Positions 1-64,000 of a stretch of DNA of 64,000 nucleotides are shown piece by piece. This DNA comes from Hymenobacter telluris (lineage in GTDB: Bacteria > Bacteroidota > Bacteroidia > Cytophagales > Hymenobacteraceae). Both the position numbers and the translations under genes were made by a program. Location of the stretch: contig NZ_JAFLQZ010000004.1 of assembly GCF_017313265.1 (NCBI RefSeq), positions 434,001 through 498,000 of the forward strand, in the 5' to 3' direction. The notes beneath the pieces are model-generated. The model saw only the letters and a list, made by a program, of their open reading frames with translations, was not told where the DNA came from and did no database searches. Within the stretch, counting starts at the first letter, position 1; every line of letters begins with the position of its first letter.

Positions 1-1
1 T

Positions 2-1846
2 GTGCCCGATGGCTACTTCTTGTTTCCTATCAAGCCCGGCAAGCCCAACTTCCTGACCGGCAGCATGGGCGAGCTGCGCCCCAACCACTTCCACGGCGGC
101 CTCGACATCAAAACCGATGGCCGGGTGGATTTGCCGGTGTATGCTGCCGCCGACGGCTACATTTCGCGGCTCAAGCAAAGCAGCTACGGCTACGGCAACG
201 TGCTCTACATCACCCACCCCAACGGGCTGACCACGGTGTACGGCCACCTCAACCACTTCAAAGGTGCTTCCGCCGACGAGTTGTTGCGCCAGCAATACAC
301 CAAGCAGACTTACGAGCTAGAGCTGTTTTTCGACAAGAATCAGTTTCCGGTGAAGCGCGGCGACGTGGTGGCTCTATCCGGCAACACCGGCGGCTCAGCG
401 GGACCACACCTGCACTGGGAAGTGCGCGACGCCAAAGACAACCAGCTGAACCCCTTGCAGTTCGGGGGGTTCTCGGAAATTCAGGACCACGTGGCGCCGC
501 AGTTGCAGGCGTTTGCAGTGGAAGCGCTGAGCATTGAAGCGCGGGTGCTGGGCAAATTCGGCAAGTCGGTGTTTGTGCCGAAAGTGCCAGCTTTGCCCAA
601 CGGCGGCGGCAACGTGTGGGCTGATACCATTCCAGCTTTCGGCACGGTGGGGTTCTTGGTGCAGGCTTTCGACCGGTTCGATGGAGCCTGGAACAAAAAC
701 GGGCTGCAACGGGTGGAAGTGCGCGTGAACGGCCTTCCGATTTACAAGCACGTCGTGGACGATATTCCGTTTCCGGAAGGCTCGCGCCAAATCAACCGCC
801 ACACCGATTACGAGTGGCGCTTCACGCAGGGCCGACTGTTCGAGAAACTGTTCGTGGACGATGGCAACGACCTAACCATTTATACCGCTGGCCCCGCCAA
901 AGGCCGCTTGCGGGTGGAAGATGGCAAGCTCTACGCCGTGGAAATCCTGCTCGCCGACTCGTACGGCAACACCACGCCGCTGCGGTTTGTGCTGCGCGGG
1001 CAGCAGCCAGTGTACTACAAAACCCGCTCGGCGGCAGTCAAGAAGCCTACGCTGCGCTACGATATTAGCCGCAACCTGCTGGTAGCCACCGCCGCCGACC
1101 CCGACACAGCCGCTACCGGCGGCCCGCTCACGCTGTTCAAAGGCAACCGCCGCCTCACGCTGCGTCCCAGCTACACCATACTCAGCGAGAACACCTACCT
1201 CTACGACCTGCGCGCCGGCCTCCCCGACTCCATGCAGTTCGGCGGTATCACCCGCCGCTTCGACCGGCAGGCGCTTATCCCGTCAGGCCAGGATTTTGCC
1301 TTCACTACCAGCCACTTGCAACTAGGCTTCGGCCGCGAAACGCTGTTCGATACGCTGTATGTGCAAACGGGCTATAAGGCCGGCGTTTGGACCGTGCACC
1401 TGCCCCGTACTCCTTTATATAAGCCTTTACGCCTCACGCTAAAGCCCGAAACTGATGTAGCCGACAAAGAGCGCACCGCCATTTACAGCGTCACGGCCAA
1501 CGGGGGCCGCGCGTACGTGGGCGGCAAATGGGACGGCAACACCATTTCGGCGCCTATCAAGGCCTTTGGGCAGTTCAAGCTATACACCGACGTAACGCCC
1601 CCTTCGGCGCGGCTGCTGCGCAAAGGCCCGGGCGGGGTGGCGTTCAAGGTCGGCGACGATATGTCGGGGCTGGCTAGCTACAAGCTGGAAGTGAACGGGC
1701 AGTTTCACCTGCTGCGCTTCGAGCACAAAAACGCCCTGCTTTTTTCGGAATCAACCGACAAGGTTGGGCCTCCACTGCGCGGCCCGGCTACTCTGTATCT
1801 GCGTGACCAAGCTGGCAACGAGGCGGCTATTCATGTGGTGCTGTAA
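2..1846 (+). CDS. M23 family metallopeptidase, 5' end outside the window
   Basis: The reading frame is open to the left edge, so the true start and any signal peptide are missing; the GTG at base 2 is probably an internal valine. The first 150 visible residues form a peptidase M23 (LytM/lysostaphin) domain: the HGGLDIK motif near residue 30 supplies the first zinc histidine and aspartate, and GPHLHWEVRD near residue 135 gives the HxH zinc/catalytic pair. M23 enzymes cut peptidoglycan cross-bridges or act as envelope regulators. The following 450 residues look like beta-sandwich material and I recognise no named domain there. Inferred role: periplasmic or secreted cell-wall hydrolase. The domain call is firm; the substrate is not known. 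Confidence 0.88.
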   Translation: MPDGYFLFPIKPGKPNFLTGSMGELRPNHFHGGLDIKTDGRVDLPVYAAADGYISRLKQSSYGYGNVLYITHPNGLTTVYGHLNHFKGASADELLRQQYTKQTYELELFFDKNQFPVKRGDVVALSGNTGGSAGPHLHWEVRDAKDNQLNPLQFGGFSEIQDHVAPQLQAFAVEALSIEARVLGKFGKSVFVPKVPALPNGGGNVWADTIPAFGTVGFLVQAFDRFDGAWNKNGLQRVEVRVNGLPIYKHVVDDIPFPEGSRQINRHTDYEWRFTQGRLFEKLFVDDGNDLTIYTAGPAKGRLRVEDGKLYAVEILLADSYGNTTPLRFVLRGQQPVYYKTRSAAVKKPTLRYDISRNLLVATAADPDTAATGGPLTLFKGNRRLTLRPSYTILSENTYLYDLRAGLPDSMQFGGITRRFDRQALIPSGQDFAFTTSHLQLGFGRETLFDTLYVQTGYKAGVWTVHLPRTPLYKPLRLTLKPETDVADKERTAIYSVTANGGRAYVGGKWDGNTISAPIKAFGQFKLYTDVTPPSARLLRKGPGGVAFKVGDDMSGLASYKLEVNGQFHLLRFEHKNALLFSESTDKVGPPLRGPATLYLRDQAGNEAAIHVVL

Positions 1847-1932
1847 CAAGGACTTACCGCTGCATATTGTGGCGTAATTCGTAGTATCGTCCGCCCAACT
1901 CTTTGACTTTTAGCCGGCTTCTCGCCACCTCT

Positions 1933-4266
1933 ATGCACAAGTTCTTACTGGCCTTTGCTGCTACGGCCTCTTTTGTTTCAGTGGCCACGGCCCAGCAGCC
2001 GCCTGTTCTTACCACTCAGGATTACGCCCGCGCCGAACAATTCATGGGCTACAACACCCAGGCGCTAGTAGACGGCAGCGCCGGCCAGCCCCATTGGCTG
2101 AACAACGACCGGTTTTGGTACCGCGTGCTGACAGCGCGGGGCAGTGAGTTTGTACTAGTGGACCCGGCCCGCAAAACCCGCACCGCCGCATTCGACCACA
2201 GCCGGTTAGCGGCGGCTTTATCGGCAGCCAGCGGCAAAACCTACGAGGCCAGTCGGCTCCCGTTTCGCAGCTTCATGTTTTCGCCCGATGAGAAGACAAT
2301 TTTCTTTGAGGCTAACGGCAAAAACTGGCAATACAGCCTGGCCAGCAACCAAGTAACGGCCAATACTACGCCGGCCCCTGCCGCTACTCCCAACGCCGAC
2401 AACGAAATCGTGTCGCCCGATGGGCAGTTGGCGGCCTACATTCAGGAGTACAATCTGTGGGTGCGCAACACCAGCACCAACCAGAAAACCCAGCTCACCA
2501 CCGACGGCGTACTGAACTACGGTTACGCCACCGACAACGCCGGCTGGAAGTCCAGCAGCCGGCCCGTGCTGCGTTGGTCGCCCGATTCGCGCAAGATTGC
2601 CACGTTCCGGCAGGACCAGCGCAACGTGAGCGACATGTACCTGGTAACCACCAACATCGGCAAGCCCACCCTGAAGGCGTGGAAATACCCCTTGCCCGGC
2701 GACCAAGACATCATCACCATCGAGCGGGTGATTGTGGAAGTGAACAGCCCGAAAGTGGTGCGCCTGCAAACCCCACCCGACCCACACCGCGGCACCCTCT
2801 CCGACGATATTTCCAGCAGCGGCACGTTTGATGATGTAGACTGGAGCCCTAATGCCGACCAGCTAGCCTTTGTTTCGACTTCGCGCGACCATAAAAAGGA
2901 GCAGCTGCGCATAGCCGACGCCACCACCGGTGCCGTGCGGGACGTGTTTTCGGAAACGGTAGCCACCCAGTACGAGTCGGGCCAGGACGCTATCAACTGG
3001 CGCTATCTGCCCAAAACCAAAGAGGTTATCTGGTACTCGGAGCGCGACAATTGGGGTCACCTCTACCTCTATGATGCCGCTACCGGCAAGCTCAAGCAGC
3101 AGATTACCAAGGGTAATTTTGTGGTCACGCAGCTGCTGGAAGTGGACGAACAAAAGCGCCAACTGTATTTTTTGGCAGGCGGGCGCGAGCCAGGCAACCC
3201 GTATTTCAGCTATCTGTACCGGATTGGGATGGATGGCAAGAACCTGAAATTGCTCACCCCAGAAGCCGGCAACCACCAAGTGATGCTGGCTCCCTCGGGC
3301 CGCTACTTCCTCGACAGCTACTCACAGCCCGACCGGCCCGGTGCCACCGTGCTGCGCTCCATGGACGGCAAGCTGGTTTCGACGCTAGAGAAAACCGACG
3401 TTTCCCGCCTTGCGGCCACCGGCTGGAAGGCTCCTACGCCCATTACGGTGAAAGCCCAGGACGGCCAAACTGACCTCTACGGGTTGATGTTCACGCCTAC
3501 CACCCTCGACCCGGCTCGTAAGTATCCGGTTATCAATTACATCTATCCGGGGCCGCAGGGTGGCAGCGTAGGTAGCTGGTCGTTTTCGGCGGCGCGCGGC
3601 GACCATCAGGCTTTGGCTGAGCTGGGTTTTGTGGTGGTGCTGATTGAAGGTACCTGCAATCCGCTGCGTTCCAAGAGTTACCACGATGCCTGCTACGGCA
3701 ACATGGCCGAAAACACCCTCTCCGACCAGGTGGCCGGCATGCGGCAACTGGCTCAGAAGTATCCGTACATCGACTTAAGCCGGGCTGGTATCTGGGGGCA
3801 CTCGGGCGGCGGCTATGCCACGGCCGCGGCCATGTTCCGCTACCCCGATTTTTTTAAAGTCGGCATTTCTGAGTCGGGCAACCACGAAAACCGCAACTAC
3901 GAAGACGACTGGGCGGAGCGCTACATCGGCCTGCTTAAAACCAACCCCGACGGCACCACCAACTACGACAACCAGGCCAACGCCGCCTTTGCCAGCAACC
4001 TGAAAGGCAAGCTCATGCTGGCGCACGGCCTGATGGACAACAACGTGCCGCCCTACAACACCTTCCTGGTAGTGGAAGCCCTCACCAAAGCCAACAAAAG
4101 CTACGACCTGGTGGTATTCCCGAATGCTACGCACGGCTTTGGGGCCTACTCGCCCTACATGACGCGCCGCCGCTGGGACTATTTTGTGCAGCACTTAGCC
4201 GGTGCCGTACCGCCGCACGACTACGAAATGAAGTCCAAGACGGACCCACGTAATTCACTGCAGTAA
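1933..4266 (+). CDS. S9 family dipeptidyl-peptidase IV-like serine peptidase
   Basis: About 777 residues. I chose the ATG at 1933 because it gives a clean signal peptide (MHKFLLAFAATASF, cleavage near AQQ); an in-frame start 30 bases upstream would bury it. The N-terminal 450 residues show the DPP-IV beta-propeller pattern, with repeats such as SPDGQLAAYI and SPDSRKIATF. The C-terminal alpha/beta-hydrolase domain has the nucleophile elbow GHSGGG, a catalytic aspartate in HGLMDNNVP and the histidine in NATHGFG, so the triad is complete. Family members cleave Xaa-Pro or Xaa-Ala dipeptides from peptides in the periplasm. It stands alone between the M23 gene and the lipocalin and is probably monocistronic. 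The family is sure; the exact specificity is inferred. Confidence 0.93.
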   Translation: MHKFLLAFAATASFVSVATAQQPPVLTTQDYARAEQFMGYNTQALVDGSAGQPHWLNNDRFWYRVLTARGSEFVLVDPARKTRTAAFDHSRLAAALSAASGKTYEASRLPFRSFMFSPDEKTIFFEANGKNWQYSLASNQVTANTTPAPAATPNADNEIVSPDGQLAAYIQEYNLWVRNTSTNQKTQLTTDGVLNYGYATDNAGWKSSSRPVLRWSPDSRKIATFRQDQRNVSDMYLVTTNIGKPTLKAWKYPLPGDQDIITIERVIVEVNSPKVVRLQTPPDPHRGTLSDDISSSGTFDDVDWSPNADQLAFVSTSRDHKKEQLRIADATTGAVRDVFSETVATQYESGQDAINWRYLPKTKEVIWYSERDNWGHLYLYDAATGKLKQQITKGNFVVTQLLEVDEQKRQLYFLAGGREPGNPYFSYLYRIGMDGKNLKLLTPEAGNHQVMLAPSGRYFLDSYSQPDRPGATVLRSMDGKLVSTLEKTDVSRLAATGWKAPTPITVKAQDGQTDLYGLMFTPTTLDPARKYPVINYIYPGPQGGSVGSWSFSAARGDHQALAELGFVVVLIEGTCNPLRSKSYHDACYGNMAENTLSDQVAGMRQLAQKYPYIDLSRAGIWGHSGGGYATAAAMFRYPDFFKVGISESGNHENRNYEDDWAERYIGLLKTNPDGTTNYDNQANAAFASNLKGKLMLAHGLMDNNVPPYNTFLVVEALTKANKSYDLVVFPNATHGFGAYSPYMTRRRWDYFVQHLAGAVPPHDYEMKSKTDPRNSLQ

Positions 4267-4277
4267 GTGGCGCAGAA

Positions 4278-4371
4278 AGGAGCTTGCTTTACGCGCCGGA
4301 TGGAGGCCCTATAGATGAGAAGCTGACAGACTTACATCCTCCGGCCCCGGTCACGCGTAAAGCAAGCTCCT
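4278..4371. repeat. 18-bp perfect inverted repeat after the S9 peptidase gene
   Basis: The arms 4278-4295 and 4354-4371 are exact reverse complements (AGGAGCTTGCTTTACGCG and its complement), with a 58-base spacer that contains further short GC-rich pairings. A T-rich run (TCTTTACTTTT) follows, so it may terminate the peptidase transcript. It ends only 15 bases before the lipocalin ATG and might instead affect that gene's leader. Confidence 0.6.
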
Positions 4372-4386
4372 CTTTACTTTTCTGCA

Positions 4387-4962
4387 ATGCCCAACGTCAT
4401 CAAAACCCGCAAGCCTGTTCTATTTGCTACGGCCGTGGCAGCCGTAGCCACTGGCTTAACTGCCTACGGTTATTTGCGCCGCAAACTGTACGCGCCGCTG
4501 GCTACAGTACCGTACGTAGACCTGCACAAGTACAGTGGCTTATGGTACGAGGTAGCCCGGTTGCCCGCTCGCTTCGAGAAAGGCTGCCAGCACGTTACCG
4601 CCGAGTACAAACTGCGTTCCGATGGTAAAGTGAGCGTGCTCAACACCTGCCATCAAGAAGGAATCAACGGGCCAGTTGAAACGGCTAAAGGTGTGGCCCG
4701 CGCCGTAGATGGCACTAATGCCAAACTGAAAGTCAGATTTTTCTGGCCTTTCGAGGGCGACTATTGGATACTGGACCTCGACTATTCCGACTACCGCTAC
4801 GCCTTGGTAGGCACCCCAAGCCGGGAAAACCTGTGGATACTAAGCCGCACCCCGCACCTAAAGCGGAATCTTCGTGACATGCTAGTAGGCAAAGCGCACG
4901 AGTTGGGCTTCCCGGTTGATAAACTGCTTTTCACTCCCCAGCCTGTAGTTGATAAGCCTTAA
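4387..4962 (+). CDS. Blc-type lipocalin
   Basis: 191 residues. Residues 10-32 form a hydrophobic, alanine-rich segment that fits an N-terminal membrane anchor or uncleaved signal; no lipobox cysteine is evident. The lipocalin signature GLWYEVARLP follows near residue 55, then the bacterial-lipocalin blocks KGCQHVTAEY and FFWPFEGDYWILDLD, and RTPHLKRNLRDML near the end. Blc-type lipocalins bind fatty acids or lysophospholipids and help maintain the envelope. The length fits the family. Confidence in the family is high; the ligand is unknown. Confidence 0.9.
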   Translation: MPNVIKTRKPVLFATAVAAVATGLTAYGYLRRKLYAPLATVPYVDLHKYSGLWYEVARLPARFEKGCQHVTAEYKLRSDGKVSVLNTCHQEGINGPVETAKGVARAVDGTNAKLKVRFFWPFEGDYWILDLDYSDYRYALVGTPSRENLWILSRTPHLKRNLRDMLVGKAHELGFPVDKLLFTPQPVVDKP

Positions 4963-4993
4963 GCTCTTTTGTATTTTCAGCTTTTTCCTGATT

Positions 4994-5040
4994 CCCAACA
5001 GCAGGCGGTAATAGCGCCTGTTGTTGGGTTTTTATTTTAT
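4994..5040 (+). terminator. Rho-independent terminator of the lipocalin gene
   Basis: The arms 4994-5007 and 5015-5028 (CCCAACAGCAGGCG, one G-T pair) enclose a 7-base loop and are followed by TTTTTATTTTAT. It lies 32 bases after the lipocalin stop codon. Confidence 0.9.
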
Positions 5041-5414
5041 CAATCAATACGATTTATTATAAAATTCCGTTTTTATTGCATTTTAAACTTCCATCAAACA
5101 AATAGCGTAGTTCATTTCAAGCTATTCAACTTATGTGTTTGCTGTTATGCGTGTTATCCAAGCCTCTGATTATACTTTTCTTGTACATATAATTATGAAA
5201 AGCTATTCTTAGATCAATTATAACAATTGCTTAGCGTCAGCACAATATGTAATTAAAACAGTATTTCAGGCTTTAAAATCCTTATTTTATTGCAGTTGCC
5301 AGAGAAACTATTAGCACGTATTTTTACGTGCAACGATATTTCCACTATTGCCTTTTACCTTGATTGCCTCTTGGGCAGCGTGTAGCTCCTTAATCAATCC
5401 TACACCCTTATGCC
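5041..5414 (+). other. AT-rich non-coding leader of the large T9SS protein gene
   Basis: About 370 bases, clearly richer in A and T than the flanking genes and without a convincing reading frame. It must hold the promoter of the 3.2-kb gene at 5415, but I could not identify a clean TTTG / TAnnTTTG pair. No repeat or RNA structure stands out. Confidence 0.5.
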
Positions 5415-8400
5415 ATGACTATACTCCTACTGAGCCAGATAAAGTCCTTTTTACACGGCCCCTTGGCAGCTTTCTGCTATTGCGGTGATGATGTACGCCC
5501 GTGGTACAAGAGACTTATTTTTCTGGCTTTGCTATGGAGCGGTTTATCGGGGTTGAGTGGTGTGGCGGTAGCGCAGTCCAACCGGTTTGTAACCCGTAAC
5601 GACTTCAACCAGGTACAGAAGAACACGGCTAAATCGGGCAACGTTATTCTCAACGACAGCAACCCCGATAACCTGCCTAATGCAGCCTTTATAGTTACGC
5701 TAGGTACCAGCCCGGTTAACGGGACACTCACCAGCATCAACCCCGACGGCAGCTACGTATATACGCCTAACCCAGGGTACCTAGGATCTGACAGCTTTAC
5801 CTACAGCATCTGCCAGCCGGGGGCCTTCCCAGCCTGTTCCAACACCTCAACTGTAACCCTCAACGTGTACGACCCCACCGTGGTATGCACGCTGGGAACC
5901 GGGCAGAACTTGTTGAACAACCCCAGCTTCACGCAGGGTAACACTGGCTTTTCCACCAGCTACGATTTTGTTGCCACTCCTAGCTCCGTCCCAAGCCTCT
6001 ACCAGGAAGGCACTTACGCCATAGGTACTAACTCCACTACTTACCACAATAATTTCATAGGTACCGGCCGCACCGGGCCCACCGACAAATTTATGATGGT
6101 GAACGGGGCAGCGCGCTTGGAGGGAGTGTATTCGCAAACGATAACCGTACTGCCTAACCGGTACTATTCGTTTTCGGCTTATGCGGCTAGCCTCAACAAC
6201 GGCATTCCGGCGCAGTTGGGCCTGGTAGTTGATGGCAAATCCACGTCGGTAGTAACCACGCTGCCCACCACGCCAGGGCAATACGTACAGTTTTCGGACC
6301 TGTACTTCTCGGGACCCGGCCCGGCCAGCGGCTTCCCCATAACCATTGAAATTCGGGACGTTAACAAGGTGGCCGTGGGCAACGACTTTGGTCTCGACGA
6401 TGTGTACTTCGGCTCGTGCAGCGCCTTCTTATTGGCCGATACCAAAACCACAACCCCCGTTCCCGACATAGCAGTACCGGCCGCCATTCTGCCGCTGAGT
6501 GCCACCATCAACGTGGGTGGTAGCGTGGGCGTGACGGTGGCTTCGTTCGTGGTGCAGAGCTTACCGGCCAGTGGTGTCCTGCGCTACAACGGGGTTCCGG
6601 TAACCGAAAATCAGGTGATTCCGGTGGCTAGCGTTGGCAGCCTCAGCAGCGGTGGTAGCCTCACCTACACCCCGGTAGGGGGCTGCACCGGCACCACCAC
6701 CACATTCACCTACACTGCTCTGGACAGTGACGGTACCGGCTCTGAAAATATTGCCACTTATACCATTCCGGTTACCCCCATTGCTACTCCTACCATCCGA
6801 ATGGCCGCTACCGGACCGGTTTGCCCTGGTACGCAGGTGCCATTGCGTGCGGGTTCCCGGCCAGGGTTTCTGTTTACGTGGTACAATGGTGCAACCATAG
6901 TGAACGGGGCCGGCTCTGTGCTCAATGATAGTGTGTTTGTGGCCTCTGCTGCCGGTACATATACTGTTAAAATTCAGTGGGCAAACTGCTCCACTACTTC
7001 CAATGGCGTTAATCTGACAGTTCTGCCTCCGCTTACGGCTGGCACTGTTGGAACCAACCAAACGGTTTGTGCCGACGTGGCACCGGCACTGCTTAGCAGC
7101 ACCGCAGGAGCTGGCGGTGGTACGGGCAACTATTCTTACCAGTGGGAGTCGTCGGGCAACAATACCACCTGGAGCGCTATTGCAGGCGCAACGGGCGCCG
7201 ACTATGCACCGGGAATCTTGGCCGCTACCACGTATTTCCGGCGGCAAGTAACGTCGGGCACTGGCTCCTGTGCTACTGCTTACGCCAACACGGTGGTTGT
7301 GAACGTACTCCCCGCCGTAACTCCGGGCAGCATCGGTGGCAATCAAACTATCTGTGCGGCCTCAGTTCCGGCGGCTTTCACCAGTACGGCTGGCGCTGGT
7401 GGAGGTACCGGCTCCTGCCTGTATCAGTGGGAATCATCGGTTGACAATATCACCTGGAACCCCATTGCTGGTGCAACGGCGGCCACCTACGCTCCGGGCC
7501 CACTCACCACTACCACGCATTTTCGGCGGCAAGCCACTTCCACTGCGGGCACTTGCCAAGCAGCTGTATCCAACCCCGTAATAGTGCGTGTGCAAGCGCC
7601 ACTGACGGTTGGCGTAGCCTTGGCGGCCCCCCCAGCCCAGTGCGCCGGCACGGCCCTCACCTTCACCCCCACCCTCACTAACGCGGGCTCAACCCCAACG
7701 TACTCCTGGTTTGTAAACAACGCGCCAGTAGCCAGCACCCCCACTTATACCAGCAGCACCCTGGCCAACGGCGACCAGGTGCGGGTGGAAATAACTCCAA
7801 CCGTTGGGTTTTGCGCCACCGGCACGGCTGCCGCTACGGCCACCGTTGTGCTTACCCCTTCTCTGCTTCCCACCCTCACCATCGAGAGCCAGCAGGAGAT
7901 GCCCGTGTGCCCCGGTACGTCGCTCACTTTCTTGGTTGCTCAGTCTATGAATACGGGGACGGCACCGCAGTACCAGTGGCAGGTAGATGGCGCTGACGTA
8001 GCCGGTGCTACGGGCGCAACCTTCACCAGCAGCACCCTGCGCGACGGTCAGCAGGTGACGTTGAAGCTACGCACTACCACCAATTGCAATCAGCCGGCCG
8101 CGGCAGCCTCTAACTCGGTGAAGGTGACTATCAGCCAATTGGCGAAAGTGAATGCCGGGCCGGACAAAGAAATCGAAGAAGGCCAGGAAGTGGTGCTGCA
8201 AGGCTCAATTGATGGCAATTACCCGGTAACCTGGAGCCCCGCCCAGGGCCTGACTTTCGTGAACGGCAACCGCCTCCAGCCTATTGCGGCGCCCACCACC
8301 ACCACCACATACACGCTGTCGGCGGGGCCTAGCGGCTGCCAAAATGTGAGCCAAGTGACCGTGAAAGTGAAGAAGCGCCCGCTCATCCGCATTCCTAACG

Positions 8401-8648
8401 CCTTCAGTCCCAACGGCGACGGCCAGGATGACACCTGGGAAATCGACCGGATTGGCGACTTCACCGGCAACGCCGTGACGGTGTTCAACCGCTGGGGCAA
8501 TCAGGTGTTCAAAACCACCAATTACAGCCGCACCAACGAGTGGAACGGCCAAATCAATGGGCAGCCGGCACCGCTGGGCACTTACTACTATGTCATTACG
8601 CTGGGCAAAGGCCAAACCTACAGCGGCTCACTTACAGTGGTTTACTAG
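5415..8648 (+). CDS. Large secreted adhesin-like protein with gliding-motility type C-terminal sorting domain
   Basis: 1077 residues. The first 55 contain a late hydrophobic stretch ending in VAVAQSN, a long but plausible signal region. Residues 60-150 form a cadherin-like/VCBS-type domain (NDSNPD, NPDGSYVYTPNPG, DSFTYSIC). Further Ig-like beta domains follow, including two tandem repeats of about 90 residues that share the blocks QWES, TTW or ITW, GAT and FRRQ (about 7040-7590 in the DNA). The last 90 residues match the gliding-motility-associated C-terminal domain: IPNAFSPNGDGQDD, FNRWGNQVF, LGTYYYVI. This domain directs type IX secretion (type B), so the protein is probably exported to the cell surface. 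The PorP/SprF gene 44 bases downstream is the usual partner of such cargo. The function of the repeats is inferred to be adhesion. Confidence 0.9.
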   Translation: MTILLLSQIKSFLHGPLAAFCYCGDDVRPWYKRLIFLALLWSGLSGLSGVAVAQSNRFVTRNDFNQVQKNTAKSGNVILNDSNPDNLPNAAFIVTLGTSPVNGTLTSINPDGSYVYTPNPGYLGSDSFTYSICQPGAFPACSNTSTVTLNVYDPTVVCTLGTGQNLLNNPSFTQGNTGFSTSYDFVATPSSVPSLYQEGTYAIGTNSTTYHNNFIGTGRTGPTDKFMMVNGAARLEGVYSQTITVLPNRYYSFSAYAASLNNGIPAQLGLVVDGKSTSVVTTLPTTPGQYVQFSDLYFSGPGPASGFPITIEIRDVNKVAVGNDFGLDDVYFGSCSAFLLADTKTTTPVPDIAVPAAILPLSATINVGGSVGVTVASFVVQSLPASGVLRYNGVPVTENQVIPVASVGSLSSGGSLTYTPVGGCTGTTTTFTYTALDSDGTGSENIATYTIPVTPIATPTIRMAATGPVCPGTQVPLRAGSRPGFLFTWYNGATIVNGAGSVLNDSVFVASAAGTYTVKIQWANCSTTSNGVNLTVLPPLTAGTVGTNQTVCADVAPALLSSTAGAGGGTGNYSYQWESSGNNTTWSAIAGATGADYAPGILAATTYFRRQVTSGTGSCATAYANTVVVNVLPAVTPGSIGGNQTICAASVPAAFTSTAGAGGGTGSCLYQWESSVDNITWNPIAGATAATYAPGPLTTTTHFRRQATSTAGTCQAAVSNPVIVRVQAPLTVGVALAAPPAQCAGTALTFTPTLTNAGSTPTYSWFVNNAPVASTPTYTSSTLANGDQVRVEITPTVGFCATGTAAATATVVLTPSLLPTLTIESQQEMPVCPGTSLTFLVAQSMNTGTAPQYQWQVDGADVAGATGATFTSSTLRDGQQVTLKLRTTTNCNQPAAAASNSVKVTISQLAKVNAGPDKEIEEGQEVVLQGSIDGNYPVTWSPAQGLTFVNGNRLQPIAAPTTTTTYTLSAGPSGCQNVSQVTVKVKKRPLIRIPNAFSPNGDGQDDTWEIDRIGDFTGNAVTVFNRWGNQVFKTTNYSRTNEWNGQINGQPAPLGTYYYVITLGKGQTYSGSLTVVY

Positions 8649-8692
8649 CTGAGCCACTTAGTTTTTTCTATTCGTTGGTAGCAGGGTTCTAT

Positions 8693-9664
8693 ATGAAAAG
8701 ATTTCTACAGCACTTGGTCTTTATTGGTATGCTGACCGGCTTTGCAGCCCGGCCCGCTCAAGCGCAGCAGCAGGCTCAATACAGCCAATACATGAACAAC
8801 AACTACATACTCAACCCCGCCGTGGCGGGTACCGAAGATGTAATTGATGTCAAACTTAGCTACCGTACCCAATGGACCGGGCTGGAAGGTGCCCCCAAGA
8901 CCTACTATGCCAGTGCCCACTCCTCGTTGGGCCGGCAGCAGAAATCCAAGCAGAATATGCACGGCTGGCGGCGGGGGTTTCACGCGCTGGGCACCATGCT
9001 CTACAACGACGTGACTGGGCCCACCAGCCGAGCTGGTATCTACGGCTCTTACGCCTACAACATTGCCTTAACCCGCACGCTGCGGGCCGCACTTGGCGTT
9101 TCGGCCGGCATGCAGCAATTCGCTATTGATGGGCAGCAGCTTCGATTTCATGACCCCAACAACCACCCCGGCAGCCAGGCTGCACGAGTGCCGGATGCCA
9201 CGGTGGGCTTGTGGGTGTATAGCCCCACTTTTTACGTGGGAGCCTCGGCCGCGCAACTGCTCGGTAACCAGTTGGATTTCTCGTATGCCCAAGTCAACCG
9301 TTTGGCCCCCGGCAACGCCCTAAAACGCCACTATTTCGTTACGGGTGGCCTGCGGGTGCCCCTAAGTTCCGATTGGGTACTGGTGCCTTCCGTTTTGGTG
9401 AAATCGGTACGCCCGGCGCCCATTTCTATCGACTTGAATGCCAAGCTGAAGTACCGCGACCTTATCTGGGCAGGTGGTTCGCTTCGCGCTTTCGATGCCG
9501 TAGTGGCGTTGGTAGGGCTCAACCTCAACGAGTACACTAGCCTGAGCTATTCCTATGATGCGGGCACTTCGAAGCTGGCGGGCTACCACTGGGGCAGCCA
9601 CGAAGTGCTGCTGGGGCTGCGGCTGAAGAAAACGCAAGTGGTCTGCCCACAACGGTTTTGGTAA
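8693..9664 (+). CDS. PorP/SprF family type IX secretion membrane protein
   Basis: 323 residues. The ATG at 8693 gives a signal peptide (MKRFLQHLVFIGMLTGF, cleavage near AQAQQ); the frame is open further upstream, but that part overlaps the preceding gene and lacks export features. The mature start, QYSQYMNNNYILNPAVAGT, is the hallmark of the PorP/SprF family, followed by alternating beta strands of an outer-membrane barrel. Family members usually sit next to a gene with a type B T9SS sorting domain and help anchor or export that cargo, which fits the large protein just upstream. The two genes probably share a transcript. Confidence 0.94.
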   Translation: MKRFLQHLVFIGMLTGFAARPAQAQQQAQYSQYMNNNYILNPAVAGTEDVIDVKLSYRTQWTGLEGAPKTYYASAHSSLGRQQKSKQNMHGWRRGFHALGTMLYNDVTGPTSRAGIYGSYAYNIALTRTLRAALGVSAGMQQFAIDGQQLRFHDPNNHPGSQAARVPDATVGLWVYSPTFYVGASAAQLLGNQLDFSYAQVNRLAPGNALKRHYFVTGGLRVPLSSDWVLVPSVLVKSVRPAPISIDLNAKLKYRDLIWAGGSLRAFDAVVALVGLNLNEYTSLSYSYDAGTSKLAGYHWGSHEVLLGLRLKKTQVVCPQRFW

Positions 9665-9760
9665 GGGCAACGCTGGCTCCGTAATGCGGCGCTGCGGGCG
9701 GTGGCACTTCACACCGGATAACGGTTAACTTCGCGCCACCCGTTACACTGAACTTTCTTT

Positions 9761-10210
9761 ATGGCACTCCCTCAAGCTGGCGACACCGCCCCCGACTTCA
9801 CCGCCCAGGACCAAAACGGCACCTCGCACACCCTCGCCAACTACCGCGGCCGCCGGGTAGCCCTGTATTTCTACCCCAAAGACGACACCTCCGGCTGCAC
9901 CGCGCAGGCCTGCGACCTGCGCGACAACTACCAGAGCCTGTTGGCCGCCGGCATCCAAGTACTCGGCGTCAGCATCGACAGCGAAAAGTCGCACCAGAAA
10001 TTCGCCACCAAGTACGACCTGCCGTTTCCGCTGCTCGTCGATGAAGACAAGAAAATAGTGCAGGACTACGGCGTATGGCAGGAAAAATCAATGTACGGCC
10101 GCAAATACATGGGCACCATGCGCTACACTTTCCTGATTGATACAGAAGGCAAAATAGAGCGGGTGATTACCAAGGTGGATACAAAAAACCACGCAGCTCA
10201 ACTATTATAA
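9761..10210 (+). CDS. bcp: Thioredoxin-dependent peroxiredoxin, BCP/PrxQ type
   Basis: 149 residues, typical for the family. The peroxidatic cysteine is in TSGCTAQACDLRD (Cys46) with the second cysteine at 51, the spacing of the two-cysteine BCP subgroup. PKDDTSG and the downstream YGVWQEKSMYGRKYMG block are also diagnostic. It reduces hydrogen peroxide and organic hydroperoxides using thioredoxin in the cytoplasm; no signal peptide is present. It appears to be a single-gene unit. Confidence 0.96.
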   Translation: MALPQAGDTAPDFTAQDQNGTSHTLANYRGRRVALYFYPKDDTSGCTAQACDLRDNYQSLLAAGIQVLGVSIDSEKSHQKFATKYDLPFPLLVDEDKKIVQDYGVWQEKSMYGRKYMGTMRYTFLIDTEGKIERVITKVDTKNHAAQLL

Positions 10211-10333
10211 GTTGACTGAAAAGCCCACAACTATCAATTCCTGGTTTGCGGAGGCCAACTACCCCTCTGGCAACATACAAAGCCCTGCTAGCTGAGCGTT
10301 GAATACCTGATTTAAAACTCAATTCAGTAGCTG

Positions 10334-10356
10334 GTTCTGCCAACGTAAGGCAGAAC
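10334..10356 (+). promoter_or_regulatory. Short perfect hairpin upstream of the vWA gene
   Basis: GTTCTGCC (10334-10341) and GGCAGAAC (10349-10356) are separated by seven bases. No T run follows, so it is not a typical terminator. It ends 20 bases before the ATG of the vWA gene and lies in its leader; it may be a terminator remnant for bcp or a leader structure. Confidence 0.4.
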
Positions 10357-10376
10357 TAAGGTAAGATTTATTGCAT

Positions 10377-11780
10377 ATGCGTCGTCTGGCGGTGGTTTTG
10401 TGTTGGATTGTTGGGATGGTCGTTGGGCTGGCCAGCCCCGTGTACGCTCAAAATGCAGCACCCGAAAAGCCTCGCGTCACCCGGATTCTGTTTCTGCTGG
10501 ATGCTTCGGGCTCAATGTTGGCACCCTGGGAAGGCCAGGCTCGCATGGATGTAGCCAAGAGCTTGCTGGCCAAGATGGTGGACTCATTAAATGCCTACCC
10601 CAACCTAGAATTGGGGCTGCGCGCTTACGGCCACTTGCACGACAAGTCGGAAAACAACTGCGAAGACTCCAAGCTGGAAGTGCCTTTTGCGCCCAAAAAC
10701 GCAGCGGCCATCAAAAACCGGCTGAAAACTATTGTGCCGCAGGGCAATACGCCCATTACGTATTCGCTACTACAATCGGCCGGCGACTTCCCCACCGACA
10801 AAACGGCACGTAACGTCCTGATTCTGATAACCGACGGGCTGGAATCTTGCAAAGGCGACCCGTGCGCTACCTCGGTGGCGTTGCAGCGCAAGCGGGTGTT
10901 TCTGAAGCCATTTGTTATCGGGATTGGCGCCGAACGGGAGTTTGGCAAGCAACTCGAATGCCTGGGCCACTACTACAATGCGGCTGATGTGAAGACCTTC
11001 CGCACGATTCTCAACGATGTAGTAGCCCAGACGCTGGCTAAAACCACCGTGGCCATCAACCTGACCGATGAAGCTGGTAAGCCCGTGGAATCGAACGTGA
11101 ACATGACGTTCATCAACAACATCACCGCCCAGCCCGAGTACAACTACGTGCACTACCGCGACGCGCAAGGCAAACCCGATGCCCTCGACATCGACGCGCT
11201 TCAGAGCTACGACTTAGTTATCAATACGGTGCCTCCGGTACGACAGGAAAACTTACAGATTCGGCCTGGCAAAGCCAACGTGCTGACGTACAAAACGCCC
11301 CAGGGTACGCTGTGGCTGCAAAGCCCCAATCTAACGGCCAACCCATACGGTACGGTGCAGGCTGTAATCCGGCAGGCCGGCAAAGACAATACCCTGCTGG
11401 CGCTGCCTTTTGGGGCGCGGCAGAAGCTCCTGGCTGGCAACTACGAAGTGGAACTTCTAACGCTCCCGCGCCAAATCCGACGTATCAGCGTCAAGCAAGG
11501 CCAGGAAACGACGGTTACGTACGCTGCTCCTGGTATCCTCAACATTATTTCCGACTTGAAAGGCTACGGCAGCATCTACCGCCTCAACGACGACGAAAGC
11601 CAAACGTGGGTGTACAACCTGCCCGATGGCGGCAGCAGCAAAGTAAATATTGCCATGCAACCCGGAGCGTATCGGCTGATATTCCGCACCAAAAACGCCA
11701 TCGGCAGCAAGTTCACCGACGTGCGCAACTTCACCATCCGAAGCGGCCAAACCAGCTCGGTCAGCATTTTCGGAAAATGA
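10377..11780 (+). CDS. Secreted von Willebrand factor A domain protein
   Basis: 467 residues from the ATG at 10377. The start gives a signal peptide MRRLAVVLCWIVGMVVGL with cleavage after VYAQ. Residues 30-215 form a vWA domain with an intact MIDAS metal site, DASGS near residue 43, and ITDGLESCKGD later in the fold. The remaining 250 residues resemble beta-rich carboxypeptidase-regulatory-like repeats; I cannot name them. vWA domains bind metal-dependent protein partners, so this is probably a periplasmic or surface assembly factor. Its stop overlaps the start of the PhyH-type gene (ATGA), suggesting translational coupling of two otherwise unrelated products. Confidence 0.88.
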   Translation: MRRLAVVLCWIVGMVVGLASPVYAQNAAPEKPRVTRILFLLDASGSMLAPWEGQARMDVAKSLLAKMVDSLNAYPNLELGLRAYGHLHDKSENNCEDSKLEVPFAPKNAAAIKNRLKTIVPQGNTPITYSLLQSAGDFPTDKTARNVLILITDGLESCKGDPCATSVALQRKRVFLKPFVIGIGAEREFGKQLECLGHYYNAADVKTFRTILNDVVAQTLAKTTVAINLTDEAGKPVESNVNMTFINNITAQPEYNYVHYRDAQGKPDALDIDALQSYDLVINTVPPVRQENLQIRPGKANVLTYKTPQGTLWLQSPNLTANPYGTVQAVIRQAGKDNTLLALPFGARQKLLAGNYEVELLTLPRQIRRISVKQGQETTVTYAAPGILNIISDLKGYGSIYRLNDDESQTWVYNLPDGGSSKVNIAMQPGAYRLIFRTKNAIGSKFTDVRNFTIRSGQTSSVSIFGK

Positions 11781-12511
11781 ATTACGAAATGCAGCAGGCT
11801 GTGCAAGACCTGCAAGAAAACGGCCACGCCACCCTACCCGGCATTCTTTCCGCTTCAGAAATATCAACTATCCTAAACACGGTGCAGACCGCCGAAATAG
11901 CGTCTCCCAACTTTCGTCGCAGCCAGGATATATTTGCTATTCGCAATCTACTGGGAGAACTTCCGGCGCTACGAGAGCAACTGCTCACTCCGGCTGTGCG
12001 CCAGTTGCTGGCAGTGCTTTTTCCGGACGCCACACCGCACCTAACGAAGGCCATTTATTTCGATAAGCCAGCCGGCTCTAATTGGCTGGTGGCTTGGCAT
12101 CAGGACGTGATGATAGCCGTAAATCAGCGGCTGGACTTGCCCGGCTACGGTCCTTGGGCCTGCAAGCAAGGTGAAGTAACGGTGTTGCCGCCGCGCCAGA
12201 TTTTGGAAAGCATCATCACCATTCGGCTACACCTCGACGATTGCGACGCCAGCAATGGGGCGCTGAGGGTAGTACCCGGCTCCCATCGGCACGGCGTAGT
12301 TGCCAACAACGATTTGCCGGCTTACACTCCGCAGGCCGTAACCTGTGCCGTGCCGGCCGGCGGCGCCATGCTGATGCAGCCCCTCACGCTGCACGCCTCC
12401 AACCGCAGCACCAGCCCCCGTCCACGCCGCGTGATCCACCTAGAGTTTAGTGCCGCTGAATTACCAGCCGGATTGGATTGGCGGGAGCGGATGACCACCC
12501 ACATACAATAG
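11777..12511 (+). CDS. Phytanoyl-CoA dioxygenase (PhyH) family protein
   Basis: 244 residues. The start is set by the ATGA overlap with the vWA gene at 11777; the frame is open further upstream but lies inside the preceding gene. The iron(II)/2-oxoglutarate site is visible: HxD in WHQDVMI near residue 110, a distal histidine in LTLHASNRS and an arginine-rich RPRRVIHLEF strand that would hold 2-oxoglutarate. PGSHRHG is the usual PhyH block before the distal histidine. The substrate cannot be told from sequence. It is cytoplasmic, with no signal peptide. The overlap implies co-translation with the exported vWA protein. Confidence 0.88.
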   Translation: MNYEMQQAVQDLQENGHATLPGILSASEISTILNTVQTAEIASPNFRRSQDIFAIRNLLGELPALREQLLTPAVRQLLAVLFPDATPHLTKAIYFDKPAGSNWLVAWHQDVMIAVNQRLDLPGYGPWACKQGEVTVLPPRQILESIITIRLHLDDCDASNGALRVVPGSHRHGVVANNDLPAYTPQAVTCAVPAGGAMLMQPLTLHASNRSTSPRPRRVIHLEFSAAELPAGLDWRERMTTHIQ

Positions 12512-12551
12512 TTTCTAGCGGCGGCGCACTCCCTTCTCAGCCTCAATATCT

Positions 12552-13127
12552 ATGCAGAAAGTATTCAGTTTCCTCGAGAAGTCATCAGTTATTTTAGCTG
12601 GTATAGGATTGATGTTCAATCTCTTGCTCTGGAAAGGGGGAGACTTTATGCTGATAATAAGCCTGACGTTTTTAAGCGTTATTTACTTCTTCGGAAGCTA
12701 TTTCCAACGGGCAATGCCGGTGCGCCATGGGCAGGACATTACCACAACTTCTGCAACCACAGCACTACTAAAGATTTTTATTGGAATAGCCTTTTCAACG
12801 ATGATAGTAGGGTTGCTATTCAAGCTGCTTTTCTGGAAAGGCTCATTCGTGATGCTGACCGCAAGTATCGTTGCGACTGCATGCATCCTGTTATGGGCAT
12901 TAGTTACCTCGAAGAGTCTTACTAAGCCCTCAGAAACCGCCGTTTTTCGCCGAAGTGGAATTATTCTGAGCTTGGGTATTGCCGACTTGCTAATCAGCTC
13001 ATCTACTATCTACGGCATCTTTCACCGCAATGACCCGCAGCTAGTAGAAAAATGGACTCGCATGTCGCAACATCCTGAAAATGCTGCTTATAAAGCGGAT
13101 TTCGATGCGTATCGGCGTCACCAATAG
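12552..13127 (+). CDS. Small membrane protein with duplicated GldL-like segment
   Basis: 191 residues with about five transmembrane stretches. Two successive segments share a pattern: GLMFNLLLWKGGDFML near residue 20 and GLLFKLLFWKGSFVML near residue 80. The string LLFKLLxWxG recalls the N-terminal membrane pair of GldL, the T9SS/gliding motor protein, but the rest of GldL is absent. A third hydrophobic segment (GIILSLGIADLLI) precedes a charged C-terminal tail. I would call it a conserved membrane protein of unknown function; the link with GldL is only a resemblance. Confidence 0.72.
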   Translation: MQKVFSFLEKSSVILAGIGLMFNLLLWKGGDFMLIISLTFLSVIYFFGSYFQRAMPVRHGQDITTTSATTALLKIFIGIAFSTMIVGLLFKLLFWKGSFVMLTASIVATACILLWALVTSKSLTKPSETAVFRRSGIILSLGIADLLISSSTIYGIFHRNDPQLVEKWTRMSQHPENAAYKADFDAYRRHQ

Positions 13128-13207
13128 TCTGCGCTGAAGCTACAGTGGCCGTAACCGAGACGGTAATGGCTCACCGCAAGTAAATTTCAGCTTTGCCACA
13201 AACCGAA

Positions 13208-13242
13208 CCGCCCCCGGCTACCTAGTTGGCAGCCGGGGGCGG
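13208..13242. terminator. Bidirectional hairpin between convergent genes
   Basis: CCGCCCCCGGCT (13208-13219) pairs perfectly with AGCCGGGGGCGG (13231-13242) around an 11-base loop, followed by TTTATT on the plus strand. It lies between the ends of two converging genes and could stop transcription from both sides. Confidence 0.82.
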
Positions 13243-13282
13243 TTTATTGCACTCTAAACTTAGGACTAGTACACCTGGAACG

Positions 13283-13936
13283 CTACTGCTTGCTACCGCA
13301 CTCGGCGCAGAACCGTTGCTCGCCTTTCATCGTGGCGCCACAGTCCGAACAAAACTTTTCCTTGGCCTGCGCCAGTGCCGCATTAGGTGTACCGCACTGT
13401 GGGCAGAATTTCTGGGTGGGGTTGAGTTTGGTGTTGCAGCTTTGGCACTGCACTATGCCGCCTCGGTTCAAAAAGTCCAGCTCTTTGGTGTAGTCTTGGG
13501 CGCGGGTCTTGGTGTAGATCTGCTCTCGGCCGGCTTGGGCCTGCTGAGCAGCCAACTCTTCATGCTCGTCGGGGGCGCAGTCTTCACAAAGGCCGGCCTT
13601 TCCGTTCCAACACACATCGGGGCATACCCAATGGCCGCAGCGAGTACACTGCTTGAAGTGTTGCTTGCCTTCCTGCACGGCGGTGTCCAACGCCGCGTCG
13701 TGGGCTTTCCCCCCGATGGCGCGCTGCACGTGGTAGGCCGCGTTGCCTGCCTCGTTGAACATGCCCCCGAAAAGGCTACCAGCAGCGCGCATCAGTTCGC
13801 CTGCAATGCCAACAGCATTCGGCTGGAAGCGAGACATGTGACCGTTGCGGCACTTGTCGCAATAGAATTTGAACTGGAAGCCTTTATCAGTTGATAAGTC
13901 GTCGTGGTTGGCGACAAACTGAATCATGTTGCTCAT
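13283..13936 (-). CDS. Zinc-ribbon protein of unknown function
   Basis: 217 residues with at least four zinc-ribbon-like cysteine clusters: CDKC near residue 26, CTRCGHWVC near 96 with CEDC at 117, CQSCN with CPQCG near 165-182, and CSDCG with CAECG at the C-terminus. The central part is glycine and alanine rich (GELMRAAGSLFGGMFNEAG). No signal peptide or membrane segment is seen, so it is probably cytoplasmic. Proteins ending in double zinc ribbons often serve as adaptors; the role here is unknown. It is a single gene converging on the GldL-like gene. Confidence 0.78.
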   Translation of the reverse strand: MSNMIQFVANHDDLSTDKGFQFKFYCDKCRNGHMSRFQPNAVGIAGELMRAAGSLFGGMFNEAGNAAYHVQRAIGGKAHDAALDTAVQEGKQHFKQCTRCGHWVCPDVCWNGKAGLCEDCAPDEHEELAAQQAQAGREQIYTKTRAQDYTKELDFLNRGGIVQCQSCNTKLNPTQKFCPQCGTPNAALAQAKEKFCSDCGATMKGEQRFCAECGSKQ

Positions 13937-14059
13937 AGTCGGATTGGTGGAAGGTGACGCCTAAAAGTAACATATCTGATTATTAAGCTAAGCTAATAAT
14001 CAAACAAGCGCCTTTACCACGGCATCCTCACCACTACAAGTGCTCTGCTAGTGTCCCGT

Positions 14060-16366
14060 TCACCGTTTGCGTGGCGTTGGTCGGGCAGCTGGTGTAGGGG
14101 CGTTTTTACGGACGGGCGGTTTCGCCTTCACAGGAGCGTTGGGAGTTGTAGCCTTCGGTGCAACTGTTGGTGGCGCCGAATCGGGGAGCCAAATGGCTTT
14201 GAAGCCATAATCCGGCGCGAATGGTCCTTTCCCCAGAGGCCGCAGGGGCGGCACCGTAAACGTCAGCTTGCCGTCGGCAGCCCGCACCTCGGTGGTAAAC
14301 TCCCTGATGATGCCGCCCTGCTCGTCCTTGCCGTCGCGGGTAATATCATAGAACGGATACGTACTGAAAAACTCCAGCCGGTAGCGGCCGGGGCGCTCCA
14401 CGTTCAGAATAGTAGCCTGCTTACCAACAAGCGCCGGAACACTGTCGCGCGTAGTAGGTTGGTTATCATTAAGATCGGCACATTCCGGCGCGCTGGATGG
14501 ACCGGATGAATGGGGCAGCTTGTACCAATAGTTGTGTCGGTTATGCACCCAGCCTACTATGCGGCTCGTGGCTCGCAACGCAAACACTTCCACCGCCTCG
14601 TCGGAAGTGGTAACTCCGGAAGGCAGCAGATCGGGGTCTGTGCCGTTTTCCTTGTTTACAGTCCACAAAGGAATGCAATTACCAGGCGTAGTAGGTGTGT
14701 GTACGGCATCTTTAGGCCCTACAGTACCAGGACACTGGCTGGCAATGGGCTCGTAGGACATATCAAAAATGGAGTCGCCGGCCAGAAACTTCTGCAAGGG
14801 GCGCAGGTAGTGGTATTGCCCCCCGTAGCACAGCCCAAACACTTGGTTGGCCCACCAATATAGCGCTGCCCCCCCCGAGCCGTTGAAGGTAGAAGACCAT
14901 AGCGTGTTGTGCAGTTCGTTGAGGTCGTGGAAGAGCAGCCCCGGCGGATAGCGCTTGGCTGTGAAGTTGGAAACACCCGACCAACACGCATTCTGTATCA
15001 ACCCAAATTCGGCCAATTGATATGGCTTGCCGGGAAATAGCTTCGCTGCCCGCCGGGCCAGGAAGGCGCGTTGGTGCTCCACGTTTAAGTCGGAACTATA
15101 GAAGTGGTCCTGCACAAAATCAACCTGCGGCGACCGGTAAAGCGAGGCAGCCGTATCGGAGGTAATAAAATTACTAAAAGCGAAACTAGTATTGATGGTA
15201 TACAGGTGTTGTGGCGCTAAGCTGCGGGCATACCCCAGCATTTCATCAGTCCAGCGGCGCACGTTGCGGAAATTATCCTTGTCCCAGAACTGATGGTCTT
15301 TGATGCCGGCCCCGAAAAGGTCGGCTTCTCCCATCAGCTCGGCCGCAAATAAAGCAGGCGAATAGCCCCAGCGGGCCATGACGTAGCGGATGCGCTGTCG
15401 TAACAACTGCCGGCTCACGGAGTCAGTGAAAAACGCTTCTGTAGTAGCATCAGGTGGCAGCAGCTTGCGGTAGGGGTGCTGCTGCCAGGCGCGCCCGAAC
15501 TCTTCGGAGTTGAACAGCTCGTCTTGGGTCATGAGGGTAAGCTGCACGTATACCCGCCGTTGCGCCGCGTATTCCATCACGGCATCCAGGTCATAGGCGC
15601 GGTTCTGGCGCACGTCGTAGCGGCCTGCCGGACCATCCGGACCTTCGATGCCAAAGTGAGAATGGGTCATCAGGACCCGGACGAAGTTGCCCCCGCTCTC
15701 GGCAATGCGGGTTATACCCACGTAGGCGTCGCGGTATGGAAGACGGTTATAATCGGTGAGCACCCACGTGCCGGTGATATTCATGCCCAGCGGAAAGAAC
15801 AGGCGGCCATCGGCAAACGCAAAGTTGCGGCCGTTACGGTGCACAGCTACGTTGCCGGGGTGGGTGGAAGATGCTACGTTTACGAATGTGCGAGGCCCGA
15901 ACACGGTGGAGTCGTTGTGAGTCACCACCACCCGGTAGCTCCAACGCCCGGCTGTAGGCGGCGCAAACCGAACCCGCCACGGCAGACGCGTGGCCACGCG
16001 GGTCAGATACTTCGGGTTTTCGGGGCATTTAGTGCAATACAGGCAGGTATCGGTGGGACTGGCGCGGGGGAAGGGCGCGCAGGTGGTGCACCGTTTGAAA
16101 TCCTGATACCAAAAGCCCGGCACCCGGTACACACTATCCTGCGGCGACACAAACTCCGCCCACACGGTAATTTCGGTGGGGTCGTAGGGGTTGCGGATGG
16201 GCGGCGTTTCCAGGGCCAAACCCAGTTCCAGCTTCTGGTAGCGCGTTGGAGCAGCAGTACCTATCTGGCGGAACTCCCGAATCCGGATGGCCCAGGCTGA
16301 GGGTAATAAGAGAATTGAAAACAGCAGTACGAGCAGAAAACGCATAAACGGCAACACCTGAATCAT
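14060..16366 (-). CDS. Secreted glycoside hydrolase-like protein (DUF5060 plus GH5-like barrel)
   Basis: 768 residues; the in-frame ATG at 16345 gives the tidier signal peptide (MRFLLVLLFSILLLPSAWA) and may be the true start. An N-terminal beta domain (residues 25-175, DUF5060-like: ITVWAEFVSP, WRVRFAPPTAGRWSY) precedes a TIM barrel of the GH5/GH42-like clan (FFPLGMNITGTW, ESGGNFVRV). Candidate catalytic glutamates are in ELMGEADLF and LAEFGLIQ. A cysteine-rich insert with C-x2-C pairs sits in the first domain near residues 92-114, which is unusual for this fold. The C-terminal 30 residues are rich in proline, alanine, lysine and arginine. The sugar substrate is unknown. Confidence 0.78.
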   Translation of the reverse strand: MIQVLPFMRFLLVLLFSILLLPSAWAIRIREFRQIGTAAPTRYQKLELGLALETPPIRNPYDPTEITVWAEFVSPQDSVYRVPGFWYQDFKRCTTCAPFPRASPTDTCLYCTKCPENPKYLTRVATRLPWRVRFAPPTAGRWSYRVVVTHNDSTVFGPRTFVNVASSTHPGNVAVHRNGRNFAFADGRLFFPLGMNITGTWVLTDYNRLPYRDAYVGITRIAESGGNFVRVLMTHSHFGIEGPDGPAGRYDVRQNRAYDLDAVMEYAAQRRVYVQLTLMTQDELFNSEEFGRAWQQHPYRKLLPPDATTEAFFTDSVSRQLLRQRIRYVMARWGYSPALFAAELMGEADLFGAGIKDHQFWDKDNFRNVRRWTDEMLGYARSLAPQHLYTINTSFAFSNFITSDTAASLYRSPQVDFVQDHFYSSDLNVEHQRAFLARRAAKLFPGKPYQLAEFGLIQNACWSGVSNFTAKRYPPGLLFHDLNELHNTLWSSTFNGSGGAALYWWANQVFGLCYGGQYHYLRPLQKFLAGDSIFDMSYEPIASQCPGTVGPKDAVHTPTTPGNCIPLWTVNKENGTDPDLLPSGVTTSDEAVEVFALRATSRIVGWVHNRHNYWYKLPHSSGPSSAPECADLNDNQPTTRDSVPALVGKQATILNVERPGRYRLEFFSTYPFYDITRDGKDEQGGIIREFTTEVRAADGKLTFTVPPLRPLGKGPFAPDYGFKAIWLPDSAPPTVAPKATTPNAPVKAKPPVRKNAPTPAARPTPRKR

Positions 16367-16452
16367 GGCCTAAACAACGTAGAAATCGACCAGGTAGATA
16401 ACATTGTCGAAAACTAAACCGCCCTTTTTTTGCAGATTTCAGCAGTTTCGTG

Positions 16453-17238
16453 ATGTTGCTCAGGCTCTTCCCAATCCGTGTTGCTAGTTTTGAGGCTCAA
16501 CTTCCTCTGCTCGAATTGCCTTTCTCACTGCTTCTTGCCGCCTTCCTGCTGCTAGCCACCTGTACACAAGCGCAACGCCCCGACACTACCATCATCCGAT
16601 ATAATGGACTGCTAACAGGCCAATATACCTCGGGCGGCGTCAACCGCATGTTGCTTACCACCACGCATTCCGTTACGTTTCTACGCGGCTTGCACTTTGG
16701 AGCGCCCGTAAACGGCAGTTTTTCTTACGGCCGACAGGATAACCTACTGAAAGAGCGGGAGTTTCTCTTTAATGCCACGCCTTATTACTGGCTGGGCCAC
16801 TTTCGGGCCTACGGCATTGGGGGCTACGAGCGGAGCAACCTGCGCGGCATTGATAACAGGATTCAGTTGGGACTCGGGCCGGGGTGGGCTTTCTACACCG
16901 ATTCGCTGGGGCGGGAAGTATCGGCTAGCAACCTGTTTATCCGGGAGGCCACGTACTTTCAGGATGGCAGCCAGCGCATCGTGTCGCGCAGCTCGTTGCG
17001 GCTGAAACTGGTGTACTCCAAGGGCGTGTTTTCCTTGAATTCCACTACGTTCTACCAGCCCAACATGCGCAACTTCGACGACTACCGCGTTAACCAGCTT
17101 TCCACGTTGGCGCTACGCTTCACGCCGCGCTTTGCCATTACCGCCAACTATACCTACACCTTTGAGAGCCGCGTACTGGAAGGCAAACCCACCGACAACA
17201 CCAATTTGACGGTGGGCGTGGCGTTTAGTACGAAGTAG
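16453..17238 (+). CDS. Outer-membrane beta-barrel protein (DUF481-like)
   Basis: About 261 residues; the ATG at 16453 directly follows an in-frame GTG. A hydrophobic N-terminal stretch ends at TCTQAQR, fitting a signal peptide of about 40 residues. The rest alternates polar and aromatic residues as in an outer-membrane barrel, with GSFSYGRQDNLLKEREF, RAYGIGGYERSNLRGI and a last strand NTNLTVGVAFS that ends close to the C-terminus. It resembles DUF481 proteins but I cannot be certain. Function unknown. Confidence 0.75.
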   Translation: MLLRLFPIRVASFEAQLPLLELPFSLLLAAFLLLATCTQAQRPDTTIIRYNGLLTGQYTSGGVNRMLLTTTHSVTFLRGLHFGAPVNGSFSYGRQDNLLKEREFLFNATPYYWLGHFRAYGIGGYERSNLRGIDNRIQLGLGPGWAFYTDSLGREVSASNLFIREATYFQDGSQRIVSRSSLRLKLVYSKGVFSLNSTTFYQPNMRNFDDYRVNQLSTLALRFTPRFAITANYTYTFESRVLEGKPTDNTNLTVGVAFSTK

Positions 17239-17254
17239 GAAAAACTGCTTGTAG

Positions 17255-17758
17255 CTACAACGTTGGCTGTTCGCTCAGCCATTTGAGCAGCCATACATAA
17301 GCTCCCACCAGTGATATACTCACGGGTAGAAACCACCAGCTTACGCTCCCTGCCTGGCGCAGCCGGACTAAGGTTTCCTCCTTGGGCAGTTGCTGGCGCA
17401 ACACCTTACCAATCTTGCGCTCAGCATCCCATAAGTAGATGGCGTTGCCAAATAACCCGAGCAACGAAGCGTGTATAAGATTAATCACGATAGTGGTGCC
17501 CTGACCTCTGTCATCTCCCAGTACGGCTTGCTCAATGGAAACCTCCACAAATAGCACGACCAAAAGTAGAAACAGCACGAAGTACATGCGACGGTAAGCC
17601 AGCCAGAAAACACCCGCGAAAAAGGCAGATATATTGAAATTCAGAATTTTACCTTGCCGACGCAGTTGCCACAACTGTATGTAATACTCGGCGTTTTTTC
17701 CAAAAAACACCCACGCGTGTTCGTCCTCAATTTCAATAGGAATGCTGCGGTTAGCCAT
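17255..17758 (-). CDS. DUF2628-like inner membrane protein
   Basis: 167 residues. A cytoplasmic N-terminus (DEHAWVFFGKNAEYYIQLWQL) precedes FNISAFFAGVFWLAYRRMY, the pattern of DUF2628 and related proteins, then further hydrophobic segments at about 65-82, 95-115 and 142-160. Such proteins are small membrane proteins of unknown role. It converges on the beta-barrel gene with 16 bases between them. Confidence 0.78.
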   Translation of the reverse strand: MANRSIPIEIEDEHAWVFFGKNAEYYIQLWQLRRQGKILNFNISAFFAGVFWLAYRRMYFVLFLLLVVLFVEVSIEQAVLGDDRGQGTTIVINLIHASLLGLFGNAIYLWDAERKIGKVLRQQLPKEETLVRLRQAGSVSWWFLPVSISLVGAYVWLLKWLSEQPTL

Positions 17759-17920
17759 GCGAAGCAGGAAAAATATCAGTATAAAATAGAAGCAAAGTTA
17801 TATGTACCTATGAATATGCAATACTGCGTGCGACTTTCTTTTTTCCCGCATTACATTAAACCCTGCCCCACTCGGCTCCTCTAACCCGCTACAACCGCCG
17901 CTCTAACCTACCTTGCCTGC

Positions 17921-18463
17921 TTGGAAGACCAGGATATCCTTGCCAAGTTCCGTGACCCGGCCGCGCGCAACGTGGCCTTCAACCAGTTGGTGCGTAAGTA
18001 CCAAACCAAGGTGTACTGGCACGTGCGCAAGATGGTAATCGACCACAACGATGCCGACGACCTCACGCAGGACGTGTTTGTGAAGGTGTGGAAGCACTTG
18101 GAGAATTTTCGGCAGGATGCCTCGCTCTATACCTGGATTTACCGCATTGCCACCAACGAATGCCTGAGCTTTCTGGCCAGCAAGCGGCGCAAGTTTTTTC
18201 TACCCCTCAACGACGTGGGAGCCGAGCTGGCAGCTAAAGTGGAAGCCGACCCCAGCTTGGCCGGCGACGACGTGGAGCTGCGCCTGCAAAAAGCCATTCT
18301 CACCCTGCCCGACAAGCAGCGGCTGGTATTCAACCTGCGCTACTACGACGAAATGCCGTACGAGCAGATGGCCGAAGTAACCGGTACCAGCGTGGGCGCC
18401 CTTAAAGCCTCGTACCACCACGCCGCCAAAAAGATTGAACACTACATCAATGGTACCGATTAG
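17921..18463 (+). CDS. ECF-family RNA polymerase sigma factor
   Basis: 180 residues starting with TTG: between the in-frame stop at 17882 and base 17921 there is no ATG or GTG, and the family-typical start (EDQDILAKFRDP) follows at once. Region 2 is clear (NDADDLTQDVFVKVWKHL, SLYTWIYRIATNECL near residues 46-90), as is region 4 (LPDKQRLVFNLRYYDEMPYEQMAEVTGTSVGALKASYHHA). It would direct RNA polymerase to a stress or envelope regulon. It is followed by a single-pass membrane protein and a Spy-like periplasmic protein, an arrangement in which the next gene often controls the sigma factor. Confidence 0.94.
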   Translation: MEDQDILAKFRDPAARNVAFNQLVRKYQTKVYWHVRKMVIDHNDADDLTQDVFVKVWKHLENFRQDASLYTWIYRIATNECLSFLASKRRKFFLPLNDVGAELAAKVEADPSLAGDDVELRLQKAILTLPDKQRLVFNLRYYDEMPYEQMAEVTGTSVGALKASYHHAAKKIEHYINGTD

Positions 18464-18568
18464 GGCAGCTTTCACCTGTAAGCCCGTTGCACAAGCTGAA
18501 AAGTCCGTTTCATTTAAAAAAATCCGTGATTCATTAAACCATTCGGGCCTGATTCCTTCTAAAGCACT

Positions 18569-19018
18569 ATGAAAACCCCTTTTCGTCTGGATGAGCACCC
18601 GCGCCGGCCGCAGCCGCTGGCCCCGCCCCCAGACCAGTATTTCCATCAGCTTCCGCTACGCGTGATGCAGCGGGTGCAAGCGCCGGAGCCTACGCCTGGT
18701 TTCAGCTGGCTGAGCGCACTGCCGGCCCCGTTGCGGATGGCTTTGGCTACCAGCGTGGTGCTGGGTGCTTTCGTGGGCTCGTTCTGGCTCAGCGAATCAG
18801 CACTGGCCCCGGCGGCTACTGCTCCTGACACCTTAGCCGCCGTGCCCCGCCACGAAATGGTGGAGTATCTGCTGGCTAGTGAGCAGCGCCTCAGCCTCAC
18901 CGACCTAGCTGAACTGCCGGCCGTGGAGCGGATACTACCTGAAACTTACCTGCAAGCCTCCCCCGACGAGGTGCAGGAAGTGCTGGATGCGCAGCCGACC
19001 GAGGACACGTATCTATAA
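18569..19018 (+). CDS. Single-pass membrane protein, possible anti-sigma partner
   Basis: 149 residues: a proline-rich cytoplasmic N-terminus of about 50, one transmembrane segment (MALATSVVLGAFVGSFWL) and an acidic periplasmic tail. Orientation and position right after the ECF sigma gene suggest an anti-sigma factor or a membrane partner, but no zinc-binding anti-sigma domain (HxxxCxxC) is present, so this stays a guess. The gap to the next gene is short (34 bases), consistent with an operon. Confidence 0.68.
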   Translation: MKTPFRLDEHPRRPQPLAPPPDQYFHQLPLRVMQRVQAPEPTPGFSWLSALPAPLRMALATSVVLGAFVGSFWLSESALAPAATAPDTLAAVPRHEMVEYLLASEQRLSLTDLAELPAVERILPETYLQASPDEVQEVLDAQPTEDTYL

Positions 19019-19052
19019 ATCAATCTTGCCCTTGCCTTACACAAGCTCCCCC

Positions 19053-19529
19053 ATGAAATATTTATTCCGTAGCTTATTGCTACTGTGGCTATTGGCTGCA
19101 ATTCCTGCCGTGGCGCAGCCGGGCGCTGGTGGCCGCCAGGGCCGTATGAGCCAGCTGGAAAACGCCAAGATTGCCTATATCACCGAGAAAATTTCGTTGA
19201 CCCAGGACCAGGCACAGCGCTTCTGGCCCGTTTATAACGAATTCACGGCCAAGCGCCGCGACTTGAACCGGCGTATGCGCGAAACCCGCACCAACGACCC
19301 CGATGCCCTTTCCGAAGCGCAGGTAAAAGAGAGCCTTACGCAGGCACTGGCCTTGCGCCAGCAGGAAGTGAACTTGGAAAAAGAGTACTTCGATAAGTTT
19401 CAGAAAGTGCTCAATATCCGGCAAGTAGGCAAGCTCTACCAGGCCGAGCGGCAGTTCACCAAGGAAGTAATCAGGCGAGTAGCCGACCACCGTGGTGGGC
19501 CACCAACCACCCCTGGTACTTCCGACTAA
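19053..19529 (+). CDS. Spy/CpxP-like periplasmic protein
   Basis: 158 residues from the ATG at 19053, which begins a signal peptide (MKYLFRSLLLLWLLAAIPAVAQ). The mature part is helical and charged, with ISLTQDQAQRFWPVYNEF, the form of the LTxxQ motif that Bacteroidota Spy-like proteins carry, and a second block LRQQEVNLEKEYFDKFQ. Such proteins act as ATP-independent chaperones or envelope-stress sensors. Its place after the sigma factor and the membrane protein suggests that the three genes form an envelope-stress module. Confidence 0.82.
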   Translation: MKYLFRSLLLLWLLAAIPAVAQPGAGGRQGRMSQLENAKIAYITEKISLTQDQAQRFWPVYNEFTAKRRDLNRRMRETRTNDPDALSEAQVKESLTQALALRQQEVNLEKEYFDKFQKVLNIRQVGKLYQAERQFTKEVIRRVADHRGGPPTTPGTSD

Positions 19530-19566
19530 ATGAAGAAAGGCTGCCTAGGCAGCCTTTCTTCATTTA
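19527..19566. terminator. 40-bp perfect palindrome that includes the stop codon
   Basis: Bases 19527-19546 and 19547-19566 are exact reverse complements with no spacer; the centre is CCTAGG and the outer ends are TAAATG and CATTTA. The TAA at 19527-19529 is the stop of the Spy-like gene. The T-rich right arm makes it a likely terminator. Confidence 0.85.
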
Positions 19567-19616
19567 GCTACCACGGCCGCCTAGCCTGGTGGCACCACCG
19601 CCCGCGCGGGCTGCCG

Positions 19617-19624
19617 TATCTTTG
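19617..19624 (+). promoter_or_regulatory. Bacteroidota -7 box (TATCTTTG) next to the aminotransferase start
   Basis: TATCTTTG fits TAnnTTTG exactly and ends four bases before the ATG at 19629. Used as a promoter it would give a nearly leaderless transcript. No good upstream TTTG box is visible, so this is tentative. Confidence 0.45.
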
Positions 19625-19628
19625 CCGC

Positions 19629-20822
19629 ATGCTTACCCCTCGCCAGCTTTTTCTGCGCTATCAAGCGCAAACCTCCGACTTCCCCCTGTTGCTTGAAATT
19701 GAGCGGGCCGAAGGAGTATACATGTACGGCCCCGAAGGCCAGCGTTACCTCGACCTTATTTCCGGCATCGGCGTCAGCAATGTTGGCCACCGGCACCCGC
19801 GCGTCATCGAAGCCATTCAGAACCAGCTTGATAAGTACCTGCACCTGATGGTGTACGGCGAGTTGGTGCAGGCCCCGCCGGCGCTGCTGGCTCAGGCCCT
19901 ACATGAAACCCTGCCCGCCCACCTCGACAGCGTGTACTTCACCAACTCTGGCACCGAGGCTATTGAAGGCGCGCTCAAATTGGCCAAGCGCCACACCGGC
20001 CGCACCGGCCTCGTGTCGTGCCTGAATGCCTACCACGGCTCCACCCACGGAGCCCTGAGCATCACTGGCTCCGAGGGGTTCAAGAACAGCTACCGCCCTT
20101 TGCTGCCCGATGTGCGCCATATCCGCTACAATGAACTGAACGACTTGTCCCTCATTGACGAGCACACGGCAGCCGTAGTAATTGAAACGGTGCAGGGCGA
20201 AGCGGGCGTACGGGTTGCGGAACCGGACTACCTGCCGGCCCTGCGCCAGCGCTGCCAGGAGGTGGGCGCGCTGTTGATTCTCGATGAAATTCAGTGCGGA
20301 TTTGGGCGCACGGGCACGTTCTGGGCGTTCGAGCAGTTCGGGGTGCAGCCGGATATTCTGGTATGCGCCAAAGGGATGGGAGGCGGTATGCCCATTGGGG
20401 CCTTCATTTCCAGCCAGGAAATCATGAGCGGCTTCAAAACCAACCCCATTCTGGGACACTGCACCACGTTTGGCGGCCACCCAGTGTCGTGCGCGGCGTC
20501 GTTGGCTACGTTGCGGGCTATTCAGGAAGAAAATATGCTGGCGGGCGTCGCCGAAAAGGCGGCGCGTTTCCGGCGGCAGCTGGTGCACCCGGCCATCCGG
20601 GCCATCCGGGGTTGCGGCTTGCTGATGGCCGTGGAATTCGAGTCGTTCGAGGTGCTAAAGCCCATTATCGACCGGGCGCTTTTCCACGAAGGCATCCTGA
20701 CCGACTGGTTCCTGTTCTGCGACAATTCGTTGCGCCTGGCCCCGCCCCTCCTCATCACCGACGACGAAATAGACGAAGCTTGCGCGGCGGTGTTGCGGGC
20801 AGTGGCATTTGTGTGCGGGTAG
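19629..20822 (+). CDS. Class III (PLP-dependent) aminotransferase
   Basis: 397 residues from the ATG at 19629; the upstream in-frame extension runs through the terminator palindrome and is not coding. Fold-type I class III features are all present: FTNSGTEAIEGALKLAKRHTGR, AYHGSTHGALSITG, the PLP aspartate in LILDEIQCGFGRTG and the Schiff-base lysine in VCAKGMGGGMPIGA. The family includes acetylornithine, 4-aminobutyrate and lysine aminotransferases; the sequence does not decide between them. No biosynthetic neighbours are present to help. It is cytoplasmic. Confidence 0.92.
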   Translation: MLTPRQLFLRYQAQTSDFPLLLEIERAEGVYMYGPEGQRYLDLISGIGVSNVGHRHPRVIEAIQNQLDKYLHLMVYGELVQAPPALLAQALHETLPAHLDSVYFTNSGTEAIEGALKLAKRHTGRTGLVSCLNAYHGSTHGALSITGSEGFKNSYRPLLPDVRHIRYNELNDLSLIDEHTAAVVIETVQGEAGVRVAEPDYLPALRQRCQEVGALLILDEIQCGFGRTGTFWAFEQFGVQPDILVCAKGMGGGMPIGAFISSQEIMSGFKTNPILGHCTTFGGHPVSCAASLATLRAIQEENMLAGVAEKAARFRRQLVHPAIRAIRGCGLLMAVEFESFEVLKPIIDRALFHEGILTDWFLFCDNSLRLAPPLLITDDEIDEACAAVLRAVAFVCG

Positions 20823-20848
20823 CCAACTGTAACCAGCAAAATGGCCAA

Positions 20849-20888
20849 ACCCCGCCCGGAGCAGCGCATGGCGCTTTCCCGGCGGGGT
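20849..20888. terminator. GC-rich hairpin after the aminotransferase gene
   Basis: ACCCCGCC (20849-20856) pairs with GGCGGGGT (20881-20888), followed by CTTGCTTG. It lies between the aminotransferase stop and the end of the convergent TerB-like gene; the T run is weak. Confidence 0.6.
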
Positions 20889-20921
20889 CTTGCTTGAAAG
20901 TGGTAGCAAACGGCTGTTCGG

Positions 20922-21359
20922 TTAGCCGCAGCTTTTTCTTAGGAAAGCCTGAATGTCAGCCTTGATGTCTTCGCGCTCCATGCCATCTTTCACTCCCTGC
21001 GAAATATTTTTAACTAGCAGCCCCACAATATCTTTGCGGAAACCTAGCTTTTCGGCCATAATCGTGCAGAAATCCATTTCGCTGTCGTCCACAATACCAT
21101 CGGCCAGCATCATGTCCACCATGTCAAATATCTGGTCGAATCGTTCGGAATCGTTGTCAGGAACTATGAGCTGGTTTAGGTTGCTGTTGGCGACAATAGA
21201 GCGCACTTGGTCGGCCCGAATGCCATTGCGCTTGCCTACTGTTACAATAAAGCTCATTTCCCGCTCGTCAAGATGACCGTCTGCTTTGGCCAAGGCAGCC
21301 AAGTTCTGGATGTGGCTTTTCACTTTCCGAGTTTGCTCATTCTCAAAAAAACCGAACAT
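20922..21359 (-). CDS. TerB-like (tellurite-resistance family) protein
   Basis: 145 residues, all helical. The block LAALAKADGHLDEREMSFIVTVG near residue 20 and MLADGIVDDSEMDFCTIMAEKLGF near 85 form the two acidic, metal-binding-like repeats of the TerB family. TerB-like proteins are cytoplasmic and associate with membrane or stress complexes; their biochemical role is poorly defined. There is no ter operon around it. The family call is good; the function is unknown. Confidence 0.82.
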   Translation of the reverse strand: MFGFFENEQTRKVKSHIQNLAALAKADGHLDEREMSFIVTVGKRNGIRADQVRSIVANSNLNQLIVPDNDSERFDQIFDMVDMMLADGIVDDSEMDFCTIMAEKLGFRKDIVGLLVKNISQGVKDGMEREDIKADIQAFLRKSCG

Positions 21360-21622
21360 AATGGGGGGACTATGGTAAGGAGCGGGAAAAAGGACGAGGG
21401 CAAATTGTCGGCTGAAAATTCAGCCGGGGGACGGAAGATAAACGTCTGCGGAATGGTTTGCAACTGATCTGCTTACGCAATTAATACAAAATAGTCTCAT
21501 TTAAGCTAGGAAACTTAACACGACTCTGTTGGAAACTCAGCGACAGTTTGCCAACGATTTCTCACCTTTGCCCGTTCCGCGGCCTAGCTATTTCACTAGG
21601 CGCATTCTGAAGCATAAGAGTT

Positions 21623-22597
21623 ATGATGAAACGCATTGCAGTTTTCACCAGCGGCGGCGACTCGCCGGGTATGAACGCCTGCATCCGAGCCGTGGTTCGT
21701 ACGGCAGTTTACCACGGCATTGAAGTGTACGGTATCATGCGCGGCTACAGCGGCATGATCAAAGGAGAGTTTGTCCGGCTGGATTCGGCCTCGGTGGCCA
21801 ACACCATCCAGAAGGGTGGCACCATTCTGAAGTCGGCACGCAGCCAGAAATTCCTAACCAAGGAAGGACGCCAACAGGCTTTCGACCAGTTGGTTAACAA
21901 CGGAATCGAAGGCTTGGTAGCCATTGGCGGCAACGGTACGTTTACCGGCGCCACCATTTTCGAGCAGGAGTTTGGCATCCCTACTGTGGGTGCCCCCGGC
22001 ACCATCGACAACGACTTGTACGGCACCGATTACACCATCGGCTACGACACGGCCGTGAATACCGCCCTAGAGGCCATCGACAAAATCCGGGACACGGCCG
22101 ACTCGCACGACCGGTGCTTTTTCGTGGAAGTAATGGGGCGCGACTCAGGCTACATTGCCATTCCGTGCGCTATTGGCGGCGGGGCCGAAATTGTGATGGT
22201 ACCGGAAACTCAAATGTCAACCGAGTCGGTAATTGAAACATTGCAGTCGAGCTGGCAGCGTTCCAAAACTTCGTTTATTGTAATTGTGGCCGAAGGCGAA
22301 GTGGAAGGCAACGCCCAGATTGTGGCCCAGCGCGTGAAAGAAGCTATTCCGCAACTTGATACCCGCGTGACGGTTATCGGCCACATTCAGCGCGGCGGCT
22401 CCCCGTCGGCCGCCGACCGGATGCTGGCCTCGCAAATCGGTATTGCCGCCGTGGAAGGCTTGCTCAACGGCATGCGCAACGTTATGGCTGGCATCGTGAA
22501 CCGCCAACTGGTGTACACGCCCTTCAACGACACAATTCACAAGAAAAAACTCATCAACCAGAGCTTTATGCGCATGGTAGAGATTCTGAGTGTGTAA
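21623..22597 (+). CDS. pfkA: 6-phosphofructokinase
   Basis: 324 residues, the usual bacterial length. GGDSPGMNACIRAVVR is the N-terminal nucleotide loop, GAPGTIDNDLYGTDYTIGYDTA holds the catalytic aspartate, MGRDSGYIA the fructose-6-phosphate site and HIQRGGSPSAADR the C-terminal signature. It phosphorylates fructose 6-phosphate in glycolysis. The glycine that marks ATP-dependent enzymes is kept, but the preceding residue is asparagine (GGNGT) where Escherichia coli PfkA has aspartate (GGDGS). It is a single gene with its own strong terminator. Confidence 0.96.
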   Translation: MMKRIAVFTSGGDSPGMNACIRAVVRTAVYHGIEVYGIMRGYSGMIKGEFVRLDSASVANTIQKGGTILKSARSQKFLTKEGRQQAFDQLVNNGIEGLVAIGGNGTFTGATIFEQEFGIPTVGAPGTIDNDLYGTDYTIGYDTAVNTALEAIDKIRDTADSHDRCFFVEVMGRDSGYIAIPCAIGGGAEIVMVPETQMSTESVIETLQSSWQRSKTSFIVIVAEGEVEGNAQIVAQRVKEAIPQLDTRVTVIGHIQRGGSPSAADRMLASQIGIAAVEGLLNGMRNVMAGIVNRQLVYTPFNDTIHKKKLINQSFMRMVEILSV

Positions 22598-22610
22598 GGC
22601 TCCCGTAAAT

Positions 22611-22658
22611 AAAAGAGGGTCGGGAACCAACCATTGCGCTGGTTCCCGACCCTCTTTT
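22611..22658. terminator. Strong symmetrical terminator after pfkA
   Basis: The 19-bp arms 22611-22629 and 22640-22658 are perfect complements with a 10-base loop; A and T runs at both ends make it work in either direction. Confidence 0.93.
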
Positions 22659-22714
22659 GCGCCCTTACTTGTGTGAGGTAGCCATCCTCTCTCCCACTCT
22701 CTTCTCTTGCTCGT

Positions 22715-23353
22715 ATGCTTCGTTCCGTACGCTTCCTGCCTTCTGCGCTTGTTCTGCTGACCATTAGGCTGGCGGCCGCTCAGGCGCAAACCGTATCCGC
22801 CGCCGCTACCCACCGCCCGGCGCTAGTGCGCCTAGGCTTGGGCAGCAGCCTCAACGGCTCCGGCGACTATGGCGTAACCAAGCTGCATGTGGAGTATGCG
22901 CCAGAGTTTGGCCGGCATTTGCGGCTGGGCTCCCGGCTGGCTTTGCTGAGCGGCTCTGAACTATATGAGTTTGGCCGAGGCTACACCGCACCGCAATCCT
23001 ATCGGGCTGTGAATGTGGAGCAGGAAGCGTACTGGCTGCCGTTTGGAGTGAATAAAGCCGTAGAATTCAGCGTAGGCGTGGGCGCCTTTGGTGGATATGG
23101 AAGCCAGAAAGGGGTTACCGGCGGTGGCTTGCGGTTTATCGACGCCAACGGCACCCCCCAACCGGAGCCCGTTCTCGACTACGTAGCTTTACGCGAAAGG
23201 GGGTTCCATATCGGCTACCTTGCTTCGCTCAACTTGGATGTGGCGTTGAACCAAGAACGCACCTGGCGGGTAGGAGGTCGAGTGGCGCTACAGCACGGTA
23301 CTCGCGCTATTACGTTACCGGGTGCTCAACTCGTGTTCAGCCGGGCGCTGTAA
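22715..23353 (+). CDS. Predicted outer-membrane beta-barrel protein
   Basis: 212 residues with a signal peptide ending at AAAQAQT near residue 25. The mature part has repeated glycine/aromatic strands (GLGSSLNGSGDYGVTKLHVEYAPEF, VGVGAFGGYGSQKG, VGGRVALQHGT) and ends in QLVFSRAL, close to a barrel-closing strand. No named family recognised. The final nine codons belong to the left arm of a long inverted repeat (23327-23401). Confidence 0.72.
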   Translation: MLRSVRFLPSALVLLTIRLAAAQAQTVSAAATHRPALVRLGLGSSLNGSGDYGVTKLHVEYAPEFGRHLRLGSRLALLSGSELYEFGRGYTAPQSYRAVNVEQEAYWLPFGVNKAVEFSVGVGAFGGYGSQKGVTGGGLRFIDANGTPQPEPVLDYVALRERGFHIGYLASLNLDVALNQERTWRVGGRVALQHGTRAITLPGAQLVFSRAL

Positions 23354-23401
23354 CTGACAAGTACAACAAGCCAGTTACAGCGCCCGGCTGAACACGAGTT
23401 G
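23327..23401. terminator. 30-bp perfect inverted repeat made partly of coding sequence
   Basis: The arms 23327-23356 and 23372-23401 are perfect reverse complements with a 15-base loop. The left arm holds the last nine codons and the stop of the barrel gene; the right arm lies downstream, 46 bases before the convergent gene's stop. The hairpin could terminate transcription but no T run follows. Confidence 0.8.
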
Positions 23402-23446
23402 CGTTAGGTGAAGTCCACCAGGACCGTAGCCGTATGGGGGCAATGC

Positions 23447-24460
23447 CTACTCCGGCGCTACGGCTAACGTCAGGAGCTGACCGCCAATTTGCTGAAAACG
23501 GGCCAGATACGTACGTGGCTCCAGCAGTTGGTAGGGGAAGTACAACCCGGCCGGAACCGCGGGCTGGCCGTCGAGGCCGAGCAGCCGCTCCAGTAGCAAC
23601 ACAACGCCGAGAGCCGTGAGCGGCATTTGTCCCTGCGGGTGCACTACCGCGTGCCGGGTACGGAGCGGCTGACCCGCGTGGTCTTTCCCAGCGAGTTCGA
23701 TGAGGATTTCCGTGGACATCGGCTGGCCCTGGCGGCGGGTGGAACTGATGCCAAACGCCAGCTTGAACTGCACGTTCGGCGCGCCGGTGGCCGCGGCCAG
23801 GCCGAGCACGTCGTAAACAGAGAAGATATCCGCTTGCTGCTCGGTATCATCTACGGCCCGAAAGGTGGTTTTGGCCTCATCAACCACTTGCCAGACAAAG
23901 GCCCCGTCGCGCCGGACCAGCGCCGCGGGCATGGTCTTGGTTTGGCGCTCGAAGTCCACGAAACCGGCTGGGCCCGTAACGTCTTGCTCGTCGAGCAGCG
24001 CCCCAATCGTAATATCGTGGACCCGGCCAAATGCCTGGGCGAATTCCAGCGTGGGGATAGTAGTAGCGCCAACCAGCCATTCCGTACCCAGGACAACCGG
24101 GGCCGCTTGCGGCTGGTGCATATAAGTTGCTACCTCGGGACCCATCTCGAAGATGCCCGCTGAAATGCTTAGGTGCGGGATGCCGCGCGCTTGGGCAAAC
24201 CGAAGCGTAGCAAGTCGGGGGTCGGTAAACAAAACCACCACGGCACTCACGGGGCGTTGCCCTAGGCCTAAGTCGTCGGCAGCCAGATCGAGCGCAACAC
24301 CTTCGGCGCTGGGTATCTGGGCGGCCACTGCCTGCGCTTTAGCCAGGTCGCGGCCGCCTAGCAGCAAAGGCACCTCAGGATGGGCATCGTGTAGGAAACG
24401 GGCTGCCCAACTGCCAACAACCCCAGAGCCACCAACCAGAAGAATGGGAGAGTGTGTCAT
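23447..24460 (-). CDS. Saccharopine dehydrogenase-like NAD(P)-binding protein
   Basis: 337 residues. The Rossmann start is clear: ILLVGGSGVVGSWAARFL at residue 6 with a following acidic strand and LLGGRDLAKAQAVAAQI, the form seen in saccharopine-dehydrogenase-like and trans-acting enoyl-reductase proteins. The C-terminal half (HAVVHPQGQMPLTALGVVLLLERLL) fits the same superfamily. The substrate is unknown. It is divergent from a TetR gene; a 21-bp inverted repeat lies in the 113-base gap, so it is probably the regulated target. Confidence 0.8.
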   Translation of the reverse strand: MTHSPILLVGGSGVVGSWAARFLHDAHPEVPLLLGGRDLAKAQAVAAQIPSAEGVALDLAADDLGLGQRPVSAVVVLFTDPRLATLRFAQARGIPHLSISAGIFEMGPEVATYMHQPQAAPVVLGTEWLVGATTIPTLEFAQAFGRVHDITIGALLDEQDVTGPAGFVDFERQTKTMPAALVRRDGAFVWQVVDEAKTTFRAVDDTEQQADIFSVYDVLGLAAATGAPNVQFKLAFGISSTRRQGQPMSTEILIELAGKDHAGQPLRTRHAVVHPQGQMPLTALGVVLLLERLLGLDGQPAVPAGLYFPYQLLEPRTYLARFQQIGGQLLTLAVAPE

Positions 24461-24495
24461 AAACGCAAATGATAAATGGTATGTTTGACAAAGAT

Positions 24496-24542
24496 AACCT
24501 ACTATCAGTAAGTTACCAAGAGTAAGTTACTGATAGTAGGTT
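24496..24542. promoter_or_regulatory. Palindromic operator between the oxidoreductase and tetR-type genes
   Basis: The arms 24496-24516 and 24522-24542 match as reverse complements with one mismatch, a 5-base spacer and the core AACCTACTATCAGTAA. Inside, the decamer AGTAAGTTAC occurs twice as a direct repeat (24508-24517 and 24521-24530 give AGTAAGTTAC). Size and symmetry suit a TetR-family dimer pair. It lies 32 bases from the TetR start and 36 from the oxidoreductase start, so it could control both. Confidence 0.8.
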
Positions 24543-24573
24543 GAATTATGAAAAATGACAGCAGCCTGTAGCT

Positions 24574-25194
24574 ATGAACCATTCTCCAGATTCAGAAGAG
24601 CCCAAGCGCGCAGCTAGCAGGTTATCAAAAACCGAGCGCCGGCGTCAGCTGCTTGCTATGGCCCTTGTTATCATTCGAGAAGAGGGTGCTGACCGCCTCA
24701 CCTTGGGTCACTTAGCCACCCGAGCCGGTGTTTCGAAGCCCATTGCGTACGAACACTTCACCACTCGCTCGGGGTTGTTGACCGCGCTTTATAAGCTACT
24801 GGACGAGCAGCACGTGCAGGCTCTTCAGGAAGCACTGACGAGTACCCACCGGACTATGCAAGACACAGCCGACGTACTCGCCACCGCCTATGTGCGCTGT
24901 TCGCTCGATATGGGGGGAGAATGGCACGCCGTACGGGCAGCTTTGGCGGGCAATGAGGAAATGGGCGTGGTGCAGCAGGAGTTACTGGCTGGTTACGTTC
25001 AGCTGTTTCATGCCACCCTGGCTCCCCACAGCTCGTTGCCTCCGGCGGCGCTTTATCGGTGCTGCGTGGGGCTGGTTGGCGCCGGGGAGGCCCTCTCCGT
25101 ACTGATGCTGAGCGGGCAGTGCAGTGAGTTGGAAGCGGCCTCCACTTTTTCCTCTCTGATTCAGGGCAGCCTCTCATCTCCGCCTCACAGGTAG
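24574..25194 (+). CDS. TetR/AcrR family transcriptional regulator
   Basis: 206 residues. After a polar N-terminus the helix-turn-helix domain runs over residues 22-70: ADRLTLGHLATRAGVSKPIAYEHFTTRSGLLTALY is a typical TetR DNA-binding unit. The rest is the helical ligand-binding and dimer domain. It is divergent from the Rossmann-fold oxidoreductase with a strong palindrome between them, so it most likely represses that gene and itself until an unknown ligand binds. Confidence 0.93.
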   Translation: MNHSPDSEEPKRAASRLSKTERRRQLLAMALVIIREEGADRLTLGHLATRAGVSKPIAYEHFTTRSGLLTALYKLLDEQHVQALQEALTSTHRTMQDTADVLATAYVRCSLDMGGEWHAVRAALAGNEEMGVVQQELLAGYVQLFHATLAPHSSLPPAALYRCCVGLVGAGEALSVLMLSGQCSELEAASTFSSLIQGSLSSPPHR

Positions 25195-25478
25195 TTCAGG
25201 CGCCGCGTCCACCTAGCTAGCATGGGTGTACTTAACTATCCTGACCAGAGCCCAGCCGCAAGCTGGCGCACTGGCAACATCACCAGCGCTTTTCAGCAAT
25301 TAGCCACGTAAGCTCAAGTCTTACAGTTTGCTGAGCCCAGTTGTTCACTATCAACTAATAATGTACGGTGCAGCACAATGCGGTGCATGCGTGCTTGTTG
25401 CCTTGATAGAGCATGCGCCCGTGCGCCCGTGTTACCCGGCGCGTAACCTGGGTTCAGTCGGGCTCTGTAAGCTGCCTG

Positions 25479-26396
25479 CTAGTTTAGTTCTAGCCACTGA
25501 TACTCGGTGTCACGGCGGAGCCAGGTGAGCTGGCGTTTGGCGTAGCGGCGGGTATTGCGCTTGAGCAGCCGTACGGCTTCCGGCCAGTCGTGCAGCCCGT
25601 CGAGGTAGCCGAAGATTTCCTGGTAGCCCACCGTTTGCAGCGCGTTGTGGTGCCGATACGGTAGCAATGCCTTCACCTCGGCCAGTAAGCCCGCTTCCAG
25701 CATTTGGTCTACCCGCTGGTCGATGCGCTGGTAGAGGGTTTCCCGCTCCCGCGTAAGGGCCAGCTTCAGCACCCGAAACGGCCGATTGGTAGCCGAGCGT
25801 CCGGTATGGAAACTGGAAAACGGCTGCCCCGTGGCGCGGCACACCTCCACGGCCCGCAGCACCCGTTGCGGATTCTGTTTGTCGATGCGGCCGTAGGCTA
25901 CCGGGTCGAGGCGGGCCAACTCTGCAACCAGTGGCTCCAGGCCGTGCGCGGCCAGTTCTTGTTGCAACTGGATGCGCAGGTCGGGGTCGGTGGCGGGCAA
26001 CTCATCGAGGCCATCGGTAACGGCTTGCAGATACAGGCCCGAGCCACCGGTAAGCACCACCACTTGGTGCCGCCGAAACAAGGTTTCCAGCAGAGCCAGG
26101 CACTCCACTTCATAGCGGCCGGCGTTGTAGTCCTCGGTGATGCTGTGCGAATCGATAAAGTGGTGCGGCACACCCTGCATTTCCGCCGGCGTGGGCTTGG
26201 CCGTGCCGATGCTCATTTCCCGGAAAAACTGCCGCGAATCGGCCGACACCACTTCCGTTTGGAAATACTGGGCCAACTGTACGCAAAGCGCCGTTTTGCC
26301 CACGGCCGTAGGGCCCGCCACTACCAGTAGCGTTGGTTGAGTGGGCTGCTTAGCCAGTTCGGCTTCCAGCAAGGCAGTGAGGTGAAGAGGTAACAA
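25479..26396 (-). CDS. miaA: tRNA dimethylallyltransferase
   Basis: 305 residues, the normal size. The P-loop GPTAVGKT is at residue 28, followed by SADSRQFFREMSIGTAKP, LTGGSGLYLQAVTDGL and TVGYQEIFGYL, all diagnostic of MiaA. It transfers a dimethylallyl group to N6 of A37 in tRNAs reading codons that begin with U. It is followed on the same strand by nothing close; a glycosyltransferase gene lies 68 bases upstream. Confidence 0.97.
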   Translation of the reverse strand: MLPLHLTALLEAELAKQPTQPTLLVVAGPTAVGKTALCVQLAQYFQTEVVSADSRQFFREMSIGTAKPTPAEMQGVPHHFIDSHSITEDYNAGRYEVECLALLETLFRRHQVVVLTGGSGLYLQAVTDGLDELPATDPDLRIQLQQELAAHGLEPLVAELARLDPVAYGRIDKQNPQRVLRAVEVCRATGQPFSSFHTGRSATNRPFRVLKLALTRERETLYQRIDQRVDQMLEAGLLAEVKALLPYRHHNALQTVGYQEIFGYLDGLHDWPEAVRLLKRNTRRYAKRQLTWLRRDTEYQWLELN

Positions 26397-26464
26397 TGGC
26401 GCAAGTGAAGTATAGAGACAACAAAAGTACTACTGTTGCGGGGGCACGGTGAGTTCGAGCAGGA

Positions 26465-27595
26465 TCAGGCTTCCCGGCTTTCAACTACTCGTGCATACAA
26501 AGCCAGCAGGCGCTTTTCCTCGTGCTGCCAGCTGACCAAGTGGCGGGCACGGCGGCAGTTTTCGGCGAGCTGCTGGTACCGGGCGGGGTCGTCGCGGAGG
26601 AGGCGGTTGAGGGTGGTGGCCAGGGTGGTGGGGGCTAGGTCGGGCACCGTTTCGGCTACGTCGTACTGGTCGTTGAGGGCGCGGTACTCCGGAAAATCCA
26701 CCACCACCTGCGGAATACCAGCGTGCAGGTAGTCGAAAAACTTGTTGGCCAACGAGTAGTAATAGCTCAGCCCCTGGTTTTCGAGCAGCATGATACCAAT
26801 GGCCGCGTGGCGCGTCACCTCGCGCAGCGCATCGGGCAGCACGAACCCCCGAAACTCCACCTGCCCACTAGCCAGCAACCCCCGTTCCGCCGCCCGTGCC
26901 CGCAACGCCTCCGACAGGTCGCCTTCGCCGCACAACACCAGCCGGCCGGCCACTTGCGGCATGGCATCCAGCAAGGCTTCTAGCCCGCGCCCGGCATTCA
27001 AAGCGCCCTGATATAGAATGTAGCTACCAGTTGGGGCTGCCCGCGGCGCCGGGGGCAACTCACTTTCCGTCAGGCGGCTGATGTTGCGAATTACCTCGAA
27101 CGGCCGGTTGTACCGCTGCTCGAACACCTGTGCCAAAGCCGGTCCGACTGTGTAGGCCAGGGCCGCCCGCGGCACAATAAAGGCTTCTACCCGCCGCCAC
27201 AAACGCTGTACTGCTGGCCGGGCTACCACTTCGGGCACTTCCGTAAACAGCTCGTGCGCATCGTAGATGAACGGCTGCCCGCCCAGCTGTGCCCGCAGCC
27301 ACACCGGCAGCGCCGTATCCAGGTCGATGGCGCACCACGCCGTAGCCCGTTGTGCCAACAGGTACAGGAAAAGGCGCAGGTTGAACTCCAAGTAAAATAG
27401 CTTGCCGCGCTGAAACCAACAGCGCAAGCGGTGCTGTTGATACGGTTGCGGCGTAAGTGGCCGCGAGTTTTCCCACTGTCGCCCTACCAAACACACCTCG
27501 TACCCAGCCTCGGCCAAGCTACCACAAATGCGCTGCATGCGCTGGTCATAGTTCAGGTCGGTGGTAACGGTAAAGAACAGACGGGGAGTACTCAT
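26465..27595 (-). CDS. Glycosyltransferase, GT-B fold (GT4-like)
   Basis: 376 residues from the ATG at 27595 (MSTPRLFFTVTTDLNYDQRM). The N-terminal Rossmann domain has IDLDTALPVWL and YDAHELFTEVPEV; the C-terminal domain has YQGALNAGRGLEALLDAM, VLCGEGDLSEAL and the donor-binding block YYSLANKFFDYLHAGIPQVVVDFPEY. This is the layout of retaining GT4 enzymes that add sugars to envelope glycans. Substrate unknown. It probably lies with miaA in a transcript, though the functions are unrelated. Confidence 0.88.
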   Translation of the reverse strand: MSTPRLFFTVTTDLNYDQRMQRICGSLAEAGYEVCLVGRQWENSRPLTPQPYQQHRLRCWFQRGKLFYLEFNLRLFLYLLAQRATAWCAIDLDTALPVWLRAQLGGQPFIYDAHELFTEVPEVVARPAVQRLWRRVEAFIVPRAALAYTVGPALAQVFEQRYNRPFEVIRNISRLTESELPPAPRAAPTGSYILYQGALNAGRGLEALLDAMPQVAGRLVLCGEGDLSEALRARAAERGLLASGQVEFRGFVLPDALREVTRHAAIGIMLLENQGLSYYYSLANKFFDYLHAGIPQVVVDFPEYRALNDQYDVAETVPDLAPTTLATTLNRLLRDDPARYQQLAENCRRARHLVSWQHEEKRLLALYARVVESREA

Positions 27596-27732
27596 ACGGC
27601 GAGCCACTTCCCATTCCAACGATAACCTGGAAGGGAAAAAGCGGCAGTTTGGGATATTTTCGTCAAATTTAGGGGTTAAACCCGACCCCGGTGGGGGTTC
27701 TGGTTTGCTCCTGTTTCAGCCCCCTGTTTCTG

Positions 27733-30700
27733 ATGCCTCATTCTGCTGCCTCGCCGTCCACTGCTGCCGTGGCCCCGCCGACAGATTTTTACCGTGCCCT
27801 GTTTGAAGACGCCTACGATGCCCAGCTGCTGTATAACGAGCAGGGCCTTCTAGTTGACTGCAACAAGGCCATCCTGAATCTGCTCGGCGTAAGCCGCCCC
27901 GATTTGCAGACCAACGGCCTGATGGCCTTGACTATATCCTCCTCTTCCGGTGGTGAGTGGCGCAGTGATGCTGCCTTGCGTGAGGCTATTCGGCACACGG
28001 CCCGCACCGGCACCGATGCCTCGCAGCCCTGGCAGGCGCGCCGGCCCAATCAGCGCCCGCTCAGCGCCCAGCTTATCCTGCGCCGCCTGACGTTCCCGAA
28101 CGGCTTGGTGCGAGTGCAGCTGATTCTGCGCGAAGCTATTCCTGCCACTCAGGACCAACCGCTGGATGTAAAACAGCTGGTCCTTGACCGCACCCAGGAG
28201 CAAGTTCGCGACTTGCTTTCCCGGACCACGCTCAGCTATGTGCTCATTGATCGGCTCGGGAACATTGTTGACGTCAACGATTTTTTCCTGGAATTTACGG
28301 GGTATAACCGCGAAGAAATTATCGGCCGGCCGTACCACGCCACGTTCTCACCGCCTGCCGAGCGCGACGTAAGGATGCAATCTTATTTGACGTGCATCCA
28401 GGAGGAACGGCTTCAGGAGTTCTACGAACGGTCGTTGCTTACCAAAAACGGGCAGGCCCGCATGGTGTACTGGCACGCCGAGTTTTCGCGGGATGCCACT
28501 GGGGCCGTTACCGGCATTTTTGTAGTAGGCCGCGACTTCACCGAGCGGCACGTAGCCGCGCGCGCCCTCACCGACAACCGCAACCGCCTCCAAGATTTCC
28601 TCGACAATGCTCACGACCTTATTCAGAACCTGAGCATCGACAACCGGCTGTTGTTTGTCAATAAAGCCTGGAAAGAAAAACTCGGGTACGAAGACGAGGA
28701 TTTGCCCAACCTCACCCTCTCCGACGTGGTGCATCCCTATTACAAGGCCAAGCTGCTTTATCAGCTGCGCAACCTGTATAAGGGTGAGAAAGTGAACAAA
28801 CTGGAAACCGTATTTCTTACCAAAACGGGCAAACCGGTTCACCTCATCGGCTCTATTTCCTGCTCCTGGCAAGACAACGAGCCGGTCAGCACCCGCGCCA
28901 TTCTGCACGACATTACGGACCGTATCAAGGCCGAGCGGTTGCAGAAGGTGTACTACAGCATTGCCAACCTGGCTATCAGCTCCAAAGACTTGCACTCGCT
29001 CTACGGCGCTATTCACCGGGAGCTGAGCAAGATTATTGAAACCAACAACTTCTACATTGCCCTCTGCGACGAAGCTCGCACGCAGTTGCAATTCGCGTAC
29101 TACGTTGATCAGAATACGCCCGGTGAGGTAGCCGCCGCGTCGCGGCCGTTTTCGTCGGGCATGTCGGAGTACATCATCCGGACTGGCCGGCCGCAGTATT
29201 TGTTGCGGCACGAGTTGGAAGAGCTTATTACCAGCGGCACTATTACCGCCTACGGCCTAATGCCGGAGGTGATGCTCTGCTCGCCGCTGAGCATTGGCGA
29301 GCGGATTATTGGGGTGATTGCCGTGCAGGACTACCACAAGGCCGACGCATACGCGCCTACCGATCTGGAGATTCTGCACTTCATTTCCAACCAAGTGGCG
29401 CTGGCCATTGAGCGCAAGCGCAACGAAGTACAGATTCAGAAGCAGAACGCGCGCCTGAACGCCATCTTCGAAAGCGGTTCACACTTGATGTGGTCTGTGG
29501 ATACGCATTCGCGCCTGACTTCCTTCAACCGCAATTACGCGGCCTACTTCCTGCGCCGCAACGGCGTGTATCCGGCCCCTAACGTGAATTTGTTCCAGGC
29601 CGACCTGGCCATGATGGAAGAGGATGCCCGCGAGTTGTTTGTAGAGAACTACCGCAAGGCGTTTCAGGGCCACGCACAGCGCTTCGAGGTGCGCCTGCGC
29701 GACGCCCGCAGTGCCGACTCGTGGCGTGAAATCTTTCTCAACCCTATCTATCTCGACGACGGTTCGTTTGAGGAAATTTCGGGCATTGCCCACGACATCA
29801 CCGACAAGAAACGCTCCCAGTTGGAGCTGGCTGCACAGGAAGAGAAGTTCCGGGCCATTTTCGAGTCGTTCCAGGATGTGTACTACCGTACCGACGATCA
29901 AGGCATCCTGACGCTGGTTAGCCCCTCGGTGCTGGACGTGCTGGGTTACGAGCCGGATGAGGTAATTGGCACTCCTATTTCCAAGTACTACATCCACTCC
30001 GATGAGCGCGACAATCTGCTGCGCGTGATTCAGACGGAGGGCGACGCCCGCAACTTCCCGATTGAAATGCGCCACAAAAAGGGGCATATCGTGAGTATGC
30101 TGGTGAATGCTCGACTAGTAACGGGTGGAATAACCGGCACCGAAGGCATTGCGCGCGACATTACTAGTCTCAACCAGATGCAGATTGACCTGCGTCGGGC
30201 CAAGGACGAGGCCGAGACGGCGCTGGAAGCCAAAACGCTGTTCCTGGCCAACATGAGCCACGAGTTGCGGACGCCAATGAACGGCATCATTGGCATGATT
30301 GATCTGCTGCACCAAACCGTGAACAGCGAGGAGCAGGAAGAGTACGTAGATACGCTACGCAAGTCCAGTGACGCGCTGCTGGCGATTCTCAACGATATTC
30401 TCGACCTCTCCAAGATTCAGGCCGGCAAGCTTCAGCTCAACGAAGAGGGCATGGACCTGCACTACACGCTGGAGAAAATTCACTCGCTCTTCGCCAACCG
30501 GGCCCAGCAGAAGCGCCTTACCTTCACTTACCACATTGCGCCCAACACGCCGCGCTTCATTGTCACGGACGAAACCCGGCTGCTCCAGATTCTGAGCAAC
30601 CTCACGTCCAACGCCATCAAGTTCACGTCGCAGGGTACGGTCAGCATCATCGTCTCGACGGACCGGCGCGAGGGCGACGAGTACCGGTTGCGCATTGCGG

Positions 30701-31776
30701 TGCAGGACTCGGGCATTGGTATTTCCATGGAAAATGCCAAGCTGCTGTTCACCAACTTCACCCAGCTCGATACCACGCCCACCAAGGCGTTTGGCGGCAC
30801 GGGCCTGGGCTTGGCCATCAGCAAGCAGCTGGCCGAGCTGCTGGGCGGTGAAATTGGGGTGCTTTCCAACGAAGGCGACGGTAGCACATTCTGGTTCACT
30901 ATCCGTTGTGCTACTGCGCACAATGAAACCGAAATTGTGCAGGAGCGGCTGGCCTCGCGCGAGCGGGCTCCCGACATCAGCCGTTTCGATACTTCTCCGC
31001 GCGTGCTGCTCGTCGATGACAACCCCATCAACCTGAAGGTAGCCATCCGGCTGCTCGACAAGTTGGGTTGCGAAGTGGCTGTGGCCGACAACGGGTTCGA
31101 GGCCATCAGCAAGGCTACTGCGCCGGGTGCCGAGTTCGACCTGATCTTCATGGACATTCAGATGCCGGAAATGGATGGCGTGGCTGCTATGCAGGAAATC
31201 CGGCGCCGTATGGGGGGCGCGTGCCCGCCCGTAGTAGCCATGACGGCCTACTCTATGAAAGAAGATGCCGAGCGGTTTGTGCGCGAAGGCATGGACGACT
31301 ACGTTTCGAAACCGGTGAAAAGCCAGGACCTGCACTCGGTGCTGCGGCGCTGGGTAGCAGCTGGCCCGGCCGTGAACCGCTCCACCTATACCACTGAAGC
31401 AGTGGAAGCCGAGCCTACTGCCACTCCCGAGGTACCCTTCATCGACCCCGAAGTAATAGAGCAGCTCCGGCAGTTGGGTGGGGCAGAGTTTGCGGCCCAA
31501 CTCTATGAAGATTTCGAGGTGGAAGCCGGACAATTATTCATTGATGCCCAAACCTTAGTTGACAGCGGGCAGTACGAACAGATTTTACCACATTTGCACC
31601 AACTAAAAGGAACTGGCTTTACTTTAGGCCTGACTTTGCTGGCTGAATGTGCGAAAGAGCTTGAACATGACCTGAAAAAAGGAGACACCAGCAATACCGT
31701 GCGGGATTTCCAGAAACTGATTGATTACTTCACCCAGTTCAAAACCATATACCCCGGCTTAACGAGTGACAAATAA
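27733..31776 (+). CDS. Hybrid sensor histidine kinase with PAS, GAF, receiver and Hpt domains
   Basis: 1347 residues from the ATG at 27733. At least three PAS domains precede a GAF domain (residues 435-570; NFYIALCDEA, MLCSPLSIGERIIGVIAVQDY), and two more PAS domains follow. The kinase core has the phospho-acceptor histidine in NMSHELRTPMNGIIGMIDLL and the ATPase boxes DSGIGI and GGTGLGLAISKQLAELLGG. A receiver domain (LLVDDNPIN, FMDIQMPEMDG, MTAYS, SKPVK) and a C-terminal Hpt domain with LHQLKGTGFTLGL complete a phosphorelay in one chain. No transmembrane segment is obvious, so it may sense cytoplasmic signals. The lone receiver downstream is the likely phosphate target. Confidence 0.94.
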   Translation: MPHSAASPSTAAVAPPTDFYRALFEDAYDAQLLYNEQGLLVDCNKAILNLLGVSRPDLQTNGLMALTISSSSGGEWRSDAALREAIRHTARTGTDASQPWQARRPNQRPLSAQLILRRLTFPNGLVRVQLILREAIPATQDQPLDVKQLVLDRTQEQVRDLLSRTTLSYVLIDRLGNIVDVNDFFLEFTGYNREEIIGRPYHATFSPPAERDVRMQSYLTCIQEERLQEFYERSLLTKNGQARMVYWHAEFSRDATGAVTGIFVVGRDFTERHVAARALTDNRNRLQDFLDNAHDLIQNLSIDNRLLFVNKAWKEKLGYEDEDLPNLTLSDVVHPYYKAKLLYQLRNLYKGEKVNKLETVFLTKTGKPVHLIGSISCSWQDNEPVSTRAILHDITDRIKAERLQKVYYSIANLAISSKDLHSLYGAIHRELSKIIETNNFYIALCDEARTQLQFAYYVDQNTPGEVAAASRPFSSGMSEYIIRTGRPQYLLRHELEELITSGTITAYGLMPEVMLCSPLSIGERIIGVIAVQDYHKADAYAPTDLEILHFISNQVALAIERKRNEVQIQKQNARLNAIFESGSHLMWSVDTHSRLTSFNRNYAAYFLRRNGVYPAPNVNLFQADLAMMEEDARELFVENYRKAFQGHAQRFEVRLRDARSADSWREIFLNPIYLDDGSFEEISGIAHDITDKKRSQLELAAQEEKFRAIFESFQDVYYRTDDQGILTLVSPSVLDVLGYEPDEVIGTPISKYYIHSDERDNLLRVIQTEGDARNFPIEMRHKKGHIVSMLVNARLVTGGITGTEGIARDITSLNQMQIDLRRAKDEAETALEAKTLFLANMSHELRTPMNGIIGMIDLLHQTVNSEEQEEYVDTLRKSSDALLAILNDILDLSKIQAGKLQLNEEGMDLHYTLEKIHSLFANRAQQKRLTFTYHIAPNTPRFIVTDETRLLQILSNLTSNAIKFTSQGTVSIIVSTDRREGDEYRLRIAVQDSGIGISMENAKLLFTNFTQLDTTPTKAFGGTGLGLAISKQLAELLGGEIGVLSNEGDGSTFWFTIRCATAHNETEIVQERLASRERAPDISRFDTSPRVLLVDDNPINLKVAIRLLDKLGCEVAVADNGFEAISKATAPGAEFDLIFMDIQMPEMDGVAAMQEIRRRMGGACPPVVAMTAYSMKEDAERFVREGMDDYVSKPVKSQDLHSVLRRWVAAGPAVNRSTYTTEAVEAEPTATPEVPFIDPEVIEQLRQLGGAEFAAQLYEDFEVEAGQLFIDAQTLVDSGQYEQILPHLHQLKGTGFTLGLTLLAECAKELEHDLKKGDTSNTVRDFQKLIDYFTQFKTIYPGLTSDK

Positions 31777-31848
31777 GTTGCCGGCCGACGGTACGCTTTC
31801 CAACCTAGCTTTTAACCAGACCCTCTAAAATCTTACTTTCTCTCTTCC

Positions 31849-32226
31849 ATGAGCGACGCGAAAACAATACTGATTGCCGAAGACAGCTCCGTTATTCTGA
31901 ATTTGACCAAGAAAATTCTAGAGCTCCAAAAATACCGCATCGTGTCAGCTAAGAACGGAGGTGAAGTTCTTAAGCAGGTGGAAAGCCAGCCTATTGATTG
32001 CGTATTGATGGACATCAACATTCCGGTAAAAGACGGCATGGAGTGCACGCGCGAAATTCGGGCTCATCAGGACGAGCGGATTTCCAAAATTCCAATTATT
32101 GCCATCACCGGCAACGCCAACAACTACTCAATGGAGCAGTTCCGCGAAGCCGGCGTAACCGACTACTTGCCCAAGCCTCTCGACTTCGACGCCCTGGTGC
32201 GCGTAGTGAAGCAGTATGTGGGATAG
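31849..32226 (+). CDS. Stand-alone response-regulator receiver
   Basis: 125 residues, a receiver domain only: acidic pocket AEDSS near residue 10, phospho-acceptor aspartate in VLMDINIPVKDG, conserved threonine in AITGN and lysine in LPKPLD. There is no output domain. It follows the hybrid kinase by 72 bases and probably takes phosphate from its Hpt domain, passing the signal on by protein contact. Confidence 0.94.
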   Translation: MSDAKTILIAEDSSVILNLTKKILELQKYRIVSAKNGGEVLKQVESQPIDCVLMDINIPVKDGMECTREIRAHQDERISKIPIIAITGNANNYSMEQFREAGVTDYLPKPLDFDALVRVVKQYVG

Positions 32227-32228
32227 AT

Positions 32229-32333
32229 TTTTAATTAATAATTAGGAATTAAGAATTAAGAATTGGGGTACCACCTTAATTCTTGCTTTTCTCAGGCAAT
32301 TCTTAATTATTAATTCCTAATTATTAATTAAAA
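32229..32333. repeat. AT-rich 36-bp inverted repeat next to a GTG start
   Basis: The arms 32229-32264 and 32298-32333 are reverse complements with a single mismatch, built on TTAATTAATAATTAGGAATT and repeated AATTAAGAATT units. The composition is quite unlike the GC-rich surroundings. It begins three bases after the receiver gene's stop and ends four bases before the GTG start of the hydrolase gene. It could be a terminator hairpin or a MITE-like insertion. Confidence 0.85.
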
Positions 32334-32337
32334 CGAA

Positions 32338-33111
32338 GTGACAATTACCTTCTTAGGCACGGGCACGTCGCAGGGCGTGCCCGTGATTGGGTGCCACTGC
32401 GCCGTGTGCCGTTCCCTAGATTACCGCGACAAGCGGCTGCGGGTATCGGTGCACTTGGCAACGCAGGGCAAAAGTATTGTTATTGATTCGGGGCCGGATT
32501 TTCGGCAGCAGGTGCTGCGCGAAGGAATTGAGCAGTTGGATGCGTTGGTGTTCACGCACGAGCACAAAGACCATACGGCCGGCATGGACGACATCCGGGC
32601 CTACAATTTCAAGCAGCAGCAGGACATGCCGGTGTACGCGGAGCCGCGCGTGTTGGAGCAACTGAAGCGGGAGTACGCCTACATTTTTGCCGAGCACAAG
32701 TACCCCGGTGTTCCGCAGGTCCAAACCATTCCCATCCTCGACGATACCACCGTCTTCGACGTGCAGGGCGTACCGTTCCAACCAATTCGGGCGCTGCATT
32801 ACAAGCTGCCGGTGCTGGGCTTTCGGGTAGGTGGCTTCACCTACGTAACGGATGCTAATTACCTGGGGCCGGAAGCCCTAGAACAGATGCGGGGCTCGGA
32901 AATCATTGTACTGAATGCTTTGCGCCATGAGCCGCACATTTCGCACTTCTCCTTGCAGGAAGCCATAGCCGTACTGGAAGATTTGGCGCCGCGCCGTGCC
33001 TACCTCACCCACATCAGCCATTTGCTGGGCCGCCACCGCGAGGTAGAAGCCACCCTGCCGGACTTTATCCGGCTGGCGTATGACGGGCTGCGGGTGGAAA
33101 TTTCATCTTAA
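32338..33111 (+). CDS. Metallo-beta-lactamase fold phosphodiesterase (PhnP-like)
   Basis: 257 residues starting with GTG at 32338; an in-frame stop at 32329 excludes any earlier start. The metal motif HEHKDHTAG is at residue 77, and GTGTSQGVPVIGCHCAVC at the N-terminus matches the PhnP/phosphoribosyl cyclic phosphodiesterase branch, whose extra cysteines bind another zinc. ALRHEPHISHFSL and HISHLLGRH near the end supply the remaining ligands. The substrate is probably a cyclic phosphate, but none is proven. The stop overlaps the next ATG by one base. Confidence 0.88.
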   Translation: MTITFLGTGTSQGVPVIGCHCAVCRSLDYRDKRLRVSVHLATQGKSIVIDSGPDFRQQVLREGIEQLDALVFTHEHKDHTAGMDDIRAYNFKQQQDMPVYAEPRVLEQLKREYAYIFAEHKYPGVPQVQTIPILDDTTVFDVQGVPFQPIRALHYKLPVLGFRVGGFTYVTDANYLGPEALEQMRGSEIIVLNALRHEPHISHFSLQEAIAVLEDLAPRRAYLTHISHLLGRHREVEATLPDFIRLAYDGLRVEISS

Positions 33112-33617
33112 TGCGCCTCTACCCTGATATCACAGAGCAGTTTTACTCGCCCTTTGCACCAACTGAGACTTTACAGCGCATAGAAGCAAATCTGGCACCT
33201 AGCTTCTCATGGCGCGACCTTTTTAAAAGTAGGTCGCCTGCACCGTTTCAAGGCGCAGTACATTTCGATTCCTTTGAAATACAGCGTGTAATTAGCTACC
33301 GTAATTCATGGTTGCCACAAATTAAAGGCAGGGTAAAACTCGCACAAGATGGGCAAGGCAGCATCGTTACAGTGCGGCACAAGTTGCATTTATTTGTATT
33401 AGTGTTCAGCAGTATCTGGCTGCTTGGAGTGGGTGTAGCTACAATCAGTGCACTTTGGAGTTGCTGGGCCACAGGTATTTTCACCTTCGCGAAACTGATT
33501 CCGATGCTTATGTTGAGTTTTGGTCTGACGCTATTCACTGTTCCTTTCTGGCTTGAAGTACGTCAATCGAGGCCTCTACTTATAAGGATTTTGGAGCTTA
33601 AGGAAACAGGTATATAG
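33111..33617 (+). CDS. Small membrane protein of unknown function
   Basis: 168 residues; ATG overlaps the stop of the hydrolase gene (TAATG). A soluble N-terminal 95 residues with a strand-rich part (AVHFDSFEIQRVISYRN) precedes two transmembrane helices (FVLVFSSIWLLGVGVATISAL and LIPMLMLSFGLTLFTVPF). I do not recognise the family. The base composition is less GC-rich than its neighbours. The overlap suggests co-expression with the PhnP-like enzyme. Confidence 0.72.
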   Translation: MRLYPDITEQFYSPFAPTETLQRIEANLAPSFSWRDLFKSRSPAPFQGAVHFDSFEIQRVISYRNSWLPQIKGRVKLAQDGQGSIVTVRHKLHLFVLVFSSIWLLGVGVATISALWSCWATGIFTFAKLIPMLMLSFGLTLFTVPFWLEVRQSRPLLIRILELKETGI

Positions 33618-33640
33618 CCTAGTTTTCAAAGCATTTCTTC

Positions 33641-35230
33641 ATGCACAACAATTACTACTTCCTGCGCCAGTTGGCGCCAGCACTTACCCAACAACTAGCT
33701 GGCTATAAAGTAGTGACGTGCTTTTCGCAGGAGAAAGACGAGTTGGTGGTTGGGCTGACCAACGGTATGGCGAATTTCTGGCTACGGGCGCAGTTGTCGG
33801 CTACGTTTACAGCGCTGGCCCTGCCCGAAACCTTCCATCGGGCCCGCACCAACTCCGTGGATTTGCTGCCGGACTTATTGGGGCAAGAAATGGCAGCAGT
33901 AAGCGCCCTGCCCAACGACCGGGTGCTGCAACTGCGCTTCCAAAGCGGGGCCACCCTGCTGTTGAAGCTGTATGGCCCCCGCCCCAACGCCATTTTCCGG
34001 CTTTCTGATGCTGCCCCTGCTGAGCTGTTTCATCAGCGCTACACCGCTGATGCCAACATTCAGCCCTGGACTTCTCACGCTCATTCCCGCCCGGAAAGGG
34101 AGACGGAACCGGAAAATGAGATTCCAACTAATCCCCTCAAGCGCTACCCCGCCCTTTCCGACTTGCCCGCTCGCTACCTGCGGGCCCACGGCTACGACCC
34201 GGCTCCGCTAGACAAAAAGGAGCAGCTGGTACGCGAGGTGCTACACCGCCTGGAAAACCCTACCGAATTTTATCTGACCGTAGTGGATGGGCGTATGCGC
34301 CTAAGTTTGCTGCCGATAGGTGATGTGGAGCGCACCCTCCCCCCCGACCCTGTTGCAGCGTTGCGTACGTTCGTCCCGCTAACCCTAGGCCGCCGTGCCC
34401 ACGAAAACGAGTTGCGGCAGGTTCGGCAGGGGCTTGAGCGCCGGGCCGAGGAATCTACTACCAGTGCCAGCATGGCCCGTACTCGGCTGCACGCCTTGGA
34501 ACACACGGCCGGCTACCGCCAAACCGCCGACCTCATCATGGCGCATCTCAGCCAAATTCCGGCTGGGGCCGCCAGCGTGGAAGTAATGGATTTCTACCAA
34601 GACAACCAACTGCGCACCATCAAGCTCAAGCCTACCGAAACGCCCCAGCGCACCGCCCAAAACCTGTACCGCAAGGCCAAAAACCAACAAATTGAAACGC
34701 GCCAGCTGGCCGAACGAATTGAGCGGCGCGAAACCGAAGCCATGTGGTGCTTAGAGCGCCTGGAGGAACTAGATACCCTACCAGCCGACTTGAAAGTACT
34801 CCGTGCCTGGCGCAAGCAACACCAGTTGGAGCCCGAAACCAAAGCCAAAGCTGCCCAGGAATTGCCGTTTAAGGTATTTGAGGACAGCGGCTTCACAATC
34901 CTGGTGGGCCGCAACGCCCAGAACAACGACCTGCTCACGCAACGCTACGCCCACAAAGACGATTTGTGGCTACATGCCAAAGACGTAAGTGGTTCGCACG
35001 TGGTTATCCGGCACCGGGCGGGTCAGCCAACACCCGAACCCGTGATAGAACGGGCGGCTCAGTTGGCAGCCTGGTACTCCCGTCGCCAAAACGACTCGCT
35101 GTGTCCGGTTACCGTGACGCCCAAAAAGTTTGTGCGCAAGCCCAAAGGTGCCCTACCCGGCCAGGTGCTGGTAGAGCGCGAGAAGGTAGTATTGGTAGTG
35201 CCTGCCAATCCCTTCGAGCGGGTTGCCTAA
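33641..35230 (+). CDS. NFACT-domain RNA-binding protein (RqcH/Rqc2-like)
   Basis: 529 residues. The N-terminal NFACT-N domain (residues 1-200), a charged coiled-coil middle (about 230-390) and the C-terminal NFACT-R domain are in the usual order; DDLWLHAKDVSGSHVVIRHR is the NFACT-R signature. In Bacillus, RqcH binds split 60S/50S particles with peptidyl-tRNA and adds alanine tails to stalled chains. Bacteroidota relatives are likely to do the same, but the family also contains proteins annotated as fibronectin-binding. It is 23 bases after the membrane-protein gene and has its own terminator. Confidence 0.88.
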   Translation: MHNNYYFLRQLAPALTQQLAGYKVVTCFSQEKDELVVGLTNGMANFWLRAQLSATFTALALPETFHRARTNSVDLLPDLLGQEMAAVSALPNDRVLQLRFQSGATLLLKLYGPRPNAIFRLSDAAPAELFHQRYTADANIQPWTSHAHSRPERETEPENEIPTNPLKRYPALSDLPARYLRAHGYDPAPLDKKEQLVREVLHRLENPTEFYLTVVDGRMRLSLLPIGDVERTLPPDPVAALRTFVPLTLGRRAHENELRQVRQGLERRAEESTTSASMARTRLHALEHTAGYRQTADLIMAHLSQIPAGAASVEVMDFYQDNQLRTIKLKPTETPQRTAQNLYRKAKNQQIETRQLAERIERRETEAMWCLERLEELDTLPADLKVLRAWRKQHQLEPETKAKAAQELPFKVFEDSGFTILVGRNAQNNDLLTQRYAHKDDLWLHAKDVSGSHVVIRHRAGQPTPEPVIERAAQLAAWYSRRQNDSLCPVTVTPKKFVRKPKGALPGQVLVEREKVVLVVPANPFERVA

Positions 35231-35268
35231 CAGGTTTCAGGAAGCATCTAGCCAAGTGGAATAACAGC

Positions 35269-35306
35269 AAAGAGCCCGATTCCGGTGTACCGAAATCGGG
35301 CTCTTT
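35269..35306. terminator. Terminator after the NFACT gene
   Basis: AAAGAGCCCGATT (35269-35281) and its complement (35294-35306) form a 13-bp stem with a 12-base loop that adds a CGG/CCG pair. T and A runs at the ends allow action on both strands; it also lies just past the 3' end of the tRNA on the minus strand. Confidence 0.92.
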
Positions 35307-35315
35307 GGATTGGAG

Positions 35316-35397
35316 TGCGCGCGGGGAGATTCGAACTCCCACACCCGAAGGCACCACCCCCTCAAGATGGCGTGTCTACCAGTTTCACCACGTGCGC
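35316..35397 (-). tRNA. tRNA-Leu (anticodon GAG)
   Basis: 82 bases on the minus strand. The D arm (GTGGTGAAACTGGTAGACAC), anticodon arm CCATC-TTGAGGG-GGTGG with anticodon GAG, class II variable arm (GTGCCTTCGGGTGT) and T arm GGGAG-TTCGAAT-CTCCC are all present. Discriminator A is encoded; CCA is not. The acceptor stem GCGCACG/CGCGCGC has one A-C mismatch at the fifth pair. Confidence 0.94.
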
Positions 35398-35668
35398 AGA
35401 GACGGCAAGCACTCCTGACTGTATATAAAAAGCCGAAGCCTTTTCGCTTTACTGAGGCGGTAAAGCGAGGGCAAAAGTAGGGACTTCCACCGGGTGGTGC
35501 AAGTATGAAACAGTATTTTTTGCGTCGTCAGGCTGCTTATTAGCCCGTTGGTAGCGTTATACACTCAGGTTCAGGCAAAACCGCCTCACGCAAATTTCAC
35601 AATCAGGACCGTACTTCATAACCTATAGGCTACAATGGCGTCCTTAAACTCGGTCTTTCCCCTTTTCC

Positions 35669-36145
35669 ATGCCCGTTCCCCTTCCTACCGATTCGGCTCG
35701 TTCCAATCTATTTGCTCGCTTTGCAGAGCGGGTTACTGCTTGGTCAGGCTCGACGTTGGTCTTTTGTATGGCGCTGGGCACTGTGCTTACTTGGGCCCTC
35801 ACCGGACCCATGTTTCACTACTCGGAAACCTGGCAATTGGTCATCAATACTGGCACAACCATCGTTACGTTTCTGATGGTTTTCCTGATTCAGCGCGCTC
35901 AGAACAAGGATTCGTTGGTGCTCCACCTAAAGCTCAACGAGCTACTGGCGGCCCATAAAGGAGCCAGCAACCGCCTTATTAATGCCCAGGATTTTTCAGA
36001 AAACGAGATTCACCTCTTGCATCGTTACTTTGACGTGTTAGCTGAAATGGCCCGCAAAGACCACGACCTAGGCCGCACGCACAGCGTGGAGGAAGCCGAG
36101 GATAACCACGTTGCGAAAAAGCAGGCCCATCATAAGCCACGGTAG
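35669..36145 (+). CDS. Low-affinity iron permease family protein
   Basis: 158 residues. Two transmembrane helices (residues 28-46 and 57-75) enclose the conserved TGPMFHYSETWQLVINTGTT block, followed by FLMVFLIQRAQNKD and a charged cytoplasmic tail (LHLKLNELLAA), which matches the low-affinity iron permease family (Fet4-related). The bacterial members' transport role is inferred from the family name. It lies beside Dps and a VIT1-like transporter, which supports an iron link. Confidence 0.86.
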   Translation: MPVPLPTDSARSNLFARFAERVTAWSGSTLVFCMALGTVLTWALTGPMFHYSETWQLVINTGTTIVTFLMVFLIQRAQNKDSLVLHLKLNELLAAHKGASNRLINAQDFSENEIHLLHRYFDVLAEMARKDHDLGRTHSVEEAEDNHVAKKQAHHKPR

Positions 36146-36163
36146 GTATTCAGAAATCAGGCA

Positions 36164-36201
36164 ACAAAAAAACAGCCTGACTTTCCAAGAAAGCCAGGCT
36201 G
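36164..36201 (-). terminator. Terminator of the dps gene
   Basis: On the minus strand CAGCCTGGCTTTC (36201-36189) pairs with GAAAGTCAGGCTG (36185-36173), with one mismatch, followed by a run of seven T residues. It lies 25 bases after the dps stop. Confidence 0.92.
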
Positions 36202-36225
36202 CTTATTACGGGTTTGCGCGCTATG

Positions 36226-36915
36226 CTACTCGGCGCGAACCAATGGCGAATCGACTACGTGCTCCGACACGAACCATACTTGCAGTTCGTTGGTGCGCAT
36301 TACGTCGCTTACTACCACGTCGTTGGTGCCATCGTCGCCAGACTCATCGGCTTGCTTGGCGTAGTCGTGGCAGTTTTTGAGGATGATTTGGTGGGCTTCC
36401 AGTAGGCGAGACACTTGTACGGGAGCTTCTTCCCGGTCGCGGGGAGGGCGCGGAATGCTAGTCAGCTCGGCCACGTCGTGGGCCATAGCTACGGCCACAC
36501 CACCCAAAATCTGAATACGCTCAGCAATAGTGTCTACTAGGCCGCTTTGCTCTTCGTAGTGCTTGTCGTAAAGCAAATGCAACTGGTAGAAAGTTGGCCC
36601 TACCACCTGCCAGTGGTGCTTCTTATACAGGTCACGCAACGTGATGGTGTCGGCGAGCAGCTGGTTGAGGTTGTTTACGCTTTGCTGACGGGCTTTAGTG
36701 TCGAGGCCGATGGGCAGGCGCTGCGACACAGTTCCATATTTTTGGAGTGGGGCGGGCGCATCAAATTGCTGATTCAGTACGGGCTGCACGCTGGGAGTGG
36801 CATGCCCATTTGATGAGGCCTGACCGTTTGACGAAGCTGCCTTTTTGCTGGCAGCAGATGGTTTTGGAGTTGCTACTGGAGCAGCAGAATCTTTTTTGGC
36901 GGGAGCTTTAGCCAT
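36226..36915 (-). CDS. dps: Dps-type ferritin-like DNA-protection protein with long basic tail
   Basis: 229 residues from the ATG at 36915, which starts the natural sequence MAKAPAKKDSAAP; an earlier in-frame ATG adds 20 unlikely residues. The first 60 residues are low complexity, rich in lysine, alanine, serine and proline, as in Dps proteins that bind DNA with an N-terminal tail. The ferritin-like core has KKHHWQVVGPTFYQLHLLYDKHYEEQ, giving the ferroxidase histidine, aspartate and glutamate. Dps dodecamers oxidise and store iron and shield DNA from peroxide. It is a single gene. Confidence 0.93.
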   Translation of the reverse strand: MAKAPAKKDSAAPVATPKPSAASKKAASSNGQASSNGHATPSVQPVLNQQFDAPAPLQKYGTVSQRLPIGLDTKARQQSVNNLNQLLADTITLRDLYKKHHWQVVGPTFYQLHLLYDKHYEEQSGLVDTIAERIQILGGVAVAMAHDVAELTSIPRPPRDREEAPVQVSRLLEAHQIILKNCHDYAKQADESGDDGTNDVVVSDVMRTNELQVWFVSEHVVDSPLVRAE

Positions 36916-37043
36916 GGTATTGGAAGAGAAAAAAAAGATAGTCGGAGGAATGTGGTGCTGGATGGTTGTTTGCAACCGGCCAGCCTATTGCATGTACGCA
37001 CAAAAAGGCTACGGGTTAATATAGAAGCGCTATTTCCTTCCGC

Positions 37044-37745
37044 ATGGCACACACGCATCCACACCCCGAGAACCACCTGACTAGCTCTGCTATGCTACAG
37101 GATATTGTGATTGGCCTTTCCGATGGCCTAACGGTGCCGTTTGCGTTGGCGGCGGGCCTAAGTGGCGCCGTCTCCTCGTCGAATCTGGTGATTACGGCGG
37201 GGCTGGCTGAAATTGTGGCAGGCTCTATAGCCATGGGGCTGGGCGGCTACCTAGCGGGCCGCACCGAAGTAGAGCATTACGACGCGGAGCTGGCCCGCGA
37301 ATACCGGGAGGTGCAGGAAGTACCACACATAGAGCGGGCCGAGGTGGATGAGTTGCTGGCAGAAATTGGCCTTTCGGCCGCTACCCGCAAGCTAGCCGTA
37401 GCGGAGCTCACTGCCGACCCCGACCAGTGGGTGCGCTTCATGATGAAGTACGAACTGGGGCTAGAGCAGCCCGATCCGAAGCAGGCCCCTAAAAGTGCGG
37501 CCACTATTAGCATTGCTTACGCCTTGGGTGGGTTAATTCCGCTTAGTGCCTACTTTCTCACTGCCACGCCCACGCAGGGCCTCCTATGGTCGGCGGTTAT
37601 CACGCTGGTGTGTTTGCTGCTATTTGGCTACCTGAAAAGCCGCCTGACGGGGCAACCGCCCCTGTGGGGTGCCTTGAAAATGGCTGGTACCGGTGCATTA
37701 GCTGCCGCGGCGGCTTTCTGGGTGGCTAAGCTTATTGCATCCTAA
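37044..37745 (+). CDS. VIT1/CCC1 family iron/manganese transporter
   Basis: 233 residues. The N-terminal signature MLQDIVIGLSDGLTVPFALAAGLSGAV, followed by AEIVAGSIAMGLGGYLAGRTEVEHYDAE, is typical of VIT1/CCC1 proteins. A soluble acidic linker (EREYREVQEVPHIERAEVDELL) would be the metal-binding domain, and three more helices follow (ISIAYALGGLIPLSAYFL, LLWSAVITLVCLLLFGYL, TGALAAAAAFWVAKLIA). It moves iron or manganese across the inner membrane. Divergent from dps. Confidence 0.94.
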   Translation: MAHTHPHPENHLTSSAMLQDIVIGLSDGLTVPFALAAGLSGAVSSSNLVITAGLAEIVAGSIAMGLGGYLAGRTEVEHYDAELAREYREVQEVPHIERAEVDELLAEIGLSAATRKLAVAELTADPDQWVRFMMKYELGLEQPDPKQAPKSAATISIAYALGGLIPLSAYFLTATPTQGLLWSAVITLVCLLLFGYLKSRLTGQPPLWGALKMAGTGALAAAAAFWVAKLIAS

Positions 37746-37826
37746 ACACCAAACTGAGTATACCTCGGCTAAGGCGGCTTTTGCTTCCTGTTCTTCGTAA
37801 CTCCTACCAACCTAACCATCAACCTG

Positions 37827-38357
37827 ATGCCTTTCCCCTTCTTCGGCGACGACAAATCGACGGTTGCCAAGCTCCTAAGCACTCTCCCCCAAATTGGCCG
37901 CCTGGAATGGATTGGCTTACGGCCCGCCCGCCGCGAGGCAATGCTAGCCGTACCCGAAGCCACTGTGGAAACCGACCGGCATCTGCAAGGCGACCATGCC
38001 CGCCCCAAAACCGGCGGCAAGCGCCAGATAACCCTGATTCAGCACGAGCACTTAGCAGCCGTAGCGGGCTACTTGGGTTTGGATGCCCCCGTCGACCCAG
38101 GCCGCCTGCGCCGCAACCTAGTGGTGAGCGGCCTGAATTTGCTAGCCCTTAAGAACCGGCAGGTCCGCATCGGCGACGACGTGCTGCTGGAAATTACCGG
38201 TGAGTGCCACCCTTGCTCCCGCATGGAAGAGGAACTAGGGCCCGGCGGCTACAACGCCATGCGCGGCCACGGTGGCCTCACGGCCCGCATCCTGCAAGGC
38301 GGCACCATCCGCATCGGCGACGCCGTGGTAGTGAGTGGCGAACTGACGACAAAGTGA
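37827..38357 (+). CDS. MOSC domain protein
   Basis: 176 residues, essentially one MOSC domain: RLEWIGLRPARREAM at the N-terminus, KRQITLIQHEHLAAVAGYLG, RRNLVVSGLNLLALKNRQVRIGDDVLLEITGECHPCSRMEE with the conserved cysteine of the molybdenum-cofactor sulfurase C-terminal fold. MOSC proteins bind sulfur as persulfide or molybdenum cofactor; the partner here is unknown. Starts 81 bases after the VIT1-like gene and may be co-transcribed. Confidence 0.9.
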   Translation: MPFPFFGDDKSTVAKLLSTLPQIGRLEWIGLRPARREAMLAVPEATVETDRHLQGDHARPKTGGKRQITLIQHEHLAAVAGYLGLDAPVDPGRLRRNLVVSGLNLLALKNRQVRIGDDVLLEITGECHPCSRMEEELGPGGYNAMRGHGGLTARILQGGTIRIGDAVVVSGELTTK

Positions 38358-38510
38358 GCGGCTGTGTCCGTTATCTTATGTGGATATGACATCAGTAAAG
38401 CAGCCCCGCTTCATAGTGGAGTTCTATCCTATTATACATGTCTATTGTAAAATATACTAGTAACTCATTTTATTATATACCTTGCTTAAACACTTATAAA
38501 TCACGCTACA

Positions 38511-39845
38511 ATGAAACATTATCTATTCTTATTCGCGCTTGTCTGCTTTGCGTTTGGTGTTAATGTACCCCCTATATACGGCCAGTCGCCTTGGGTAGCC
38601 CCTCAGAATGGACCTAACTTTGTTTGGGGAGGAAATTACTTTAACACAATAATTTCAAGTCCACAGCCTAATATGCTTGCTGGTAGAGTTTATTTCTTTG
38701 CGTCACGAGCAGGCTCGAATTGCAATGCATTTGTAACTACCGACAATGGCATAACATGGCAACAACAGGTTATTGCAAGCACCGTCAGAGTGCTGCCAGG
38801 ATTTAGTGAGGTAGGCACCTATGCAGTTGATATGTTCATGTTGGATGGCCAGCATATGTGGTTGCTGTCTCGGGATGCTGCTACTAACGCACAAAGCCTT
38901 TTACGCACTACCACAGGCCTTGCTGGTTTGGTTGCGCTGCCCAACCCGCCACCTGCCTCATTCAGTCATATTCACTTTTTCAACCCAAACGTAGGGCTTG
39001 CCCTGGCAAATGCGCCTTTGAGAATTTTCAGGACAGTTGATGGAGGAAGCACTTGGAACCTACTACCTAATGTAACGCTCACAGGCTCTCTTGCATTATA
39101 CCCTTTCACTACCTTTCAAGGTGCGTCGAACACGGTTTGGATATTCACTGATAATGCCATGTTACGCACCACTGATGCCGGCTTAACATGGACCACCGCC
39201 ACTATTCCCAATGGTTTTCAAACCGTGGCATTTGAGAATACGCTACAGGGGCTTGGCTATACGGACGCGAGTGTTCGGGAATTATTCCGCACCACCGACG
39301 GTGGCCTAACTTGGACCCGCGTACCCAACGGTAGTCAACCTACATCGACTTCTATCACAGCCATGCCAAACCAGCCTGGCACCTACCTGAGAGTTGGTTA
39401 TACTGGCATTTTCGCCCTCACACGAGATGGTGGTAACACCTGGCAGACCATGTCTACAGATGGCAGCAATTTTTATATGGTAGCAGCCAGTAGCCCCTCC
39501 CATATCTGGGCTGGCAGTTATGAATGGGGTTCTTCGTCCCGTCCCGGCCCACCATTGCTGCGTTACGTCGGCACTGCATTAGCCACAAAAAAATCGGCCA
39601 CTCCGGCACTATCCATCCTCGTTTACCCTAATCCGAGCACCGGTTTGGTGCAATTAGCCGGCCCCCTAACCGGAAAAGAAACAGCACGCGTATACGACGT
39701 CGCTGGCCAGCTCTGCCAGCAAGGATTTGTTTCGGATGCACAGCGCACGCTGGATTTGTCGGCGCAAGCTCCAGGGCTATACTTGCTGAAGCTGACAGCT
39801 CCCGACGGCACAATAAGAACTCAGCGCCTCAGTAAGCTTCCTTAA
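38511..39845 (+). CDS. T9SS-exported protein with BNR/YCF48-like repeats
   Basis: 444 residues. Signal peptide MKHYLFLFALVCFAFGV with cleavage near IYGQS. Repeats of the BNR/Ycf48 type recur (TTDNGITWQQQ, TVDGGSTWNLL, TTDAGLTWTTA, TTDGGLTWTRV, TRDGGNTWQTM), indicating a beta-propeller. The C-terminal 75 residues form a Por-type (type A) secretion signal: VYPNPSTGLVQL, ARVYDVAGQLC, APGLYLLKLT. It is thus exported through the outer membrane. The gene is AT-richer than its neighbours, and so is the 150-base leader. Confidence 0.92.
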   Translation: MKHYLFLFALVCFAFGVNVPPIYGQSPWVAPQNGPNFVWGGNYFNTIISSPQPNMLAGRVYFFASRAGSNCNAFVTTDNGITWQQQVIASTVRVLPGFSEVGTYAVDMFMLDGQHMWLLSRDAATNAQSLLRTTTGLAGLVALPNPPPASFSHIHFFNPNVGLALANAPLRIFRTVDGGSTWNLLPNVTLTGSLALYPFTTFQGASNTVWIFTDNAMLRTTDAGLTWTTATIPNGFQTVAFENTLQGLGYTDASVRELFRTTDGGLTWTRVPNGSQPTSTSITAMPNQPGTYLRVGYTGIFALTRDGGNTWQTMSTDGSNFYMVAASSPSHIWAGSYEWGSSSRPGPPLLRYVGTALATKKSATPALSILVYPNPSTGLVQLAGPLTGKETARVYDVAGQLCQQGFVSDAQRTLDLSAQAPGLYLLKLTAPDGTIRTQRLSKLP

Positions 39846-39901
39846 GCTCTTTGCTTTTGGTTTGTAACCTGCTGATTTGATGCGTTTGCAACGATAGTCA
39901 T

Positions 39902-40699
39902 TTAGTCCTGCTGCGACGGGAGTTTCTCAACGGCTGGCAGCGTGGTGGACGGCCGGATGATGCGGTAGGTGAAAGCCATGACGATGTTATTTTTGGCAGC
40001 GGTGTTTTGCAGAATAAACTGCCCCTGCCGGGCCGTATAATTGTAGTTGGCTTGGTTCACGTAGCCGAGCTGCACCGCCACGTGTGAGCTTATCTGGCAC
40101 CCAACACCCCCGTACACGCGGTTACGCTCAAATACCGGGCCTTTGGGGTTCAGGAATATTTCGTCGTAGGCGGCCAGAAAGACGGTGCCGGCGGTAATGG
40201 TTTTTTTGTTGAGGGGCAGAAAGGCGTTGAGACGGTAGCGGAACCGTTGCCGAAAGCCGGTGCTGTCGTCGCGGAAGTTGAACCAGCGCTGCTCGATGCG
40301 GTAGCGGTGCTCCAGCTTCAGCCGCTTCGAGTACTGCGTCAGGGTGAGTTGTTCCCAGAGGCGTCTTTCGGTGTTGAGCGGCGGGGCATCCAGGTTGCGG
40401 TAGTCGGAGGTGGAGTAGCGGCCGCCGGCTATGGTCACCGTGAAGTTCGGGTCGATGTCGTAGCTGCCACCCGCCTTCAATTCGTTGTAGAAATACTGCT
40501 TAAACAGGCCGTTGGTACGCGCCTGCACCTCCGCAAAACCGCCAAACTTGTGGGTGGCGTTGCCGGGCAGCTGCACCGTGCCAATAAACCAGGTTCCCCA
40601 GGGCTGCACGGGGTTGGCTGGCGTCTGGGCTAGGGCCGGGCAACAGGTGGCAGTCAGCAGGGCCGTGGCAGCGCCTACAGCAGGGTAAAGTAGTTTCAT
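39902..40699 (-). CDS. DUF2490-like outer-membrane protein
   Basis: 265 residues from the ATG at 40699, which begins a signal peptide (MKLLYPAVGAATALLTATC, cleavage after ALAQ). The mature protein is a set of amphipathic beta strands; RRLWEQLTLTQYSKRLKLEHRYRIEQRWF and QRFRYRLNAFLPL match the DUF2490 pattern. Probably a beta barrel in the outer membrane of unknown function. Confidence 0.85.
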   Translation of the reverse strand: MKLLYPAVGAATALLTATCCPALAQTPANPVQPWGTWFIGTVQLPGNATHKFGGFAEVQARTNGLFKQYFYNELKAGGSYDIDPNFTVTIAGGRYSTSDYRNLDAPPLNTERRLWEQLTLTQYSKRLKLEHRYRIEQRWFNFRDDSTGFRQRFRYRLNAFLPLNKKTITAGTVFLAAYDEIFLNPKGPVFERNRVYGGVGCQISSHVAVQLGYVNQANYNYTARQGQFILQNTAAKNNIVMAFTYRIIRPSTTLPAVEKLPSQQD

Positions 40700-40885
40700 G
40701 TGGTGCGCAGGCAGATGAATGAGGGCGGACAAACGAGTGGCTTGCTTTTCAGCTCCGGCCCGGCAGGTATCACCACCTAAAAGCGCAGTCCTTTGCAGCG
40801 AATGCCATGTGTTTGTGGCCGTAAATATACCAGCGAAAATACCCGCGCTGCCACGGCCGGCCAGCTACCAGTGGCAACTAACCGA

Positions 40886-40920
40886 AAAAGCCCGTTCCGA
40901 CATGGTCGGAACGGGCTTTT
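40886..40920. terminator. Terminator after rtcB
   Basis: The 16-bp perfect arms 40886-40901 and 40905-40920 (AAAAGCCCGTTCCGAC) have a 3-base spacer, with T and A runs at both ends. It lies 73 bases beyond the rtcB stop on the minus strand and is a natural end for the RNA-repair transcript. Confidence 0.93.
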
Positions 40921-40992
40921 ATAATGGTGCGTAGCGTGCGGCTTGCTGGTGTAGCAGCCGGTTGAATTACTCACCACTCAGCCGAAAAGGCG

Positions 40993-42396
40993 TTACGCGC
41001 CGCCTTCCATGCGCACGATGCGCGGCGTGAACGAGCCCAGTACATCTACCAAGTCGGTTTGGCTGGCCATAACGGCCCGGATGTCTTTGTAGGCTTGCGG
41101 AGCTTCATCGAGGCCGCCGCCAATCAGCTCAACGGCGTGCTGCTTGAGGTAGCGCTTCACCTCGGCTTCGCCCAGTTCCTGCTTGGCCCGCGTCCGGGAC
41201 ATAGCCCGGCCCGCCCCGTGCGAAGCCGACGCCAACGAGGCCGCGTTGCCCCGGCCGCGCACGATGAAGCCGGGGGCCGTCATCGAGCCGGGGATGATGC
41301 CGAGCACTCCTTCGCCGGCCGGCGTAGCGCCCTTGCGGTGCACGATTACCTCACGGCCATCAGCCAGGCGCTCTTTCCAGGCGAAGTTGTGGTGGTTTTC
41401 CACTTTGGCTAAGGGCCGCTCGCCGAGGGCTTTGGCCAGGCGCTGATGAATCTGGTGGTGGCAGGCCGAAGCGTAGTCACCGGCCAGGTTCATAGCCGCC
41501 CAGTACTCCTGGCCCGCTTCGCTGTCCAGCGACAACCAGGCCAGGTGCTGGGCTTCCGAAGGCAGCTGGCACACGTCTTTGGCGAGCTTGGTGTAATGGT
41601 TGGCCACGCTGGCCCCCAGGCCTCGGGAGCCGGAGTGCGACAGAAGCCCCAGGTACTCCCCCACCGGCACGCCTAGCTCGTTGGCGGGGTCGGTGATGTT
41701 CACAATCCCCCACTCCACAAAGTGGTTACCGCCGCCCGAGGTGCCGATTTGTTCAGCTGCCGTGGCTTGCTTGTTGCGCAGGAACCCGATGTCCGTAAAC
41801 TCGGCACGGTCGAGTACGGCATGGTCGAGCTTCTGGCCGCGTTGGAAGCCTTGCTTGTTGCCGAAGCGGGTGTTGTCGAGGAGGAGCTTGCGCAGTTCCT
41901 GTACCCGCTGCTCCAGGTGCTTGGGCGGCAGGGTAAACACAGATAGCGCCATGCGGCAGCCAATGTCCCCCCCCACGGCGTAGGGAATTACGGCGTTATC
42001 GGTGGCCAGCACGCCCCCGATGGGCAGGCCGTAGCCGTGGTGGGCGTCGGGCATGAGGGCGCCGGCCACGGTTACGGGCAGCTTCATGGCCGTTTCCATC
42101 TGGTGGATGGCCCCGTGCTCGATGTATTCGGCCCCGAAGACGGCGTATTCTTTGCGCTCGGCAAGGGCAATATGGCGGCTGGGCGGGGGCAGCAATGCGG
42201 CGGCCGTGTGGCTCCAGTCGAGGTCGGTGAGGAAGTTGTTGGGAGTGGTCAGGAGGCGCTGCAACAGCGCCAGCTGGTCGGTTTGCGAGAGTTTTTTGAG
42301 GTGCTTGCGCTGCAATTGCGCCAGCGCCAGTCCAATGGCCCGGCCTTCCGGAAAGCCAAGCTGCCGAAGGTCGTTGCCGCGTAATAAATTGCCCAT
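40993..42396 (-). CDS. rtcB: RNA-splicing/repair ligase RtcB
   Basis: 467 residues from the ATG at 42396 (MGNLLRGNDLRQLG); earlier in-frame ATGs fall inside the RNA element next door and are rejected. RtcB signatures are complete: MPDAHHGYGLPIGG, GGDIGCRM with the metal cysteine, GTSGGGNHFVE, SHSGSRGLG, HHNFAWKE, and the guanylylated histidine in SHGAGRAMSR. RtcB joins 2',3'-cyclic phosphate or 3'-phosphate ends to 5'-OH ends using GTP and manganese, so it mends RNAs cut by nucleases or ribozymes. It is the last gene after the tandem Y RNA-like array, the order found in the Salmonella rsr-yrlBA-rtcBA operon. No archease or rtcA is present here. Confidence 0.97.
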   Translation of the reverse strand: MGNLLRGNDLRQLGFPEGRAIGLALAQLQRKHLKKLSQTDQLALLQRLLTTPNNFLTDLDWSHTAAALLPPPSRHIALAERKEYAVFGAEYIEHGAIHQMETAMKLPVTVAGALMPDAHHGYGLPIGGVLATDNAVIPYAVGGDIGCRMALSVFTLPPKHLEQRVQELRKLLLDNTRFGNKQGFQRGQKLDHAVLDRAEFTDIGFLRNKQATAAEQIGTSGGGNHFVEWGIVNITDPANELGVPVGEYLGLLSHSGSRGLGASVANHYTKLAKDVCQLPSEAQHLAWLSLDSEAGQEYWAAMNLAGDYASACHHQIHQRLAKALGERPLAKVENHHNFAWKERLADGREVIVHRKGATPAGEGVLGIIPGSMTAPGFIVRGRGNAASLASASHGAGRAMSRTRAKQELGEAEVKRYLKQHAVELIGGGLDEAPQAYKDIRAVMASQTDLVDVLGSFTPRIVRMEGGA

Positions 42397-42467
42397 ATAG
42401 AGGTTTCTTTTTTTGTTGTTCAATTTTCGATTGGGCTTTGCGTTCCAATCATTCTGTTTTCTTCTAA

Positions 42468-42553
42468 GCTCCGGAGCAACAGACAGCCCGCGCAACGGGC
42501 CCATGGGGCCGACGTGACAGATCGGAGTAGCGCGCACCTACGGCATCCGAAGC
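42468..42553 (-). ncRNA. Y RNA-like element 7 (shortest, no clear tRNA-like body)
   Basis: The outer stem GCTTCGG (42553-42547) pairs with CCGGAGC (42474-42468). The 5' side carries GATGCCGTAG and CTACTCCG, the 3' side CTGTTG before CTCC, as in the other elements. CGCGC/GCGCG makes the second stem. The enclosed part is only about 35 bases with a GGCCC/GGGCC hairpin and has no T-loop or D-arm motif. It ends 72 bases before the rtcB ATG and may be a degenerate copy or a leader structure for rtcB. Confidence 0.55.
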
Positions 42554-42555
42554 AA

Positions 42556-42644
42556 GGAAGAAGGATTTGGGGAGGGTGAAAAACGGTTAGCCGCTTTGGT
42601 TTTCAGACGAAGTAAGGCTACCCTACGACACCTCCCGTTCTTCC
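42556..42644 (-). ncRNA. Y RNA-like element 6 (tRNA-like body missing)
   Basis: The closing stem joins GGAAGAA with TTCTTCC and GGGAGG with CCTCCC, separated by a bulge. The 5' strand has GGTGTCGTAG and TTACTTCG exactly as in the tRNA-like elements, and GTAGCC/GGCTA forms the second stem. Between the second-stem strands only about 22 bases remain, so the whole tRNA-like body is absent. It keeps the presumed Ro60-binding part only. Confidence 0.62.
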
Positions 42645-42651
42645 ATATTAT

Positions 42652-42784
42652 TGACAGGGCAACAGGCCGCAAAGCCTTCTGTATATGTGCTCTAACCCCT
42701 GAGCTACTGCCTTTTGGCAGGTGGGATTCGAACCCACGACCCCATAGCCCCAAGCGAAGTAAGGCTTTGCTACGGCACCTGTCA
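42652..42784 (-). ncRNA. Y RNA-like element 5 with tRNA-like body
   Basis: The outer stem TGACAGG/CCTGTCA (42784-42778 with 42658-42652) and a perfect 10-bp second stem GCAAAGCCTT/AAGGCTTTGC (42770-42761 with 42678-42669) flank the internal loop GGTGCCGTA versus GGCCTGTTG. Inside, read on the minus strand, come TACTTCG, a T arm GTGGG-TTCGAAT-CCCAC, then CTGCC-AAAA-GGCAG, which closes the acceptor stem as a tetraloop hairpin, then a D arm TAGCTCAGGGGTTAGAGC. The 3' tRNA half therefore precedes the 5' half, as in YrlA-type Y RNAs. Confidence 0.86.
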
Positions 42785-42795
42785 GATACTGTTAA

Positions 42796-42942
42796 TAGCG
42801 GGGCAAAACCCAGCAGGCGGCTTTGTTTGATTGGTGCTTTCAGCCACTCAGCCACTCGTTGCAAGCAAAGAGGCAGGATTCGAACCTGCGGAGCCCGGTT
42901 GGGCTCGACAATTGAAGGAACGCCTACCTACGGCACCCGCTA
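42796..42942 (-). ncRNA. Y RNA-like element 4, mimic of a class II (Ser-type) tRNA
   Basis: The outer stem TAGCGGG/CCCGCTA and conserved GGTGCCGTAG mark the element; the TACTTCG motif is altered to TTCCTTCA. The body has a long variable arm GAGCCC-AACC-GGGCTC (42906-42891), T arm GCAGG-TTCGAAT-CCTGC, acceptor strands CTCTTTG and CAACGAG joined by CTTG, and a serine-type D arm TGGCTGAGTGGCTGAAAGC. The acceptor stem pairs at six of seven positions. This is a class II tRNA imitation in permuted order. Confidence 0.85.
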
Positions 42943-42960
42943 CGGTGACACGGTTTTCAG

Positions 42961-43114
42961 TGACTTTCAAACGGGGCAACAGGGCGCCAGCCACCATATC
43001 CTGCTCTACCAGCTGAGCTACAGCTGCCTTGGGGCAGCCGGTGGGACTCGAACCCACGACCTGGGCATTAAAGATGCGAAGTAAGGCTGGCTTACGGCAC
43101 CCGTTTGAAAGTCA
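42961..43114 (-). ncRNA. Y RNA-like element 3 with tRNA-like body
   Basis: The outer stem is 15 bp and perfect: TGACTTTCAAACGGG (43114-43100) with its complement (42975-42961). GGTGCCGTAA and TTACTTCG lie on the 5' side, GCCCTGTTG before CCCCG on the 3' side; GCCAGCC/GGCTGGC is the second stem. The body has T arm GTGGG-TTCGAGT-CCCAC, acceptor CGGCTGC/GCAGCTG joined by CCCAAG, and D arm TAGCTCAGCTGGTAGAGC. After the 3' acceptor strand the sequence reads C-CCA, so a CCA end is even encoded. Confidence 0.88.
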
Positions 43115-43124
43115 ACGAGAAAAG

Positions 43125-43254
43125 CCTGCTGGGGCGACGGGCAATGAATACTTTGCTCTACCAGTGAGCTACAGGCCCATTAGAATTGAAAGTGTGGGCC
43201 TGATAAGAATCGAACTTATTACCGAAGTACGTCTCATTTACGGCACCCAGCAGG
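43125..43254 (-). ncRNA. Y RNA-like element 2 with tRNA-like body
   Basis: The outer stem CCTGCTGGG/CCCAGCAGG (43254-43246 with 43133-43125) encloses GGTGCCGTAA and GTACTTCG. The body shows T arm ATAAG-TTCGATT-CTTAT (43219-43203), a perfect 7-bp acceptor CAGGCCC/GGGCCTG joined by 17 bases, D arm TAGCTCACTGGTAGAGC and a possible anticodon-like stem AAGTA/TACTT that overlaps the conserved TACTTCG string. The permuted order is the same as in the other elements. Confidence 0.86.
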
Positions 43255-43263
43255 GTGGTTTCG

Positions 43264-43430
43264 CAGCTGGGTCCACCAACTTCGGGGCAACAGGCGGCTG
43301 GCGTATGTTTCAACCCAATGCCGTAGCAGGGGCGCAGGATTCGAACCCGAGGTACTCTATTTGGAATACAGCACCTAAACTAACCACGAAGTAACGCCCG
43401 CCTACGACACCCGAAGTGGTGGCTCAGCTG
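43264..43430 (-). ncRNA. Y RNA-like element 1, class II-like body without D arm
   Basis: First element of the array. The outer stem combines CAGCTG, CCACCA and CTTCGGG with their complements in 43264-43290. GGTGTCGTAG and TTACTTCG are on the 5' side, GCCTGTTG before CCCCG on the 3' side. The body has an 11-bp hairpin (43351-43375) in the position of a long variable arm, a T arm with TTCGAAT, and an acceptor-like stem closed by TGC-TACG-GCA; no D arm can be drawn. It is the most divergent of the five tRNA-like bodies. Confidence 0.8.
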
Positions 43431-43433
43431 TTT

Positions 43434-43477
43434 GGAACGGCGAGCCGAAGCCTGTTGCCTCGGCTGGCTGCCGTTCC
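43434..43477 (-). promoter_or_regulatory. Leader hairpin whose loop is complementary to the Y RNA motif
   Basis: The outer stem GGAACGGC/GCCGTTCC (8 bp) and an inner stem AGCCGA/TCGGCT present the loop GGCAACAGGCT on the minus-strand transcript. That loop is the exact complement of GCCTGTTGCC found in elements 1 and 5 and nearly so in element 3. It sits directly upstream of element 1. Upstream, TATAATTG (43519-43512) is a weak candidate -7 box. Confidence 0.5.
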
Positions 43478-43588
43478 GGCGGGCGGCTGCCAATGTGGTC
43501 AGTCGCCAACCCAATTATAATAACGCAAGAATTTACATGATTATTGAGTGTTTTGTGAAATAAATGTTTTTATTGACTTCTGTTGAGG

Positions 43589-44434
43589 TTACAAGGCTAT
43601 TCGTGGCGCCGCTGTTAATGCCTTTTCAAATGCGCTGAGCGTTTTATGAGGCGGCTTTGGGTCGAATATGGCGAAATCGATTCGCCGGAAACGGCCGCGG
43701 CTACCAGGTTCTGCTAGTGCCTCGGCAAACAGGTTGGCTATCTGCTGCGGGTCGTTTTGGAATACGCCGCAGCCCCAGGCCCCCAGTACCAGCACGTCGC
43801 ACTTGTGGGTGGCCGCTATAGCCAGCACTTGCCGGATGCGCCGCTGCATGGTGGGTACCAGTTCGGGCAGCAGCTCGGGGTTGTTCCGATTCAGGGCTCC
43901 GGCATTAACGGCTGGCGAGGTGACGAAATCTACCAGCACTGGCTGAGGCAGCCAATTGCCAGCATCGTCGCGGAAAACGGGCACGCCCGGCGAATAGATG
44001 GCATAGTCGCTGTAGAGGCCGGTGCGGGCAGTGCGCGTGTTGTGGCTGTACATTTCCTGAAACTGCACCAAGCACGGATACAGCCCCGAGGAACGCGCCA
44101 GGCTTTCTTCCTGCGCCTGACTGCCACTCAAAAACCCACCCCCTGGGTTGCGGGCCGAAGCAAAGTTCAGGCAGCCTACTCGCTCAAACTCCGCGGCAAG
44201 CTTGGTTACGGCTTCCAATGTAGTAGCCTGGTACACCCGGATTTCGGCGGGTGGGCCGGCGGGCGTTTCAGGTACCTGAAGCAGTTGCGGCACGTCGGCG
44301 GGCCGGTACAGCACACTGCCTTGTTCGGCCGCTTGTTGCAGGGCGGTTAGCGCTTGGTGGGCGCCGGCCGAGTTGCTGTAGCTGCCTTGCTGCAGCGCAG
44401 CCAGCGTTTCGCGGGCTATCTGTTGGCGGTTCAT
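43589..44434 (-). CDS. Bacterial-type poly(ADP-ribose) glycohydrolase (TIGR02452 family)
   Basis: 281 residues from the ATG at 44434 (MNRQQIARETLAALQQG); the frame is open upstream but unlike the family there. The macro-domain catalytic loop NPGGGFLSGSQAQEE is at residues 97-110, with the acidic pair that cleaves the ribose-ribose bond. TGLYSDYAIYSPGVPVFRD and LVLGAWGCGVFQNDP complete the signature. Such enzymes remove ADP-ribose chains from proteins and possibly from nucleic-acid ends. It lies between the Ro60 gene and the RNA array in the same direction, which suggests a role in RNA repair or in controlling modified RNA ends; this is inference. Confidence 0.93.
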   Translation of the reverse strand: MNRQQIARETLAALQQGSYSNSAGAHQALTALQQAAEQGSVLYRPADVPQLLQVPETPAGPPAEIRVYQATTLEAVTKLAAEFERVGCLNFASARNPGGGFLSGSQAQEESLARSSGLYPCLVQFQEMYSHNTRTARTGLYSDYAIYSPGVPVFRDDAGNWLPQPVLVDFVTSPAVNAGALNRNNPELLPELVPTMQRRIRQVLAIAATHKCDVLVLGAWGCGVFQNDPQQIANLFAEALAEPGSRGRFRRIDFAIFDPKPPHKTLSAFEKALTAAPRIAL

Positions 44435-44463
44435 GACAGAGGAAGTGAAATTTCGGGCAGTAA

Positions 44464-44509
44464 CCCGGGAGTGGCGGCAGCTTGTACTGGGTCGGATGCC
44501 ACTCCCGGG
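44464..44509. repeat. Inverted repeat between the Ro60 and PARG genes
   Basis: CCCGGGAGTGGC (44464-44475) and GCCACTCCCGGG (44498-44509) form a 12-bp perfect stem with a 22-base loop. A second, AT-rich 10-bp pair (AAGTAGTTGG, 44537-44546 and 44599-44608) lies closer to the Ro60 stop. They may attenuate transcription between the two genes. Confidence 0.65.
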
Positions 44510-44620
44510 GCCGCATGAGGTTAAGTAGTAGGTGATAAGTAGTTGGATAAAGGACAAACAACCTATTCTTATAAAATCAGACAGTTCACATCCTATTCCC
44601 AACTACTTACTACTGAGTGC

Positions 44621-46147
44621 TTAAAAGGTGATGGACTCGATTTCCGTGAGGGCGGAGCCGCCGTTGTCGAGGGCTTCCAGCACGCTGAAAATCTTGTCGG
44701 ACCAACCGGCAATCAGGGCCACACCGTCTGCGGCGCGTACGTCGAGCGGGGCGGTGCCGTGGCCGGCGAGGTCGAAGAGGTACAGGCGGGCCTGGGGCGC
44801 CACCGTGCGGCGGTACTCCGCCCACTCGCGGGCCACGGTGGTGCCGTTGAGGTGGGTGTTCCAGAGCTGGCAGTCGGTGAAAATCATCACCTTATCCACC
44901 ACTTCCCGGCGCCGCCGCAAATCCTCGATAACGAGGTAGCCGTTGGTGCTGTAGCCCACTTCCCCTTCGCGGCGGTAGAACTCGTCTACGTTGCCGAGTA
45001 CGGGGCCGCGGGGCAAGCTGATACGCTTCCAAATGTTGCCAAACATACCAGCCGTGACGTGCTGGCAGCGGCTTTGCAGCAACATCCCCAGCACCAAACC
45101 CACGTCGTAGAGCTGCACTTTGCTGCGCGCCGATACCGGCTGCTGCATCGAGCCCGACACGTCGCAGGCCACTACCACGCGGGTTTCGGGGCCGAAGCCG
45201 CGCAGGTTGGCGGCACTGTGCGCAATGGCATCTTCCAAAGCTGCCAGCACCGCCGACACGTGGCCGTTCTGCAAGGCTTTCACCTCACGGTAAGCGGCCA
45301 GGTAGCGGAACGGCAACTGCTTGCTGCGCGCCACCGCCGTACGGTCGGCCAACGTAGCGCACACCTCCACCACGGCCTCCGCCGATACCCCGGCTTCGAG
45401 GATGTTGCGCAGGTTGCGCAGCAAGGCCATGTAGCCAACCTTGCCGCTGGCAATCAGCGTTTCCCACTTCTCCCGGAAAGCCGCCGCGCGCTCCGCTGGT
45501 GTAGCATAGGCAGTTTGTCCGAGCGCCGACAACTCGGTTTCCCAGGTGTAAGGCGTGGGCAAGGTACCGGCCGCTAATTGGTCGAAGAGCACTTGCTGGG
45601 ACTCGTTGCGGGGCGTGGGGTGCACCAGGAACAAAGCGTCGCGCAGACGCACGGCCCCGGCCCGGTCGTACTTGGCCAGCTGGTAGCCGTCGAAACGGTT
45701 GAAGCTGATGGCCAGGCCTTTTTGGAGCTGCTTGGAGAGGCGGTTGAGGGTTTTCACCCCGGTCCGCTGGTTCACCTGGGCGTAGCAGGCCAGCAGCTCC
45801 GTAATTTCGTCGGGCCGCTGCACAATGCGGGCCACCAGGCGGCTCACCAGGTTGTCGCCGCGGTGCAGGCGGGCCAGCTCCACGGCCAGTACCAGGGGCA
45901 CCGAGCGCAAGTGCATCTGCTCCCGTGCGTACACGGCTAGCTGGGCCACAAACGTGGGGTCGTTGCGGGCCACCAATTCGCGCAGGCGAGTCAGGCGGGT
46001 GTCGGCTTGCTCGTAGAACTGGTCGCTGAGGGAGGCCGTAGCCACGGCGGCGTACAGCTCCAACGGAGGCGTGAGCGTGAAGGCAGCGGCGCCTTCGTGG
46101 TTCACGGTGTCGGGCTGGGTTTTGCGGAAAGTAAAGTTGAAGCGCAT
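44621..46147 (-). CDS. rsr: Ro60/Rsr orthologue (TROVE plus vWA domain)
   Basis: 508 residues from the ATG at 46147 (MRFNFTFRKTQPDTVNHEGA). Residues 10-310 are the HEAT-like TROVE ring: NHEGAAAFTLTPPLELYAAVATASL, LAVYAREQMHLRSVPLVLAVELA and VGYMALLRNLRNILEAG are typical. The C-terminal vWA domain has its MIDAS loop DVSGS at residues 329-333. Ro60 rings bind misfolded RNAs in the central hole and Y RNAs on the outer surface; in bacteria Rsr works with Y RNA and exonucleases in RNA quality control. The Y RNA-like array 1.2 kb downstream is the obvious ligand source. Confidence 0.96.
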   Translation of the reverse strand: MRFNFTFRKTQPDTVNHEGAAAFTLTPPLELYAAVATASLSDQFYEQADTRLTRLRELVARNDPTFVAQLAVYAREQMHLRSVPLVLAVELARLHRGDNLVSRLVARIVQRPDEITELLACYAQVNQRTGVKTLNRLSKQLQKGLAISFNRFDGYQLAKYDRAGAVRLRDALFLVHPTPRNESQQVLFDQLAAGTLPTPYTWETELSALGQTAYATPAERAAAFREKWETLIASGKVGYMALLRNLRNILEAGVSAEAVVEVCATLADRTAVARSKQLPFRYLAAYREVKALQNGHVSAVLAALEDAIAHSAANLRGFGPETRVVVACDVSGSMQQPVSARSKVQLYDVGLVLGMLLQSRCQHVTAGMFGNIWKRISLPRGPVLGNVDEFYRREGEVGYSTNGYLVIEDLRRRREVVDKVMIFTDCQLWNTHLNGTTVAREWAEYRRTVAPQARLYLFDLAGHGTAPLDVRAADGVALIAGWSDKIFSVLEALDNGGSALTEIESITF

Positions 46148-46303
46148 GATATGAATTGCTGTATTGTTGAATTGTTGGTTGTTAGCGCAGAAGCTACAGG
46201 ACACGTGTTCTGCGACGAGTAAAGTGTGTTTCTACTCTACGCGTTGGCGCATACGGTACAGTGCCTACTACTCGCTCCGCTCGTCGCGGAATGGACTTCC
46301 GCG

Positions 46304-47617
46304 CTACGCTTCACACCAGCCAAGCAAGTGCTTGGGAATCAGCAGGCAGTTATCGGCGGCCCAGCGCTGTATCCAGGCGCTTTCCTCGTCGTTGGGGCGG
46401 CGGTTGAACAGCCCGCGGGCCTGTACGATGGTGCGGTTGGCCTGCACTTCCAGCGTCACGGTGCGGGTATCATTGAGGGTTAGCGAAAAGATGGCGCTAC
46501 GCCCCCGCCGGCAGGAGTCGAGGTAAGAAGCCACGCAGTGCCGCAGGGTGCGGCCCTCATCGAGCAGGTCGCCGTAGGTGCGCAATTGGGTGATGCGCAC
46601 CGAGCACTTGCCGCCGCCAGAAAAGTCTGGTATCGGCATTGGCTCCCAAGTGGAACCGAGCGTCAGGCTGGCTTCCGGCGTCCGATGCGAAGCTTGGGTT
46701 AGCTGGCGGTGCCACTGCGCCGTTTGCGTCAGTACACCATTCATCGAGCGGCCCTTCAGCGAGAAGCCCGGCTGGGCCGGTTCGCCATTCACGCCCACCG
46801 TGCGCTTCTGGTGAATCCAGTCGCACACGGGCCCAAGCTGGTAGGGGTCAACCATGGGGGCGGCGGCAAAGAAGTCCACCACCCGCAGCCAGAACTCGTC
46901 GTCGCGCCCCAGATACCGGCTCAGGCGAGAGTCGAGCACCGGGCCTAGCCAGGCTAGCTGGTCGCGGGCGGCGAGCTGGGCATAGCGCAATGCGTACAGA
47001 AACGGATAGCCAGCCGGAGCTAGGCGCAGGTGGTGCTCCACCTTGCGGCTAAGCGGCCCTGGCAGCCCCCGAAAGGTGCGCAGTGCCCCACCCCGCCCCA
47101 AATGCACGGTTAGTTCGGCAATGTTGAGGCCATCGTGCAGGCGACCAGCCGTCCAGGAGTTGATTACCCAGGCCGGTACGTCGCCATACTGGTCGAAAAG
47201 GTGGCGCACCAGGCTTTCCAGCTGCCGGAAGGGATTGCGGCTGCGGGGTTGCCAGTCGGCTAGCTCCCGGCAACGCTGGGGCAGCCACCGGGCCACCACC
47301 GCCAAGGCCGAAGCCACTTCAGGGCGCCAGAGTAGCTCGGTGCGCTTGGTGGCCAAGCTACGCAACAGCCTGGCGCACTGGTTGCGGTGCGCCGCTTGCT
47401 GCTCATGGATGCAGTGCTCGTAAAACTGCGCCAGCGCCGAATTCTCGCCTAACTGGGCTTGGATGACGGGCAGCGGACCGTAGAGCGAAAACAGATAATC
47501 TACTTGGCGAGAAAGCGGCCAGCGGCGCCAGTCGAGGCGCTTGGCCGCGGAAAGTACTATGCGCGCTTGCTGGGCTTGCCAGACGGCGTGGGGTAAGGGT
47601 TTGAGGCGGTTGGACAT
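46304..47617 (-). CDS. PcfJ-like protein
   Basis: 437 residues, no signal peptide. The C-terminal third carries LDEGRTLRHCVASYLDSCRRGRSAIFSLTLN, followed by TVTLEVQANRTIVQARGLFNRRPNDEE, the pattern of the PcfJ-like family first named from enterococcal conjugative plasmids. The N-terminal 280 residues are helical and tryptophan-rich (LDWRRWPLSRQVDYLFSLYG) and I recognise nothing there. The molecular function is unknown. It is the first gene of a same-strand series with Ro60, PARG, the Y RNA-like array and RtcB, so an RNA-related role is likely. Confidence 0.8.
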   Translation of the reverse strand: MSNRLKPLPHAVWQAQQARIVLSAAKRLDWRRWPLSRQVDYLFSLYGPLPVIQAQLGENSALAQFYEHCIHEQQAAHRNQCARLLRSLATKRTELLWRPEVASALAVVARWLPQRCRELADWQPRSRNPFRQLESLVRHLFDQYGDVPAWVINSWTAGRLHDGLNIAELTVHLGRGGALRTFRGLPGPLSRKVEHHLRLAPAGYPFLYALRYAQLAARDQLAWLGPVLDSRLSRYLGRDDEFWLRVVDFFAAAPMVDPYQLGPVCDWIHQKRTVGVNGEPAQPGFSLKGRSMNGVLTQTAQWHRQLTQASHRTPEASLTLGSTWEPMPIPDFSGGGKCSVRITQLRTYGDLLDEGRTLRHCVASYLDSCRRGRSAIFSLTLNDTRTVTLEVQANRTIVQARGLFNRRPNDEESAWIQRWAADNCLLIPKHLLGWCEA

Positions 47618-47859
47618 CGGAGTGGTTTCCCTTCACGAGGGCGGTTACCGATTGAAAAATCAGACTGAGAACTGGGCCCGCAAGCAGGCACACTGAGTGA
47701 AATCCGGAAGCTTTCGTACATAGCAGAAGTTGCAAAGAGTAGCGAGTGAAAAATCATATTTTTTTACGACTAGTAATTATTATTTTTAATTATTTGGCAT
47801 CGAAAACACATACCTCTTCCACGTCGCGTGAAATTAATTTTCAGCGAATAAATAATATG

Positions 47860-47894
47860 AAAAAGCCCGACTTCTGAGAGAAGCCGGGCTTTTT
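47860..47894. terminator. Hairpin terminator after small gene 47916-48026
   Basis: AAAAAGCCCG-A-CTTCT and AGAAG-C-CGGGCTTTTT form a 15-bp stem with one mismatch and a 3-base loop, with T runs at both ends. It lies 21 bases beyond the small gene's stop on the minus strand. Confidence 0.9.
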
Positions 47895-47915
47895 CACGAA
47901 TCAGTCACGTAGTAT

Positions 47916-48026
47916 TTATCTACGCGGATTGTTCGATAAAAAATCCCGGCCATACCAATCCCATTCGCGGCTACTGCGCCGTTTGCTGAGTGGTTGATAT
48001 AGGAAGCTATCTGCTGGCAGATGCAT
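47916..48026 (-). CDS. Predicted 36-residue basic peptide
   Basis: A 36-codon frame from ATG at 48026 to TAA at 47916. The peptide begins MHLPADSFLYQPLSKRR, continues with SSREWDWYGRDF and ends SNNPRR; eight arginine/lysine residues and two tryptophans give it a protein-like rather than random look. A terminator follows 21 bases downstream, and a promoter-like TATCCTTCG precedes the ATG closely. I do not recognise a family. Coding status is inferred from this arrangement. Confidence 0.55.
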   Translation of the reverse strand: MHLPADSFLYQPLSKRRSSREWDWYGRDFLSNNPRR

Positions 48027-48057
48027 GACCGAAGGATATAAGAGGCTTAAAAACAAA

Positions 48058-48084
48058 CCACCCGAACCTTCTGGGTTCGGGTGG
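48058..48084 (-). terminator. Hairpin terminator after small gene 48114-48191
   Basis: CCACCCGAACC and GGTTCGGGTGG (11 bp, perfect) with a 5-base loop are followed on the minus strand by TTTGTTTTTAA. It lies 30 bases after the small gene's stop. Confidence 0.9.
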
Positions 48085-48113
48085 CGGAAGTGTCAGAGGA
48101 AATCTGCTACTAC

Positions 48114-48191
48114 TTAGCTACACCGAACCAGGCATGAACCCGCTGGCTCTATACCGTCTTGCTTGCTGATGTAATTGAAGTGGCGTAGCAT
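48114..48191 (-). CDS. Predicted 25-residue peptide
   Basis: A 25-codon frame from ATG at 48191 to TAA at 48114. The peptide starts MLRHFNYISKQDGIEP and ends with a short segment containing two cysteines (GSCLVRCS). It has a good Bacteroidota promoter 22 bases upstream, an A-rich leader without Shine-Dalgarno sequence, and a terminator 30 bases downstream, so at least a short transcript is very likely. No family recognised; it could instead be a small RNA. Confidence 0.55.
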   Translation of the reverse strand: MLRHFNYISKQDGIEPAGSCLVRCS

Positions 48192-48212
48192 GGTTTGTTG
48201 TGTTTGGTGTGA

Positions 48213-48244
48213 CAAATATGGAAGGAGTTTTTCTATCCACCAAA
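48213..48244 (-). promoter_or_regulatory. Bacteroidota-type promoter of the 25-residue gene
   Basis: On the minus strand TTTG (48244-48241), a 20-base spacer, then CATATTTG (48220-48213), which differs from TAnnTTTG only in the first base. Transcription would begin about 15-18 bases before the ATG at 48191. Confidence 0.65.
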
Positions 48245-48420
48245 ATACATTCAAAAATATTTTAATTATTTTTTATTTAGAATTAATCAAGCTCTGAAAA
48301 TCCAGCCAAATAAATAATACCCTTAGAAAAATATTGTATTCCACAGCCTACCAATTTGTAGTGTATTCACAAATAGTAAACGTGTTCTGCGCTGGACATT
48401 GCGGCTTCGTGCACAGTGCA

Positions 48421-48502
48421 TGTAGAGACGCATACTTGCGTTTTATCGGCCGCACCAGGTAGGTATCCGTTCAACGACGAGACGCAAGTATGCGTCTCTA
48501 CA
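48421..48502. repeat. Dispersed palindromic repeat, 20-bp arms
   Basis: TGTAGAGACGCATACTTGCG (48421-48440) and its perfect complement (48483-48502) enclose 42 bases. From memory, strings of the GTAGAGACGCA type recur many times in Bacteroidota and other genomes, so this is probably a MITE-like or REP-like element. Confidence 0.8.
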
Positions 48503-48590
48503 ACCGTTCTACATCGTTCACGAAACTGCAATAACGTACGATACAGTATCCCTTTCCTCCGTACTCTTATCGTATCTGCTCCCCATCTGC

Positions 48591-49493
48591 ATGCCTCGCC
48601 TTGCCACTTCCGAACGTTACAGCATCAGCTTACCGAATGGCCACCGCTTCCCGATTGCCAAGTACGAACTGATTCGGGAGCAACTGTTGTGGCAGGGCAT
48701 TGCGCCGGCGGAGGATTTCTACGACCCGGGGCTGGCCAGTGAAGATGATATTCTGCGCGTGCATTCGGTGGAGTACTGGCACAAGGTGCGCGACCTGCGC
48801 CTGTCGGCGGGCGAGGTGCGGCGGCTGGGCTTGCCGCAAAGCCCGGAACTGGTGCGCCGGTCGTTGAGCAGTGTGGCCGGCACGGTGCAGTCGGCGAGGC
48901 AGGCACTACTGAGTGGGATTGGGATGAGCCTGGCGGGCGGTACGCACCACGCGTTCCGGGACCGGGGCGAGGGGTTTTGCGTGCTCAATGATATTGCCGT
49001 AGCCGCCATGCACCTGTTGCACCACGGGCTGGCCCGGCAGATTCTGGTGGTTGACCTGGATGTGCACCAGGGCGACGGCACGGCCAGTATTTTCCGGGAC
49101 GAGCCACGGGTATTCACGTTTTCGATGCACGCCGGCGCCAACTACCCGTTGCGCAAAGAGCAGTCGGATCGGGATGTGGCGCTGGAGTTGGGTACCGATG
49201 ATGCCACGTACTTAGGCATTCTGCACGCCAACTTGCCGGAGCTGCTGGCTCGGGTGCAGCCTGATTTTATTTTCTTTCAGGCCGGCGTGGATGTGCTGGC
49301 TACCGACAAGCTCGGCAAACTGGCCCTCACCCCCGAAGGCTGCCGCCAGCGCGACGCATACGTACTAGGCATGTGCCACGAACACCAGCTGCCGGTGGCC
49401 GTGAGTATGGGCGGCGGCTACTCCGAGCGGCTCTCCGACATTGTAGACGCGCACTGCAATACGTTCCGGGTGGCGTATGAAGTGTTTGGGTGA
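48591..49493 (+). CDS. Histone deacetylase / acetoin-utilisation family hydrolase
   Basis: 300 residues. The zinc-dependent deacetylase fold is evident: GGTHHAFRDRGEGFCVLNDIAVAA, VVDLDVHQGDGTASIF (aspartate and histidine zinc ligands), FSMHAGANYPLRKE and FFQAGVDVLATDKLGKL. Bacterial members remove acetyl groups from small molecules such as polyamines or from acetyl-lysine. No signal peptide. It lies between two dispersed repeats and is probably a single gene. Confidence 0.93.
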   Translation: MPRLATSERYSISLPNGHRFPIAKYELIREQLLWQGIAPAEDFYDPGLASEDDILRVHSVEYWHKVRDLRLSAGEVRRLGLPQSPELVRRSLSSVAGTVQSARQALLSGIGMSLAGGTHHAFRDRGEGFCVLNDIAVAAMHLLHHGLARQILVVDLDVHQGDGTASIFRDEPRVFTFSMHAGANYPLRKEQSDRDVALELGTDDATYLGILHANLPELLARVQPDFIFFQAGVDVLATDKLGKLALTPEGCRQRDAYVLGMCHEHQLPVAVSMGGGYSERLSDIVDAHCNTFRVAYEVFG

Positions 49494-49503
49494 AGCTGAT
49501 AAG

Positions 49504-49600
49504 GTAGCGCGAAGCCGTTGCTTCGCGTATGTGTTGCTGACTCTCGAGCCATTTCAACGCCAACCGTGCGACACCACGCGAAGCAACAGCTTCGCGCTAC
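49504..49600. repeat. Dispersed inverted repeat, 25-bp arms
   Basis: The arms 49504-49528 and 49576-49600 match as reverse complements with one mismatch (GTAGCGCGAAGC followed by TTGCTTCGCGT). Each arm is itself partly palindromic (GCGAAGC/GCTTCGC). It lies between the deacetylase and J-domain genes and ends ten bases before the latter's promoter box. Confidence 0.82.
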
Positions 49601-49609
49601 GATAGAATT

Positions 49610-49617
49610 TACCTTTG
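49610..49617 (+). promoter_or_regulatory. TAnnTTTG box directly before the J-domain gene
   Basis: TACCTTTG fits the -7 consensus exactly and ends four bases before the ATG at 49622, the same spacing as at the aminotransferase gene. No clear upstream TTTG. Confidence 0.45.
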
Positions 49618-49621
49618 CCCG

Positions 49622-50644
49622 ATGAATCTGCATAACCCCGCTACCGATTTACCTGCCGCCAACTCCTTGCCTACCCTGGCCCCGGCCGAAGCGCCGGGCA
49701 CACCGGCCCAACTAGCGTTTCGGGAGGCGGTGCAGCAGGTGGAGGGGTTGCGCCAGCGGCTGCGCGACTTACAAGTAGAGCAGGGCGAAGCCCGGCGGCG
49801 CTACTGGCAGCAGGTGGGCCCCGGTGCGCGGGCAGTGGTGGAAGCGCGGCGGGCACTGTTTGCGCCGCTGGAAAACGCTTTGCTCCTCCCCTATTTCAGC
49901 CGGGCCGAGGAACGCCAAATCACGGAGTTTATCCTGGGCAATGCCCGGGCGCTGCACAATCGGTTTGGGGAAGACACGGCGGAAATCGTGCTGAAATATG
50001 CCCCCCGCCGCCAGGCAACAGTGGAAACAGAAGATGCTACCGCCGACGAGAAACCTGCTGCCTTCGTACCCGACCTCAACTCCGACCTGCCGCCGCACGA
50101 GCAGGCGGCGGCCCATGCCCGCGCCCGGCGCAAAACCAAGGCCCAAAAAACCCAGGAAATTGCCGCTAAGGCTGCCAAGGAAGAACAGCAGAAACTGCTA
50201 TCCAATACCAAAACGCTCTACCGCCAGCTAGCCCGCACGCACCACCCCGACCTGGAGCGCGACCCGGAAACTCAGGCCCACAAAACGGTCCTGATGCAGC
50301 GCATCACCGAGGCCTACGAAGCCAATGACCTCTACACGCTGCTCCAGCTGCTCTCCGAATCGGGGCCCGCCGCCAGCGCCGACGACGACGTGCTAGCCCG
50401 CTATACGCAGGCCCTGCAGCAGCAGCAAATCGAGCTAAAGCAGCAACTCAACGAGCTGAAGTACGGCGACACTGGCTTCAGTGGCAGCACCGGCAAAAAG
50501 CGCGAAATCGAGTTGCGGGAGCTGAAACGCCACCTGCGCGCCGAGGCGGAATATCTGGAGCACATCTTCCGCTTGATTCAGGAGCCCGTAGGCCTGCGGG
50601 AGGTACTGCGCGAGCTATCCGCCGCCGGCCACGACACGGTGTAA
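49622..50644 (+). CDS. J-domain protein
   Basis: 340 residues. The central part carries a J-domain-like block, LYRQLARTHHPDLERDPETQAHKTVLMQRITEAYEANDLYTLLQL (about residues 198-242), with the HPD tripeptide that stimulates DnaK. The N-terminal 130 residues are alanine- and arginine-rich helices, followed by a basic linker (ARARRKTKAQKTQEIAAKAAK); the C-terminus is coiled-coil-like. It probably delivers a specific client to DnaK. It is not DnaJ, since the glycine-rich and zinc domains are absent. Confidence 0.82.
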   Translation: MNLHNPATDLPAANSLPTLAPAEAPGTPAQLAFREAVQQVEGLRQRLRDLQVEQGEARRRYWQQVGPGARAVVEARRALFAPLENALLLPYFSRAEERQITEFILGNARALHNRFGEDTAEIVLKYAPRRQATVETEDATADEKPAAFVPDLNSDLPPHEQAAAHARARRKTKAQKTQEIAAKAAKEEQQKLLSNTKTLYRQLARTHHPDLERDPETQAHKTVLMQRITEAYEANDLYTLLQLLSESGPAASADDDVLARYTQALQQQQIELKQQLNELKYGDTGFSGSTGKKREIELRELKRHLRAEAEYLEHIFRLIQEPVGLREVLRELSAAGHDTV

Positions 50645-50678
50645 GCCGCCCATAATTCATCCTCTACCTAAATAAGCC

Positions 50679-50758
50679 CTGTCATTCCGACGCAGGAGGA
50701 ATCTGAATCCACTCGTTCAACATCTTGAACTCAGATTCCTCCTGCGTCGGAATGACAG
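50679..50758. repeat. Dispersed inverted repeat, 28-bp perfect arms
   Basis: The arms 50679-50706 and 50731-50758 begin CTGTCATTCCGACGCAGGAG and are perfect complements; the 24-base centre adds GTTCAA/TTGAAC. It closely follows the J-domain gene and could also terminate its transcript. Confidence 0.88.
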
Positions 50759-50790
50759 AATAGTAGATAAATGGTTTTCTGGAACGACGT

Positions 50791-50868
50791 GCCGCGTAGC
50801 GGTGCCAGAATCGTTCTGGCACCGCCAAAGCGGGCACGTTTTCTACAAACCTAGCGCCGCTACGCGGC
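50791..50868. repeat. Nested palindromes beside the pectinesterase gene
   Basis: GCCGCGTAGCGG (50791-50802) pairs with CCGCTACGCGGC (50857-50868). Inside, GCGGTGCCAGAA (50799-50810) and its complement (50814-50825) form a second hairpin. This nested repeat lies between convergent genes. Confidence 0.75.
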
Positions 50869-50888
50869 CGCTCTACCATTTCAGGCAA

Positions 50889-51887
50889 TTATTTCGTGGG
50901 GTTCCAGTTGCCGAATATGGTGCTGAGCGTGTATTGCTTGGCTTCCTTGACCGTGAGCTGGCGGGACCAGGCCACGCGGCCTTTGGCGTTGGCGCCCGGC
51001 CCGGTTGATTGATACTCGGCGTAGGTGGCGGTTTTCTCGGTTTCGGGCTGGTTCCAGTTGTGCCAGCCTTCGGGCCGGATGTGGGCACCCATTTCGGTGT
51101 TGAGGAACACGGTGCGGGCGTGCGGGCGCCATGGCCGGCCCAGGTACACCTGCTTGGCTTCGGGAGCCGCCGTGAGCTGGCAGTTCAGGAACACCAAGCC
51201 AAACAACTGCCGGGGCGTGGTGGACGCCGCCGTAATGTAGGAGTCGCTCTTGCTGAAAATGGTACAGTGGTCGAAGACGGCGGTGCTGGCCCCGAAGATA
51301 AAGTCGGTGGTGCCTTCGATGTGGCAGTTCTGGTAGTACTGGCGGCTGTTTTCGATGGCCAGAAATAGCGTATCCTGGTTGCCCAGCATGCGGCAGTTCC
51401 GGAACACGGCCCGGTCGCCTTCCACGTGCAGGGCCACCGCCTGCCCCACCCGGCCAGCCGAGTTTTCGAAGGTGATATTCTCGGCCGAAAAGTCGTTGCC
51501 CTGCACCCGCACCGTGGAGGACGTGTAGGTGCTGTGCTTTTCGGCGTCGCCGGAGTAGTCGCCGTAGGTGATAATCACTCCGTCGCGGCTTTCGCCCAGC
51601 AAGGCAATGTGGGTTTTCTGGGAGGGTATTACCAGCTTCTCGCGGTACGTGCCGTTTTTGATGAAGATGGTGGCTTGCACCTGCATAAAGTCGCGCACGG
51701 CCATGACGGCCTCCTGAATGGTGCGGTAGTCGCCGGAGCCATCAGCGGCTACCACCAGCCGCACGGTTTGGTTGAAGGACGGCGGGGTGGCGGGCTTAGC
51801 GGGGGCCGGGGCGGCGGTTTGCGCATACACAGTTGACGTGGCCAATAGCAGGCTACCCGCCAGTATCGTTCTTTTGAAAAGCGTCAT
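50889..51887 (-). CDS. Pectinesterase (CE8 family)
   Basis: 332 residues with a signal peptide (MTLFKRTILAGSLLLATSTVYAQ) and a short alanine/proline linker. The beta-helix enzyme carries the CE8 motifs VVAADGSGDYRTIQEAV, GQAVALHVEGDRAVFRNCRMLGNQDTLF (catalytic aspartate), CHIEGTTDFIFGASTAVFDHC (second aspartate) and YLGRPWRPHARTVFLN (arginine). It removes methyl esters from homogalacturonan so that lyases can act. Start and upstream stop overlap (TAATG), the last gene of a tightly packed operon. Confidence 0.95.
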   Translation of the reverse strand: MTLFKRTILAGSLLLATSTVYAQTAAPAPAKPATPPSFNQTVRLVVAADGSGDYRTIQEAVMAVRDFMQVQATIFIKNGTYREKLVIPSQKTHIALLGESRDGVIITYGDYSGDAEKHSTYTSSTVRVQGNDFSAENITFENSAGRVGQAVALHVEGDRAVFRNCRMLGNQDTLFLAIENSRQYYQNCHIEGTTDFIFGASTAVFDHCTIFSKSDSYITAASTTPRQLFGLVFLNCQLTAAPEAKQVYLGRPWRPHARTVFLNTEMGAHIRPEGWHNWNQPETEKTATYAEYQSTGPGANAKGRVAWSRQLTVKEAKQYTLSTIFGNWNPTK

Positions 51888-52837
51888 TAGTCTTGGTTGG
51901 GGTTCCAGTGCCGAAGCACCGTATCGAGGGTGTATTGTTTCGCTTCCTGCTCGGTGAGTTGGTGGGACCAGGGCACGCGCTGCTTGGGTTGAGCGCCTTT
52001 GCCTTTATTGCCAAACTCGGCGTAGTAGGCGGTTTGCTTGTTGCTGTCTTTGCCCCAATGGTCCCAGCCGGCGGGGTTGATGTGCGGGCCTAGCTCGCAA
52101 TACAGGAACACCGTTTTGGCGTAGGGTCGCCAGGGCCGGCCGAGGTAAAAGCTGCCGGCCGGCGCGTCGCCCGTAATTTTGCAGCGGTTGAACACGTAGC
52201 CGTAGCGGGTGCTGTCGGGGGTGGAGGCAGCCGTAACGTAGCCGTTCTGCTTGCAGAAAATGGTGCAGTTCTCGAACCAGGCCGTGCTGCTCCCGAAAAT
52301 GAAATCCACGGTGCCCTCGATGTAGCAGTCCTGGTAATACTGCCGGCTGCCGTAGCCGTAGGTGTAGAGCGTATCCTGAAATCCTAGGAAGCGGCAGTTT
52401 TTGAAGCGCGCTTTGTCGCCGGCCACCCACACGGCCACCGCCTGCCCCACGGGCCCCGAGGAGTTCTGGAAGGTGAGGTTCTCGGCCGAAAAATCGGTGC
52501 CGTAGATGTATATGCTCGACGAGCCCGAGGTGCCTTTGTCTTCGCCGAAGATGTTCTTTTTCTGGTTGTAGTCGTCGTAGGTGAGCACCGTTTTGGTGAG
52601 GTCCTCGCCGATGAGATGCACCAGGTTTTTCGAGCCCGCCAGCACCAGCTTCTCCTTGTACACGCCCTTCTTGATGAAGATGGTGGTGACTTTCTTGCGG
52701 AAATCGGGCACGGCGTTGAAGGCTTCCTGCACGGTGCGGTAGGTGCCGCTGCCGTCCTGCGCTACTACAAAGTCGTAGGCAAAAGCCGGGCGGATCAGCA
52801 GCCAAGTCAGACAAATAAGGGTAAAAAAATGCTTCAT
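51887..52837 (-). CDS. Pectinesterase (CE8 family), second copy
   Basis: 316 residues, signal peptide MKHFFTLICLTWLLIRPAFA. It has the same CE8 set: VVAQDGSGTYRTVQEAFNAV, GQAVAVWVAGDKARFKNCRFLGFQDTLY, CYIEGTVDFIFGSSTAWFENC, YLGRPWRPYAKTVFLYCELG. It is clearly related to the downstream copy but divergent, so they may prefer different methylation patterns. Its ATG overlaps the stop of the upstream GDSL gene by four bases (ATGA). Confidence 0.95.
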   Translation of the reverse strand: MKHFFTLICLTWLLIRPAFAYDFVVAQDGSGTYRTVQEAFNAVPDFRKKVTTIFIKKGVYKEKLVLAGSKNLVHLIGEDLTKTVLTYDDYNQKKNIFGEDKGTSGSSSIYIYGTDFSAENLTFQNSSGPVGQAVAVWVAGDKARFKNCRFLGFQDTLYTYGYGSRQYYQDCYIEGTVDFIFGSSTAWFENCTIFCKQNGYVTAASTPDSTRYGYVFNRCKITGDAPAGSFYLGRPWRPYAKTVFLYCELGPHINPAGWDHWGKDSNKQTAYYAEFGNKGKGAQPKQRVPWSHQLTEQEAKQYTLDTVLRHWNPNQD

Positions 52838-53673
52838 GGAGTGGTAGGCTGGGCGTCTTTGGTGGTTGAAGTGGGCGGTACGGCGTTTTTGGCGGTGGGC
52901 TTGGCTAGGTGGTCTGCCAGACCCGGCAGCCGCTGCGCCACCACCTCCTGCACAACCAGCTGCGCCATCTTGCGGGCGCCCAATTCGCTGAAATGGGTGT
53001 TGTCGTTGCGGCCGTAGGGGTAGTTGGGATGGTCGCCGGGGGCTAGTTGCAGAAACAGAAGCTTGCTGGGCTCCTCACCGAACTGTTGCACCAATTCCCG
53101 GCTGGTTTTGTCGAGGTCAATCAGCGGCACTTTGTAGGTGTTGGCTATTTCACTAGTAGCCGCCGAGTACGCCACGTGCGTTTCCTCCTGCTGGCCGTTT
53201 TTGAAGCGCCGGCGCGTAACGGGCGTAATCAGCACCGGGTACGCCTTTTTGCGGCGCGTCTCAGTCACGAACTTGATTAGGTTCTTGCGGTAATCGGCGG
53301 GCGAGGTGTACCGGTCGGGGTAGTTTTCGGCTTCGTCGTTGTGCCCGAACTGAATCATGACGTAGTCCTGCGGCTGCAAGGCGTCCACAATGGGCTGCCA
53401 GCGGTTTTCGGCCAGAAACGTGCGCGTGCTGCGGCCATTCTGGGCGCGGTTATCTACCACTACGGCGGCGGTGTCGAAAAACGTGGCCAGCGGCATACCC
53501 CAGCCGGTTTCGGGGAACACCTGCCCTACTTTCTGCGCAATGGTAGAGTCGCCGATAAGGTAGAGCCGAGTTTTCCGGGGTGGCGCCGGTGCCGTAAAAG
53601 CCAGCAGCACTGCAAGCAGCGCCAGCCCCAGGCTGTATTTAAGGTGCAGCATAACAGGCGTTTTCATAGGCAT
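52834..53673 (-). CDS. Rhamnogalacturonan acetylesterase-like GDSL hydrolase
   Basis: 279 residues, signal peptide near MLHLKYSLGLALLAVLLAFT. SGNH/GDSL esterase blocks: LIGDSTIAQK with the nucleophile serine, GWGMPLATFF, NRAQNGRSTRTF, IQFGHNDEAE, and the DNTHFSELGARKMA dyad near the end. CE12 enzymes remove acetyl groups from rhamnogalacturonan I. The C-terminal tail is rich in threonine and proline. Translationally coupled to the pectinesterase genes. Confidence 0.92.
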   Translation of the reverse strand: MPMKTPVMLHLKYSLGLALLAVLLAFTAPAPPRKTRLYLIGDSTIAQKVGQVFPETGWGMPLATFFDTAAVVVDNRAQNGRSTRTFLAENRWQPIVDALQPQDYVMIQFGHNDEAENYPDRYTSPADYRKNLIKFVTETRRKKAYPVLITPVTRRRFKNGQQEETHVAYSAATSEIANTYKVPLIDLDKTSRELVQQFGEEPSKLLFLQLAPGDHPNYPYGRNDNTHFSELGARKMAQLVVQEVVAQRLPGLADHLAKPTAKNAVPPTSTTKDAQPTTP

Positions 53674-53703
53674 TGGATAAGGAGTCTGCTCTGTAAGTCA
53701 TTT

Positions 53704-53730
53704 GTCATGCTGAGCTTGCCGAAGCATGAC
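53704..53730. repeat. Short palindromic repeat between two esterase genes
   Basis: GTCATGCT (53704-53711) and AGCATGAC (53723-53730) flank GAGCTTGCCGA. This string resembles a widespread short dispersed repeat of Bacteroidota (from memory). Confidence 0.6.
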
Positions 53731-53773
53731 CGCCTTTTTAGATTCGGATGCTTTCAATAACGAGCCGACAAGG

Positions 53774-54556
53774 TTAGCGGGCCTGGGCATCCACGGTTTT
53801 AGCCGCCGCCCGCTTTACAATGCGGTTAGCCAATTCCAGCTTGAGGCCACGAATATCGGCCAGCACGATTTCCGCCATTTTGCGGGCGCCCAGCTCGTTG
53901 AAGTGGGTGTTGTCTTCCTTGCCATCGGGGTAGTTGGGATGCTCGCCGGGCGTGAGTTGGTTGAAAAGCAGCTTGGAATTCTCGACGCCCATTTGCTGCA
54001 ACAGGGCCTGGCTTTCCCGGTCGAAGTCGATGAGGGCCACTTGCTGTTCCTGGGCGGTTTTGCGCACGATTTCCGAGTACACGTCGTGGGTGCCTTCCAC
54101 CTTGCCCGCGGCATCAAACTTGCGGCGCGCAACGGGCGTGAGCAGCACCGGCGTAGCTTTTTTCGCGCGGGTTTCGGTGATGAAGCGAATCAGGTAGTTC
54201 TTATAATCCGCCTCCGGGGTGTAGCTGCGCTTGGTGGGCACCTCGTCGTTGTGGCCGAACTGGATGAACACGTAGTCGCCTTCCTCGAGGGCCGCCGCCA
54301 CGGGTTGCCAGCGGTTTTCGGCCACGAAGCTTTTGGTGCTGCGGCCGTTCTGGGCGCGGTTGTCCACGGTTACGGTCTCATCGAAAAAGTACGCAAACGG
54401 CATTCCCCACCCCGTTTCCGGATAGTTCTTCACCTCTTTTATCGACATGGTGGAGTCGCCGATAAGGTAGACGGTGATTTTGGCCGGCGGCGCGCTGAAG
54501 GCCATGAGGCACAGAACGATAAAGGCCGTGGCCAGTCGTAGCAAAAAGTTATTCAT
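53774..54556 (-). CDS. Rhamnogalacturonan acetylesterase-like GDSL hydrolase, second copy
   Basis: 260 residues from the ATG at 54556, which starts the signal peptide MNNFLLRLATAFIVLCLMAF; the frame is open upstream but without export features. LIGDSTMSIK, GWGMPFAYFF, NRAQNGRSTKSF, IQFGHNDEVP and DNTHFNELGARKMA repeat the layout of the neighbouring esterase. It is about half identical by eye to the gene at 52834, indicating an old duplication. Role: deacetylation of pectin side regions. Confidence 0.92.
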   Translation of the reverse strand: MNNFLLRLATAFIVLCLMAFSAPPAKITVYLIGDSTMSIKEVKNYPETGWGMPFAYFFDETVTVDNRAQNGRSTKSFVAENRWQPVAAALEEGDYVFIQFGHNDEVPTKRSYTPEADYKNYLIRFITETRAKKATPVLLTPVARRKFDAAGKVEGTHDVYSEIVRKTAQEQQVALIDFDRESQALLQQMGVENSKLLFNQLTPGEHPNYPDGKEDNTHFNELGARKMAEIVLADIRGLKLELANRIVKRAAAKTVDAQAR

Positions 54557-54915
54557 ACCAGTAGCGTCGAGCTTATGCAAGGGCAAACGGCCCATGTTAC
54601 TTCTTTTCTTTAATAAAGCCCATTTTCCAGCAGCCACTCCTCGCATAGCGTAGTCCACGGGGTGGCCGAGCCAGGATTGTTGCGCACATGCCGGGCGTAC
54701 CTACCTGCGCACTCCGCTCGTTCTCGGTTTTGTCGTAAACCTTACTTGTTTGCGTAGGGAAGTCCTACACGGCTTCTCATTCGTAAGCGTTGGAGCGGCT
54801 AGCTGGCAATCAAAAAACGGGGGCAGTTCCGTGAAATGCCGGGTGGCATCCAACGAAACTGCCCCAGACGGTGCTCCGGATTCCCACGGCCGTTGCACAC
54901 CGCCCTGTTTTTCAG
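54557..54915. other. Intergenic stretch between the esterase and susD genes
   Basis: 359 bases without a convincing gene. The susD terminator (54814-54865) lies here; the rest should hold the promoter of the esterase operon, but no clear box was found. Confidence 0.5.
54814..54865 (-). terminator. Terminator of the susC-susD transcript
   Basis: On the minus strand GGGGCAGTT (54865-54857) pairs with AACTGCCCC (54828-54820), with an inner ATGCC/GGCAT stem, followed by CGTTTTTTG. It lies about 50 bases past the susD stop. Confidence 0.85.
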
Positions 54916-56754
54916 CTAGTAACCGAAATTCTGCTTGAGGTTGGGGTTGGTATCCACCACGCTTTGCGGGAAAGCCAGCAGCTCGTCGCCGGTGTTCGGT
55001 ACGTAGTTGGCGGCCAGCAGCTCGATAAAGGTGGACGTGCCGGTGAGGGCCTGCCGCCAGTTGAAGCGGGTAGCTACTACGGCCGGCGAAGTGCCCGGAA
55101 TCGTGTAGGTGGTTGCGGTAAGGGTAGTTGGGCGGTAGAGCGACCGAGCATAGCGCAACTGGTCGTTCACGGCGTAGCCATACACGTAGAGCGGAACATT
55201 GGCATAGGCGCCGGTACCGTTGCGCATCTCCGTCAGCTGGGCTTTGGCTTCGGCAATCTTGGCGCCCAATAGGTTCCAGCGAATCAGGTCGTACTTCCGG
55301 ATACCTTCGCCGCCAAACTCCAGCAGGCGCTCTTTCACCAAGGCATTGAAGAAGGTTTCCTTGGTGCCTACCTGCGTAGCGGGCAACGCCACGTAGCGCG
55401 CGGCCGGATACGCCCGGCGGCGCACTTCTTCCAGCGCCTGCACCGGCGTAATGCCATTGTAGGCTACGCCGGGGCCGGCCAGCTCGTTCTGGGCCTCAGC
55501 AAACATCAACAGCACATCAGCAAAGCGGATAATCGGCCAGTTCAAGCCCAGCGTTTGCGACGAGCCGGTGAGCAGCGGCACCCGCCAGTCGCGGCGGAAT
55601 TTGCCGTCGCGCAGGGCGTTGAGCGTGGTGCTGGTTTGGGTGTTGGGCGTGGTGGCCACGGTCTGATACAGCGTCACGGTCACGTCGCGGCGGGTGTCCA
55701 CCGAGTCGAAGGCGTAGAAGTAGTTGGGGTTGATGGTGTACGAGCCGCCGCCCTGGCCCCAGCGCGAGGCCACATCCAGGCGCGGGCCGTTGTTGTAGCC
55801 GAGCTTGCTGTCGGAGGCTGCCGAGCCCGAGCCCATAGCCACTTCAAACATGATTTCGCCGTACTGCGTGTCGAAACGCAGCTCGTTGATGTTGCGCCAT
55901 ACGGCCTCGTAGCTGGGGTTGAGCGTGTGCTGGCTGCGGTTACGCAGCAGCGTGTCGGACTCGGCCCGGGCCATGGTGTAGTACGTCAGGTAGTCGTTGG
56001 GGCGCTCCATTCGGCCGGTGCTGGCGTTGGAGCGCCAGCCCGCGCGGGCCAGCGCAATACGGGCCCGCATGGCTTTGGCCGCCCCTTTCGTAAACCGCTC
56101 GTAGGCATTGGCATCCGACTCGCGGCGCCACGGCAGCAGCCGCGAGGCCAGCGCCAGATCGTCCAGAATTCGGTCGTAGATGATGTTGCGGTCGGTTTGC
56201 GGCAGGTTTAGGTCGGCGTAGGCCGACGAGGGCTCGAACTGCGCTGGCACGTCGCCCCAGTTGCGCACAATTTCCATGTAGTACAACGCCCGCAACGCCA
56301 GCACCTCGCCGTGCATGCGGCGCAGCGCCTTCTGCTCGGTTGCGGTGCCGGTGTTGTAGAGAGCCATCTGCGGAATGTTTTTGATGCAGATGTTGGCCCG
56401 CTCCACTCCCAAGTACAGGGTCGTGAAGGGCGCAATCAGCTCGGTGGTGCCCGGCGTTACACGGTAGCGGTTGATGTCGCGGCTGCCGCCGTCGGCCGCG
56501 CCGGCCCGGTTCTGGCCTTCGTCGGTGTCGGAGGGGTAGCCGGTGGAGAGCCGTACGCCGTAGCCGTTGTCGCCGGAAAGCGGATCGTAGGCACCAATAA
56601 CGGCACTGTTGGCGTTGGCTACGTTGTTGAATACGTCCTCGGAAATGTAGGCCGAATCGGGGCTTACATCAAGGTAGTCTTTGCAGGAATAAGTGGCCGT
56701 GAGGGAGGCAACTAGTGCCACGGCCAGCGCGGGCCGGAAAAAGGAGCGTTTCAT
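54916..56754 (-). CDS. SusD/RagB family nutrient-binding outer-membrane lipoprotein
   Basis: 612 residues. The signal ends in a lipobox (LTATYSCKD), so the cysteine near residue 24 is lipidated. ALRALYYMEIVRNWGDVPAQFEP and the C-terminal blocks LVKERLLEFGGEGIRKYDLIRWN are SusD hallmarks. The protein forms the lid of a SusC transporter and binds oligosaccharide, here presumably pectin fragments given the neighbours. It follows susC by 21 bases. Confidence 0.96.
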   Translation of the reverse strand: MKRSFFRPALAVALVASLTATYSCKDYLDVSPDSAYISEDVFNNVANANSAVIGAYDPLSGDNGYGVRLSTGYPSDTDEGQNRAGAADGGSRDINRYRVTPGTTELIAPFTTLYLGVERANICIKNIPQMALYNTGTATEQKALRRMHGEVLALRALYYMEIVRNWGDVPAQFEPSSAYADLNLPQTDRNIIYDRILDDLALASRLLPWRRESDANAYERFTKGAAKAMRARIALARAGWRSNASTGRMERPNDYLTYYTMARAESDTLLRNRSQHTLNPSYEAVWRNINELRFDTQYGEIMFEVAMGSGSAASDSKLGYNNGPRLDVASRWGQGGGSYTINPNYFYAFDSVDTRRDVTVTLYQTVATTPNTQTSTTLNALRDGKFRRDWRVPLLTGSSQTLGLNWPIIRFADVLLMFAEAQNELAGPGVAYNGITPVQALEEVRRRAYPAARYVALPATQVGTKETFFNALVKERLLEFGGEGIRKYDLIRWNLLGAKIAEAKAQLTEMRNGTGAYANVPLYVYGYAVNDQLRYARSLYRPTTLTATTYTIPGTSPAVVATRFNWRQALTGTSTFIELLAANYVPNTGDELLAFPQSVVDTNPNLKQNFGY

Positions 56755-56775
56755 GGTCGGTATCGAGTGGGAATT

Positions 56776-59700
56776 TTAGAGGGAAAGGTTCACGCCGAAC
56801 AGGAAGGCCCGGCTGCGCGGATAGGCGGCATAATCAACGCCCGGCGTGAGCGGAGTGCCGCGGCGGGTATTTACCTCGGGGTCGTAGCCGGAGTAATTGG
56901 TGAACGTATACAGGTTGTTGCCCGTGACGTAGAAGCGTACCGTGTTGAGCTTGATGCGCTGCGTCAGGGCTTTCGGAATGGTATAGCCGATGGTGATGTT
57001 GTTGATGCGCAGGAACGAACCGTCTTCAATAGCCCAGGAGTGCAGCAAATACCGGCCACGGGTAGGACGCCAGATTTTCGTGTTTTCGTTGAGGGCGGCC
57101 AGGGCGGTTGGCTCGGTTACGAGGTTGCCTTCGGTGTCAATGGTTTTCCACCGGTCCCGCATAATGCCCAGCACGTTCTGGTTGGCGTTGTAGCCGCTGG
57201 TGAAATCAATCTTGTTGGCGTTGTAGATGTCGTTGCCGTACACAAAGTTCACAAACACGCTGGCATCAAAACCTTTGTAAGCAAACTGCTGGTTGAGGCC
57301 GCCGGTGAATTTGGGGTTGGCGTTGCCAATCACCGTCCGGTCGTTGGTATCCACCACTCCGTCGCCGTTGAGGTCCTTGAATTTGATGGCGCCAGGCGTT
57401 GGCTGAATCACGCCGGCCACGGAAGTACCGGTGTTGTCGGCTACTACCCCGTTGTTGCTGGGCACGCCAGCCTTCAACACGTAGTTCCAGGTGCCGGTAG
57501 CGGTTTGCGTGGCGTCGAAGTCTTCCACTTTATACCAGCCGTCGGTTACGTAGCCATACATCAGGCCCACGGCCCGGCCCGGCGTCACGTAGTAGTCGGT
57601 GCCGGTGTCGGAGGTCCAGCCGGAGTTGATACCGGGCAGGTAGGGCTGGCCGCCCAGGCTTTCCACCCGGTTGCTATTGAACGACATGTTGTAGTTGGCC
57701 GTCCAGGTGAAAGCAGGCGTTTGAATAACCGTGCCGCTGAGTTGCAGCTCAATCCCACGGTTCGAGGTTTCGCCGATGTTGCGCAGCTGGGTGTTGTAGC
57801 CCGAGGTAACGGGCACCGGCTGCGCAATCAGCAGGTCGTACGTGGTATTGTAGTAAGCGTCGGCTGTGAACTGAAACCGGTTGTTGAGCAAGCTCAGGTC
57901 GAGGCCCAGGTTGCGCGACTGGGTGGTTTCCCACTTCAAGTTGGGATTAGCCAGCGCCGTAGTAGCCAAACCAGGAGTGCGGCCACCTTCCAGCGCGTAC
58001 TCCACCCCGTTGGATACAAAAGTTTCGCGGAACAAGTTGTTGGCAATTCGGTTGTTGCCGGCCAAGCCGTAGCTCAGGCGCAGCTTCAGGTCTGATACCA
58101 CCGTGAGGGGTTCCATGAACTTCTCGCGCGAGATGCGCCACGCCACGGCGGCGGCCGGGAAGTAGCCCACCCGCTGCCCCTGCCGGAACTTCGAGGAGCC
58201 ATCTACCCGCATAGTGCCCGTGAACAGGTACCGGTCGTTGTAGGAGTAGTTCACCCGCGTAAAGCCCGACAGAATGCGGTTCGGGTCTTCGTTGGTGGTG
58301 GGCGAGGGTTGAATGAAGCCCGAAGGTGCCTGGGCCTGGTTGAAGTTGGCCAGCGCCTTTTCAGGCTCGATGTCGGTGGGCAGGTAGAACGTGGAAATGT
58401 TCAGCGAGTTATTCAGCGTCTGGTACACCTCGTGGCCCAGCAGCGCGTCAAACGTGTGCTTGCCTTTGGCGGGCATGGTATAGCTCAGCACGTTGGAGTT
58501 GTTGAGCGTAAGCTGGGTGCCCGTGTTGATAGACGCCGTGGGCTGGTTGCCGTTCTGGCGGGCCACCCCAGTCACTTTGCTGTTAAACGCCTCGGCGCGG
58601 GTGGTGCGGTAGTCCACCCCGAACGTGGAGCGGATACTCAGGCTTTTGGTGAAGTTGAAGTTGGCGTAGGCGCTGGAGTTGGCCAACCGCTGCCGGTCGC
58701 GCCGGTATTCGGCGGTGGCCAGCACAATTGGGTTGATGAGGCCGGTATTGCCACCGCTCAGGATGTAATATTCTTCGTCTTCCTGCGTGGGGTCGAGCAC
58801 GATGCCCGTGCCCAGGTTCTCGGTGAAGGGCCGGTACTGCACCGTATTGCGCAGCCGCGACGAGCTGGACAACCCGCCGCTGGCCGTGCCTGCGCCTTCC
58901 ACCACTTGGTCGTTGAGGCGCACGTTGAAGCCGATGCGCAGCTTGTCAGTGGCTTTGTTGTCGAGGCGGAAGTTGAGGAGCTTGCGCCGGAAGTCGGAGG
59001 CCAGCTGAATGCCTTGCTCCCGGTTGGTGGTTAAGCTCAGCGAGTACACCGTGCCTTTGCCGCCGCCCGATACCGTGAGGTTGTGGGTTTGCTGGAAGGC
59101 TTCGCGCCCAAACACTTCCTCCTGCCAATCAGTGAAAGGCGACTGCCGGGCCCGCGCCAGCGTATCGCTCAGGTAGTTGCGCGACCCGTAGGCACCACGG
59201 AAGTTGGCCAAATCGTTGCGCACGGCCCGCTCGTATTGCAGGTCGATGAACTCGCCGGGCTTGAGCACATCCAGCTTTTTCACCAGCTGCCGCACTCCGG
59301 CAAAACCGTTGTAGGTGATGACCGTGCGGCCCTCAATACCGTTTTTGGTGGTGATAATCACGACGCCATTGGCGCCACGGGCACCATAAATGGCCGTGGC
59401 AGCCGCATCCTTCAGCACGTCCACCGACTGAATATCCTGGGGCGAAATAACCGACAGCGCATTTTCCAACTGCACCCCATCCACTACGTACAGCGGCGAG
59501 TTGTCCTGGGTGATAGAGCCGCCACCCCGCACCCGAATGCGCACATCGGCACCCGGCGTACCTTCCGAGGAAGTGAGCTGCACCCCTGCCAGCCGCCCGG
59601 TCAGGGCCTCGGCCGCCGAGTTGACGGGAATATCCTTGATTTGCTGGGCATTAACCGACGAAATGGAGCCCACCACATCATCCCGCTTCACAGCCTGGAA

Positions 59701-60039
59701 CCCGATAACCACCACGTCGTCGAGGGTTTTGTTGTCGGGCGCCATCTTCACCTGGATGCTGGTCTGGCCTTTGTCTACGGCCACGTCCTGCGAGATGAAC
59801 CCGATGGAGCTGATGCGCAGCACTACGTCGCCGGTGGTGCTAGCCGGCAGCGTCAAACTAAAACGGCCTTCGGCATCGGTGCTGGCGCCCAGCGTGGTGC
59901 CTTTTACCACTATCGTTGCGCCGGGTAGGGTTTCGCTACGCTCCGTGGAAGTAACGGTGCCCTGAATGACCCGGGCTTGCTGCGCTAGCACGGCGGTACT
60001 GCACAGGGGGAGCCCCAGCAGAAGTAAACGTTTTTTCAT
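56776..60039 (-). CDS. SusC/RagA family TonB-dependent transporter
   Basis: 1087 residues. The signal peptide MKKRLLLLGLPLCSTAVLAQ precedes a carboxypeptidase-regulatory-like domain (IQGTVTSTERSETLPGATIVVKGTTLGASTDAEGRFSL, residues 25-100), the plug (VVVIGFQAVKRDDVVGSIS, SAAEALTGRLAGVQ, IYGARGANGVVIITTKNG) and a large beta barrel ending in RAFLFGVNLSL. It imports bound oligosaccharide with TonB energy. Upstream lies the pectate lyase gene in the same direction. Confidence 0.96.
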   Translation of the reverse strand: MKKRLLLLGLPLCSTAVLAQQARVIQGTVTSTERSETLPGATIVVKGTTLGASTDAEGRFSLTLPASTTGDVVLRISSIGFISQDVAVDKGQTSIQVKMAPDNKTLDDVVVIGFQAVKRDDVVGSISSVNAQQIKDIPVNSAAEALTGRLAGVQLTSSEGTPGADVRIRVRGGGSITQDNSPLYVVDGVQLENALSVISPQDIQSVDVLKDAAATAIYGARGANGVVIITTKNGIEGRTVITYNGFAGVRQLVKKLDVLKPGEFIDLQYERAVRNDLANFRGAYGSRNYLSDTLARARQSPFTDWQEEVFGREAFQQTHNLTVSGGGKGTVYSLSLTTNREQGIQLASDFRRKLLNFRLDNKATDKLRIGFNVRLNDQVVEGAGTASGGLSSSSRLRNTVQYRPFTENLGTGIVLDPTQEDEEYYILSGGNTGLINPIVLATAEYRRDRQRLANSSAYANFNFTKSLSIRSTFGVDYRTTRAEAFNSKVTGVARQNGNQPTASINTGTQLTLNNSNVLSYTMPAKGKHTFDALLGHEVYQTLNNSLNISTFYLPTDIEPEKALANFNQAQAPSGFIQPSPTTNEDPNRILSGFTRVNYSYNDRYLFTGTMRVDGSSKFRQGQRVGYFPAAAVAWRISREKFMEPLTVVSDLKLRLSYGLAGNNRIANNLFRETFVSNGVEYALEGGRTPGLATTALANPNLKWETTQSRNLGLDLSLLNNRFQFTADAYYNTTYDLLIAQPVPVTSGYNTQLRNIGETSNRGIELQLSGTVIQTPAFTWTANYNMSFNSNRVESLGGQPYLPGINSGWTSDTGTDYYVTPGRAVGLMYGYVTDGWYKVEDFDATQTATGTWNYVLKAGVPSNNGVVADNTGTSVAGVIQPTPGAIKFKDLNGDGVVDTNDRTVIGNANPKFTGGLNQQFAYKGFDASVFVNFVYGNDIYNANKIDFTSGYNANQNVLGIMRDRWKTIDTEGNLVTEPTALAALNENTKIWRPTRGRYLLHSWAIEDGSFLRINNITIGYTIPKALTQRIKLNTVRFYVTGNNLYTFTNYSGYDPEVNTRRGTPLTPGVDYAAYPRSRAFLFGVNLSL

Positions 60040-60141
60040 TGCGTTAGGAAGGAATGGTGGGAAATTTAGAAGCTAGAGCAGAGCCGACAGCCACTCGAAA
60101 CCACTGCCGTGGCCCGCTGTTACTGCCGTAGGGCAGGAGCG

Positions 60142-61902
60142 TTAGTTGCGCATGACCTTGGCCGACAACTCGCCGGCCTCACCCGAGTAGCGGATGAAAT
60201 AGTTGCCGCGCATCAGTTGGTGCAGCGCAACGGAGGTTTCGGTGGTACCAGCCGCAATGAGCAGCGTAGCCACCCGCCGGCCATCGAAAGCAAACACCTC
60301 AGCCTGAGCTGGTTGCCGGCTGACCGGATGCGTAAGGGTTAGCTGGGTTTGGGCCGGGTTGGGGTACACTCCCAGGCGAAGTGCTTTGGTGGGCGGTTTG
60401 GTGCCCATGACCACCGCCGCAAGGCCGTTGAGGTAGTTTTCGAGGTTGGTATAGCCGTTAGGCGCAAGGCCTTGCCGGTCGGCGGCATTGGTGGGGTTCA
60501 GGCCGTGGCTGGTTTCCCAGGCGTCGGGCATGCCATCCTGGTCGGTATCGGGGGGGGCGGCTCCGCAGGTAAGCGCCGGCCATGCCCCCTGCGACGTGCT
60601 GTATGGCGTGCCATGCGGGTAGCCGCCCTGCACGTCAATCACGCGGCCCGTGCGGTTGCGCACGTTGTTTACAATGCGTTGGTCGAGCGTATCACGCGCC
60701 GGCAGTACGCAACCGGCGTTGTTGAGCACTGCTTCGTAGGCATCGGTGGCGGTTTGGGTGGGCACCGCAATTACGCTGAACGGCGTCGAGGCTTTTGATT
60801 GCACCGTGTCGGCTGGGGTGCCGCCGGCCATGGCAATGCCGCGCCAGTTGCGGGTAGTTACGGCCGCCGAGCCATCCACGTAATTGCCCGCCAGGTACAC
60901 TTGGGGGTAAGGCAGCGTGGCCGAAATGCTGGGGTTCATAATCATCTGGCGCCGGGGTACGCCGCTGGTACTGGCCGTTTGGGTATTGGGGCCATACTTG
61001 TAATAGTTGTTCACCACGTTGTAGTAGCCCCCTTCGCCCCCATTGGTGCTGTACGACACCCAGTTGTAGATAACGTTGTTGCGGAAGTCGCACTTCTCGG
61101 CGCCCTGCACGGCTGGCGTCAGGCCCCCGCTACCCGAAAAACGGGGCATGCGGCCTTTGCAATGCGCAATCAGGTTGTGGTGAAACGAGCCATTGCGGGA
61201 ACCCCACACCCCACCGTAGCCGTGCTCCTCGAAATCGGTATCTCCGGTTTCAAAATGGTAGGAGTAGTTGAGCGGCTCACTGATCAGGTTCCATTGCAAC
61301 GTGGTGCTGTCGCCTTGGTAAAACGAGAAGGCCTCGTCGGTGCTCCAGCTCATCGAGCAGTGGTCGATGATGGTTTTGGTGTTGAAGCGGCCCCCAAACG
61401 CGTCGTCGTCGCCGCTGCCGTTCACCATGCCCCCGTTCTGGTACCGGTCGCCGAGGCGGAAGCGCATAAACCGCACGATGACGTTGTTGCCATTCACGGT
61501 TACTTCCTGGTCGGCTAGGCAGATTCCCGCGCCGGGGGCAGTTTGCCCGGCAAGGGTGGTATTGGCCGGAATGCGCAGGCCGGAAGTCAAATGAATAGTG
61601 CCACACACCCGAAATACAACGGTCCGGTGCGGGGCCGCCGTTGCTGGCTGGCTTAGCGCGTACCGTAGGGTGCCAGGCGTGTTGGTATCGGCTAGGCTTG
61701 TTACGGCAAACACCACAGTTGGTACCGCCGTTGTCCCGCGCCCACCCGACGTGTACTTGCCCGCTCCCTCCGCTCCCGGAAAAGCTACCAGCCGCTGGCC
61801 ATAGCCAGGCAGGCTACTCATTGCCATACAGCTGAGCGTAGCACCAGCCCAAACAGCTAACGACGGCAACCCACTGAGTGCACTGCGGTACCTGTTTGAC
61901 AT
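60142..61902 (-). CDS. Secreted pectate lyase-like beta-helix enzyme with T9SS signal
   Basis: 586 residues from the ATG at 61902, a signal-bearing start (MSNRYRSALSG, cleavage near GYGQR); earlier in-frame ATGs lie in the promoter region. The pectate-lyase fold of the PL1 type is indicated by AFPGAEGAGKYTSGGRG, RYALSQP, DGSGDDDAFGGRFNTKTIIDHCSMSWSTDEAFSFYQG and HHNLIAHCKGRMPRFSG. A calcium-binding type linker (DTDQDGMPDAWETSHGLNP) and a Por-type sorting domain (GVYPNPAQTQLTL, MRGNYFIRY) follow. It cuts polygalacturonate outside the cell by beta-elimination. Confidence 0.92.
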   Translation of the reverse strand: MSNRYRSALSGLPSLAVWAGATLSCMAMSSLPGYGQRLVAFPGAEGAGKYTSGGRGTTAVPTVVFAVTSLADTNTPGTLRYALSQPATAAPHRTVVFRVCGTIHLTSGLRIPANTTLAGQTAPGAGICLADQEVTVNGNNVIVRFMRFRLGDRYQNGGMVNGSGDDDAFGGRFNTKTIIDHCSMSWSTDEAFSFYQGDSTTLQWNLISEPLNYSYHFETGDTDFEEHGYGGVWGSRNGSFHHNLIAHCKGRMPRFSGSGGLTPAVQGAEKCDFRNNVIYNWVSYSTNGGEGGYYNVVNNYYKYGPNTQTASTSGVPRRQMIMNPSISATLPYPQVYLAGNYVDGSAAVTTRNWRGIAMAGGTPADTVQSKASTPFSVIAVPTQTATDAYEAVLNNAGCVLPARDTLDQRIVNNVRNRTGRVIDVQGGYPHGTPYSTSQGAWPALTCGAAPPDTDQDGMPDAWETSHGLNPTNAADRQGLAPNGYTNLENYLNGLAAVVMGTKPPTKALRLGVYPNPAQTQLTLTHPVSRQPAQAEVFAFDGRRVATLLIAAGTTETSVALHQLMRGNYFIRYSGEAGELSAKVMRN

Positions 61903-62023
61903 AAACTTGAGGAAGATGGGATAGACGAAATAACAGGCTCTAATACCACGAGCCTTAGCCAAGCGGGTAGGAAAGGTGAATAATACTCTTCTACGAATCA
62001 AGCATAATGGCGAAATAAGTACC

Positions 62024-62044
62024 GGGAACGTTTCCGGGAACGTT
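62024..62044. promoter_or_regulatory. Two overlapping LacI-like half palindromes before the pectate lyase gene
   Basis: GGGAACGTTTCC (62024-62035) and a second CGGGAACGTT (62035-62044) share the AACGTT core common to LacI-family operators. They lie about 120-140 bases upstream of the pectate lyase ATG. Confidence 0.5.
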
Positions 62045-62300
62045 GTCACTCGATTCAACCACTGTATTGGCACCTACCTCTTACCCTAAACTTCCTGAAA
62101 AAACCCTTTAAAATTCAGCTTAAGAACCAGGAGCACATTATCATCAAATGCCCATCACAGCCTACACTAACCTCATTTTCTGAATCTTACATCATCATTA
62201 ATACTACTCTTTGCTCTTCCTGCCTCAAGCCATGAAATGCAGCATGCCAGTTCTGGCTAATCGGTGGAGTAAGCGTTAAAAGTTAATCTTTGCGAGTAGG

Positions 62301-62316
62301 TTGGCAACGTTTCCAA
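62301..62316. promoter_or_regulatory. LacI-type operator before the GH43 gene
   Basis: TTGGCAACGTTTCCAA is palindromic except for one pair around the AACGTT centre. It lies about 85 bases upstream of the GH43 start and matches the core of the sites at 62024-62044. Confidence 0.55.
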
Positions 62317-62399
62317 ATAGTACATATCAGGAAATCAGTCTTACTTTACCGCCGAAATACCCTACTTTTTCGTCTTCGAAATCTCCTTAATTCTGTTGC

Positions 62400-64000
62400 A
62401 TGAGGTCCACTTTATTGATGCGTATTGGCAGGCAGATAAGTACTATAGCCAGATGTTCTTGGCAGGCAGCGGCGCTTGTACTGCTCTTCGGCAACCACCC
62501 AACCCAAGCGCAAACTCCAACTGCTTTGTCGAAAGTGTGGGTACCAGACTTGGGCAACGGAACCTACAAGAATCCAGTGCTCTACGCCGATTACTCCGAC
62601 CCTGATGTGGTGCGCGTAGGTTCTGATTTCTACCTCACTTCTTCCAGCTTCAACGCCGTGCCGGGCTTGCAGATTCTGCATTCCAAGGACTTGGTCAATT
62701 GGACTATTATTGGGGCGGTATTCCAGCAGCAGCCGCCGTTGGCGCGCTACCGGGAGCTACAGCACGGCAATGGCGTGTGGGCCCCGGCCATTCGCTACCA
62801 CAACAAAGAATTCTACATTTATTACCCCGATCCGGACCTGGGTATTTTCGTGACGAAAGCCAAAAATCCGGCCGGGCCGTGGTCGGCGCCGGTGTGCATC
62901 AAGGAAGCTAAGGGCTGGATTGATCCGTGTCCGCTTTGGGACGAAAACGGCAAGGCCTACCTGGTACACGGCTTTGCCGGGTCGCGGGCCGGTATCAAAA
63001 CGATACTGGCTGTGTCGCCGATGGCACCGGATGGCCTCAGCCTCACCGGCGACGATGCGCTGGTTTTTGATGGCCACGCCGCCCACCCCACCCTGGAAGG
63101 CCCTAAGTTTTATAAGCGCAACGGGTACTACTATATTTTTGCGCCGGCCGGCGGGGTGCCCACCGGCTGGCAGTTGGTGCTACGCTCCAAAAACGTGTAC
63201 GGCCCCTACGAAGAGCGCATTGTGATGGACCAGGGCAAAACGCCTGTTAATGGGCCGCACCAGGGTGCTTGGGTGGATACCGATACGGGCGAAGACTGGT
63301 TTCTGCATTTCCAGGATCAGGGGCCGTATGGGCGCGTTGTGCATTTGCAGCCGATGACGTGGAAGAACGACTGGCCCGTGATTGGCGAAGACCCCGATGG
63401 CGACGGCAAAGGCCAGCCGGTGCTCACCTACCGCAAGCCGCGCATCAAGGCCAAAGCCCAACCCGTAGCCACGCCCGCCACTTCCGACGAGTTTTCGGAT
63501 ACCAGCTTAGGCTTACAATGGCAGTGGCACGCCAACCCCCAGGACTATTGGGCCTACCTGAACGGGCCGCAGGGCTACTTGCGGATGTACTCGGTGATGC
63601 TGCCCGAAAACTTCAAAAACTACTGGCAGGTCCCGAACCTACTGCTCCAAAAGCTGCCCGCCGACGTGTTTACGGCCACCACTAAACTTACTTTCAGCCC
63701 CCGGATAGAAGGCGAGAAAGTGGGACTAATGATGATGGGCCTCGACTACGCGTACATAGCAATTACCAATGCAGGAGGCAAGCTCCAACTCAGTGAAACG
63801 GTTTGCCAGAATGCCGACAAGCTGGCACCCGAAACCACCACGGCCCCGGTTGAAATACCGGCCGCGCAGGCAAAACAGCCGCTGTATCTGCGGGTAGCCG
63901 TGAAGCCAGGCGCCAAATGCCAGTTCAGCTACAGCCTCGATGGCCAGAATTTCCAGCCCTTGGGCACCGAGTTTCAGGCGCGGGAAGGCAAATGGATTGG
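62400..64000 (+). CDS. Glycoside hydrolase family 43, 3' end outside the window
   Basis: The frame runs from ATG at 62400 (or in-frame ATG 62418) to the window edge without a stop, 533 residues so far. A signal peptide ends near PTQAQT. The five-bladed propeller motifs of GH43 are present: DYSDPDVVRVGSDFYLTSSSF with the catalytic base, WAPAIRYHNKEFYIYYPDPD, IDPCPLWDENGKAYLVHGFAG, LEGPKFYKRNGYYYIFAPAGG with the acid glutamate. After residue 360 a beta-sandwich domain begins (SDEFSDTSLGLQWQWHANP), as in xylosidase/arabinosidase-type members. Likely an exo-enzyme on pectin side chains; the exact sugar is unknown. Confidence 0.93.
   Translation, partial: MRSTLLMRIGRQISTIARCSWQAAALVLLFGNHPTQAQTPTALSKVWVPDLGNGTYKNPVLYADYSDPDVVRVGSDFYLTSSSFNAVPGLQILHSKDLVNWTIIGAVFQQQPPLARYRELQHGNGVWAPAIRYHNKEFYIYYPDPDLGIFVTKAKNPAGPWSAPVCIKEAKGWIDPCPLWDENGKAYLVHGFAGSRAGIKTILAVSPMAPDGLSLTGDDALVFDGHAAHPTLEGPKFYKRNGYYYIFAPAGGVPTGWQLVLRSKNVYGPYEERIVMDQGKTPVNGPHQGAWVDTDTGEDWFLHFQDQGPYGRVVHLQPMTWKNDWPVIGEDPDGDGKGQPVLTYRKPRIKAKAQPVATPATSDEFSDTSLGLQWQWHANPQDYWAYLNGPQGYLRMYSVMLPENFKNYWQVPNLLLQKLPADVFTATTKLTFSPRIEGEKVGLMMMGLDYAYIAITNAGGKLQLSETVCQNADKLAPETTTAPVEIPAAQAKQPLYLRVAVKPGAKCQFSYSLDGQNFQPLGTEFQAREGKWI

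Follow-up and report, generated by a model that had tools for sequence, protein, structure and literature searches.

Bacterial Y RNAs of the YrlA type (Rfam family RF02553) hold their two ends together in a long stem, carry the T, acceptor and D arms of a tRNA in permuted order and are encoded beside Ro60/Rsr and RtcB. In Salmonella, Ro60, Y RNAs and RtcB are clustered in the rsr-yrlBA-rtcBA operon, which responds to tRNA damage; its authors consider competitive inhibition of a nuclease as one possibility, and YrlA fragments were undetected after DNA damage (PMC7790460). The last observation is compatible with a YrlA that is a non-substrate as well as with one that is an unrelated RNA. The Deinococcus RYPER (Rsr, Y RNA and PNPase) likewise brings together Ro60 and a Y RNA with a tRNA-like module, and among bacterial Y RNA mechanisms it is the one that two sources support directly (PMC8394870, PMC7790460); YrlA is described as a substrate of DusA and TruB (PMC8394870). 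The RNA repair of jumbo phages is reported to include TROVE proteins and a tRNA-like partner (PMC7824862).

The locus analyzed here lies in a stretch of 64,000 nucleotides from Hymenobacter telluris, to which we refer as the window. It holds a tandem family of Ro60-neighbouring Y RNAs, each with a closing stem of its own and four of them with a permuted tRNA body. Compared with the YrlA of RF02553, the array differs in having seven units in tandem, in scoring below the cut-off of that family, in carrying class II and isotype-like modules and in including two units that lack a body. Where the Salmonella operon has yrlB and yrlA, there are seven units here together with a PARG gene and a PcfJ-like gene, and in contrast to RYPER the array is tandem and has isotype-diverse modules. 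Permuted tRNA genes of algae and archaea also place the 3' half before the 5' half, and their acceptor strands too are joined by a loop, whereas the standard modules here have no anticodon and a Y RNA stem holds their ends. The tandem arrangement, the class II and isotype-like modules and the exchange of these modules appear to be new as far as the literature consulted goes, in which no listed title or opening of an abstract mentions such an array.

Array of Y RNA units between the PARG and rtcB genes

A search for the motif GRTGYCGTAR finds seven copies on the minus strand, from 43421 to 42464, one opening each unit. Exactly seven units are also found in the window by the covariance model R1 (E 5.7e-40 to 3.1e-9; the next match has E 0.32), built from alignment A3 of 30 class I units from relatives and the window. 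Window units 2 and 3 are included in A3; units 1, 4, 5, 6 and 7 are outside the training set. Successive R1 matches, from unit 1 to unit 7, are 17, 10, 16, 1, 4 and 6 bases apart. The array sits between the gene of a PARG-type macrodomain protein and rtcB; further upstream, and also on the minus strand, come Ro60 and a PcfJ-like gene:

46304 to 47617, minus strand: PcfJ-like protein, upstream of Ro60 (Pfam PcfJ 1.1e-13)
44621 to 46204, minus strand: Ro60/Rsr with TROVE and vWA domains, likely start 46147 (Pfam TROVE 1e-29, vWA_Ro60 3e-6)
43589 to 44602, minus strand: microbial PARG/macrodomain protein (Pfam PARG_cat_microb 3.3e-47)
43275 to 43421, minus strand: Y RNA unit 1 (R1 50.2 bits, E 1.5e-13; motif GGTGTCGTAG; fold)
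43122 to 43257, minus strand: Y RNA unit 2, permuted class I tRNA body (R1 85.2 bits, training set; YrlA 44.3 bits)
42964 to 43111, minus strand: Y RNA unit 3, permuted class I tRNA body (R1 136.7 bits, training set; YrlA 37.6 bits)
42791 to 42947, minus strand: Y RNA unit 4, permuted class II, Ser-like body (R1 54.0 bits, outside the training set; alignment A2)
42647 to 42789, minus strand: Y RNA unit 5, permuted class I tRNA body (R1 106.3 bits, outside the training set; YrlA 35.0 bits)
42564 to 42642, minus strand: Y RNA unit 6, short, without tRNA-like body (R1 36.1 bits, E 3.1e-9)
42464 to 42557, minus strand: Y RNA unit 7, short, without tRNA-like body, adjoining rtcB (R1 42.2 bits, E 4.1e-11)
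40993 to 42396, minus strand: RtcB RNA ligase (Pfam RtcB 7.4e-84, on the longer ORF 40993-42537)

An earlier note on this DNA had read the locus as seven consecutive minus-strand units, YrlA-type Y RNAs between Ro60/PARG and RtcB; the motif and R1 bear out the former, and the Pfam neighbours, the Rfam YrlA model and R1 the latter. When the whole genome is scanned with R1, the array is the sole significant place, and the next two matches (E 2.4e-4 and 4.5e-4) lie across adjacent tRNA genes.

The Rfam YrlA model, named in that note as a check, did match three window units (44.3, 37.6 and 35.0 bits, E 5e-8 to 2.5e-5), but all of them below the gathering cut-off of 69 bits. Since this cut-off is a database threshold and not a biological feature, we file the units as YrlA-type rather than as members of RF02553. 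The model also stays below the cut-off on a unit of Deinococcus gobiensis (49.6 bits) and on one of a Streptomyces phage (43 bits), and a search with the YrlA family at E<=10 matches 13 of 14 control genomes as well, none of them above the cut-off. Rfam at gathering scores lists nothing in the whole window, a weak negative because even the tRNA-Leu at 35315-35397 is missed. ARAGORN makes no tRNA calls inside the array, and the canonical arm order and anticodon of tRNA genes are not found in it. Units like these are easily missed, scoring below the Rfam cut-off, or, in one case, misread as tRNA.

A clear permuted body, in the order T arm, 3' acceptor strand, loop, 5' acceptor strand and D arm, is present in units 2, 3, 4 and 5, and the closing stem of the unit occupies the place of the anticodon loop. 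The earlier count of five units with such a body has to be lowered to four: in unit 1 a long hairpin is followed by a T arm, but the matching 5' acceptor strand and D arm are lacking, so that its likeness to the permuted domain is partial, and units 6 and 7 have no tRNA-like body. The acceptors are CAGGCCC/GGGCCTG in unit 2, CGGCTGC/GCAGCTG in unit 3 and the 5-bp CTGCC/GGCAG in unit 5. As had been claimed, acceptor strands pair inside their own unit (7/7, 7/7, 6/7 and 5/6 pairs in units 2-5, against 0-5 with strands of other units), and closing stems differ in sequence from unit to unit. By script, the closing stems of units 1-7 have 8/8, 9/9, 18/19, 8/8, 7/7, 11/13 and 8/8 pairs; for unit 5 the script took the strand CCTGTTG, while the closing strand of the R1 alignment, CCTGTCA, pairs equally well with TGACAGG, and in unit 6 the strand it paired was an inner one, the stem that closes the unit in the fold being GGGAGG...CCTCCC. 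Both the folds of the window units and the covariation of helix 1 place the 5' and 3' ends in a long stem, as in YrlA. The strongly conserved element common to the units is GGTGCCGTA on the 5' side and usually TTGTTGCC on the 3' side. We infer that Ro60 would be bound through the stem that carries GGTGCCGTA and TTGTTGCC.

The pairing of acceptors was also assessed on bodies chosen without regard to the acceptor, by D-arm sequence and upstream T-loop pattern, in 100 Ro60 neighbourhoods of the family plus the window. The 229 bodies obtained this way pair on average 6.37 of 7 positions within their own acceptor (65.5% perfectly) and contain 135 distinct 5' acceptor strands, whereas pairing with the T-arm side of the next unit reaches 3.10 of 7 (n=162) and with shuffled partners 3.79. 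Canonical tRNAs spanning the unit borders, composed of one D arm and the next T arm, can be rejected on these numbers. A strict parser finds 258 permuted bodies on the sense strand of relatives and window versus 3 on the reverse strand; as it demands both, conservation of the T loop and of the D-loop GG is unusable as evidence. Among the 30 units of A3, 96.8% of the cells are paired. Shuffled alignments reach 76.4%, and shifting the partners by one to three columns gives 38.6-50.4%; double-sided changes number 218, versus 66 in shuffles, and none of 500 shuffles attains the observed values. Helix 1, the closing stem, is paired in 97.2% of cells and covaries. Compensatory changes in homologous loci, whose absence the earlier note would have counted against its reading, are present. 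The structure of the array is thus well supported, and its function is a matter of inference from sequence.

These results bear on the idea that the array consists of decayed or permuted tRNA genes, or of the remnant of a tRNA cluster, with no Y RNA function. Tandem tRNA genes would give the same succession of T arm, spacer and D arm, weak R1 matches do fall on tRNA genes, and one unit of Hymenobacter norwichensis scores as tRNA in Rfam. Yet in tandem tRNA genes pairing would be between neighbours and not within the unit, the standard modules have no anticodon arm and the closing stems covary, which makes this origin exceedingly improbable.

Occurrence with Ro60 in bacteria and phages

Ro60 was matched in 106 of the 204 family genomes; fragmentary matches in G101, G024, G054, G130, G167 and G038 were left out of the loci. 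Of 101 loci, 100 have the strict motif in the vicinity of Ro60 and the remaining one belongs to a second paralogue of Ro60, so that the units share with YrlA the position beside Ro60/Rsr. With a relaxed motif, 98 of the loci have 3 to 8 copies and the remaining three 0, 2 and 10. At E<=0.01, R1 matches the 100 loci fetched from the family 582 times. Within the genus, R1 presence follows Ro60: the 37 listed members with Ro60 have a best E of 1.4e-29 or lower, and the nine listed without it have E 6e-7 or weaker, or no match. The earlier note had envisaged running a model of the seven units over the window and Hymenobacter genomes; R1, which is made from relatives and window units 2 and 3, recovers the array and tracks Ro60.

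Further away, 42 genomes outside the family reach E<=1e-15 among the matches listed for the 390 genomes of the order that were searched; the tally of 290 of 390 at E<=0.001 was set aside because R1 matches tRNA genes, too, at this threshold, just as it does in the home genome. Of 395 genomes of the phylum, 25 have matches at E<=1e-12, four of them in the genus of the window, itself included. R1 counts eight units in H. norwichensis DSM 15439, five in Chitinophaga filiformis DSM 527 and four in Pontibacter mangrovi; Flavobacterium soyae has one match and hence no array. In other families, the parser finds no body in 5 of 40 loci despite an R1 match. Deinococcus gobiensis has one R1 unit beside Ro60 (E 1.3e-27), the same one that YrlA matches at 49.6 bits.

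The phage account, in the part available, mentions no arrays (PMC7824862), whereas two to four units lie beside Ro60 in four of the eight viral loci scanned with R1 (L362, L363, L366 and L370). Brevundimonas phage Bambus has three, of which by inspection one is Leu-like and one Gln-like, and Streptomyces phage Quantum has two, one of them weak (E 2e-4). The IMG/VR contig L362 carries Ro60 and four units within a tRNA gene cluster, and L363 has two units beside Ro60 and a third further away. R1 found no convincing unit in the viral loci L364, L365 (crAss-like cr111), L367 and L368.

In the fetched stretches of the 101 family loci, RtcB is matched downstream in 88, PARG in 34 and PcfJ in 47. The frequency of RtcB would suit a cis-acting leader, in which the array senses the state of tRNA and controls rtcB. 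Against it, RtcB is unmatched downstream in 13 of the 101 loci (some of these stretches stop at a contig end), and no rtcB is annotated within 3 kb in the two named phages with units beside Ro60; we regard such a leader as highly improbable.

Isotype-like modules and their exchange

Modules across the relatives imitate different kinds of tRNA, namely a generic class I and, with a variable arm, the Ser-like and Leu-like class II, while Gln-, initiator-Met- and Arg-like modules are rarer. Sorted by D-arm pattern, 214 filtered bodies comprise 148 class I, 18 Leu-like, 17 Ser-like and 31 other ones. All 18 Leu-like D arms are nearest to host tRNA-Leu, ten being identical to it, and among the 17 Ser-like ones tRNA-Ser is the closest for 16, at 2-5 edits, and Thr for the remaining one. 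Three of the 'other' D arms are one edit from tRNA-Gln, and many of the rest match no isotype. In other families, two Leu-like D arms are one edit from tRNA-Leu(taa), and that of one locus (L251) differs by one edit from a host tRNA-Met gene, which we take to be the initiator. For the acceptors the picture differs: they resemble host tRNA acceptors at 4.71 of 7 positions, no closer than column-shuffled strands (4.86), so it is the body that is imitated and not the identity of the acceptor. The idea that modules are copies of particular host tRNAs is thereby ruled out for acceptors and supported for D arms.

Unit 4 of the window represents the class II type. Its D arm, TGGCTGAGTGGCTGAAAGC, is 3 edits from host tRNA-Ser(gct), and a 6-bp hairpin, GAGCCC(AACC)GGGCTC, adjoins its T stem; in alignment A2 (unit 4 and 13 relatives) double-sided changes occur at 24 of 37 pairs. 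With units chosen by D arm and a strict rule that asks for 4 bp or more beside the T stem, where class II tRNAs have their variable arm, the hairpin is present in 0/180 class I, 14/24 Leu-like, 11/22 Ser-like and 0/3 Gln-like units. The difference between Leu-like plus Ser-like units (25/46) and class I (0/180) has a Fisher p of 6e-21, a value that ignores the relatedness of the rows; under the same rule the hairpin is absent from 21 of the 46 Leu/Ser-like and all three Gln-like units. This rule supersedes an earlier, looser test in which 72 of 148 class I bodies were positive. RNAalifold misses the variable arm in A2, where its columns are gappy, and recovers two of its pairs in A1, so that support for this arm comes mainly from single sequences. 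The earlier description of the array as sequence-diversified is correct and yet understated, since modules form classes resembling tRNA isotypes, one of which is of class II and has a variable arm. To our knowledge, class II, variable-arm isotype mimicry has been described in no Y RNA.

This association weighs on two other explanations. Modules might be adaptors or tethers, as in Deinococcus RYPER, linking Ro60 to PNPase or another RNase for the decay of structured or damaged RNA; any L-shaped module would then suffice and isotype variety would be drift. The direct support for the RYPER mechanism counts for this possibility, but drift leaves unexplained both the joint occurrence of Leu/Ser D arms and the variable-arm hairpin (25/46 vs 0/180) and the ten of 18 Leu-like D arms identical to host tRNA-Leu, and we consider it somewhat unlikely. 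Alternatively, Y RNA stems might form a gate that covers the RNA-binding surface of Ro60, with modules as bulky plugs that have no specific partners. The 5' motif on every window unit, even the bodyless 6 and 7, would agree with such a gate; the strong pairing constraint and isotype features of the modules would not, and it seems quite doubtful.

Among close relatives, Leu-like and Ser-like modules take each other's place. In the clade of five to which the window belongs (SH-aLRT 99), the module is Ser-like in the window and G060 and Leu-like in G128, G111 and G126, G060 and G126 being sisters in the tree. When the five are aligned, the Ro60-side 5' element is retained and the body is replaced. 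The downstream spacer and the start of the next unit are common to all except the window, and the upstream neighbour unit differs in G111; these differing flanks imply gain and loss of units in the arrays as well. Mapped on a quickly built Ro60 tree with 99 rows (the frame-broken row L167 left out), Leu-like presence (24 rows) requires at least 22 changes, with 19-24 in ten shuffles, and Ser-like presence (21 rows) 16 changes, with 18-20 in ten shuffles; the D-arm patterns used miss diverged modules, which would inflate the changes, and the rows are related by descent. Leu-like presence thus has no visible phylogenetic signal, and Ser-like presence has little, with some remaining.

Exchange is also relevant to the proposal that modules are docking sites or sponges for tRNA-modifying or -processing enzymes, which would be brought near damaged tRNA bound by Ro60. 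DusA and TruB, as noted, take YrlA as a substrate. Some modification enzymes tell tRNA classes apart, which also counts in favour of this proposal. By itself, however, it gives no account of the mutual replacement of Leu-like and Ser-like modules among close relatives, and it appears unlikely.

Preferred explanation and its implications

Modules would most plausibly be decoys or docking platforms for enzymes that recognize tRNA bodies, and this is the reading we prefer, tentatively, because of the nearby RtcB and of isotype modules that change between relatives. The units would be co-transcribed and then cut apart, and every unit would bind one Ro60, so that the bound module might display a tRNA elbow. 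Having no anticodon and no free acceptor end, as its acceptor strands are joined by a loop, the module could be neither charged nor cut at the anticodon. The main targets would be nucleases that attack tRNA in conflicts with toxins or phages, RtcB would meanwhile religate the real cleaved tRNAs, and shifting attackers would account for the exchange of modules. The undetected YrlA fragments of Salmonella count to some extent against this reading, and decoying cannot be the job of every unit, given that units 6 and 7 are bodyless and unit 1 is odd. Sequence cannot separate the decoy or docking reading from the PNPase tether, its main rival. A more specific and still more speculative version is that arrays constitute an exchangeable repertoire of isotype decoys (Ser, Leu, Gln, initiator Met and others) shielding specific tRNAs, which phages might use in the same or in the opposite way.

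On the role of Y RNAs in RNA-repair operons, the Salmonella paper, in the portion available, offers possibilities only (PMC7790460). The combination of one stem element with different, exchanged tRNA imitations would turn this into a testable question, namely which enzyme recognizes each module. Such arrays would, moreover, be a natural case of tRNA mimicry that is specific for isotypes, class II forms with their variable arm among them.

An anticodon arm of tRNA-Asn in the arrays of relatives

The host tRNA-Asn(GTT) has an anticodon arm of 17 nt, which we found in full in 10 of 101 Y RNA arrays. The complete arm is carried by the arrays of loci L097, L101, L103, L105, L107, L116, L127, L135, L151 and L156, and the L120 array has it with one change. 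For the anticodon arms of other isotypes the longest match in the 101 arrays did not exceed 13 nt, and reversed anticodon arms gave matches of at most 11 nt in the same set. In eight of the ten arrays the tRNA-Asn arm lies 36-37 bases past the unit motif; in L135 and L156, a search near the arm did not find this motif. Folding predicts that the arm is formed in some of the units only.

Y RNA units and tRNA annotation

In Hymenobacter norwichensis (L283, 8424-8492), a Y RNA unit exceeds the Rfam tRNA cut-off with 32.8 bits, which is an annotation pitfall. One tRNA of the window was missing from the Rfam scan of the window at gathering scores:

35315-35397: tRNA-Leu(gag), called by ARAGORN and also hit when the genome was searched with the tRNA family

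Ro60 and Y RNA units also occur in viral loci. At 4529-9417, the IMG/VR viral contig L362 (183,648 bp) has Ro60 and four Y RNA units surrounded by 18 tRNA matches, with a 19th inside a Y RNA unit. Brevundimonas phage Bambus (L366) carries three tandem units at 2263-2916, upstream of the phage Ro60 gene; judged by eye, one has a Gln-like D arm and another a Leu-like D arm together with a variable arm.

Array borders, gene order and growth

The interval between the PARG gene and unit 1 of the window holds one further element:

GGAACGGC...GCCGTTCC: strong hairpin on the minus strand, 43482-43428

It contains GGCAACAGG, the reverse complement of CCTGTTGCC, and could represent either a terminator or a short unit in inverted orientation. 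In eight loci (L118, L133, L135, L151, L152, L156, L159 and L162) the PcfJ-like gene stands between the Ro60-side units and RtcB, and in seven of them it is followed by one or two motifs adjoining rtcB. Within the single array of L248, the tRNA-like bodies at 6029-6192 and 6500-6663 are the same but for one base in the stretch that was compared. Such near-identity in sequence suggests recent tandem duplication as one route of array growth.
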